DNA from: an uncultured Bacteroidales bacterium
Lineage (GTDB): Bacteria; Bacteroidota; Bacteroidia; Bacteroidales; Muribaculaceae
NCBI GenBank assembly: GCA_947175535.1
Contig: CAMWNF010000013.1
Span: 1 to 35,961, forward strand
Reading direction: 5' to 3'
Length of the DNA: 35,961 nt
Numbering within the stretch: position 1 is the first letter of the stretch; each line of letters opens with the position of its first letter. The translations under genes were made by a program, and so were the position numbers. Positions 1 to 35,961 of the stretch are shown here, piece after piece. The notes under the pieces are model-generated. The model did no database searches. It saw nothing but the letters and a program-made list of their open reading frames with translations, and was not told the origin of the DNA.

Positions 1-363
1 GATAAGGGTGACAGCTATATAGTCGGTGTTAAAAACGTTACGACCAACGAACCTTTCTTCCAGGGTCACTTCCCTCAGGAACCGGTGATGCCCGGCGTTC
101 TTCTTGTTGAAGCTATGGCTCAGACAGGCGGTCTCCTCGTGCTCAGCGTGGTTGACGAACCCGAACGTTACTCAACCTATTTCATGAAGATAGATAATGT
201 CAAATTCCGTCAGAAAGTTGTTCCCGGTGATACACTAATATTCCATGTATCCTTCATGACTCCGCTCCGACGCGGCATGGCAGTCATGAAAGGTCTCGCA
301 TTTGTAGGCGAAAAAATTGTATGCGAATGTGAATTCATGGCTCAGATTATCAAAAATAAATAA
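1..363 (+). CDS. 3-hydroxyacyl-ACP dehydratase (FabZ) domain, 3' end, probably of a bifunctional LpxC/FabZ
   Basis: The gene is cut by the left window edge; reading frame 1 is open from base 1 to the TAA at 361-363 (120 residues visible). The hot-dog fold dehydratase signature is clear: GHFP followed by PVMPGVLLVEAMAQ, which holds the catalytic His (residue 23 of the visible part) and Glu. FabZ dehydrates 3-hydroxyacyl-ACP in cytosolic fatty acid synthesis. In Bacteroidetes a FabZ domain is commonly fused behind LpxC, the second lipid A enzyme, and sits directly before lpxA, exactly as here (16-nt gap to lpxA). The fusion is inferred from that context because the LpxC part lies outside the window; a stand-alone fabZ is the alternative. 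The internal GTG/ATG codons at 85-90 are not the start, because the catalytic His lies upstream of them. Confidence 0.9.
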   Translation, partial: DKGDSYIVGVKNVTTNEPFFQGHFPQEPVMPGVLLVEAMAQTGGLLVLSVVDEPERYSTYFMKIDNVKFRQKVVPGDTLIFHVSFMTPLRRGMAVMKGLAFVGEKIVCECEFMAQIIKNK

Positions 364-379
364 AAGTAAATCCCTAAAA

Positions 380-1156
380 ATGAAACAACCATTAGCATAT
401 ATACATCCCGCAGCAAAGATTGCACCATCTGTGGTTATCGACCCGTTTGTGACCATCGACCAGAACGTTGAAATCGGCGAAGGAACACGCATCGGTAGTA
501 ACGTAACAATACTTGAAGGTGCACGCATCGGTAAAAACTGCAATATATTTCCCGGAGCTGTAATCGGAGCAATTCCCCAGGACCTTAAATTCCGTGGAGA
601 AGAAACCACTGCAATCATCGGAGACAACACGACCATACGTGAATGTGTGACAGTCAACCGCGGTACAGCCGCAAAAGGTAAAACCGTCGTCGGTAACAAC
701 TGCCTCATTATGGCATACTCACATGTCGCTCACGACTGTATAGTGGGTGATAACGTCATCATATCAAACGCTTCGCAGCTCGCAGGTGAAGTCGTTGTCG
801 ACAATTACGCTGTCATCGGTGGCGGTTCATTAATCCATCAGTTCTGCCACATCGGTCCTCATGTGATGCTTCAGGGCGGAGCACTCGTCAATAAGGATAT
901 CCCCCCTTATGTCAAGGCAGCCCGCGAACCTATCGCATATGCCGGTGTCAACTCAATCGGTCTTCGCCGTCGTAATTTCTCAAACGACACCATCCGTGAG
1001 ATTCAGGATATATACCGCTATCTCTATCTTTCGAGCATGAACGTCAGCGATGCTATCGAACGCATCGAAGCCGAGCTCCCTGCGACGAAAGAACGCGATG
1101 AAATCATTCTATTCATCAAAAACTCGAAACGCGGCATCATCCGCGGTTACATGTAA
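380..1156 (+). CDS. lpxA: Acyl-ACP--UDP-N-acetylglucosamine O-acyltransferase (LpxA)
   Basis: LpxA catalyses the first step of lipid A synthesis in the cytosol, moving a 3-hydroxyacyl chain from ACP to UDP-GlcNAc. The 258-residue length fits the family. The N-terminal two thirds is a left-handed beta-helix of hexapeptide repeats (for example IGEGTRIGSNVTI and IGKNCNIFPGAVIG), followed by an alpha-helical C-terminal domain from about residue 190. The SHVAHDC stretch (115-120) aligns with the catalytic-His region of the family, so His118 is the likely catalytic base. The ATG at 380 is chosen over the upstream in-frame TTG at 317, because the extra residues are not family-like and would overlap the FabZ domain. 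It is in one operon with the upstream dehydratase, whose 3-hydroxyacyl-ACP substrate it shares. Confidence 0.95.
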   Translation: MKQPLAYIHPAAKIAPSVVIDPFVTIDQNVEIGEGTRIGSNVTILEGARIGKNCNIFPGAVIGAIPQDLKFRGEETTAIIGDNTTIRECVTVNRGTAAKGKTVVGNNCLIMAYSHVAHDCIVGDNVIISNASQLAGEVVVDNYAVIGGGSLIHQFCHIGPHVMLQGGALVNKDIPPYVKAAREPIAYAGVNSIGLRRRNFSNDTIREIQDIYRYLYLSSMNVSDAIERIEAELPATKERDEIILFIKNSKRGIIRGYM

Positions 1157-1178
1157 TCTGAAAATACTCAACAATAAT

Positions 1179-1562
1179 AAAGCCGCGCCGGAGGGTCCGT
1201 CGCGAGTCGGCTTTGACCGACGCGAGGAAAGTCCGGGCAACACAGAGCACCATATTTCCTAACGGGAAGCTGTCGGCAACGGCAGAGTAATGTGACAGAA
1301 AACAACCGCCCCTGCGGGGGTAAGGGTGAAAAGGCGAGGTAAGAGCTCACCGGGCGCGATAGCGATATTGCGCGCCGCACATCTTATGGGTTGCAAGGTC
1401 AAGTATACCGGCATTCAAGGGTTGCTCGCCCATTGCCGGGGGGTAGACTGCTAAAGTCCGGTGGCGACATCGGAATCAGATAAATGACGGACGGAGCGAC
1501 GTAACTCCTGACGGAAAGTGCGTCCTCTACATAACCCGGCTTATACTCCAGCGAGGCTTTTT
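1179..1562 (+). ncRNA. rnpB: RNase P RNA, bacterial type A
   Basis: This is the catalytic RNA of RNase P, which removes 5' leaders from tRNA precursors. Diagnostic blocks are present in order: GAGGAAAGTCCGGGCA near 1222, GACAGAAAACAACCGCC near 1295, GGTAAGGGTGAAAAGG near 1319, AGAGCTCACCGG near 1341, GGGGGTAGACTGCTAAAG near 1439, and the 3' core CATAACCCGGCTTAT near 1530. The two ends pair (AAAGCC at 1179 with GGCTTT at 1555, plus adjacent CGGAG/CTCC) to give P1, and a T run follows directly as a likely terminator. An enlarged hairpin (GGACG ... CGTCC, about 1489-1525) replaces the short one found before the 3' core in E. coli. The ends are estimates to within a few bases. Confidence 0.95.
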
Positions 1563-1583
1563 TAATTTTTATAGAAAATAATT

Positions 1584-2027
1584 ATGGCAGAACGTAACGA
1601 CTGGTGGACGTGCCCGACAGAAAGTGAAGACGGCAGACTTATTATGGTAAGCGGTCGCCGCGACATTGATGCATTCCGTCGTAACCCACGTTTTAACATA
1701 AGGATTGAAATCACCTGGCGTTACTCGGATACTCCTGCCGCAACTATGCCTGACGAAGAAACGGCACGCATGATGGAAGAGGCGACCGACGCACTGAATG
1801 CAGAACTGACAAAGGACCCGGTCGCTGTCATGACAGGTATATACACCGGCGCAGGCGAACGAAACTGGGTGTTCTACACCCTCAGCACCAATATATTCAA
1901 CAAAAAATTAAATCAGGCACTTGCCACGCTGCCTCTCCTTCCGCTTACAATTACAGCAGAAAATGACCCTGACTGGAGCGAGTACGACGAAATGCGCGAG
2001 CTATCGGAAATAACACCCGGCGAATAA
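1584..2027 (+). CDS. DUF695-like hypothetical protein
   Basis: A 147-residue soluble protein with no signal peptide or membrane segment. It has an aromatic-rich N-terminus (NDWWTCP), a strand-like region with RIEITWRY, a helical acidic stretch (residues about 48-70), then GIYTGAGERNWVFYTL and a C-terminal END.DW.EY motif. This pattern resembles DUF695-family proteins of Bacteroidetes, which have no assigned function; I recognise the pattern but cannot confirm it by search. The ATG at 1584 begins about 20 nt after the rnpB terminator. It may be transcribed by read-through from the lpxA-rnpB region, since I see no clear promoter of its own. It converges on the minus-strand gene ending at 2038, with only 10 nt between stop codons. 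Confidence 0.75.
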   Translation: MAERNDWWTCPTESEDGRLIMVSGRRDIDAFRRNPRFNIRIEITWRYSDTPAATMPDEETARMMEEATDALNAELTKDPVAVMTGIYTGAGERNWVFYTLSTNIFNKKLNQALATLPLLPLTITAENDPDWSEYDEMRELSEITPGE

Positions 2028-2037
2028 GCCGACCGGT

Positions 2038-3579
2038 TTATTCCTTGGATTTCATTTCAAAAACAGCATGAACCACAACGATATTATCTTCATTGGGGTT
2101 AACAAGCCGAACTCTTAAATCGTGCGGCTTACCGTCAAGTTCATAGTTCCAATAAAAGTCATATTTACGGCTCTGGAATTCTGCCGGTATAATCGCAGTC
2201 TCAACCACTTCTCCATCCAATAGGATTTCGACCTCAGCAATATAACCTGAGTTGAGATTACCACCAATTCCTCCGGTAATTACAATTCCGTTTCCTTCTA
2301 TCCCACATTCAAAATCGCCTTCATTCAGGACGGTGCGACGCACAGTCTTGCGCAGCGGTTCCAAGCCTTCGAAACTCTGTTCAAAACGGACAGACTCAGG
2401 CTGCTGACAACGTATAGTAACAATACTGTCATTCACCTCACCGCCATTGCGTTCAATTACCTTAAGGGCATGTTTGAAACTCATCCGACATGCATCATTG
2501 ACAGAACTTTCAGTGAATGCGAATTTTACATCTTCCACAACTTTAAGCGGTTCAACCCACTCTTGCGGGATATTGCCATAACCGAGCATTGTCCCGAGGA
2601 TACCTCCTGCCGAGGCGGGATTACAATCTGAATCCTGACCGCAACGGGTCGCAATCTCTAATGTCTTACCGAAATCACCACCCCCATAAAGCAGTCCGAT
2701 GACAACATAGGCGCTGTTGAGGGCAGCATCTATATTATAGGGGACATAAGCACCGGTAGGACAGCATAAAGTCTTGTCCCAATTATCGGCGCAACGTTGC
2801 CATGCCACTGTCCAATCATCAGGAGAATTATGGTAAGCATCAATGACATCAGCTATGACATGATAATATCGGCTGGATTCAGGAATGCATTTAAGTGCCT
2901 CGGTGACGACAAACTCAACGCTATCTGAGACAAACGCAAGGGAGTACATTGCCGCCATATAGACACCCCCATACCATCCGTCTCCGTAATTCATAATGTG
3001 ACCTATGCTGTCACATATTACGGCTGCGGTGTTAGGCATGCCTGGGGACATAATGCCTGCGAAATCAGCTTCTATCTGAAAGTCGATATCGTCGGCATGA
3101 GGATTATTCTTCCAAAAACCAGATGCAGGCGGCATTACACCGTTCAACACATTATAACGTGCTGTCTGATTGGCTTCCCATAACATATAACCCGCATTTG
3201 CAAATGCCATTGCCATAGAATCGACCGGCGCATCGAGACCAAGCCGGTCAAAGACCTCTACGAATGTCAAGTCCATATATACGTCGTCATACAGACCGGG
3301 AAATCCGTCCATCCACTTTTTGATGCAATCATCTGCACCCCACTCTATCGTGACACTGTCCGGAATTATTCGTCCCTGATATTTAAATTCAGTAGGACCG
3401 CCATAACTCACGCCGATTGTCTGTCCCGCCCATGCACCTTTGATTTTATCATATAGAACCTCCCTATCCATTTTAACTTCTTTGGGCAAACCGGACGGAT
3501 AGTTTTCCGACGAGCAAGAGGTCAACATCGAAATGGAGACGGCAACCGAAACCAAAGTGCTTACAATCTTTGTCATCAT
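2038..3579 (-). CDS. ADP-ribosylglycohydrolase-family lipoprotein
   Basis: A 513-residue protein with an N-terminal signal ending in the lipobox LTSC, so it is predicted to be a lipoprotein exported from the cytoplasm. Residues about 40-350 form an ADP-ribosylglycohydrolase (DraG-like) domain: KGAWAGQTIG at its start, the metal-binding DDVYMDL segment, and GQDSDCNPASAGGILG near its end. The last 150 residues look like a beta-sandwich accessory domain and end with strands such as LRVRLVNPNE. Family members remove ADP-ribose or act on related N-glycosidic bonds. An exported member cannot easily act on cytosolic ADP-ribosylated proteins, so a glycan or nucleoside-like substrate is an inference. 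It starts 16 nt after the threonine ammonia-lyase stop codon, so the two are probably co-transcribed. Two adjacent ATGs (3579, 3576) are possible starts. Confidence 0.85.
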   Translation of the reverse strand: MMTKIVSTLVSVAVSISMLTSCSSENYPSGLPKEVKMDREVLYDKIKGAWAGQTIGVSYGGPTEFKYQGRIIPDSVTIEWGADDCIKKWMDGFPGLYDDVYMDLTFVEVFDRLGLDAPVDSMAMAFANAGYMLWEANQTARYNVLNGVMPPASGFWKNNPHADDIDFQIEADFAGIMSPGMPNTAAVICDSIGHIMNYGDGWYGGVYMAAMYSLAFVSDSVEFVVTEALKCIPESSRYYHVIADVIDAYHNSPDDWTVAWQRCADNWDKTLCCPTGAYVPYNIDAALNSAYVVIGLLYGGGDFGKTLEIATRCGQDSDCNPASAGGILGTMLGYGNIPQEWVEPLKVVEDVKFAFTESSVNDACRMSFKHALKVIERNGGEVNDSIVTIRCQQPESVRFEQSFEGLEPLRKTVRRTVLNEGDFECGIEGNGIVITGGIGGNLNSGYIAEVEILLDGEVVETAIIPAEFQSRKYDFYWNYELDGKPHDLRVRLVNPNEDNIVVVHAVFEMKSKE

Positions 3580-3595
3580 AGAGTTATTGTGAGTG

Positions 3596-4792
3596 TCAAT
3601 TCATCACCTTATATCCTGCTGCGGCGAGCGCATCACGGATTTCCTTGATATGGTCGTGGTCGCGTGTTTCAAGTTCCATTCGTATCGTACATCCGTTGAT
3701 GGCAGAACTACTGTTGATGCGTTCGTGCGATACGGATATGACATTGCCGCCCTCCTGTGCCACAACATTACATACACCTGACAACTGACCAGGTTTATCG
3801 TCAAGATCGATGATAAACGTATAGTTTCGTCCGCTCTTTGAAAGTCCGCGGGTTATTACACGACTCAAAGTATTGACATCAATGTTACCGCCTGAAACAA
3901 GACATACGGTCTTCTTGCCTTTAATAGGAACTTTGTTGAACATCGCCGCGGCAACCGATACAGCTCCCGCGCCTTCGGCAACAAGTTTCTGCTGTTCGAT
4001 AAGGGCGAGTATCGCAGCCGCAATTTCTTCATCGCTTACCGTCACAACCTCGTCGACATATTTATTACAAAGTTCAAACGTATTGACGCCCGGTTCTTTA
4101 ACGGCGATGCCGTCGGCAATCGTCGAAACACTATTTAGATGTTGAATGGCACCTTCCTGAAGAGAGGTCACCATCGATGGAGCACCGGAAGACTGAACTC
4201 CATAGACTTTGATTTCAGGTCTGAGTGTCTTTATGGCGAAAGCTACTCCTGAAATAAGTCCGCCACCACCTATCGGTACAATGACAGCCTCGACATCGGG
4301 CATCTGTTCAAGAATTTCAAGACCGATGGTTCCCTGACCGGCTATAACCTTCGGGTCATCGAACGGATGCACGAATGTATAACCGAACTCATCGCGGAGC
4401 TGCAAAGCTTTTGCATAGGCATCATCATAGACACCGGGAACGAGGCACACCTCTGCACCGTAGTTCTTTGTTGCCTCAATTTTAGACATCGGCGCGCCGG
4501 CCGGCAGACAAATCAGCGACTTTATACCATTGTGAGTGGCACCCAACGCCACACCCTGAGCATGATTACCTGCCGAACATGCTATCACACCCCGGGCTTT
4601 TTCTTCATCGGTGAGTTGAGAGATTTTATAATAGGCTCCGCGTAACTTAAAAGAACCTGTCAACTGAAGATTCTCGGTCTTCAGATATACTTCTGATTCG
4701 GGATTGATACGTGGTGCGGGAATAATCGAAGTCTTACGTGCTACATCTTTTAGCACTGCGGCTGCATTGAAGATTTCACTGATTTCCAACAT
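3596..4792 (-). CDS. ilvA: Threonine ammonia-lyase (threonine dehydratase), PLP-dependent, with C-terminal ACT domain
   Basis: Converts L-threonine to 2-oxobutanoate and ammonia, feeding isoleucine or propionate formation. The 398-residue protein has the fold-type II PLP signature: the PLP lysine in SFKLRG (Lys49), the substrate loop SAGNHAQG (73-80), and the phosphate-binding loop GGGGL (175-179). A single ACT-like regulatory domain covers about residues 323-398. This short form could equally be called tdcB; the biosynthetic or catabolic role cannot be told from sequence. The ATG at 4792 is chosen over the in-frame TTG at 4822, because that TTG lies inside the predicted promoter -7 element (4820-4827). 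It is transcribed divergently from the malic enzyme gene and is first in an operon with the downstream lipoprotein. Confidence 0.93.
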   Translation of the reverse strand: MLEISEIFNAAAVLKDVARKTSIIPAPRINPESEVYLKTENLQLTGSFKLRGAYYKISQLTDEEKARGVIACSAGNHAQGVALGATHNGIKSLICLPAGAPMSKIEATKNYGAEVCLVPGVYDDAYAKALQLRDEFGYTFVHPFDDPKVIAGQGTIGLEILEQMPDVEAVIVPIGGGGLISGVAFAIKTLRPEIKVYGVQSSGAPSMVTSLQEGAIQHLNSVSTIADGIAVKEPGVNTFELCNKYVDEVVTVSDEEIAAAILALIEQQKLVAEGAGAVSVAAAMFNKVPIKGKKTVCLVSGGNIDVNTLSRVITRGLSKSGRNYTFIIDLDDKPGQLSGVCNVVAQEGGNVISVSHERINSSSAINGCTIRMELETRDHDHIKEIRDALAAAGYKVMN

Positions 4793-4819
4793 AGCTTCTG
4801 AATTAGATTTTTTACATCG

Positions 4820-4850
4820 CAAATTTACGATATTATCACCGCCAATCCAA
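4820..4850 (-). promoter_or_regulatory. Bacteroidetes-type promoter for the threonine ammonia-lyase gene
   Basis: On the minus strand TTGG (4847-4850) is followed after 19 bp by TAAATTTG (4820-4827). This fits the Bacteroidetes primary sigma consensus TTTG-N19-TAnnTTTG, with one mismatch in the -33 element. The start codon at 4792 lies about 20 nt past the predicted transcription start. Confidence 0.6.
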
Positions 4851-4860
4851 TAGTTTTAGC

Positions 4861-4868
4861 TAACTTTG
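4861..4868 (+). promoter_or_regulatory. Promoter -7 element for the malic enzyme gene
   Basis: TAACTTTG matches the Bacteroidetes -7 consensus TAnnTTTG and lies 70 bp before the malic enzyme ATG. I see no convincing -33 element at the usual spacing. It stands back to back with the leftward promoter at 4820-4850. Confidence 0.5.
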
Positions 4869-4938
4869 TCTGTCGAATAAACACATCTTAATGTTAGTGC
4901 GTTATTTTTTTAACGTAAACATAAAACACAAATCGAAT

Positions 4939-6270
4939 ATGTCAAAAGATATAAAAGAAGAAGCGCTGAATTATCATCGCTATCCTATGCCCGGTAAAAT
5001 CGAAACCGTAGCGACAAAGTCTACTTCCAGTCCCGACGACCTATCTCTCGCCTACTCTCCAGGAGTGGCATATCCTTGTAAGGAAATCGAGAAGAATAAA
5101 GATGACGCATATCTTTATACCAATAAGAATAATCTGGTAGCTGTCATCTCAAACGGTACGGCTGTACTCGGTCTTGGCAATATCGGAGCAGCTGCAGCAA
5201 AACCGGTTATGGAAGGAAAAGCATTGCTTTTCAAAATATTTGCGGGTCTCGACTGCTATGACATTGAAATAGACGAACAAGACCCCGACCGTTTTGTTGC
5301 CGCAGTAAAGGTTATGTCTCCTACCTTCGGAGGAATAAATCTCGAAGACATCAAGGCTCCGGAATGTTTTGAAATCGAAACTCGACTAAAAGAAGAATGC
5401 GACATACCTGTCATGCATGACGACCAGCATGGCACAGCGATTGTCAGCGGAGCCGCCCTGCTCAACGCTCTCGAAATTCAAGGAAAGAAAATCGAAGATG
5501 TCCGTGTGGTTGTCAATGGCGCCGGAGCGGCTGCTATATCATGTACGAAGCTCTATATGCACCTCGGTGTGAAAAAAGAGAATATCGTCATGTGCGACAG
5601 CAAAGGCGTAGTCAGTGTTAATCGCACCGATATTAACGAAGAAAAACGTCATTTCGCGACTACACGACCTATTACCACTCTCGCCGAAGCTCTGAAAGAC
5701 GCCGATGTCTTCCTCGGTCTTTCAGTGGCAGATGTCGTAACACCCGAAATGCTTGCTTCAATGGCTCCGCGCCCGATTGTTTTTGCCCTCGCCAACCCAA
5801 ATCCTGAGATTGCATACGATACTGCGATGGCAACCCGCGACGACCTTATCTTCGCAACCGGACGCTCTGACTACCCCAACCAGATAAACAACGTTCTCGG
5901 ATTCCCATATATTTTCCGTGCGGCACTCGACTGTCGGGCGACTGAAATCAATGAGGAAATGAAAGTCGGAGCGGCACGAGCAATCGCTTCACTCGCCAAA
6001 CAGCCGGTTCCGAAATCACTATGTATGGCTTACGGTGTCAGCGACCTGAAATTCGGTGCCGACTATATCCTTCCCAAACCGTTCGACAAACGTCTGCTTA
6101 AAACTGTAGCACCTGCCATAGCAAAAGCAGCCGCCGAATCAGGCGTTGCAAAACATCCGATAAGTGATTATGAAGCATACGCCGAACATCTGACAACACT
6201 TATCGAGGACAACGACGCATACATTGTCAGACTGCTTGACCCTAAAGGCGAACATTGCGATTGTAAATAA
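4939..6270 (+). CDS. Malic enzyme, short form without phosphotransacetylase domain
   Basis: Oxidatively decarboxylates malate to pyruvate with reduction of NAD(P). The protein is 443 residues from the ATG at 4939; the upstream in-frame start at 4891 would add an atypical tail. Visible motifs are SLAYSPGVA with the catalytic Tyr (about 39), EGKALLFK with the catalytic Lys (about 94), the metal and substrate motif [11 protein letters not shown] (about 153-163), and a Rossmann dinucleotide fold at [10 protein letters not shown] (about 184). Many Bacteroidetes and proteobacterial MaeB enzymes are about 750 residues with a C-terminal phosphotransacetylase-like domain. Here the reading frame ends and a strong terminator follows within about 30 nt, so that domain is truly absent. 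The cofactor preference cannot be read with confidence. Confidence 0.92.
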
Positions 6271-6292
6271 TATCAGACGATTATCAGTTATA

Positions 6293-6328
6293 AAAAAAAT
6301 CCGCAGAATAAAATCTTGCGGATTTTTT
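6293..6328 (+). terminator. Bidirectional intrinsic terminator
   Basis: The arms AAAAAATCCGCA and TGCGGATTTTTT enclose an 11-nt loop, with an A run on one side and a T run on the other. It can therefore end the malic enzyme transcript (+) and the pyrE-operon transcript (-). A second outer pair, TCAGACGAT (6273-6281) and ATCGTCTGA (6332-6340), nests around it. Confidence 0.85.
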
Positions 6329-6341
6329 ATTATCGTCTGAA

Positions 6342-6836
6342 TCAATTGCTGACAAGCATATAATCGCCACGTCCTGGTCCGACATTATACCGTCGCAAAC
6401 CGAATCCGTCTTTTGCCGCCTGACCGCTGAGAGGATGACCGCCGAGAGTGAAAATATCGTATGTACTATGACATTTGGGACATTCTCCGACCAATTCGTC
6501 CGTATTTACAAAAATGCGTACATCCCGTTTACATTCTACAGGGCAAGAAAGGTCGTAGGCGACAGGATTGCCGTTTACGTCACAGACGAGCAACACTCCT
6601 CCGAAGCCTGTCGCTGAAATAGCTGAGTAATGATAATCAGCCGGAATTAATTCCTCTTTAATAAAACGTCGGTAATCAAGAGCTCCACCGACCCCAAGCA
6701 CATTCCAGTCACCCACAGTCGGAAATGCTATATTGACGGGAGCCGGAGGAATACGCTGGTCATCAAGACGCTCGCAGCCAACGCTGAAAAGCGTGGCTGC
6801 GAGTATAGCAAGTGAATAACAAAAGCGTTTAATCAC
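6342..6836 (-). CDS. Rieske-like lipoprotein with cysteine-only ligand motif
   Basis: A 164-residue predicted lipoprotein: the signal peptide ends at SVGC (Cys21). The C-terminal half looks like a Rieske ferredoxin fold, with a first cluster box SCPVEC (Cys98, Cys102), a second box ECPKCHSTYDIF (Cys119, Cys122, His123), and a later GGHPLSG loop. Classical Rieske proteins use CxH and CxxH to hold a 2Fe-2S cluster; here the corresponding boxes offer CPVxC and CxxC. A four-cysteine cluster, a metal site or a degenerate fold is therefore possible. The start is a GTG at 6836, because no ATG lies in the signal region. It begins 12 nt after the upstream gene's stop, making it the third gene of a pyrE operon. 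Its function is unknown; an electron-transfer role outside the cytoplasm is inference. Confidence 0.8.
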   Translation of the reverse strand: MIKRFCYSLAILAATLFSVGCERLDDQRIPPAPVNIAFPTVGDWNVLGVGGALDYRRFIKEELIPADYHYSAISATGFGGVLLVCDVNGNPVAYDLSCPVECKRDVRIFVNTDELVGECPKCHSTYDIFTLGGHPLSGQAAKDGFGLRRYNVGPGRGDYMLVSN

Positions 6837-6848
6837 CTTGTGTTAAAA

Positions 6849-7265
6849 TTAAGAATTGAGTTTACCCATCAGGTCGCCGAACTGATCGACGGCTTTCTGC
6901 ATAGCACCACCGATGAGCGGTCGTAGCATGGCGGGAATCTCAACATCGATAGAAGTAACTATTTCTGTCACGTCACTGCCCAGCGATGTCAGATTTACGC
7001 AGAGGTCAAGAGGCACAGGCGAACCGACTGCATTCATGACAATGCGTGACGGAGTTCTTTCAGTCACCTTAAAACTGATGGTTCCGACTTGCTTGGTATC
7101 AATTGTGATAGAATCTTTTTCAAACTTGACATCACCGATGCGCTCGCGATCAGCCGGAGACATTGCATCAAGAGCATTGCCGAAAGCCGAAAGGTCGGCA
7201 AACTTGTCTGTAATGCTTTCTGCCGAGCGGTGTACGGTAACCGGATTACTTTTATACTGAGCCAT
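6849..7265 (-). CDS. SRPBCC/START-like fold protein
   Basis: A 138-residue soluble protein without a signal peptide. The order of strands and helices, with a long amphipathic C-terminal helix (from about residue 110, PAMLRPLIGGAMQKAVDQF), fits the SRPBCC or polyketide-cyclase-like superfamily, which binds hydrophobic ligands. Similar small proteins next to pyrE are familiar from Bacteroides, but no substrate is known. The ATG at 7265 (MAQYKS) is preferred; an ATG at 7283 would overlap the end of pyrE by 11 nt and adds only six residues. The gap to pyrE is 7 nt, so co-transcription is very likely. Confidence 0.75.
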   Translation of the reverse strand: MAQYKSNPVTVHRSAESITDKFADLSAFGNALDAMSPADRERIGDVKFEKDSITIDTKQVGTISFKVTERTPSRIVMNAVGSPVPLDLCVNLTSLGSDVTEIVTSIDVEIPAMLRPLIGGAMQKAVDQFGDLMGKLNS

Positions 7266-7272
7266 CGCCAAA

Positions 7273-7920
7273 TTATTCAACATTGCGGACCGGTGTCCAG
7301 TTAGCAGGGTCTTTACGCCATTCTTTCAGAGTCTCGACATCTGATTCTTTTATATAATCTGTATCAAGAGCCGTCTCAAGCATAGCGTTATAATTGCTGA
7401 GAGTTACGAGTTTGACATCTGCCTTGCGGAAGTTTTCTTCAGCAACGGGGAAACCGTAAGTGAACATTGCAACCATTCCGACTACTTCGCAACCGGCAGC
7501 GCGGATAGCTTCGACCGCTTTCAGCGAGCTTCCTCCCGTAGAAATAAGGTCTTCAACGACAACGACCTTACGACCGGGCTTGAGATTACCCTCAATAAGA
7601 TTTTCAAGACCATGATCTTTCGGAGTCGAGCGCACATAGACATAGGGCAGACCGAGTGAGTCGGCAACCATAGCTCCCTGAGCTATCGCACCTGTAGCCA
7701 CACCTGCCACGACTTCAGCATCGCCAAACTGTTCGAGAATGACACGGCTAAGTTCAATCTTGATAAACGAACGTATATCAGGATAAGAAAGTGTCTTACG
7801 GTTGTCGGTATATATCGGAGAATTCCAACCAGACGCCCAAACGAAAGGATTAGATGGCTGGAGATTGATAGCACTGATTCTAAGTAATTTTTCTGCAAGA
7901 ATTCTGGATACTTCTTTCAT
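7273..7920 (-). CDS. pyrE: Orotate phosphoribosyltransferase
   Basis: Joins orotate and PRPP to give orotidine 5'-phosphate in pyrimidine synthesis (cytosol). The protein is 215 residues from the ATG at 7920 (MKEVSR), the normal length. The PRPP-binding motif VVVVEDLISTGGSS lies at about residues 117-130, and the flexible-loop region with YVRSTPKDHG at about 92-102. The upstream in-frame extension overlaps the promoter element at 7956-7963 and is rejected. It is first in an operon with a START-like protein and a Rieske-like lipoprotein. Confidence 0.95.
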   Translation of the reverse strand: MKEVSRILAEKLLRISAINLQPSNPFVWASGWNSPIYTDNRKTLSYPDIRSFIKIELSRVILEQFGDAEVVAGVATGAIAQGAMVADSLGLPYVYVRSTPKDHGLENLIEGNLKPGRKVVVVEDLISTGGSSLKAVEAIRAAGCEVVGMVAMFTYGFPVAEENFRKADVKLVTLSNYNAMLETALDTDYIKESDVETLKEWRKDPANWTPVRNVE

Positions 7921-7955
7921 GACTGTGTAGATTATTGAACACCTATATTTTTCTG

Positions 7956-7963
7956 CAAATTTA
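7956..7963 (-). promoter_or_regulatory. Promoter -7 element for the pyrE operon
   Basis: The minus strand reads TAAATTTG, matching TAnnTTTG, 36 bp before the pyrE ATG. No clear -33 element is seen at the usual spacing. Confidence 0.45.
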
Positions 7964-8053
7964 CAAAAATCCTGCAATATATAAATGTATGATTAAACTT
8001 TTCTGTAAGTAAAACATCATAATAATATACATCAATCATAAAATTTGAGAGTT

Positions 8054-8914
8054 ATGAAAAGAATTACCGGAACAATCGCATTAGCAATAGCTTTGGCAAT
8101 GCTATTCCCCGCAACAAGCGAAGCACGCGGGCGTCAAAATGAAAATGGACGTCAGAGCACCGAACAACGCCAGCAGCGACCCGGAAATCAAGGTCGTGGA
8201 CCAGGCAGTGCAAATCATATCAACGATAACCGTCGTCCAACCCACAACTCGCGTCCCGGTAATGATAATAAGAAACACCCGCAATACCATCATGACAATC
8301 GACCTGCCGACAACCGTACGCCAAATATCAACCATCACCAGAGCAACCGCCCGTCACAACAACCTGGGTTCAGACCTCATGGCAATCATCACATGGCTCC
8401 GCCTCCCCCACGGCCTCCCCACAGACCGCTTATGCCGGTTAACCGTCCCTGGTTTCGTCCCACTCCACCACCGGCATTCCGTCCTGCACCCGGCTGGAGA
8501 CCTTTCAATTCGATACTCGGCGTGGCTCTTGGGTCTGCAATTAATTTCACGGTAAATGCGCTGATTAATAACGGCTACACTGTGACAGGATATGGCAATA
8601 ATGCAGTCTATGTCACTAATGTACCGATGCTTAATCTTGTATGGCCTGACGCTACTTTATATTACGGTAACAATGGTCTCTTCGGTTCGGAGTTCGTCTA
8701 TTCAACTCCTTCATATAGTCTCAGCCGTTATAACACAGTCTATAATCAGCTCGTGATGAACTATGGCGCACCGTTCCAGGTAAGGAACAGTGGTGGTATA
8801 ATAAGTTCGTCCTGGTGGGGACCTGGCAACCAGTTTATAACCCTAACCTTCCAAGGCGGAACGGCATATAACGGCTCCAATCGTTTCTACACTACCCTTA
8901 GCTTCGGCAACTGA
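8054..8914 (+). CDS. Secreted His/Pro/Arg-rich protein with a conserved-looking C-terminal domain
   Basis: A 286-residue exported protein. Residues 1-26 are a signal peptide with a likely cleavage after SEA. Residues about 27-155 are low-complexity, rich in Asn, Arg, His, Gln and Pro, with a proline cluster (MAPPPPRPPHRP). Residues about 160-286 form a Gly/Tyr/Asn-rich, beta-strand domain (GYTVTGYG, LNLVWPDATLYYG, SSWWGPGNQFITLTF). I know of no function. The basic, His-rich linker could bind metal, nucleic acid or acidic glycans, and the C-terminal domain resembles uncharacterised secreted proteins of Bacteroidales. The ATG at 8054 is the second possible start and directly precedes the signal peptide. 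It is transcribed divergently from pyrE, and its stop codon abuts the stop codon of the convergent SPOR lipoprotein with no base between. Confidence 0.8.
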   Translation: MKRITGTIALAIALAMLFPATSEARGRQNENGRQSTEQRQQRPGNQGRGPGSANHINDNRRPTHNSRPGNDNKKHPQYHHDNRPADNRTPNINHHQSNRPSQQPGFRPHGNHHMAPPPPRPPHRPLMPVNRPWFRPTPPPAFRPAPGWRPFNSILGVALGSAINFTVNALINNGYTVTGYGNNAVYVTNVPMLNLVWPDATLYYGNNGLFGSEFVYSTPSYSLSRYNTVYNQLVMNYGAPFQVRNSGGIISSSWWGPGNQFITLTFQGGTAYNGSNRFYTTLSFGN

Positions 8915-9418
8915 TTAATTACGAGGGTCTCGAAGGATAAAGGGCACCGGGTCTTTCATGACTATCGGTGCTTTTTTTCGTATTTCCTCCAATGCTGCGG
9001 CAGCCTGAGAAATATTGTCATATGAATCAGCCACAACATAATAGTACGGTTCACCGGTCTGTACGACAAACGCACCGGGATAACCATTCTGAACCACACG
9101 GTCGCGAAGCGACTGGGCATTGAATTTCTGTTTGAACTGACCGACAACAAGCATCAGCTGTTTCATCTCGGGTTTCACCTTTCCATCTTCGACAAGAGGA
9201 GAAACTCTTTTTACATTGATGCATACCGTGTCGGCTCCGTTCATCATATATGATTGTGAAGGCTGCCGGCGAGCTCCACCATATATTGTGTTTTCTTCCT
9301 TTTCTGCATCTTCACGCGAAGCGATTGTCCGTTCGTAAGCAGCACGGTAGTTTGCTTCCGAGGTCTTACATGAAGCAAAAGCTCCGACCAACAATAATAT
9401 AAAAAAGAGTTTTTTCAT
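8915..9418 (-). CDS. SPOR-domain lipoprotein
   Basis: A 167-residue predicted lipoprotein with signal peptide and lipobox (ASC, Cys17). After a charged linker, residues about 88-150 form a SPOR domain (LMLVVGQFKQKFNAQ, YYYVVADSYDNISQA), a fold that binds denuded peptidoglycan glycan strands. A role in the cell envelope near the septum is therefore the family expectation. It starts 4 nt after the YfcE-like phosphoesterase and is last in a three-gene operon led by the C1 peptidase. Confidence 0.85.
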   Translation of the reverse strand: MKKLFFILLLVGAFASCKTSEANYRAAYERTIASREDAEKEENTIYGGARRQPSQSYMMNGADTVCINVKRVSPLVEDGKVKPEMKQLMLVVGQFKQKFNAQSLRDRVVQNGYPGAFVVQTGEPYYYVVADSYDNISQAAAALEEIRKKAPIVMKDPVPFILRDPRN

Positions 9419-9422
9419 GTTT

Positions 9423-9926
9423 TCAAACTTTTAGTTTACCGAGTTCAATGACTTCGAGGTCGCGGATGTTGCCAGCATCAAGCACAAGGCGCATCAGCGT
9501 GCGCTCGCGCTGCCATCCGTGATGACCTGCCGCTCCGGGATTGACATGTAAAAGCGACAATTCTTTATCATACTGAACTTTAAGAATATGGCTATGACCC
9601 GCCACCATGAGTTGAGGACGAGCTTCAACCAGCATACGACGAACCCCGGGAGCATAACGACCCGGATAACCTCCGATATGAGTAATCCACACTTTCACAC
9701 CTTCAATCTCGAACGACTCTATCTCGGGACAACGTCTCAGAACCTGCCCGCTATCGATATTTCCACGTACAGCCCTTACGACGGGACATACTCCTTCAAG
9801 ACGAGCGATTACAGAGATATCCCCGACATCACCGGCATGCCATATTTCGTCACAGTCCTTAAAATGTATGGCGAAACGATCATCCCAGCATGAGTGAGTA
9901 TCTGAGAGTATGCCAATTTTTTTCAC
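9423..9926 (-). CDS. YfcE/MJ0936-family metallophosphoesterase
   Basis: A 167-residue cytosolic phosphoesterase. Metal-binding motifs of the calcineurin-like family are complete: SDTH (Asp9, His11), HAGDVGD (about 31-37), RGNID (about 54-58), ITHIGG (about 80) and AGHSH (about 109-113). Relatives hydrolyse phosphodiesters with Mn2+; the natural substrate here is unknown. The start is GTG at 9926, because the conserved MKKIGILSDTH begins there and no ATG is near. It lies 24 nt after the C1 peptidase stop and 4 nt before the SPOR lipoprotein start. Confidence 0.88.
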   Translation of the reverse strand: MKKIGILSDTHSCWDDRFAIHFKDCDEIWHAGDVGDISVIARLEGVCPVVRAVRGNIDSGQVLRRCPEIESFEIEGVKVWITHIGGYPGRYAPGVRRMLVEARPQLMVAGHSHILKVQYDKELSLLHVNPGAAGHHGWQRERTLMRLVLDAGNIRDLEVIELGKLKV

Positions 9927-9950
9927 AGGAAAATCAATTGCGCGGATATA

Positions 9951-11150
9951 TCAGATGCCGAGTTTTTTCGCTATGTTTTTGGGCAGAGCTTTTTTATTGA
10001 CATAAATGTCAATAGTCTTGGCATCGAAATAAGGCATAGATACATACAGGAAGCCATCATAAATCTGGTCTGTTCCCCATGAGTTCTTCACCTTGTAGTA
10101 TTTATTACCATATTGGTCTTCTGCGAGTCCGACAATCTCCATGCCATGATCGTCGGTCGTTTCCTGACGGTCAAACATTTCCTGACGGGATTCCTGAGTG
10201 ACGACAATTTCTTCAGGAGCTTTTGTTTCTTCCTTTTTATCCCCATTTTCATCATCGAGTTTCACCCATCGTGACAGTTCTGTTCCTTTAAGGTCCTCAT
10301 TGGTTTCGGCAGGCATAGTTGCCTTACCTTCTTTCCATTTGAATCCGGGCTCGCTTACGTCTGCCGCCCACACGACAGTGTAGCCGTTGGCAAGGGCGTT
10401 GTCTACCACGGCACGAAGTTCGTCAAGCGGCACATTCTGATATTGACCCCAAAGCCAGTTATCTGAAACTTCAAGGGCGAAAGGCTGATAGAAAGGATGG
10501 TGTGTAAATGAAGTCAGAGCTATATAATTATCGGGGGAAATGCCAAGCGACGCAGCAAACGATTTCGGAGTATATGTCTTACCTTTATATTCGAAAGTTT
10601 CAGGTTCAGCTCCAAGATAAGCGTCGAGAATTCCTTCCAACCCCTGATGCCATGCAGTCGAGATAGTCTTGCGGTTGGGCTTTTTCACTACAGCACGCAC
10701 GTATGCACCGAGAGCCGCATCCAGTTCGCCGTGAGTGTGTTTATCCTCGCCATAGTTGAGACCTTTATATACCTCTTCAGGCACAGCACCATAATTTGTC
10801 CAAACATAAGGCACATCGAGAACCGAACCTCCGGCAGCAAAATTCACATTACCGTATGTCCTTATAAAACGGTCAGCCTTATCTGAATAGCAGTGGCGCA
10901 CGGAGTACATTTCCGAAAGATCAAGTGAATCACCTGTAGCTTTACGGATTTCATTTTCGTAGAACGAAGTGCCGGCGAAACACCAGCATGTTCCCGATTT
11001 ACTCTGGTTTTTAACCGATGTCACCGGTATAGTGATAAGCTCAGTGAATTTGAGTGCTTCGACTGAGTCTTTTTCATTTTTAGCCGGTTCGGCTGCGAAA
11101 ACACCGATAATTGAAGTCATCGCAAAAGCTGACGCAATAAGTTTTTTCAT
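9951..11150 (-). CDS. Exported C1B-family cysteine peptidase (aminopeptidase C/bleomycin hydrolase-like)
   Basis: A 399-residue papain-fold peptidase. The triad is visible: oxyanion Gln49 and nucleophile Cys55 in NQSKSGTCWCFAG, His335 in DDHGMEIVG, and Asn356 in VKNSWG. Cytosolic PepC enzymes lack a signal peptide, but here residues 1-20 form a good one (cleavage after FAA), so the enzyme probably acts in the periplasm or outside. An acidic, Lys/Glu-rich insert of about 40 residues precedes the His motif. The ATG at 11150 is preferred; one at 11156 adds two residues. It is first in an operon with a phosphoesterase and a SPOR lipoprotein. Peptide scavenging or envelope turnover is inference. 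Confidence 0.9.
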   Translation of the reverse strand: MKKLIASAFAMTSIIGVFAAEPAKNEKDSVEALKFTELITIPVTSVKNQSKSGTCWCFAGTSFYENEIRKATGDSLDLSEMYSVRHCYSDKADRFIRTYGNVNFAAGGSVLDVPYVWTNYGAVPEEVYKGLNYGEDKHTHGELDAALGAYVRAVVKKPNRKTISTAWHQGLEGILDAYLGAEPETFEYKGKTYTPKSFAASLGISPDNYIALTSFTHHPFYQPFALEVSDNWLWGQYQNVPLDELRAVVDNALANGYTVVWAADVSEPGFKWKEGKATMPAETNEDLKGTELSRWVKLDDENGDKKEETKAPEEIVVTQESRQEMFDRQETTDDHGMEIVGLAEDQYGNKYYKVKNSWGTDQIYDGFLYVSMPYFDAKTIDIYVNKKALPKNIAKKLGI

Positions 11151-11196
11151 ATTCATTTAAGTGTAAGAATTATCTGACAAAACAATTTTATGGTTA

Positions 11197-11204
11197 CAAA
11201 AGTA
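11197..11204 (-). promoter_or_regulatory. Promoter -7 element for the C1 peptidase operon
   Basis: The minus strand reads TACTTTTG, matching TAnnTTTG, about 47 bp before the ATG. No clear -33 element is present. The rest of the 193-bp divergent spacer up to the MscS gene is AT-rich, and I see nothing else in it. Confidence 0.4.
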
Positions 11205-11343
11205 ATAATTTTAGTTTTTCTTTTAAGCGGTTATCCAATAAAAAAACAGTTTCCACTCCTATATAATAAAACGATGATGCTATCGAACAAAATCAGCCTT
11301 TCATTTGTAGATATTTTAATATTCATTAATTCATCAATTCATC

Positions 11344-12924
11344 ATGTTTAATATTTTGTGCGCCTCTCCTATCATACCCTTTCCGGTCGATAAGCCGATT
11401 GATGCCGAACATTTTGCCGGTGCAGCGTCCGGAAGCACCTATGTGGTAGCGACTTGGATAATGAAAGTCGTTGATTGGCTTCTCAGCATTTTCGGTCTTG
11501 ACAATAACAAAACCATTGTTACAATCCTCTATGCCGCCGTTGTTTTCGGCATAGCTCTTGTCGTCGGCTACATTGCCAAGTGGCTTATCCTGTCAATTGT
11601 CCGTCAAATTTCCAAGCGTTGGACAAACGATACATACAAGGCTCTGACCCAAGCCAACTTCTTCACAAAAGTATGTCGGACGATCCCGGCTCTCGTATTC
11701 CTGATTTTCATCGAATTCAGCCTTTCGTCGAAAAATGCGTTGGCAAGCATATTGACACGCGTCACCTTGATATATATTATATTTCTGATTACAATCGCAC
11801 TCTCAGCTCTTGTGAGTGCCATCTGGCAGCATATTGATAATCGCGAAAACAAAAAGAAACTGCCTCTCAAAGGTCTGGCGCAACTTGTAAAAGTGATATT
11901 GTGGATTATTACAGCAATAATCATCATTGCGATAATCGTTGATAAGTCGCCCGCATCGCTTCTTGCAGGTCTCGCCGGTTTCGCGGCTGTGCTGATGTTA
12001 ATTTTCAAAGACAGTATTCTCGGTCTTGTTGCGGGAGTGCAGCTTTCTGAAAATGACAGTCTCCATGTCGGCGATTGGATTGCTGTTCACGGTACTGATG
12101 CCAACGGAACTGTTACTGAAGTAACTCTCACATCAGTCAAAGTCGAAAACTGGGATAAGACAACGACATCACTGCCGCCCTACTCGCTTGTCAGCGGAAG
12201 TTTCACCAACTACCGCTCTATGCAGGTCAGCAACACCCGTCGCGTCTGCCGCAGCTATATGATTGATGCAGACAGTGTGCTCCCCGCTACTCCCGAAATG
12301 CTCGATAATCTGCGCAAAGTGCCGTTTATGGACGCTTACATCACAAAGAAACTTGAACAGAAAGCCGCCGGTCAGGTTGCCGATGTTAATAATCCCGCAG
12401 GACTTGTCAACGGCACAATTGACACCAATCTCGGTCTATTCCGTGCATATATGAAAATGTGGCTTGACGCCAACCCCCATGTTTCGCATGTCGACGACTG
12501 CTTCGTCTCGACATTGGCTCAGACTTCGGTCGGCATTCCGTTCCAAGTATATTGCTTCGCCAATACATCGGCTTGGTTTGCTTACGAGGCAATTCAGGAC
12601 TCAATTTTCGAACACCTCGCCGCGATGCTTTCGGCATTCGAACTCTATACCTTTGAATACGCTTCAGGACGAGACACAGTTGTCGAAGGCTTCCTTAGCC
12701 CCGGCGGTGACATTGATCAGGTCTACGGTATACCCTATCCCTTCTTCCAGAATCCGAAATCTCCCGATGCACCCTCGTCGACTCGTTCGATGCCGAAGCG
12801 TCCGCCGCGCACGATGGTCATCACCGAAACGGCTCAGGAACTCGCCGCCCAACAGTCACAAGCCACAAGCACCGAAGCGCAAGCAGCTCAACAACCTCCA
12901 ACAAACCCCGCTCCCAAAGCCTAA
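11344..12924 (+). CDS. MscS-family mechanosensitive channel, larger YbdG-like form
   Basis: A 526-residue inner-membrane protein that would release solutes on osmotic downshift. About five hydrophobic segments lie between residues 60 and 235. The last, ASLLAGLAGFAAVLMLIFKD, is the pore-lining helix, and it runs into the MscS beta domain (LHVGDWIAVHG, GTVTEVTLTSVKVENWD). An alpha/beta C-terminal domain follows to about residue 450, then a Pro/Ala/Gln-rich tail of about 60 residues. The length and the YRSMQVS and RRVCRSYMIDA segments resemble YbdG-type members. The ATG at 11344 is the first good start. A TTTG at 11304-11307 could be a -33 element, but no matching -7 element is seen. A strong terminator follows the stop codon. 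Confidence 0.88.
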   Translation: MFNILCASPIIPFPVDKPIDAEHFAGAASGSTYVVATWIMKVVDWLLSIFGLDNNKTIVTILYAAVVFGIALVVGYIAKWLILSIVRQISKRWTNDTYKALTQANFFTKVCRTIPALVFLIFIEFSLSSKNALASILTRVTLIYIIFLITIALSALVSAIWQHIDNRENKKKLPLKGLAQLVKVILWIITAIIIIAIIVDKSPASLLAGLAGFAAVLMLIFKDSILGLVAGVQLSENDSLHVGDWIAVHGTDANGTVTEVTLTSVKVENWDKTTTSLPPYSLVSGSFTNYRSMQVSNTRRVCRSYMIDADSVLPATPEMLDNLRKVPFMDAYITKKLEQKAAGQVADVNNPAGLVNGTIDTNLGLFRAYMKMWLDANPHVSHVDDCFVSTLAQTSVGIPFQVYCFANTSAWFAYEAIQDSIFEHLAAMLSAFELYTFEYASGRDTVVEGFLSPGGDIDQVYGIPYPFFQNPKSPDAPSSTRSMPKRPPRTMVITETAQELAAQQSQATSTEAQAAQQPPTNPAPKA

Positions 12925-12930
12925 ATATCC

Positions 12931-12965
12931 AAAGCGTTGTGTCCTCCGCCACAACGCTTTTTTAT
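12931..12965 (+). terminator. Intrinsic terminator of the MscS gene
   Basis: A perfect 10-bp stem (AAAGCGTTGT with ACAACGCTTT), a 10-nt loop and a T run, beginning 7 nt after the stop codon. Confidence 0.9.
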
Positions 12966-13106
12966 ATAAAGCACACCACCACACAAGTCCTGACAAGACC
13001 CGCAAAGCGCGTCACTCTGACAATCGCATGGGCTCTTGCGACCCCATGGAGACTGTTAACGAACTTTTCTGGCTTTAGAAATACCCTCGCAATCGAAAAA
13101 AATGAT

Positions 13107-13114
13107 TAACTTTG
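13107..13114 (+). promoter_or_regulatory. Promoter -7 element for hpt
   Basis: TAACTTTG matches TAnnTTTG and lies 23 bp before the hpt ATG. The -33 element is not clear. Confidence 0.5.
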
Positions 13115-13137
13115 CGTAATTATTTTTGAAATCTGCG

Positions 13138-13677
13138 ATGAAAGAAGTGAAATATGAAGGCATGACTTTCGTGCCGTACATTTCGAGAGAAGAAATCGAT
13201 GCCCGCATCAAAGAGCTGGGCAAAGACATAACGCGCGACTGCGCAGGCAAAATGCCCTTGTTCCTCTGTGTGCTGAACGGGGCATTTCCTTTTGCATCTG
13301 ACCTCTTCCGCGCTGCCGAAGGTATTGACGGAGAAATTGCTTTTATCCGTCTCAAAAGTTATGACGGCACCAGCACGACCGGTAAGGTAAAGCAGCTCAT
13401 GGGGCTTGAAAAAGACATTGAAGGCCGGACAGTCATTATCGTTGAAGACATCGTTGATACGGGTAACACAATCCACAATCTCATCGCAACGCTCAAAGAA
13501 AAAAATCCCGCCGACGTCAAAATCGCAACGCTACTGTTTAAGCCAGATGCCCTCGAAAAACCGATAAAGCCGGATTATGTAGGCTTCAGCATACCTAAAA
13601 AATTCATCATAGGCTTCGGTCTCGATATCAACGAAAAGGCGCGCGACCTCAACGACATATACGTCCTGAAAGACTGA
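13138..13677 (+). CDS. hpt: Hypoxanthine phosphoribosyltransferase
   Basis: Salvages hypoxanthine (and often guanine) to nucleotides using PRPP in the cytosol. The 179-residue protein has the PRPP-loop motif VIIVEDIVDTGNTI (about 100-113), the substrate-loop region RLKSYDGTSTTGK (about 72-84) and the base-binding KPDYVGF segment near residue 145. The ATG at 13138 is preferred over the upstream in-frame TTG at 13126, which lies between the promoter element and the ATG. It is followed 52 nt later by adk, and the pair may be co-transcribed: two purine-nucleotide genes ending at one terminator. Confidence 0.94.
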   Translation: MKEVKYEGMTFVPYISREEIDARIKELGKDITRDCAGKMPLFLCVLNGAFPFASDLFRAAEGIDGEIAFIRLKSYDGTSTTGKVKQLMGLEKDIEGRTVIIVEDIVDTGNTIHNLIATLKEKNPADVKIATLLFKPDALEKPIKPDYVGFSIPKKFIIGFGLDINEKARDLNDIYVLKD

Positions 13678-13729
13678 CAAAACAAATAAAGAACCAATCA
13701 CTACACATATACTTACAAACATAAAACAA

Positions 13730-14311
13730 ATGCTCAATCTCGTTATTTTCGGAGCTCCCGGCAGCGGAAAAGGCACTCAGAGCGAACGCCTCATCGATGA
13801 ATACGGACTCCATCATATTTCAACCGGCGAGCTTTTGCGCCGTCATATTGCCGAAGGAACCGAGCTCGGCACTGTGGCAAACGAATACATTTCGCAAGGA
13901 CATCTTATTCCCGACGACCTGATGATAAAGGTGCTTGAAGATGTGCTCGACAGCAATCCAGAATTAACTTCCAAAGGTGTGATTTTCGACGGCTTTCCCC
14001 GCACAATCGACCAAGCAAAATCACTCAACGACATGCTTGCCAAACGAGGAACTAAAGTTCATGCTGTCGTAGGTCTCGAAGTAAACGAAGACGACCTAAT
14101 CAAGCGTATGCTTCAGCGAGGCAAGGAGTCAGGTCGCGCCGATGACAATATCGATACCATTAAAGAACGTCTTAACGTATATCATAACCAGACATCACCT
14201 CTGCGCGATTTCTATATTACAGAAGGCAAATACCATGCAATCGACGGCAACGGTAATGTTGACAATGTATTCGGCGACATCAAAAAATCCCTGACCGAAA
14301 AACTCGGTTAA
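13730..14311 (+). CDS. adk: Adenylate kinase
   Basis: Interconverts ATP + AMP and 2 ADP in the cytosol. The 193-residue protein has the P-loop GAPGSGKGTQ (about 8-17), the AMP-binding region STGELLR (about 32-38) and the DGFPRT motif (about 86-91). The LID is of the short type with RADDN, without the zinc-binding four-cysteine insert of longer adenylate kinases. The ATG is at 13730. It lies downstream of hpt and is followed by a strong terminator. Confidence 0.95.
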   Translation: MLNLVIFGAPGSGKGTQSERLIDEYGLHHISTGELLRRHIAEGTELGTVANEYISQGHLIPDDLMIKVLEDVLDSNPELTSKGVIFDGFPRTIDQAKSLNDMLAKRGTKVHAVVGLEVNEDDLIKRMLQRGKESGRADDNIDTIKERLNVYHNQTSPLRDFYITEGKYHAIDGNGNVDNVFGDIKKSLTEKLG

Positions 14312-14327
14312 CTACCTATATCTTATT

Positions 14328-14374
14328 AAACCTGCATAGGCTTGCAACAAAGCCGTATGCAGGTTTGTTATTTT
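14328..14374 (+). terminator. Intrinsic terminator after adk
   Basis: A perfect 11-bp stem (AAACCTGCATA with TATGCAGGTTT), continued by an inner GGCTT/AAGCC pair and followed by TGTTATTTT. It starts 17 nt after the adk stop codon. Confidence 0.88.
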
Positions 14375-14423
14375 AAGAAAGATTATATAAATCTACTTTC
14401 AATCAACGTTTCAACTATTACCA

Positions 14424-16136
14424 ATGGACAACATAGCCAAAGAATACTCTCAATATCCTGACTTGCTGACAATCTACAGGCAATCATTCGTAAGTAATTT
14501 CACTCTCCCGGCGATAAGTGATTACGGAAGTCGGACTATGACATACGGTCATCTTGCAAAACGAATCGCCCGATTGCATCTTTTCTTCGATCAGGCGGGT
14601 GTGAAGCCCGGGGATAAAATCGCACTTATGGGGCGAAACTCAGCCAACTGGATAGTTATTTTCATGGGTACAATCACTTACGGAGCGGTAATAGTGCCTA
14701 TACTTCATGAATTCAATCCGACCGATGCTCAAAACATTATAAATCATTCCGATGCAAATCTATTATTTATCAATGAAAGCATCTGGGAGAAAATGGATAT
14801 GGCTGCGCTGCCGGAGATTAACTGCGTGGTAAGTCTTGAAACCAGAAAAGTAATCGCAGAACGCCAGGAACGTTATATCAATCAAGAAACGCGCAAGAGC
14901 AAAGCACCGTCAACGATAATACGCTCGCTCACACGCAATTTCAACAAAAGATATCCCAATGGCTTCAATAAAGAAGATATAAAATACACTCCTCGTGACG
15001 AAAACGATACCGCAGTGATAAATTACACGTCAGGCACAACCGGCTTCTCTAAAGGCGTCATGCTCAGCTACCGCAATTTATGGGGCAACGTTGTGTTCGG
15101 TATCCGTTCAAGGTTGCACTTCTCAGGCTCACGAGCACTTGCTTTCCTACCACTCGCCCATGCCTATGCGTGTGCGTTCGACATGCTCGTACCAATGGCT
15201 ACCGGTACCCACGTGACCGTATTGGGTCGCCAACCGACTCCGCAACTTCTTCTGACCGCGATGAAGAAAGTCAGACCGTCACTGGTCATCTGTGTGCCTT
15301 TGATTCTCGAAAAAATATATAAAAAGGTTATCCTTCCGATGATTTCCAAACCGTCGATAAGGTGGGTGCTTTCCGTGCCTATGCTTGACAAAGCTATATA
15401 TAGCCGCATACGAGCCAAGCTCGTCAATGCTTTCGGCGGACAGTTCGAGGAAGTCATTGTCGGGGGCGCACCACTGAACCCTGAAGTAGAAGCATTCCTT
15501 CAGAAGATTCATTTCCCGTTTACGGTCGGTTACGGCATGACAGAATGCGGTCCGCTCATAAGTTATAGTCCATGGCGCAGATTCACAACCGGTTCATCAG
15601 GAAGAACCCTTAGAGGTCTGATGAAAGCGAAAATCCTCCGGGAAGAAGGTGCCGAATTGGGCGAAATCATGGTCAAAGGTGTGAATGTAATGAAAGGCTA
15701 TTATAAAAATCCGGATGCCACTGAGGCTGTTCTCGAAGAAGACGGTTGGCTACACACAGGCGATATGGGAACGCTGGGAGAGCCTGATGACCGCACCGTA
15801 TTCATCAAGGGACGATATAAAACAATGATACTCAGTGCTACCGGTCAGAACATATATCCTGAAGAAATTGAGGCTAAACTCAACAACATGCCATATGTCA
15901 GCGAGAGCATAATTGTCGAACGAAACGGCGGTCTCACAGCCCTTATTTTCCCCGATATTGAGTCAGCTCAGGCAGAAGGACTTGATGCAGAAGGTTTGAA
16001 AAACCAGATGGAAGTCAACCGAAAAGAACTTAACACGCTGGTCGCTCCTTACGAACGCGTCGACGGTTTTGAATTGGTCGACACTCCTTTCGAAAAAACG
16101 CCCAAACAGTCAATCAAACGCTTCTTGTATAAATAA
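14424..16136 (+). CDS. Long-chain fatty acid--CoA ligase (AMP-binding, ANL superfamily)
   Basis: Activates fatty acids through an acyl-adenylate to acyl-CoA. The 570-residue protein shows the adenylate-forming motifs in order: YTSGTTGFSKGVMLS (about 200-214, ATP phosphate loop), VGYGMTECGPL (about 370), WLHTGDMG (about 448) and FIKGRYKTMILSATGQNIYPEEIE (about 465-488) at the hinge. The family's C-terminal catalytic lysine is expected in TPKQSIKRF at the extreme end. Membrane association is possible through hydrophobic patches, but no clear membrane segment is seen. It lies alone between two terminated units. The exact chain-length preference cannot be told. Confidence 0.88.
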   Translation: MDNIAKEYSQYPDLLTIYRQSFVSNFTLPAISDYGSRTMTYGHLAKRIARLHLFFDQAGVKPGDKIALMGRNSANWIVIFMGTITYGAVIVPILHEFNPTDAQNIINHSDANLLFINESIWEKMDMAALPEINCVVSLETRKVIAERQERYINQETRKSKAPSTIIRSLTRNFNKRYPNGFNKEDIKYTPRDENDTAVINYTSGTTGFSKGVMLSYRNLWGNVVFGIRSRLHFSGSRALAFLPLAHAYACAFDMLVPMATGTHVTVLGRQPTPQLLLTAMKKVRPSLVICVPLILEKIYKKVILPMISKPSIRWVLSVPMLDKAIYSRIRAKLVNAFGGQFEEVIVGGAPLNPEVEAFLQKIHFPFTVGYGMTECGPLISYSPWRRFTTGSSGRTLRGLMKAKILREEGAELGEIMVKGVNVMKGYYKNPDATEAVLEEDGWLHTGDMGTLGEPDDRTVFIKGRYKTMILSATGQNIYPEEIEAKLNNMPYVSESIIVERNGGLTALIFPDIESAQAEGLDAEGLKNQMEVNRKELNTLVAPYERVDGFELVDTPFEKTPKQSIKRFLYK

Positions 16137-16237
16137 TATAGACATAACACCTCTTCTTTTCGAAAGAAGAAATGTTAAGTTTTCTTTCATTGCTAAAGTT
16201 TCCGTTTTGTGGATGCAAAATAGTTGCAAAATTTAGC

Positions 16238-16245
16238 TACCTTTG
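16238..16245 (+). promoter_or_regulatory. Promoter -7 element for the GDPD gene
   Basis: TACCTTTG matches TAnnTTTG, 53 bp before the ATG. The -33 element is not convincing. A short CTTCTTT/AAAGAAG hairpin at 16153-16169 between this and the ligase gene may help end the upstream transcript. Confidence 0.5.
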
Positions 16246-16297
16246 TTGAAAGCTAATGACAACTATTCAAACCTAAAAAACCAATAAAATCATTGCA

Positions 16298-17833
16298 ATG
16301 AAAAAGCATTTACTATGCATGGCAGCGATATTTGCGGGTTTTGTAGCCGCAAATGCCGCTCCGACAAAAATTGTTGCTCACCGAGGTTACTGGACAGCAC
16401 CCGGTTCAGCACAAAATTCTATCCGTTCGCTTGTCAAAGCCGATTCAATCGGCGCGGACGCATCCGAATTTGACGTTTACATGACATCTGACGGTGTCCT
16501 TGTCCTGAATCATGACGGTCTCATCAACGGACATTGGGTGACAAGCACTTCTTCTGACACCATCTGTGCACAAAAACTTGAGAACGGTGAAAACTTACCT
16601 ACCCTGCGTCAGTTCCTAGATGTTGCAAAAGACCTCAAAATAGATCTCGTTCTCGAAATCAAAGGTCACTCCACTCCCGAACGTGAACGCGAAGTTGCAA
16701 AAGTATGCGTCGACATGATTAACGAATTCGGACTTGCAGACCGCACACAATATATATCTTTCTCCACTGTCGTTTGTGAAGAACTTCCCAAACTGACTGA
16801 CCGCCCCGTTTCACACCTCTGGGGAGAAAAGAGCACACCCGAACAGATGAAAGAAATCGGAGCTGACGGCTGCGATTACGCATATACTTATTGGGAAAAA
16901 GAGCCGGAAGCATTTACAAAATGTAAGGAACTCGGTCTGCTCACCAACATCTGGACTGTCGACGACGAAACTCGCATGGTCAACGCATTCAAAGACGGTT
17001 TCGACTATCTTACGACCAACTATCCCGAAATGGCAATGAAACTGCGCAAACAGACTGTCATCGACGCGCCGAAGGATGCAAAACGTCCCAAAATCGTAGC
17101 TCATCGCGGTTACTGGCAGGCCCCAGGTTCTGCTCAGAACTCTATCCGTTCGCTTGTTAAAGCTGATTCAATCGGTGCTGACGGCTCTGAATTTGACGTA
17201 TGGATGTGCACCGACGGCGTTGTCGTTCTCAACCATGACGGCGTGATCAACGGTCTTTCAGTTCAGGATAATCCTTCCGACGTTATCTGCGCACAAAAGC
17301 TTGAAAACGGCGAAAACGTCCCCACGCTTGAAGAATTTCTTAAAACAGCAAAAAATCTTGACATAGACCTCGTGCTCGAAATCAAAGTCCACAGCACTCC
17401 CGAAAAGAATGCAGCATGCATCGATGAATGTCTGCGACTCCTGAAAAAATATAAATTGCTTAACCGCACATATTTCATTTCTTTCTCAGAATACGTTTGT
17501 CAGGAACTCGCCAAGAAAAAAGTTAAACGCCCCATCCAATTCCTCTGGGGACAGAAGTGGACTCCCGAAGAAGCTAAAGCCAACGGCTGCACAGGTTGTG
17601 ACTACGCTTACGGCGTATGGCAGGAAAATCCGACCTACATGGACCGTTGCCGCGAGCTCGGCATGGAAATCAATATCTGGACACTCGGTACTGAACGCGG
17701 AATCATCGAATCAATCAACGACGGAGTTGATTTCATGACTACCGACACCCCTGAACTTGCTCAGGAACTTGTTGCCAAAGCCTACCCCAAATACAAAAAG
17801 CAATGCAAAAACAAACGCATCAACGGTAAATAA
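16298..17833 (+). CDS. Exported glycerophosphodiester phosphodiesterase with two tandem GDPD domains
   Basis: A 511-residue protein: residues 1-21 are a signal peptide (cleavage near NAA), so it should act outside the cytoplasm on glycerophosphodiesters released from phospholipids. Two GDPD TIM-barrel domains follow head to tail, at about 24-250 and 265-495. Each keeps the HR pair (28-29; 269-270), the ExD metal motif in SEFD (Glu57/Asp59; Glu298/Asp300), NHDG (His72; His313) and LEIK (Glu120/Lys122; Glu361/Lys363). The spacing between equivalent residues is 241 throughout the N-terminal halves. Both keep QN where many GDPDs have EN. The repeats are also close at the DNA level (period 723 bp), pointing to an internal duplication. 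A basic tail ends the protein. It is a single-gene unit with its own promoter element and terminator. Confidence 0.9.
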   Translation: MKKHLLCMAAIFAGFVAANAAPTKIVAHRGYWTAPGSAQNSIRSLVKADSIGADASEFDVYMTSDGVLVLNHDGLINGHWVTSTSSDTICAQKLENGENLPTLRQFLDVAKDLKIDLVLEIKGHSTPEREREVAKVCVDMINEFGLADRTQYISFSTVVCEELPKLTDRPVSHLWGEKSTPEQMKEIGADGCDYAYTYWEKEPEAFTKCKELGLLTNIWTVDDETRMVNAFKDGFDYLTTNYPEMAMKLRKQTVIDAPKDAKRPKIVAHRGYWQAPGSAQNSIRSLVKADSIGADGSEFDVWMCTDGVVVLNHDGVINGLSVQDNPSDVICAQKLENGENVPTLEEFLKTAKNLDIDLVLEIKVHSTPEKNAACIDECLRLLKKYKLLNRTYFISFSEYVCQELAKKKVKRPIQFLWGQKWTPEEAKANGCTGCDYAYGVWQENPTYMDRCRELGMEINIWTLGTERGIIESINDGVDFMTTDTPELAQELVAKAYPKYKKQCKNKRINGK

Positions 17834-17852
17834 AACTCCCAAATAACTCCAG

Positions 17853-17889
17853 TAAAAGCGCCGGCATCGGAATATGCTGGCGCTTTTTG
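17853..17889 (+). terminator. Intrinsic terminator of the GDPD gene
   Basis: A 14-bp stem (AAAAGCGCCGGCAT with ATGCTGGCGCTTTT, one G-U pair), a 6-nt loop and a T run. Confidence 0.92.
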
Positions 17890-17907
17890 TATTAACTCAT
17901 AAAATTC

Positions 17908-18117
17908 TTATTCAGACAACGTACCCTCATCATTCTTGTTGACTAATCTATTTTCTGACAACTTGTCAATCTTTTTCAAAGAGAAATAATACATGAGTAT
18001 TATTATGCCCAGAGTTATAATAAAGTTTATACCAATATTTTGGTAGTGATTATACAATTCAAGAATTTCATCGTTTGCTCTGACAACCGATATAATTAAC
18101 GAGAGTTCGATATAAGA
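17908..18117 (-). pseudogene. Small membrane-protein reading frame without a usual start codon (remnant or TTG start)
   Basis: The minus strand is open for 69 codons from 18117 to the TAA at 17908-17910, after an in-frame TGA at 18118-18120. The translation looks protein-like: a polar stretch (RANDEILELYNHYQ), a hydrophobic segment of about 20 residues (NFIITLGIIILMYYF), then a basic and polar tail (KKIDKLSENR). No ATG precedes the membrane segment; a TTG at 18057 would give a 49-residue single-pass protein. It could be the 3' remnant of a decayed gene or a real TTG-started peptide. It is more AT-rich than its neighbours. It fills most of the 407-bp gap between 17834 and 18240; the rest holds two terminators. 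Confidence 0.3.
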
Positions 18118-18160
18118 TCACCCTAATTATACCCCCTTAAAAAGTTTTATCGGACAGCAA

Positions 18161-18194
18161 AAAAAGAGACTGATAGTGATATCAGTCTCTTTTT
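18161..18194 (-). terminator. Intrinsic terminator of the small Cys-rich lipoprotein gene
   Basis: A perfect 15-bp stem (AAAAAGAGACTGATA with TATCAGTCTCTTTTT) and a GTGA/TCAC loop. It could work on either strand and lies about 47 nt past the lipoprotein stop codon. Confidence 0.9.
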
Positions 18195-18240
18195 GATGAT
18201 TGCGGGTGAACCGCAATAAATTTCGTTGGAATAGTCTGAA

Positions 18241-18471
18241 TTATTCAGCAACTGCTTCAACAACTTCAGCAGCGGCAGCGCAGCAAGCTGAGTCAGCCTG
18301 GCAAGAGTCACCCTTGCAAGAGTCGTTTTCGCAGCAGGGAGCTTCAACAGCAACAGCTTCTACTTCAGTAGCTTCAACTTCGGGAGCTTCTGTAGTTTCT
18401 GCAGCCTTGTTACCGCAAGAGAAAAGAGAAACGCTGAATACAACAGCAAGTAATAAAACTAACTTTTTCAT
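18241..18471 (-). CDS. Small acidic Cys-rich lipoprotein
   Basis: A 76-residue predicted lipoprotein: the signal peptide ends in LFSC (Cys19). The mature part is a Glu/Val/Ala-rich low-complexity run, then a cluster of six cysteines (Cys46, 47, 52, 57, 63, 64) in the pattern CC-x4-C-x4-C-x5-CC, and a second Ala/Glu/Val tail. The cysteine cluster suggests metal binding or disulfides, but I recognise no family. The ATG at 18471 (MKKLVLLL) is chosen over an upstream in-frame start at 18498 because it starts a normal signal peptide. It has one of the two best promoters in the window and its own perfect terminator, so it is likely a strongly expressed single-gene unit. Confidence 0.8.
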   Translation of the reverse strand: MKKLVLLLAVVFSVSLFSCGNKAAETTEAPEVEATEVEAVAVEAPCCENDSCKGDSCQADSACCAAAAEVVEAVAE

Positions 18472-18523
18472 TTCGATTGAATTTAATAAATAAAACAATA
18501 TTGTTTAAGCTTCAAAAACGCTA

Positions 18524-18554
18524 CAAAGTTATTGTCTTTTTTTGTATCATCAAA
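18524..18554 (-). promoter_or_regulatory. Near-ideal Bacteroidetes promoter for the Cys-rich lipoprotein
   Basis: The minus strand reads TTTG (18551-18554), a 19-bp spacer, then TAACTTTG (18524-18531). This is an exact match to the TTTG-N19-TAnnTTTG consensus. The ATG at 18471 lies about 45 nt past the expected transcription start. Confidence 0.8.
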
Positions 18555-18625
18555 ACATTTTTCGCGTTTTTTATGATATGAATAGCAAAAAACTTGAAAA
18601 ACGCTAAATTATCGGCAATTTTCGA

Positions 18626-20341
18626 CTATGATACAACTTTTTTAGACAGAGTCTTAACCAGATTATTGGCCATTACGACTGCTTTCGTGATATGGTCGCA
18701 TATATGGTCAGCACCAATCATTTTATCTATTCCGGCGTGTTCAAGCGCTTCGCGTACGTTCGGCTTTACTCCGGAAAGGACAATGTGGATGCCTTCTTTT
18801 CTTGATGACGAGATAAGTATCTCAAGGTTATGGAGACCCGTGGCGTCTATAAACGATACTTTTCGCATTCGGATTATGCGTACAAGCGGTTTCTCGCCCA
18901 TTGTAGAACGCATAAGTTCATCGAATTTTGTAGCCACTCCGAAAAAGAACGGACCGTCAATTTCGTAAACACTCACACCTTTCGCTACATCAAGCACTTC
19001 ATGATGATTCTGGCTGAGGTCTGTGCCTTCGGCGACGTCAAGCTGCTCCGAATAGACCTTGATTTCTGTATTTTCAGTCACACGACGCAGGAAGAGGACA
19101 ACAGCGAGGAGCAAACCGATTTCAATTGCAATAGTGAGGTCGAAAATTACAGTCAGCAAGAAGGTTACTATCAGCACAGATATATCGCTTTTAGGAGCCT
19201 TGAAGATTCCGACTATCGTACGCCATCCGCTCATGTTGTAAGCCACAACCATCAGCACGGCACCAAGACATGCCATTGGAACATAGTTGATAAGCGGCAT
19301 AAGGAAAAGGAATATCAGCAGAAGGACAAGCGAATGAACAATTCCGGCTACAGGTGTGCGCCCTCCGTTTGATATGTTGGTCATTGTACGGGCTATGGCG
19401 CCTGTGACAGGAATACCTCCGAAGAACGGCACTGCGATATTGGCTATGCCCTGCCCTATAAGTTCGGTGTTACTGTTGGTGTGTGAACCTGTGACACCAT
19501 CGGCAACCGTCGCTGACAGCAGAGATTCAATTGCTCCGAGCACGGCAATTGTGAAAGCAGACGGAAGCAACATATTTATTGTCGCCATATTGAGTTCGAA
19601 ACCGTGAGGAGTCGGTATATCGGTTGCCATCGAACCAAAGCGGTCACCGATAGTCTCTACGGCAAACCAGTCAAAGTTCTCACTCATTATCCAACATCCC
19701 GCCGTCACAAGTATAATAGCGATAAGTGCGCCCGGCAATTTTTTCGAAATCTTAGGTGTCAATATTATAATAAGGAGTGACACAAGTCCGGTCACAAGGG
19801 TCGGGAGCGCGACATTACCGAAATTCCGGAAATACATTATCCATTTAGGGATGAACTGACCTGGAATATCACGGAGACCAAGACCGAAGAAGTCATTAAT
19901 CTGTGTCGAAAAAATAGTAAGGGCGATACCGGCTGTAAAACCGACCACAATCGGATAAGGTATGAACTTAATAACCGTTCCGAGCCTGAAAAGACCCATA
20001 AGCAACAATATAACACCAGCCATGAATGTTGCGATGGCAAGTCCGTGAAGACCAAACTGGGCAATGATGTTATAGACAATTACGATAAACGCACCTGTCG
20101 GACCGCCAATCTGAACGGAGTTTCCGCCGAAAAACGACACAAGAAAACCGCCAATTATAGCGGTTATAAGACCGATTGTCGGACTCACGCCCGATGCGAT
20201 ACCGAATGCAATTGCAAGTGGAAGAGCGACGATGCCGACAACAATGCCGGCGATAACGTCTTCTTTAAGTCGCGCCATGCTATAATGACGCAAGGCTCCA
20301 AACAACTTAGGTTGGAAGTCGATAGCCTCAGAAAACCTCAT
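18626..20341 (-). CDS. SulP-family anion transporter with STAS domain
   Basis: A 571-residue inner-membrane transporter (SLC26/SulP). An N-terminal region of about 400 residues holds some 12-14 hydrophobic segments, including the family signature region around GIVALPLAIAFGIASGVSP (about 37-55) and the GPTGAFIVIV segment (about 80-89). Residues about 450-560 are a cytosolic STAS domain (VSVYEIDGPFFFG, FIDATGLHNLE). Family members carry sulfate, bicarbonate or dicarboxylates; the substrate cannot be told from sequence. The ATG is at 20341. The gene seems to stand alone, preceded by a TACCTTTG element. An 8-bp GCGTTTTT/AAAAACGC pair (18564-18604) past the stop may be part of its 3' end. Confidence 0.9.
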   Translation of the reverse strand: MRFSEAIDFQPKLFGALRHYSMARLKEDVIAGIVVGIVALPLAIAFGIASGVSPTIGLITAIIGGFLVSFFGGNSVQIGGPTGAFIVIVYNIIAQFGLHGLAIATFMAGVILLLMGLFRLGTVIKFIPYPIVVGFTAGIALTIFSTQINDFFGLGLRDIPGQFIPKWIMYFRNFGNVALPTLVTGLVSLLIIILTPKISKKLPGALIAIILVTAGCWIMSENFDWFAVETIGDRFGSMATDIPTPHGFELNMATINMLLPSAFTIAVLGAIESLLSATVADGVTGSHTNSNTELIGQGIANIAVPFFGGIPVTGAIARTMTNISNGGRTPVAGIVHSLVLLLIFLFLMPLINYVPMACLGAVLMVVAYNMSGWRTIVGIFKAPKSDISVLIVTFLLTVIFDLTIAIEIGLLLAVVLFLRRVTENTEIKVYSEQLDVAEGTDLSQNHHEVLDVAKGVSVYEIDGPFFFGVATKFDELMRSTMGEKPLVRIIRMRKVSFIDATGLHNLEILISSSRKEGIHIVLSGVKPNVREALEHAGIDKMIGADHICDHITKAVVMANNLVKTLSKKVVS

Positions 20342-20385
20342 AGAATAATTGTACCTTTATAAGTCTTTTTTACCTTTTGAAGCCG

Positions 20386-20393
20386 CAAAGGTA
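20386..20393 (-). promoter_or_regulatory. Promoter -7 element for the SulP gene
   Basis: The minus strand reads TACCTTTG (TAnnTTTG), 45 bp before the ATG. No clear -33 element is seen. I see no gene in 20394-20589. Confidence 0.45.
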
Positions 20394-20589
20394 CGAAATA
20401 AAAGCGAGAATCAGCCCGCCAACCACGATTTTTTCAAAATGCAACCTGTGTCAATAAGAAAAATGGAATATTATTATGGATTTTCGAAAATGGAGTGAAC
20501 TTTCCGAAACCAAGTGTTGTTAGTTTATTAGCACGATGATGAATGGTCGTGTCACTCTCGACCTCTTGATGGTTGAATGTTATATAATT

Positions 20590-20636
20590 CTGCAAGGTTG
20601 CCCCGCTCGGATTATTTCCGTCCGGGGCAATTGCAG
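20590..20636 (-). terminator. Hairpin after the glucosaminidase gene, probable terminator
   Basis: CTGCAA plus TTGCCCCG (20590-20605, with a GG bulge) pairs with CGGGGCAA plus TTGCAG (20623-20636). It starts 2 nt after the glucosaminidase stop codon. The T run that follows on the minus strand is weak, so Rho-independent function is likely but not certain. Confidence 0.6.
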
Positions 20637-20637
20637 T

Positions 20638-21264
20638 TTAATAACCTCGTAAATCGGAGTAGATTTTGAGTATCTTTGAACCGTAGTATGGATTCATCGC
20701 CCAACGGTTGTTAAGGTCTGACCATTCGGGAGCTATACCGCGCTTGACAGCTGAAAACCGAGGGTCGACGAGAATTTCACCTTCCGGTAGCGGCTCTGTT
20801 TTAGCATAGGCATACAAGTGCTGAATATGAGCTGTCACCCCTTCATGAACCGTGATGAAAGAAGCACCGTGTAAACCCTTGGTAACAACTCCGAGTCCAC
20901 AATAGTTATGCTGTGACGGTTCTACCGCTGTGCCTCGGTCAAACCTAAACCAACCGGTTTCGAGTATCGCCTGACAGAAGGCGATATCGCCGCGGATACC
21001 GTAAGTGCGCCCCACATTAATATATTCTTCGGCGATTTCCGGGTCAAAGTCTGCATTATGACGCCGCACAAATGCGGTCATAACTTCAGCCGGAACTATC
21101 GAATGACCACAAATGGCAAATTCATCGACCTCCGACATATCGCTGAAATCAATACCTTCAATCTCCGCCTCAATAGCTTCGTCAAGCGAGTCGTACAACG
21201 TAATATCTTGCCCTGCCGCCACTAAGGGCAACATCACAACCGACACCAGTATTATGGACCGCAT
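20638..21264 (-). CDS. Exported glucosaminidase-domain protein
   Basis: A peptidoglycan hydrolase of about 208 residues. A short signal peptide (MRSIILVSVVMLPLVAAG) is followed by an acidic stretch and, from about residue 60, a mannosyl-glycoprotein endo-beta-N-acetylglucosaminidase-like (FlgJ/LytG type) domain. The segment AFCQAILETGWFRF carries the expected catalytic Glu (about 102), with QHNYCGLG and the later VHEGVTAHIQHLYAYA as core motifs. It should cleave glycan strands of peptidoglycan in the periplasm. The ATG at 21264 is preferred over the one at 21276, because the -7 element at 21282-21289 would put the transcript start at about 21275. Confidence 0.88.
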   Translation of the reverse strand: MRSIILVSVVMLPLVAAGQDITLYDSLDEAIEAEIEGIDFSDMSEVDEFAICGHSIVPAEVMTAFVRRHNADFDPEIAEEYINVGRTYGIRGDIAFCQAILETGWFRFDRGTAVEPSQHNYCGLGVVTKGLHGASFITVHEGVTAHIQHLYAYAKTEPLPEGEILVDPRFSAVKRGIAPEWSDLNNRWAMNPYYGSKILKIYSDLRGY

Positions 21265-21281
21265 CACAGACTTCATCTCTG

Positions 21282-21289
21282 CAAATTTA
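21282..21289 (-). promoter_or_regulatory. Promoter -7 element for the glucosaminidase gene
   Basis: The minus strand reads TAAATTTG (TAnnTTTG), 17 bp before the preferred ATG at 21264. A TTGA lies at a spacing slightly longer than usual. It helps decide between the two candidate starts. Confidence 0.45.
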
Positions 21290-21342
21290 CAAAATTTTAG
21301 CTATATACACGTCAATGAAATAATTCATTCAAACATAAAGAA

Positions 21343-21370
21343 GAGGCTGCGCCTATTGACACAGCCCCTC
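21343..21370 (-). terminator. Probable terminator of the leucine-rich-repeat gene
   Basis: On the minus strand GAGGGGCTG and CAGCCTC enclose a loop of about 12 nt and are followed by TTCTTT, starting 22 nt after the LRR gene's stop codon. Confidence 0.65.
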
Positions 21371-21392
21371 GTTAATATATGTAAGCTTTAGG

Positions 21393-24371
21393 TTATCTTA
21401 CAAGAACTTTCGTTGTCTTTGAGCCGCACTTGACGATATAGAGACCGGGAGCAACCGACTTTTCAAAGTCAGTGCGTAAGCCTGAGAATACGGGATGACC
21501 GACGAGGTCATAAGCAGTACAAGTAGCTGTGGATAATTCATCGCTATTATCAATAATTGTATCTTCCAAACCTGCAGGTATAGCATCGATGCGCAGACTA
21601 CCGTTGGCACTGACAGGTAATAACAGCGAATTGCCTTCAAGTTCTGCAGTAATGTTTCTTTCATTATAATACACGGCTTTAATCTTCGCATCGCCCTTTG
21701 TGTTTATAAATATACGGGTTCCTTTCGACGTCTTAGGCGAGCCGAGTGTTGCACCATTAAACAGACGGGCATAATTGCTGCCGTTATTGACATATGTTTC
21801 ACGGGCTGCTTTACGGGCTTTCACTCGCACAGACTGCTCTTCGTTTTCATCATCTTCTTCATACGCAGTTTCTGCTTCTGATAGCAAAGTCTCTTCTTCC
21901 ACGATTTTCTGATATTCTTCCTCATCGACCGCAGTCACTTCCACATCTTCGGGAATTGTTACATCAAGCGAGTTTACAAGATTGGCAAACATACCCCATT
22001 GAGGTGCGTTAAGATATGAACGGTAGGATTGGCGAGGAACTGCCAAACTACAACGGCGTGCACTCAACCCAGAGAATGTGCCTGTTCCGGCTGTAGGGGC
22101 TTCAATTGCTGCACAAGTAAGCGCAGAAATTGTTGCAGGTAATCCTTCACCATATTCAGGTTGTACAGGTTCTTTTATAGTTTTGAGTGTCACGGGCATA
22201 TTGATGCTGAGCAAACGAGAACAGTTAAATACTATGTCAAGGCTTATTCCTTCTGTTCCTTCGGGGATATTAATGCCTCTTAATTTAGTACCCGCAAACG
22301 CTTTATTCCCGATTTCAATCACATAGTCGGGTATTTCAATCATTTCAAGACCCGAATTCATAAATCCTCCATAACCAATTGTGAAAGGATTATTGGGCCA
22401 AAGAATTTGCTTTAGGCTTGTGCAGTTGGCAAAGTTTTCCTCATCTATTCTTTGTAGTTTTGACGCACTAAAATCCACAAATTCAAGAGAAGTACATCCC
22501 TTAAATATTGCCTTAAGAGTAGTTGGAGCTTCATTTCCATCTTGACTCAGATTTTCGCCGGCAATTATAGATTTTAGAGATATACAATTTTCAAAAGCAT
22601 TGGGGTATATGAGTCTAAGCGCATCTGGAAGTTTTGTTATCGATAACATACTACATCCAGAGAATGTGAGACTATTAATCTGCTCGAGATCATTTGGTAA
22701 TTTAGTTATTGATAGCATGTTGCAATTTTGAAATGCATATGAACCTATTTCTTTTACTGTTTCAGGAATTTCCTGTAAATCAATAAGATGACATCCTTTG
22801 AATGCACTATTACCGATTTTTTTAAGTCCACGAGGTAAAATAATCTCCGTAAGTAAATTTTTCCCTTCAAACGCGCCATCAGGTATCTCATCGTTAGTGA
22901 TTCTTGACAAGTCAATAGAAATCAGTGATACCATATTCTCACGAATCAGACGCCAGTCACTCTCTGCCAATGTACCGGTTACATGTAACTTGGTTACAAG
23001 CGAGGGCATTATGCCTGATTGTAAACGCACTTCTTCTGTAATAGGGACTCCATCGACATGAACAGAGACTTCGGCTTCTGATTCTTCTACGATATTAAAT
23101 ATTCTCCATGCAGGGTTACGTTCATATGCGGCTTTCGCTCCATCAGGTACAAGAAATGTGATATTATCAATCCGTTCTTGTGTAAGATTAAATGCGCCGC
23201 CGTTGACGGTAGGGGGTGTCTTTGACTTCATACGAAGAATCGATCCAAATGCCAATGATCCAACGTCGACACTTTTTACCTTACTTCCTATAGTCAGAAT
23301 ATCAGCGGCGACGGGATATTCTCCAGTTAATTTTGTAATCCCTTCTCCCATCACAATCTCGCCAATTCCTGATCCCCATAATGCTCGAGAACCAATGGTC
23401 GTTAATGAGTTAGGAAGTATAATTCTGCCGATGAAATTAGGAAAGTTTGTAAGAAATGCCTCTTCTCCAATTTCTTGTAGAGTAGAGGGAAAGTTAATTT
23501 CCGGAAAATTATGTCCATAAAAGGCATAGCCACCAATTTTTAAGAGACCTTCATTGAATATTATACTTTTTAAGTTGCCATTAAATGCATAGTCTCGAAT
23601 TTCTTTAAGGTTTTCAGGACAAACTATTTTTTGCATCTTAGCATACTGAAAGGCATGTTCTCCAATTACTTCAATCGTCTGGGGTAATATAATCTCTTCA
23701 ATAGCAGTATATTCAAACGCGTAATCTCCAACTTTGGTTACTTTTTTAGGGAGATATACAGTTTCCAGATTAGAGCACTTGCTACAAAGACCATTAGGAA
23801 TTTCTTTAAGTTCTGAGAATAGAACTACTCTCTTCAAGTTTTGCATCTCGGAAAAGGCAGATTCTCCGAGATTCGTGAGTCCTTCGGGGAGGGTGATTGA
23901 TGTTTGCGAGCCACATCCGGTAAATGCACTTATACCTATGGTTGCAACAGACGCAGGAATCTCATCAAAAGTCAAAGAACTACATCCATCAAAAGCATTA
24001 GAACCTATTTCAACAAGAGTTTCGGGAAATTGAATATAAAATAAATCTCTTTGTTGATAGAAGGAAGCATCACCTATTTTGATTAATGTATATTCGGTTT
24101 GTCCGTCCTTGGGATTTTCAGGTAAGATTAATTCTCCTGAAATAATATTTCCAGGCTGAATATCCCCCGAAAGACCGTCTTTCGGCACATAATTTTTTTT
24201 ATCCTTATCCTCGTCAACGACTGTATATCCTTCCTTTGTCATACAGGTTTTTGCATCCTCGTCAATGACAGTGTAAGTCACCGTCTGTCCCTCATAGAGG
24301 TAGGTAAAGTCACGGGCGAAAGTCGGAAGAGCAATCAGAACTCCCAACATTGAAAGTAAAAGTTTTTTCAT
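21393..24371 (-). CDS. Large exported BspA-like leucine-rich-repeat protein with a C-terminal sorting-like domain
   Basis: A 992-residue protein. Residues 1-19 are a signal peptide (cleavage after TFA). Residues about 95-370 and 450-760 hold LRR_5 (BspA type) repeats of about 23 residues with the core I.LP..L..IG..AF..C. Two neighbouring repeats are near copies (MLSITKLP at two places). A connecting region follows, then an acidic linker (about 810-840). The last 60 residues (YDLVGHPVF ... GLYIVKCG) resemble a type IX secretion type A sorting domain, which suggests surface attachment or secretion. BspA-like proteins bind host or microbial surfaces; the ligand here is unknown. The LRR-coding part (about 22300-24150) is visibly more AT-rich than the two ends, hinting at repeat exchange or import. 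Confidence 0.85.
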   Translation of the reverse strand: MKKLLLSMLGVLIALPTFARDFTYLYEGQTVTYTVIDEDAKTCMTKEGYTVVDEDKDKKNYVPKDGLSGDIQPGNIISGELILPENPKDGQTEYTLIKIGDASFYQQRDLFYIQFPETLVEIGSNAFDGCSSLTFDEIPASVATIGISAFTGCGSQTSITLPEGLTNLGESAFSEMQNLKRVVLFSELKEIPNGLCSKCSNLETVYLPKKVTKVGDYAFEYTAIEEIILPQTIEVIGEHAFQYAKMQKIVCPENLKEIRDYAFNGNLKSIIFNEGLLKIGGYAFYGHNFPEINFPSTLQEIGEEAFLTNFPNFIGRIILPNSLTTIGSRALWGSGIGEIVMGEGITKLTGEYPVAADILTIGSKVKSVDVGSLAFGSILRMKSKTPPTVNGGAFNLTQERIDNITFLVPDGAKAAYERNPAWRIFNIVEESEAEVSVHVDGVPITEEVRLQSGIMPSLVTKLHVTGTLAESDWRLIRENMVSLISIDLSRITNDEIPDGAFEGKNLLTEIILPRGLKKIGNSAFKGCHLIDLQEIPETVKEIGSYAFQNCNMLSITKLPNDLEQINSLTFSGCSMLSITKLPDALRLIYPNAFENCISLKSIIAGENLSQDGNEAPTTLKAIFKGCTSLEFVDFSASKLQRIDEENFANCTSLKQILWPNNPFTIGYGGFMNSGLEMIEIPDYVIEIGNKAFAGTKLRGINIPEGTEGISLDIVFNCSRLLSINMPVTLKTIKEPVQPEYGEGLPATISALTCAAIEAPTAGTGTFSGLSARRCSLAVPRQSYRSYLNAPQWGMFANLVNSLDVTIPEDVEVTAVDEEEYQKIVEEETLLSEAETAYEEDDENEEQSVRVKARKAARETYVNNGSNYARLFNGATLGSPKTSKGTRIFINTKGDAKIKAVYYNERNITAELEGNSLLLPVSANGSLRIDAIPAGLEDTIIDNSDELSTATCTAYDLVGHPVFSGLRTDFEKSVAPGLYIVKCGSKTTKVLVR

Positions 24372-24460
24372 TCTCGTTTTGATTTTGAAGTTATTATTTA
24401 ATAATTAGGTGTTTTTAGCAATATCCATTTTTTGCCTCGTATTACAATTCTTATAGCTAT
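24372..24460. other. AT-rich leader of the LRR gene
   Basis: This is the stretch directly before the LRR gene's ATG on the minus strand. I see no TAnnTTTG element in it, so the LRR gene's promoter is not located. It may be transcribed from the leftward promoter at 25083-25113 if the terminator at 24727-24772 is leaky. Confidence 0.3.
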
Positions 24461-24685
24461 TCATATGACTTGCAATCGGGACATCAACAGGTAAAAAATA
24501 TTATGAACTCCTGCGATGCAGTCAACGATAGATTTTATTTCACTTAGGTGTTCTGGAAAGCAGTTTCTTTCAAATGCTTTATGTTCTCTTTCAAGAGTCG
24601 CAACAGAATCACAGTCACAACAAGATGTCTTGATGCAACATAACGGAAACTTGCCATTGATACAATCGCAGTCCTTGCTTGCCAT
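24461..24685 (-). CDS. Cys-rich small protein, unknown
   Basis: A 74-residue reading frame from ATG 24685 to TGA 24461. Nine cysteines are present, seven within the first 25 residues (DCDC ... CC ... CCDCD), followed by a charged, probably helical stretch (ATLEREHKAFERN) and a hydrophobic C-terminus. The codons look plausible for a real gene, and TAATAAAAACA precedes the ATG, typical of Bacteroidales leaders. The frame stays open further upstream, but those residues come from the terminator and structured RNA and look non-coding. The cysteine pattern suggests metal binding. It starts about 45 nt after the terminator of the candidate RNA and lies about 90 nt before the LRR gene. I recognise no family. 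Confidence 0.4.
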   Translation of the reverse strand: MASKDCDCINGKFPLCCIKTSCCDCDSVATLEREHKAFERNCFPEHLSEIKSIVDCIAGVHNIFYLLMSRLQVI

Positions 24686-24726
24686 TGTTTTTATTACAGC
24701 CGCCGGGCTTCCACATTGGCATTTAA

Positions 24727-24772
24727 TAATAAAAAGAAAAGCGCGAAGCCGTACTGATGTCCGTTCACGCTT
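24727..24772 (-). terminator. Intrinsic terminator of the candidate structured RNA
   Basis: On the minus strand AAGCGTGAA pairs with TTCGCGCTT (9 bp with one G-U pair) across a 16-nt loop and is followed by TTTCTTTTTATT. Its left arm partly overlaps GAACGGAC, which can instead pair with GTCCGTTC upstream, so a competing fold is possible. Confidence 0.75.
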
Positions 24773-25076
24773 GTAGAGGCTCTGGAACTGCCCTGTTGAG
24801 TAGAACGGACAACGCAGAGACCTCACGCGAGATATGATATATGCCATAAGTGGCGATGTTTAACGCATCGACTCCCATACAGCAGATTATGCATATCCAC
24901 ATTAGGCGTCTACCGCTGTCTCATCCTTGACTCAACATGAAATTTTCCAGATTCCTACAAGCCAAGAAAGAGCGTCGAGTATACGCTTTTCATTATGTAT
25001 GTTTCGGAGGCAAAATAACACCTCCCACATTCCCACCCCGCATAAACCCATGACCAGGCCTCTGCGAAATGGTCTG
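24735..25076 (-). ncRNA. Candidate structured non-coding RNA or leader, about 340 nt, family not recognised
   Basis: The unit is bounded by an exact consensus promoter (25083-25113) and an intrinsic terminator (24727-24772). On the minus strand CGCAGAGGCC (25066-25057) near the 5' end can pair with GGTCTCTGCG (24822-24813) about 240 nt later: ten base pairs, one of them G-U. Inside it are hairpins GGAGG/CCTCC (25006-25025), GAAAAGCGT/ACGCTCTTTC (24966-24991) and CGATG/CATCG (24854-24870). After the closing helix, GTCCGTTC (24803-24810) can pair with GAACGGAC (24759-24766) just before the terminator. The only ATG-started frame of note is 39 codons near the 5' end. It is not RNase P RNA (that is at 1179), and it lacks the tmRNA ends and tag and the cobalamin-riboswitch core. 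It could be a trans-acting RNA or a riboswitch-like leader of the Cys-rich ORF. Confidence 0.55.
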
Positions 25077-25082
25077 TAACGG

Positions 25083-25113
25083 CAAAGGTAATAAAAAAGG
25101 ATAGAAGAACAAA
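25083..25113 (-). promoter_or_regulatory. Consensus Bacteroidetes promoter for the candidate RNA
   Basis: The minus strand reads TTTG (25110-25113), 19 bp, then TACCTTTG (25083-25090): an exact match to TTTG-N19-TAnnTTTG. Transcription would start near 25076 and run left, away from recQ. No large gene begins within 390 bp. Confidence 0.78.
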
Positions 25114-25126
25114 ACGTAATCCAAAG

Positions 25127-25159
25127 AAGGTGTGTCAAAATTTGCTTTTGGCACACCTT
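25127..25159 (-). terminator. Strong hairpin, likely terminator or repeat element
   Basis: AAGGTGTGTCAAAA and TTTTGGCACACCTT form a 14-bp stem (one wobble) around a 5-nt loop. There is no long T run outside the stem on either strand. It lies 200 nt past the recQ stop codon and just upstream of the leftward RNA promoter, so it could insulate the two. Confidence 0.5.
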
Positions 25160-25361
25160 CTCCTACGTTTCAACTATTTATTTATGAGAGCCTCAGATTC
25201 GGGTTTCACAATCAGAATAAGAGGACGAGGGATGTTAATGATGCGTATCTCTTTCTTTTTACGCTACGATAATATAACGTTTCAGCAGCCTGAAATCCGC
25301 ATTACAAGCCGCTAAAAGAGATTAATTAATGTAAATATGCCGGAGAAATCTGCGCAAAAGG
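25160..25361. other. Gap after recQ with short unsupported reading frames
   Basis: The minus strand holds a 29-codon frame without a start codon (25174-25263, RKKKEIRIINIPRPLILIV...) that ends next to the hairpin at 25127-25159. The plus strand holds a 43-codon ATG frame (25184-25315). Both look somewhat protein-like, but neither can be called a gene. I see no recQ terminator directly after its stop codon. Confidence 0.3.
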
Positions 25362-27263
25362 TCAACAGATGTGTAAAACACAGTCTCCCACGATACGCAA
25401 TTTACCCTCGTCCGCCAACTGCCGCAGGATTTCAGTCACAATCTTACGACGTGTCGAATATGCCGACAGTATGCTTTCTATTTTCATTTCGCCCGCATCT
25501 GCAACTAACCGCATGATATTTTCGATAAGCTGCAGACGCTGCTCTTCGGAAGGTTCGCGACGAAGCCTGTCACGACAGACATCACAAATTCCACATTCGG
25601 CAGCATCGGTTTCACCGAAGTATTCAAGCATAATCTGTGAACGGCAACAATCATCGCTGAACGCAAAACGCCGGATGGCTTCAAGACGCTTTTCGAAACG
25701 CGCCCGCTGCTCCTCATAGACAGTCCGAGGTATTACGAGATAGCGCGGCAATTCACGTGAAGTCGGATAGTAGACGTAAGGTGTGAGACGACGCGGAATG
25801 TAATGAATCACATGCATACGCGACAACGTCACAAGCGCAGATGTCACGGCAAGTTCTGTCACACCGAGAGACAGGGCTATACGCGATTCACTGATTTGCA
25901 CATAATCGGCGAACAACCCAGGATAGATGCGCAATATTCCTTGAAACACAGACTCCGTAGCATCATCGAGAGCAAGGCTATAGAACTCGGATTTATCCAC
26001 GAGAATCATAATGCGCGACATTGTCAGGGACTCATCGGAATACTCTATATAGCCCGAACGGGTTAATATTGACAACGCACTGCGCGTCACAGCAGGCTGA
26101 AGTTTGAAAACCGAACAGAAACGGTTGAAGTCACATTCATAAACCTTATTATACCCCCCGCCGACTATTATGTCAAGGAAATTTCCAAGAAGTTCGTAGA
26201 CACGTAATATATACTCCTTCGGCGGATAGGCTTCGCCGAGCCTTCGTGTCAGCAGTGCTTTGTCAGATTTCGAGACCAGAAGCACGGCATAGGACGGTAG
26301 CCCGTCACGCCCTGCGCGACCTGCCTCCTGATAATATTCTTCGAGTGAAGACGGAAGGTCATAATGCACCACAACTCGTACGTCAGGCTTGTCGATACCC
26401 ATACCGAAAGCATTTGTGGCGACTATAACACGTATCGTTCCATTCTTCCATTTATCCTGACGGTCTGCCTTTTCTTCCGGCGACAATCCTGCATGATAAT
26501 ATTCGGCAGAAATACCTTCAGCCCGAATGGCGGCAGCCAATTCGCGACTGCGGCGGCGCGACCTGACGTAGACGATTGATGAGCCGCATGTGTTTGCAAG
26601 CACTTTCAGCAACCTGCCCTCTTTATGTTCGTCGCGTCGGACGATGTAACTGATATTGTCGCGTGCGAAGCTTTTTGAAAAAATCTGCGGAGACTTCATC
26701 GCGAGTTTATCGGCGATGTCAGCAACTACTTCGGGAGTCGCAGAAGCAGTCAGAGCAAGCATTGGAGCCTCAGGGAAAAGCAAACGCAATTCGCTGATGG
26801 CAAGATAAGACGGACGGAAATCATAGCCCCATTGAGAAATACAATGAGCTTCATCGACCACTATCGCCGACACGCGCCACTGTCGCATTTCGTCAATAAA
26901 GGTTTTCTGTTTCAGGCGTTCGGGAGATATATAAGCCAATTTAACCTTATCGAGACGGCAACGGTCAAGAGCGAGCTTTGTCTCGCGGCGTGTCAGTCCG
27001 GAATGAAAATAAACGGCACGAATGCCGCGTTGAAAAAGGTTGTCGACCTGGTCTTTCATCAGAGAGATAAGCGGTGAGACGACAATTGTCAGACCTTCGA
27101 AAATCAACGCGGGAACCTGAAACGTTATCGACTTGCCACCACCCGTGGGAAGCAATCCGATAGTATCTTTACCCGACAACAACGACTGAATAATATCTTC
27201 CTGAAGGGGACGAAAAGAATCGTAACCCCAATAGCGCCGCAATATGTCGACGGGCGTGGTCAT
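25362..27263 (-). CDS. recQ: RecQ-family ATP-dependent DNA helicase
   Basis: A 633-residue 3'-5' DNA helicase for recombination and fork repair. Walker A is LLPTGGGKS (Lys44) and Walker B is DEAH (137-140), followed by CISQWGYDFRPSY, the RecQ aromatic-rich loop. The second helicase domain has YYHAGLSPEEKADRQ (about 255) and QEAGRAGRDG (about 317). A zinc-binding region with DCCRSQIMLEYFGE and CGICDVC lies near 535-565. A short winged-helix-like end follows, and no HRDC domain is evident, making it similar to the shorter RecQ forms of Bacteroidetes. It starts 15 nt after the recJ stop codon, so recJ-recQ form an operon; their products cooperate in RecF-pathway end processing in other bacteria. 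Confidence 0.92.
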   Translation of the reverse strand: MTTPVDILRRYWGYDSFRPLQEDIIQSLLSGKDTIGLLPTGGGKSITFQVPALIFEGLTIVVSPLISLMKDQVDNLFQRGIRAVYFHSGLTRRETKLALDRCRLDKVKLAYISPERLKQKTFIDEMRQWRVSAIVVDEAHCISQWGYDFRPSYLAISELRLLFPEAPMLALTASATPEVVADIADKLAMKSPQIFSKSFARDNISYIVRRDEHKEGRLLKVLANTCGSSIVYVRSRRRSRELAAAIRAEGISAEYYHAGLSPEEKADRQDKWKNGTIRVIVATNAFGMGIDKPDVRVVVHYDLPSSLEEYYQEAGRAGRDGLPSYAVLLVSKSDKALLTRRLGEAYPPKEYILRVYELLGNFLDIIVGGGYNKVYECDFNRFCSVFKLQPAVTRSALSILTRSGYIEYSDESLTMSRIMILVDKSEFYSLALDDATESVFQGILRIYPGLFADYVQISESRIALSLGVTELAVTSALVTLSRMHVIHYIPRRLTPYVYYPTSRELPRYLVIPRTVYEEQRARFEKRLEAIRRFAFSDDCCRSQIMLEYFGETDAAECGICDVCRDRLRREPSEEQRLQLIENIMRLVADAGEMKIESILSAYSTRRKIVTEILRQLADEGKLRIVGDCVLHIC

Positions 27264-27278
27264 CGCTGTTCCGGAAAA

Positions 27279-29006
27279 TCAATCTTCGCAGATGTGAATC
27301 TGCTTTACGAGTAACTGAAGGGTCGAAGCCGCGTTACGATGTTTGTTTTCCTCAATGGTAAAACAGATATCAAACGGCTTTCCTGCATGGATATCGTCGA
27401 AATAACGGGCGGAGTTGAAAGCTATCGCATTGAACACCTTGCCAGACGTATCATCCACGAGTTCGAGCTTGATATGTTCGAGTGCCTTACCGACGAGCTT
27501 GCTCGTACCGAAATCTTTCACGCGGCGAGCGCAGAAAGTCGGTTTCTGATTACCGGGACCGAATGGATTGAACAGGCTCAGAGTCGAAACAAATTCAGGT
27601 GTTATCTGACCGAACGATATAACCGCATCTATATCAATCTGAGGCGTAAGCTGCTCGTCAAGTATATTGGCGGCGACATATTCTTCAAAGCGGCGTGTGA
27701 ATTCGGGGATGTTCTCTTCTTTCATCGACAGACCGACAGCATAAGTGTGACCGCCGAAGTTTTCAAGAAGGTCGCGGGTTGATTCAACAGCCTTATAGAC
27801 ATCAAAACCCTGGACTGAGCGCGATGAACCCGTTGCAAGTCCGTTGGCAAAAGTCAACACGACTGCCGGCTTGTAATAAAGTTCGGTCAGTCGAGATGCG
27901 ACAATGCCGATAATGCCCTTGTGCCAATCTTTGTTGTAAATAACAATAGAGCGTTTGTCAGAGTCCATTTCTCCGCGGGATTCAAGAATAGCATTAGCCT
28001 CTTCGGTAATCCGTTTGTCAAGTTCCTTGCGGTCTTTATTATACTGGTCGATTGCAATGCTGCGGCGCGTGGCGTCCTTCATGTCGCGGCTGACAAGCAG
28101 TTCGACGGCTTCGCGTCCGCTCTGCATACGACCCGACGCATTTATACGCGGACCGATTTTGAATATGACATCGCTGATTGTGATTTCCTTTCCTCCGAGA
28201 CCGCATGTGCGGATGATTGCACGAAGCCCCATGTTGGGATTGGAATTAAGACGCTTCAGTCCGACATATGCCATCACGCGGTTTTCATCTACCATCGGCA
28301 CGATGTCAGCAGCAATACTTACCGCCACAAGATCAAGCATGCTGTCGAGTTCGGCTGTTCCGATACCGTTACTTATCGAGAACGCCTGCATGAATTTATA
28401 ACCGACTCCACAGCCCGAGAGATGCTGACAGGGATAGGTCGAGCCCTCGAGTTTGGGATTAAGAATCGCAACTGCCGGGGGCAACTGCTCGTCAGGAACA
28501 TGGTGGTCGCAGATTATGAAATCGATGCCACGCTCCTTCGCATAAGCAATCTCATCGATAGCCTTGATGCCGCAGTCGAGAATAATTATAAGTTTTATTC
28601 CCTCCTCAGCTGCAGAATCGATGCATCGGCGCGATATGCCGTATCCCTCGTCATAGCGGGTCGGAATATAATAGTCAATTTCAGAATAGAAATTCTGAAG
28701 GTAACGGTAGACAAGGGCGACAGCAGTAGTACCGTCGACGTCATAGTCGCCGTAGACCATGATTTTTTCTTTCGCTCCCATTGCACGGTTTAGACGGTCA
28801 ACCGCCTTGTCCATGTCGGGCATCAGAAACGGGTCGTGAAGGTCGCGCAGCGAGGGATGGAAGAACTTCTCTGCCTCAGCGAGAGTCGTTATACCTCTTT
28901 GCAGCAACAGCTCACTTATAGGCGCGCAATTAGCGAAACGCCTCGTAAGTTCGTCATGCCTCTGTTCGTCTGTGGAATGGGATAGATAATTCCATTTACT
29001 TGTCAT
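27279..29006 (-). CDS. recJ: Single-stranded-DNA-specific exonuclease RecJ
   Basis: A 575-residue 5'-3' single-strand exonuclease used in recombination and mismatch repair. DHH-family motifs are complete: YGDYDVDGTTA (about 83-93), DCGIKA (about 143), the namesake CDHHVPD (about 160) and the DHHA1 domain motif TGSSRSVQGFDVY (about 390). The C-terminal OB-fold region is typical in length. The ATG is at 29006, with no better start upstream. It heads the recJ-recQ operon. Confidence 0.94.
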   Translation of the reverse strand: MTSKWNYLSHSTDEQRHDELTRRFANCAPISELLLQRGITTLAEAEKFFHPSLRDLHDPFLMPDMDKAVDRLNRAMGAKEKIMVYGDYDVDGTTAVALVYRYLQNFYSEIDYYIPTRYDEGYGISRRCIDSAAEEGIKLIIILDCGIKAIDEIAYAKERGIDFIICDHHVPDEQLPPAVAILNPKLEGSTYPCQHLSGCGVGYKFMQAFSISNGIGTAELDSMLDLVAVSIAADIVPMVDENRVMAYVGLKRLNSNPNMGLRAIIRTCGLGGKEITISDVIFKIGPRINASGRMQSGREAVELLVSRDMKDATRRSIAIDQYNKDRKELDKRITEEANAILESRGEMDSDKRSIVIYNKDWHKGIIGIVASRLTELYYKPAVVLTFANGLATGSSRSVQGFDVYKAVESTRDLLENFGGHTYAVGLSMKEENIPEFTRRFEEYVAANILDEQLTPQIDIDAVISFGQITPEFVSTLSLFNPFGPGNQKPTFCARRVKDFGTSKLVGKALEHIKLELVDDTSGKVFNAIAFNSARYFDDIHAGKPFDICFTIEENKHRNAASTLQLLVKQIHICED

Positions 29007-29128
29007 TTATGTTGTTCTTTTTTATATATCGAGCCAAAGAGCGGCACATCAGCCGCTTGGAAAGAGAGAGAACAGAGGAGACCGTTATACCGTAAGAGAG
29101 AGACGGACAATTCTGTCCGACGGATATG

Positions 29129-29146
29129 CAAAAATAGCCAAAATTA
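29129..29146 (-). promoter_or_regulatory. Possible -7 elements for recJ
   Basis: Two minus-strand matches to TAnnTTTG lie close together: TAATTTTG (29139-29146) and TATTTTTG (29129-29136). Neither has a clear -33 partner. The 185-bp leader up to recJ also holds two perfect hairpins, CGGACA/TGTCCG (29104-29119) and AGCGGC/GCCGCT (29041-29058). Confidence 0.35.
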
Positions 29147-29191
29147 TCTGATAATCCCGGCTATTTAAGGTTATTTAATAGTAGATATATT

Positions 29192-30319
29192 TCAGTTGCT
29201 TTTCGCTGTGTCGAGGGAGCCGTTGAGATGCACGTCCATCTGCGGGAACGGGAAGTTGATGCCTGCTGCGGGAAGTTCGTTATATATCCTCTCGTTGACA
29301 GAGAAATATACTGCCCAATACTCAGCATTACGGGTCCACGCGCGCACCGTAAGCACTACAGCACTATCGCCGAGGGAACTGACGAACACCTTTGCTGTTC
29401 CGTCAGTTTTCGGAAGTAACATTCTGACCTTGTCTTCCTGTTCTTCTTGCCATGTCTTGATTTTATTTTTCACTTTACGATGGAAAAGACGATACCACCA
29501 AGAACGTTTTTTTTCTATAGGAAGGGCGTTATCTGCTTCAGCCGTTCCGTCAGCAATTGCAGCCTCCACTCTTAGAGCCTCACGACGGTCACGGTCATCT
29601 TCGATTGTGCCTTTGACTATGCGGTCGTCAGAATCGAGTATCTCGAGAATTGCCTTACGGGCAGTCTCAACATTATCACCGTAAGAAATTCCGACAGTCC
29701 AGTCGACTCGTCGATAATCGGCTCGAGAATAATTATTGACCGACCCTGTTGATAGACCACCGTTAGGAATTATTATCTGTTTGTTGTCAGAGGTGGATAT
29801 AATGGTGTGAAATATCTGTATTTCACGAACAGTGCCTGCATAACCCTGTGCCTCTATATAATCACCAATGCGATAAGGTTTCAGTAAAAGGATAAGCACA
29901 CCGCCGGCAAAGTTCTGCAAAGTGCCGCTCAATGCCATACCGATTGCGACACCGGCTGAAGCAAAAATCGCAATGAACGATGAGGTTTCGATGCCGAGAA
30001 TTCCTATAACCGTGACGATAAGAATGAAGTATAACAGCATTCTTACCAGACTGAGTATGAATGTACTCAACGATGCATCGACCTTACGTCGCAGCAGAAT
30101 CCCGGATATAATCCTGTAGATTTTATTTATTATAAATCTGCCGACATAAAACACGAGTATCGCAATGGCAAGGTTTATCGCCAACGAAACGATACCGTTG
30201 ACCATTCTATTGATAAATTCATCGAGCGGAAGAGACTTCATCATCTGCCATTCCTCTTTCGGAGTAGGCACGGAATCAGGTAAAACCGGAATCTGAAGCG
30301 GATCTTGAGCAAAAAACAT
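29192..30319 (-). CDS. MscS-family mechanosensitive channel with an inserted charged segment
   Basis: A 375-residue small-conductance mechanosensitive channel. Three hydrophobic segments (about 40-65, 80-108, 112-150) end in the pore helix (FASAGVAIGMALSGTLQNFAGG). The MscS beta domain follows (YRIGDYIEAQGYAGTV, IIIPNGGL). The C-terminal alpha/beta domain is interrupted by about 60 charged residues (about 240-305: DDRDRREALRV ... RSWWYRLFHRKVKNKIK ... EEQEDK) before it resumes with TAKVFVSSLGDSAVVLTVRAW. That insert is not usual for MscS. The ATG at 30319 lies 13 nt after the clostripain-like gene, so the two are probably co-transcribed. No terminator is evident after the stop. Confidence 0.9.
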   Translation of the reverse strand: MFFAQDPLQIPVLPDSVPTPKEEWQMMKSLPLDEFINRMVNGIVSLAINLAIAILVFYVGRFIINKIYRIISGILLRRKVDASLSTFILSLVRMLLYFILIVTVIGILGIETSSFIAIFASAGVAIGMALSGTLQNFAGGVLILLLKPYRIGDYIEAQGYAGTVREIQIFHTIISTSDNKQIIIPNGGLSTGSVNNYSRADYRRVDWTVGISYGDNVETARKAILEILDSDDRIVKGTIEDDRDRREALRVEAAIADGTAEADNALPIEKKRSWWYRLFHRKVKNKIKTWQEEQEDKVRMLLPKTDGTAKVFVSSLGDSAVVLTVRAWTRNAEYWAVYFSVNERIYNELPAAGINFPFPQMDVHLNGSLDTAKSN

Positions 30320-30332
30320 ATGTGTTAAACTG

Positions 30333-31529
30333 TTAATGAATTAATGATGAAGCGACATCTGCAAACCAGTCAAGACGGTTATAGTTTTTATTGGAAGCAT
30401 CGTTGTCGCTATCCATTATAAACGTCGAAAGCCCGGAATGTTCATTTATCGAAAGCGTATTCCATATTCTTTCTGTCGCGAGTTCAAGTTCCACAACCTC
30501 TGCCATAGCAGCCTCGAACTCGGCACGTTGTTCTTCATCGGCTTTCAAAGCTCCGATATATCCACCGAAATCGCAATAATAATGATTGCCTGATGTAGTA
30601 TATCGCTGAGGGGTATAGCCTGATGGAACACCTGTCGAATTATTCGCATAAATAGCCCTCGTGACAGCAGCTAAACGATCGAGACCTGCGGTATTTAACA
30701 CTGAGACAGTGCACATCCTATAACGCGCCGGCGTCATATTATCATACAAATCAAATGTATTGCGAGCCGCCTCTTTCAATTCCGGTTCAGGCGCGAAAAA
30801 ATGTTTGATATTCCTATCATATGGCATTCCATAGGCAAGTATCTCCGTAGGATAAACGACGAGACGCGGTGTAACGTGGCGAAGCTGATAAGCAACCTCG
30901 ACAGATGCCATGTAACAGCAATCAAAATAAATAAAGCCAAAGCCTCTGCCGTCCAGGACAGTCGCCATAGACGTAATATTCATCTTACGGCTATTGTTAT
31001 TCTCGCTGCCATAAGAATAAGTTTTAATATCCGAGCTTCCACTATCATCCAAGCCGTCTTCAATCCAACCCGTACCGTGTCCCCACAGTATCAGTCCATA
31101 ATCTCTTGCAGGAGAAAGCTCAGTCATATCATCAAGGACTTGCGACATGCGCTCTACACTCTGCGGCACAAGGGCTGTGTCATAGATTTTAAGAGTGTCG
31201 ATTTTACCTTCGGCGGTTATTTCTTTCAAAACCTGATTACCATTAGATGCTGAATGAAAGACCAGCAGACGACCGTCTGTTATGTCTCCTTCTTTAGCAG
31301 CAGCGACCATCTCATTGATATCCTGGATATCATAATCATAAGGACTGCTTGAACCGAGTCCGTTTTTCGAGGATAGCATATAGACCAGAACTGTACGTCC
31401 GGTCTCTTCGACCTCAGCAGGAAGCGGTTCATCGGGCTCATCGTGATTACACGATACCGCCGAAAAAAGGATGCCAACACCCGAAAGGAGGAGTGCCAAC
31501 CGTGAAAATATATTATCTGAAATTTTCAT
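30333..31529 (-). CDS. Clostripain-family (C11) cysteine peptidase, lipoprotein
   Basis: A 398-residue predicted lipoprotein: the signal peptide ends in AVSC (Cys27), followed by an acidic Asp/Glu/Pro-rich spacer. The C11 domain has the catalytic His151 in LWGHGTGW and the catalytic Cys in FDCCYMASVE (probably Cys205). C11 enzymes usually cut after Arg or Lys. As an envelope-anchored member it probably processes external or periplasmic proteins; the target is unknown. The start is the ATG at 31529, since the codon before it in frame is TTG. It is divergent from queA and leads an operon with the downstream MscS channel. Confidence 0.88.
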   Translation of the reverse strand: MKISDNIFSRLALLLSGVGILFSAVSCNHDEPDEPLPAEVEETGRTVLVYMLSSKNGLGSSSPYDYDIQDINEMVAAAKEGDITDGRLLVFHSASNGNQVLKEITAEGKIDTLKIYDTALVPQSVERMSQVLDDMTELSPARDYGLILWGHGTGWIEDGLDDSGSSDIKTYSYGSENNNSRKMNITSMATVLDGRGFGFIYFDCCYMASVEVAYQLRHVTPRLVVYPTEILAYGMPYDRNIKHFFAPEPELKEAARNTFDLYDNMTPARYRMCTVSVLNTAGLDRLAAVTRAIYANNSTGVPSGYTPQRYTTSGNHYYCDFGGYIGALKADEEQRAEFEAAMAEVVELELATERIWNTLSINEHSGLSTFIMDSDNDASNKNYNRLDWFADVASSLIH

Positions 31530-31589
31530 CAATCTATAGGTTTAAGTTTAATCAACCGTTCAACAAATATATCAGGAACAGCTATTATA

Positions 31590-31597
31590 CAAAGTTA
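31590..31597 (-). promoter_or_regulatory. Promoter -7 element for the clostripain-like gene
   Basis: The minus strand reads TAACTTTG (TAnnTTTG), 61 bp before the ATG. No convincing -33 element is present. Confidence 0.45.
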
Positions 31598-31642
31598 CAA
31601 AATTTTGATGACATTACCGAGAGTGATTAAACAATTTTTCTT

Positions 31643-31650
31643 TAATTTTG
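31643..31650 (+). promoter_or_regulatory. Promoter -7 element for queA
   Basis: TAATTTTG (TAnnTTTG) lies 28 bp before the queA ATG. No convincing -33 element is present. It is divergent from the element at 31590-31597. Confidence 0.45.
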
Positions 31651-31678
31651 CAGCTATACACAACTGAAAGATATATCA

Positions 31679-32911
31679 ATGAATCCCCGAAATATAGATA
31701 TAAAAGAATATAACTATCCTCTCCCTGACGAAAAAATCGCAAAGCATCCTCTCGCACAGCGCGATGCTTGCCGATTGCTGATGCGTGGCAGCGACGGCTC
31801 AGTTAGCGACCATCGTTTCGACGAGCTTCCTGGATTGCTTCCAAAAGATTCGTTGCTGATTTATAATAACACTCGTGTGATAAACGCCCGGTTGCGTTTC
31901 AGAAAACCTTCCGGAGCACTCATCGAGATATTTTGTCTCGAACCAGCGATGCCTACCGATTACGCGCTTAACTTCGCGTCGACAGGCGGATGCTCATGGC
32001 ACTGCCTCGTCGGTAACTCAAAGCGTTGGAAAGAAGGAACGCTCGACGGAGTTGTGACATTGAAAGACGGTCGCAAGCTTAAACTATCAGCGGAGCGCGT
32101 CGAACGCTCTGACGCCGGCTCGACAATAGCCTTTTCTTGGGATGACAATTCGGTGACTTTTTCCGAAATCATATCAGCCGCCGGCGAAATTCCTATTCCA
32201 CCCTACCTCAATCGTCAGACCGAAGCATCCGACTCTGACGACTATCAAACGGTTTATAGCCGCATCGAAGGTTCTGTCGCAGCACCTACCGCCGGGCTGC
32301 ATTTCACAGATAAAGTGCTTGTCGATATTGACCGTAAAGGCATAGAACGGCGTGAAGTAACCCTCCATGTCGGAGCCGGAACATTCCAGCCCGTCAAAGC
32401 AGACTATATCGGTGAACACGCAATGCACAGCGAGTTTATAGTTGTCAGCCTAAAACTAATTGAGGAACTCGCGGCAATAGCTGAAACCGGTACGAAAAAG
32501 ATAATCGCAGTCGGCACAACCTCTGTACGAACACTCGAAAGCCTCTACCATATTGGCTGCATGATTACAGACGGCACATGGTCGGGAGAACTGCCTCAAT
32601 GGTATCCCTACGAGGAAAAACACCCTACCATGACAACTTCCGACGCTTTGAAATCACTTGCCGACTATCTGCGCGGCAAAGGTCTTTCAAGTCTTGTCGC
32701 CACGACGAGAATTATCATAGCTCCCGGCTACAAATACCGCATCGTCGATGGCATGATAACAAACTTCCATCAGCCGCAATCGACTTTGCTATTGCTCGTA
32801 TCTGCCTTTATCGGACAGCAATGGCAAGATATATACCGTCATGCATTGAACTCAGACTATCGTTTTCTAAGTTACGGTGATGCATGTCTCTTTTTCAAAT
32901 CTGAAAAATAA
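31679..32911 (+). CDS. queA: S-adenosylmethionine:tRNA ribosyltransferase-isomerase
   Basis: Transfers and isomerises the ribosyl part of SAM onto preQ1-modified tRNA to make epoxyqueuosine. The 410-residue protein has the family order: YPLPDEKIAKHPLAQRDACRL at the N-terminus, YNNTRVINARL (about 62), AAPTAGLHFT (about 201), LHVGAGTFQPVKAD (about 227) and MITNFHQPQSTLLLLVSAF (about 360). It is somewhat longer than the E. coli enzyme (about 356), a size also seen in Bacteroidetes. The ATG is at 31679. It is followed 6 nt later by fbp, so the two are likely co-transcribed although unrelated in function. Confidence 0.94.
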   Translation: MNPRNIDIKEYNYPLPDEKIAKHPLAQRDACRLLMRGSDGSVSDHRFDELPGLLPKDSLLIYNNTRVINARLRFRKPSGALIEIFCLEPAMPTDYALNFASTGGCSWHCLVGNSKRWKEGTLDGVVTLKDGRKLKLSAERVERSDAGSTIAFSWDDNSVTFSEIISAAGEIPIPPYLNRQTEASDSDDYQTVYSRIEGSVAAPTAGLHFTDKVLVDIDRKGIERREVTLHVGAGTFQPVKADYIGEHAMHSEFIVVSLKLIEELAAIAETGTKKIIAVGTTSVRTLESLYHIGCMITDGTWSGELPQWYPYEEKHPTMTTSDALKSLADYLRGKGLSSLVATTRIIIAPGYKYRIVDGMITNFHQPQSTLLLLVSAFIGQQWQDIYRHALNSDYRFLSYGDACLFFKSEK

Positions 32912-32917
32912 ACCGAT

Positions 32918-34924
32918 ATGACTAATATGCCCTCTCATACTCACTATTCGACAGCCGAACTTGAAGCTGACCTCCGTTACCTCAAACTGCTCTCGCGCTC
33001 GTTTCCTACAATTGCCGCGGCAAGTACAGAGATAATCAATCTCGAGGCTATTCTCAATCTGCCGAAAGGGACGGAACATTTCCTCACCGATATACATGGT
33101 GAATATGAAGCATTCCAACATGTTCTGAAAAACGCATCGGGTACAGTCAAACGCAAAGTAAATGAAATTTTCGGAAACTCACTCAGAGAGTCCGAAAAGA
33201 AAGACCTGTGCACATTAATTTATTATCCTCAGGAAAAACTCGAACTTGTCAAAACAGAGGAAGACAATATGAGCGAATGGTATGAAATCACTCTCAACCG
33301 TCTCGTTAAAGTCTGCCAGAGTGTTTCATCGAAATATACCCGCTCAAAAGTCAACAAGGCGTTACCTAAAGACTTCAGCTATATAATACAGGAGTTGCTC
33401 CATGAAACTGAAGCCGACCCTAACAAACACGCCTATTTCAACCAGATTATTTCGACAATAATCTCTACACGGCGCGCAGATGCATTCATTATCGCCATGT
33501 GCAATCTCATTCAGCGTCTTGCCATTGACAGCCTTCATATTGTCGGCGATATATATGATAGAGGTCCCGGCGCACATATAATAATGGATACGATATGCGA
33601 CTATCACAATTTCGATATCCAGTGGGGAAACCATGATATACTGTGGATGGGCGCTTTCGCGGGAAATGACGCGTGCATAGCCAATGTACTTCGAATAGCT
33701 TTGCGCTATGGCAATCTCGATACCCTCGAGGAGGGCTATGGCATAAACCTTCTCCCTCTGGCGACTTTCGCCATGGAAACATATCCGGAACTAAAAGGAG
33801 ATATATTCAGTCCGCGCATCAAGTATTCGCGACGGGTATATTCAGACACCGAGCTCGACATAATTGCCAAGATGCATAAAGCCATCAGTGTAATCCAATG
33901 GAAACTTGAAGGACAGTTGATAAAGGCTCATCCCGAATATGCGATGGATGATCGTTTGCTCCTTCATCGCATCAACTACACCGACGGGACAATCAAACTT
34001 GCAGACGGCAAATCATATCCACTGTCTGACTGCGACTTCCCGACAATTGACCGTACCGCCCCTTACGAACTTACCAAACAAGAAGCGGCATTGATGAAAA
34101 GCCTGCACCACTCTTTTGTCGACAGCGAAAAACTTCGTAAACATGTCTATTGTCTCCTTCGACACGGTTCGTTCTACCTCGCGAGAAACAATAATCTGAT
34201 GTACCATGCATCGATACCTCTTGAAGCTGACGGCGAATTCCGTAAAGTTAATGTGCTCGGCAAACAGTTTGCCGGACGGGAATTACTCGACCGTCTTGAC
34301 GAACTTGTCCAGATAGCGTGTCGCATCGGCTCAGACGACCCGGAGCGCGCTTCGTCAGTCGACTATATGTGGTATCTGTGGTGCGGCCCAGACTCCCCGT
34401 TGTTCGGTAAAGACCTAATGGCGACTTTCGAGCGATATTTCATCGACGACAAAGCGACACACGCCGAAGGCAAAGGTCATTATTATGACCTTATCGACGA
34501 CCCGGCAATATGCGATAAAATTCTGACTGAATTCGGTTTGCCTGCCAAAGTTTCACATATAATCAACGGTCATGTACCTGTCAAGACCATCAAAGGAGAA
34601 AATCCGGTCAAAGCCGACGGGAAACTGCTGGTTATCGACGGCGGATTCTCGAAAGCATATCAGTCGACAACAGGTATTGCCGGTTATACATTGGTTTACC
34701 ACAGCCGGGGATTTCAGCTTGTGCAGCATGAGCCCTTCGAATCGCGAAAGAAAGCAATCGAAGAGGGACAGGATATCATATCGAACACCGTCCTAAACGA
34801 ATTCAAAGCGCGACGTCTTCAAGTACGCGACACAGATAAAGGTAAAGAACTTATAAATCAAGTTAATGAGCTCAACAAACTGCTTGCGGCATACAGACGA
34901 GGGTTGATTAGGGAACACGTCTGA
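32918..34924 (+). CDS. fbp: Fructose-1,6-bisphosphatase, class 3
   Basis: Hydrolyses fructose 1,6-bisphosphate to fructose 6-phosphate in gluconeogenesis. The 668-residue length is normal for the class 3 enzymes of Firmicutes and Bacteroidetes. Metallophosphatase motifs are FLTDIHGEYEAF (about 55-66), GDIYDRGPG (about 210) and WGNHDILWMGAF (about 232), with a late NGHVPVKTIKGENP (about 550) completing the metal site. The start is the ATG at 32918; a second at 32927 is possible. It is the second gene of a queA-fbp unit. The stop codon is only a few bases before the enhancer-like sites of the next gene, and no terminator with a T run is seen between them. Confidence 0.95.
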   Translation: MTNMPSHTHYSTAELEADLRYLKLLSRSFPTIAAASTEIINLEAILNLPKGTEHFLTDIHGEYEAFQHVLKNASGTVKRKVNEIFGNSLRESEKKDLCTLIYYPQEKLELVKTEEDNMSEWYEITLNRLVKVCQSVSSKYTRSKVNKALPKDFSYIIQELLHETEADPNKHAYFNQIISTIISTRRADAFIIAMCNLIQRLAIDSLHIVGDIYDRGPGAHIIMDTICDYHNFDIQWGNHDILWMGAFAGNDACIANVLRIALRYGNLDTLEEGYGINLLPLATFAMETYPELKGDIFSPRIKYSRRVYSDTELDIIAKMHKAISVIQWKLEGQLIKAHPEYAMDDRLLLHRINYTDGTIKLADGKSYPLSDCDFPTIDRTAPYELTKQEAALMKSLHHSFVDSEKLRKHVYCLLRHGSFYLARNNNLMYHASIPLEADGEFRKVNVLGKQFAGRELLDRLDELVQIACRIGSDDPERASSVDYMWYLWCGPDSPLFGKDLMATFERYFIDDKATHAEGKGHYYDLIDDPAICDKILTEFGLPAKVSHIINGHVPVKTIKGENPVKADGKLLVIDGGFSKAYQSTTGIAGYTLVYHSRGFQLVQHEPFESRKKAIEEGQDIISNTVLNEFKARRLQVRDTDKGKELINQVNELNKLLAAYRRGLIREHV

Positions 34925-34927
34925 AAA

Positions 34928-34965
34928 TGTCCGTTTATGACAAGAAAGTGTCCGAAAACGGACAC
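34928..34965 (+). promoter_or_regulatory. Enhancer-like sites (TGTCCG dyad) upstream of the sigma-54 type promoter
   Basis: A perfect dyad GTGTCCG-AAAA-CGGACAC (34948-34965) and a second TGTCCG (34928-34933) with a degraded partner lie 21 bp apart, two helical turns, on the same DNA face. They sit 45-80 bp before the -24 element, as expected for an NtrC-type activator. The dyad lacks a T run, so it is unlikely to be a terminator. Confidence 0.6.
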
Positions 34966-35008
34966 TCATCCATTCTAATATTTACTAAAAATCAATACAT
35001 TATCACTA

Positions 35009-35024
35009 TGGCACGCGTTTCGCA
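35009..35024 (+). promoter_or_regulatory. Sigma-54 type (-24/-12) promoter for the efflux gene
   Basis: TGGCACGCGTTTCGCA has GG (35010-35011), ten bases, then GC (35022-35023). This is the invariant spacing of sigma-54 promoters (TGGCACG-N4-TTGCA, one mismatch at the -12 side). Transcription would start near 35035, 17 nt before the ATG. Confidence 0.65.
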
Positions 35025-35050
35025 TATATAAATATGTAATATCGAAACGC
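35015..35050. repeat. Inverted repeat GCGTTTCG/CGAAACGC around the start site
   Basis: Two perfect 8-bp arms, 35015-35022 and 35043-35050, are separated by 20 AT-rich bases. The left arm overlaps the -12 element and the right arm ends 1 nt before the ATG. Because the left arm lies upstream of the predicted transcript start, it would act as DNA (an operator) rather than as an RNA hairpin, if the sigma-54 promoter is right. Confidence 0.55.
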
Positions 35051-35051
35051 A

Positions 35052-35961
35052 ATGGATAGACCAATTTCAAAACAAGAACAGAACAGAGCGCTCTTTCGCT
35101 CTATAATAAAGTATGTCATCATAGCCGTAGTAATTGCCGCTGCCGGTTGGGGCATTTATGCATGGTCGCGCTCGTCGGTCAAGCTATCTGAACTGAAGAC
35201 TTCGACCGTCTCTCGCGGCGACATTGAAACGACAGTAACAGCTTCGGCAAAAATTGCTCCTGCCATCGAGGAAATAATAGTTTCTCCGATATCGTCGCGC
35301 ATCGTCGAAGTGTATCATCGTCCGGGCGATGAAGTAGAAGCCGGCACGCCACTGCTGAAACTCGACATCGAAAGTGCACGCACCGACTACGAAAAGCGTC
35401 TCGATGCCCTTGCGGTAGCACGTCTTCAGCTCGAACAGCTCAAAGGCAACATAGTCACCAAACTCAACAACCTCAAAATGCAAATCAAAGTTGCCGAGAT
35501 GAAAGTTAAACGCCTCGAAGCCGAATTCGCGGGCGAACGCTATCTCGACAGCATCGGCAGCGGCACCACCGACCGCGTTCGCGAGGCTGAATTCGCTTTG
35601 CAATCCGAACGTCTTTCACTCGACCAGCTCAAACAGCAGTATGAAAACGAACGTCTTGCTGCCGAAACAGACATAAAAGTCAAGGAACTCGACATTGAAA
35701 TCAGCGAAAAGGAGACTGCGATGCTTAAGCGCACCTTGACAGATGCAGAAATCCGCGCACCGCGTCGCGCTACCGTTACTGAAATCAGCGACAAAATCGG
35801 TTCGCAAATCGGCAGCGGCTCACAAGTGGCGGCAATCGCCGATCTCGGGCATTATAAAATCGTCGCCGACATTCCTGACAGTTATGTTAATCAGATTTCA
35901 ATCGGTTGCCGCACTCACATGAAAATCAGAGGCACAGACATCGACGGCAAGGTAGTCAATA
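35052..35961 (+). CDS. Membrane-fusion (HlyD/MacA-like) efflux subunit, 3' end outside the window
   Basis: The frame is open from ATG 35052 to the window edge (303 residues visible). A cytosolic N-terminus of about 20 residues is followed by one membrane segment (about 20-38), then the first half of a lipoyl-like domain (SRIVEVYHRPGDEVEAGTPLLKLD, about 82-105). A long coiled-coil hairpin follows (about 105-225, rich in Glu, Lys, Leu), then the second lipoyl half (about 228-262) and the start of the beta-barrel. This is the architecture of periplasmic adaptors that link an inner-membrane ABC or RND pump to an outer-membrane channel; MacA-like is most likely, with ABC permease genes expected next. 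The sigma-54 type promoter and enhancer-like sites upstream suggest inducible expression. Confidence 0.88.
   Translation, partial: MDRPISKQEQNRALFRSIIKYVIIAVVIAAAGWGIYAWSRSSVKLSELKTSTVSRGDIETTVTASAKIAPAIEEIIVSPISSRIVEVYHRPGDEVEAGTPLLKLDIESARTDYEKRLDALAVARLQLEQLKGNIVTKLNNLKMQIKVAEMKVKRLEAEFAGERYLDSIGSGTTDRVREAEFALQSERLSLDQLKQQYENERLAAETDIKVKELDIEISEKETAMLKRTLTDAEIRAPRRATVTEISDKIGSQIGSGSQVAAIADLGHYKIVADIPDSYVNQISIGCRTHMKIRGTDIDGKVVN

Follow-up and report, generated by a model that had tools for sequence, protein, structure and literature searches.

The stretch of DNA analysed here, referred to as the window, comprises 35,961 nucleotides of contig CAMWNF010000013.1 from an uncultured bacterium of the Muribaculaceae. 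On its minus strand, from position 25113 to approximately 24699, lies a structured, putative leader RNA of about 400 nt. It is flanked by recQ on the upstream side and is followed by genes for a Cys-rich protein and a BspA-type leucine-rich repeat (LRR) protein (Table 1). A longer open reading frame spanning 24461-24847 has no match in Pfam. A preliminary description of the locus, made from the sequence alone, had noted an exact TTTG-N19 promoter. The promoter is present as described, and its motif recurs: 226 of 243 copies of the RNA carry TANNTTTG no more than 200 nt above hairpin H2, versus 24.7 after mononucleotide shuffling, and 172 of those 226 copies have a TTG 17-25 nt before it. We take this to be the Bacteroidales consensus promoter. 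Just above it, a near-perfect inverted repeat (25112-25170; AAGGTGTG...CACACCTT) probably serves as the terminator of recQ; it is matched, at sub-threshold scores, by two microRNA models of Rfam.

Table 1. Features of the window copy and its neighbours (window coordinates; a colon separates the two strands of a helix)
Feature	Position	Strand	Remarks
recQ	25362-27263		flank upstream of leader
Promoter	25083..25113	-	TTTG (25113-25110), N19, TACCTTTG (25090-25083); read from sequence
Putative leader RNA	24686..25076	-	expected start to base before Cys-rich ORF; 5' end predicted from promoter
5' element	25052..25074	-	GACC (25074-25071) : GGTC (25055-25052); loop holds 5' strand of helix L; by eye in window and copies
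Helix L	25057..25066 (5' strand), 24822-24813 (3' strand)	-	joins 5' end to base of 3' domain
Copy-specific hairpin	25006..25025	-	GGAGG...CCTCC; sequence and fold
Hairpin H2	24972..24986 (24986-24983 : 24975-24972)	-	96.3% of cells paired; 1/4 pairs changed on both sides
Stem P3	24924..24968 (24968-24963 : 24929-24924)	-	91.5% of cells paired; 4/6 pairs changed on both sides
K3a	24955..24962, partner K3b 24776-24769	-	hypervariable; 98.1% paired; 8/8 pairs with double changes
Hairpin D stem	24954-24952 : 24941-24939	-	just 69.5% paired
K1a (hairpin D loop)	24945..24951, partner K1b 24787-24781	-	98.2% paired; 5/7 pairs with double changes
K2a	24930..24936, partner K2b 24801-24795	-	hypervariable; 93.6% paired; 7/7 pairs with double changes
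Apical arm	24831..24897 (base 24897-24892 : 24836-24831)	-	base conserved, 86.8% of cells paired; upper stem copy-specific
3' domain, closed by helix T	24741..24828 (T 24828-24823 : 24746-24741)	-	T 92.9% paired; 5/6 pairs with double changes
Stem Q	24758..24811 (24811-24803 : 24766-24758)	-	loop is strand 2: K2b, stem G around K1b, K3b
Stem G	24792-24790 : 24780-24778	-	99.2% paired
U-run after helix T	24731..24740	-	one C inside; ~340 nt below expected start
Hairpin below U-run	24699..24720 (24720-24718 : 24701-24699)	-	loop 24711-24706 pairs with 24750-24745 (S2)
Cys-rich protein	24461..24685	-	first downstream gene; ~74 aa
BspA-type LRR protein	21393..24371	-	second downstream gene; 992 aa; LRR_5 E 3.2e-104

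The strand from 25081 to 24727 folds with a predicted energy of -137.1 kcal/mol, compared to -101.9 ± 5.1 kcal/mol for 100 shuffled sequences (z = -6.9), none of which folded as well. In this computed fold the 5' element is paired differently from the arrangement given in Table 1. Both helices that had been described from the sequence are present: the 10-bp long-range pairing is helix L, and the helix 24810-24803 : 24766-24759 extends to 9 bp as stem Q. Three long-range helices had been missed. The loop of stem P3 (strand 1) is made up of K3a, hairpin D with K1a, and K2a, and helices K3, K1 and K2 connect it to the loop of stem Q (strand 2), their arms being about 130-180 nt apart on one strand. 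On paper, this would give two four-way junctions that are linked through K2 and K3, and a kissing contact between the D and G loops. The tip of the apical arm is a GNRA-like loop in many copies, as judged by eye.

The 3' end departs in part from the intrinsic terminator that had been proposed. The U-run is found at the expected distance and follows directly on a G+C-rich stem, helix T, as in an intrinsic terminator; however, that helix closes the whole 3' domain, a structure of about 80 nt, and is not a compact local hairpin. A simple terminator scan of the window did not list helix T and its U-run. At the end of helix T, 234 of 256 copies have at least six T in a 9-nt window. The hairpin below the U-run had also been missed. 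Its loop pairs (S2) with a segment just inside helix T that has about 2 nt in common with T; S2 covaries, as described below, and might provide an alternative pairing of the terminator arm, although from a position below the U-run.

A search of the whole window against Rfam 15 at the gathering score identified only RNase P, elsewhere in the window (class A RNA gene, 1184-1559, plus strand, 236.9 bits). For positions 24400-25400, five sub-threshold matches were obtained at E ≤ 5, none at the family cut-off, and ten further loci gave no match at the gathering threshold. Thus no Rfam family, including the Bacteroidales-1 motif named in the preliminary description, matches the element, and an identity as a known RNase P RNA or riboswitch was rejected. 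ARAGORN found no tmRNA or tRNA in the window. A frame that begins with MKSVY occurs in several copies, but in others the frame shifts at this point and the sequence pairs as H2 (by eye), which argues against a coding RNA. A phage or plasmid element was likewise rejected, since a plasmid and phage search gave no match and two exact patterns were each found in one viral contig. No description of the RNA was found in the literature searched; the supplementary candidate tables of one study, which may list thousands of unnamed RNA candidates, were outside that search, and a fragment may be numbered there (PMC8040213). As far as these searches extend, the proposal of an undescribed structured RNA is supported by the fold, the lack of an Rfam match, the covariation and the literature. 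What would make it categorically new are the hypervariable paired words and the fold; the putative leader role is itself of a known kind.

When the window's genome and 60 relatives were searched at the DNA level, 29 of the 61 genomes gave matches, all of them in the window's genus, with three matches in this genome. A covariance model, R1, was made from the 3' domain aligned from 47 of 51 copies, four partial or doubtful copies being omitted. R1 matched 177 of 198 sampled genomes of the window's family (E ≤ 0.01), which answers the question of conservation in related genomes in the affirmative. It matched 36 of 295 genomes in an order-wide sample, four of the 36 belonging to the window's own family, and in a phylum-wide sample (E ≤ 0.001) one genome of 296, the window's own, with none among the other 295. 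These large scans used stricter filters and lose weak matches. The window's genome has 13-14 matches and others have up to 17, counts which are approximate since a few represent weak hits on the opposite strand of another match; in the case of genome G174, one of 18 matches was removed on this ground to leave 17. The 3' domain of locus L074 (1011-1116, minus strand), for example, weakly matches its own reverse strand (26.9 bits), and similar matches occur in many loci, as for a nearly self-complementary element.

A pattern scan of named genomes identified at least 117 stretches. Among the 80 listed, the sources are chiefly metagenome-assembled genomes (MAGs) of Muribaculaceae, uncultured Porphyromonadaceae, Bacteroidales and Bacteroides sp., with at least one isolate; most genomes surveyed are metagenome assemblies. 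A contig of the Muribaculaceae isolate Isolate-104 (HZI) carries the copy at locus L153. The RNA was also found in MAGs with Firmicutes titles (L114, L132, L137 (Lachnospiraceae) and L156 (Clostridium sp.)), and these titles look wrong for a Bacteroidales RNA. Copies can cluster, as at loci L044 and L037: contig C17 of genome G018 has three matches, two of them short, within 25 kb, and contig C56 of genome G008 has two full copies within 7 kb.

In 180 of the 184 aligned copies, pairing was assessed by comparing the duplex of each segment with its own partner to those with partners taken at random from other copies. The duplex energies were -9.48 kcal/mol (self) versus -2.08 kcal/mol (non-self) for K2, -9.56 versus -2.08 for K3 and -10.16 versus -4.38 for K1, with the own partner the better one in 97%, 97% and 83%, respectively. 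Stem Q gave -13.79 versus -11.93 kcal/mol (64%) and S2 gave -10.64 versus -8.29 kcal/mol (74%). In a larger set of 250 copies S2 gave -7.76 versus -6.24 kcal/mol (70%), rising to 78% in the 129 copies with rarer S2 words. For P3, T and H2 the own partner was better in 55%, 49% and 34%, and five control pairings gave 45-50%; these three helices are nearly constant, so the test says little about them. Helix L, compared in 214 copies (-15.20 versus -13.38 kcal/mol; 58%), is conserved with modest covariation.

A second assessment used a MAFFT alignment of 40 copies, consisting of the window copy and 39 others picked randomly among those 222 of the 256 copies whose length and score satisfied a filter. 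The structure was taken from the window row, and the alignment was fitted by sequence rather than by hand. In this alignment 86.4% of cells pair versus 74.2% in shuffles, 39 of 59 pairs are changed on both sides versus 25.2, and the covariation score is 0.382 versus 0.153, with slid versions reaching at most 0.107. Further pair types are in slight excess (94 versus 86.8; 13 of 500 shuffles reach 94). Stem Q is just 49.1% paired here because its 3' strand is misregistered in many rows. The covariation that the preliminary description had asked for is thus present, and in the aligned sequences K1-K3 covary strongly, over a long range, between two loops.

While K1 is represented by 32 words in 256 non-redundant copies, K3 and K2 have 147 and 120, respectively. 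K3 pairs at all eight positions (G-U allowed) in 217 of 243 equal-length copies, and the duplex energy is above -6 kcal/mol in 11 of 256 copies for K3 and in 22 of 256 for K2. Some K2 words recur (TCTCAGT in 18 copies, TTGGAGT in 16), which makes for an uneven vocabulary. The relatedness of two copies has little influence on how far their words differ; in 108 pairs with at least 95% core identity, the modal K3 difference is still 4 of 8. Twenty close pairs, drawn from 29 copies and thus not independent, were at least 85% identical in both the apical arm and the core; the filter also required a paired K3 in both copies, which excluded no pair. In 16 of the 20, each arm of K3 carries at least two differences and the pairing is preserved; across all 20 pairs the mean K3a difference is 3.25 of 8. 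K2 has changed with pairing kept in 14, both K2 and K3 in 12 and neither in two. To our knowledge, other structured RNAs do not show paired words that change on both arms of an otherwise unchanging locus.

The contrast with the surrounding sequence is strongest for two pairs. Loci L239 and L293, from two genomes of one genus, form one of the 16 close pairs with a changed K3 and are identical at 33 of 33 four-fold sites of the downstream gene and throughout the apical arm. Their core differences are mostly at K3a, K2a, K2b and K3b; a small number lie next to P3 and stem G. K3 has changed at three of eight positions per arm and pairs fully in both; K2 has changed too, and the L293 duplex as extracted is weak (-2.8 kcal/mol). 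Loci L095 and L138 are identical at 36 of 36 four-fold sites, and K3, K2, K1 and the apical arm have all changed. Among the 60 pairs listed of 252, four-fold identity reaches 0.75 or more in five close orthologous pairs; the words have changed in four of these and are retained in one, L231-L286. Within the window's genome, L067 and L068 differ at five of eight K3 positions on both arms and precede unrelated genes. Assembly chimaeras would break the pairing of the arms, and K3 pairs at five or fewer of eight positions in just 5 of 243 copies. A swap of the interior does not account for the L239-L293 pair with its identical apical arm.

The genes that follow the RNA were surveyed with a simple, crude gene picker in 188 of 200 matches, kept for having distinct 3' domains. 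A same-strand gene comes next in 173 of the 188 and an opposite-strand gene in six, while in nine the available sequence contains no next gene. The same-strand gene starts 41-73 nt after the U-run or match end in 120 of the 173, nearer in 13 and farther in 40. The same-strand position and the spacing make a cis-acting leader the most likely role; the start-codon spacing, promoter and U-run together point to a leader with a built-in terminator. The suggestion that the RNA leads the Cys-rich ORF and LRR gene is therefore borne out by the anatomy in relatives.

The downstream genes are mostly unrelated, with LRR/BspA proteins the commonest. A separate set consisted of the 173 same-strand first genes that encode 60 aa or more; 107 of their products look exported by a crude signal-peptide rule applied without a background. 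Pfam analysis of 147 of these first genes identified LRR_5 in 16, the rest being scattered, and of 112 of 126 second genes LRR_5 in 24 and Big_2 in eight. The NCBIfam matches of the 147 are mainly LRR adhesin-like models (14 members; the sole match detailed scores far below the cut-off) and four T9SS sorting domains. A position before a same-strand gene is shared with metabolite riboswitches; the shared pathway expected of one was not found among these scattered Pfam families, so a ligand is not suggested. Defence cargo was also considered. The PADLOC families among the 25 of 54 and 25 of 79 listed are scattered (methylases, PDC-S26 with three members, an HKD+Snf2 protein and a few others) and reveal no general link.

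From these observations, we consider it somewhat better than an even chance that the RNA is a cis-acting 5' leader of about 400 nt, with docking-controlled termination or read-through and a locus-specific lock made of words. Transcription would start near 25076. The RNA would fold, and the P3 loop would dock on the Q loop through K3, K1 and K2. Docking would set the outcome: either helix T forms at the U-run and the transcript stops, or RNA polymerase reads on. In the read-through RNA, the hairpin below the U-run would make its S2 pairing and hold the structure open beside the start codon. The copy-specific words would act as a lock that accepts just strand 2 from the same transcript, or from a different transcript of that locus such as a terminated leader, and every locus would be regulated separately as a result. 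Such a leader is probably an attenuator. The choice between termination and read-through that had been raised from the sequence is plausible given the frequency of the U-run and the paired element below it; against it, this element cannot act before termination, and the order of events is uncertain. The lock predicts that copies within a genome avoid each other's words. Of 536 within-genome pairs, eight share K2 versus 7.4 when shuffled and three share K3 versus 4.7; word distances are alike within and between genomes, with no within-genome orthogonality. This absence of avoidance, the orthologous pair that kept its words and the copies with a weak K2 all count against this reading.

The stable non-coding RNA that had been offered as the other option would end at the U-run and act in trans, its words pairing with target RNAs. 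While its own promoter motif and U-run, the strong fold and the turnover of words would suit such a molecule, the spacing to a same-strand gene fits a leader, and the conserved pairing crosses the U-run to near the start codon, which makes a stand-alone RNA less likely. The K2b...K3b pattern of the window copy is found once elsewhere in the genome, lacks the K1 word and looks like chance (one copy, exact pattern). We regard action in trans as unlikely. A further reading bears on the words alone and does not conflict with a leader: K2 and K3 would be free spacers that drift neutrally by compensatory change, without any special process. Covariation is the normal signature of a helix, words have often changed at some positions rather than being wholly exchanged, sharing within genomes is as expected by chance, and one close orthologous pair of five retains its words. 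However, turnover exceeds the yardsticks, as in the two pairs with identical four-fold sites and in the close pairs with K3 changed on both arms. G-U pairs make up 2.3% of K3 and 3.0% of K2 versus 14.3% of stem Q and 5.8% of helix T, suggesting that the easy G-U paths are little used. The corresponding share in K1 (0.1%) is biased low by a register picked for Watson-Crick pairs, and that of H2 rests on 55 copies and is unreliable. Neutral drift of this kind is thus improbable.

That both arms change together, almost purely in Watson-Crick pairs, and that the downstream genes look like interchangeable cargo, could also indicate a guide or DNA-recombination element, either bridge-RNA-like, with words matching both strands of a DNA target, or attC-like, folding as single-stranded DNA. 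Among the Pfam families listed (25 of 55 for first genes, 25 of 74 for second genes) there is no transposase or recombinase, nor a nuclease of a bridge-RNA or omega-RNA system, the plasmid and phage searches point the same way, and the promoter and start-codon spacing would be left unexplained; this reading is very unlikely. Most improbable is a ribozyme or a leader processed by RNase, with the double docking creating the site of catalysis or cleavage. The size, invariant stretches and pseudoknotted fold do resemble large catalytic RNAs in general, but no Rfam ribozyme matches the element and no known catalytic motif was evident by eye.

Within the favoured reading of a cis-acting leader, the words resemble an address, in that many sequences would serve if the partner matches, and they turn over fast. 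It is possible, though doubtful, that K2 and K3 are an actively diversified address code. Some process, or selection, would then rewrite the two distant arms at a rate above that of synonymous sites, leaving each leader able to recognise only its own kind. Renewal might possibly occur by DNA-level copying of one arm from the other. If true, self and non-self would be encoded in RNA-RNA complementarity. The words may have diversified through selection for diversity, through copying of inverted repeats from one arm to the other, through exchange among the copies or through fast neutral drift.

Several known systems share individual features with the RNA. In the CopA/CopT antisense kissing loops, fast-changing loop words stay complementary and set specificity; one DNA segment encodes both partners on opposite strands, and pairing is kept automatically. 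Complementarity is kept here as well, but between distant arms on one strand. T-box leaders are multi-copy and hold a copy-specific word in a conserved scaffold, where the word reads a tRNA; the words here are complementary to each other, and there is no T-box match. Integron attC sites, which are substrates as single-stranded DNA, combine a conserved fold and variable paired sequence with changing cargo, all three of which have counterparts here, whereas the promoter, invariant nucleotides and start-codon spacing point to an RNA. The HMP-PP (thiS) riboswitch is a terminator-embedded aptamer, with constructs of 52-66 nt and one thiamin pathway (PMC6478431). Like the present RNA, it has a structured domain inside a stem that abuts the U-run, and its competing form may hold a pseudoknot; in contrast, the putative leader here is far longer, precedes unrelated genes, and has both hypervariable words and a pairing that lies below the U-run. 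The Bacteroidetes motifs of PMC2864571, Bacteroidales-1 (RF01693) among them, are also structured RNAs of Bacteroidales, but none matches the window region at E ≤ 5.

The RNA adds to the Muribaculaceae a large, widespread structured family for which no Rfam entry was found. The putative leader probably controls genes for LRR/BspA proteins and other accessory genes. As Muribaculaceae are common gut bacteria, such control would bear on how commensals choose their display proteins. The copies at L076 and L179 lie before operons with an apparent tubulin-like protein, and Pfam Tubulin_2 matches one second gene.
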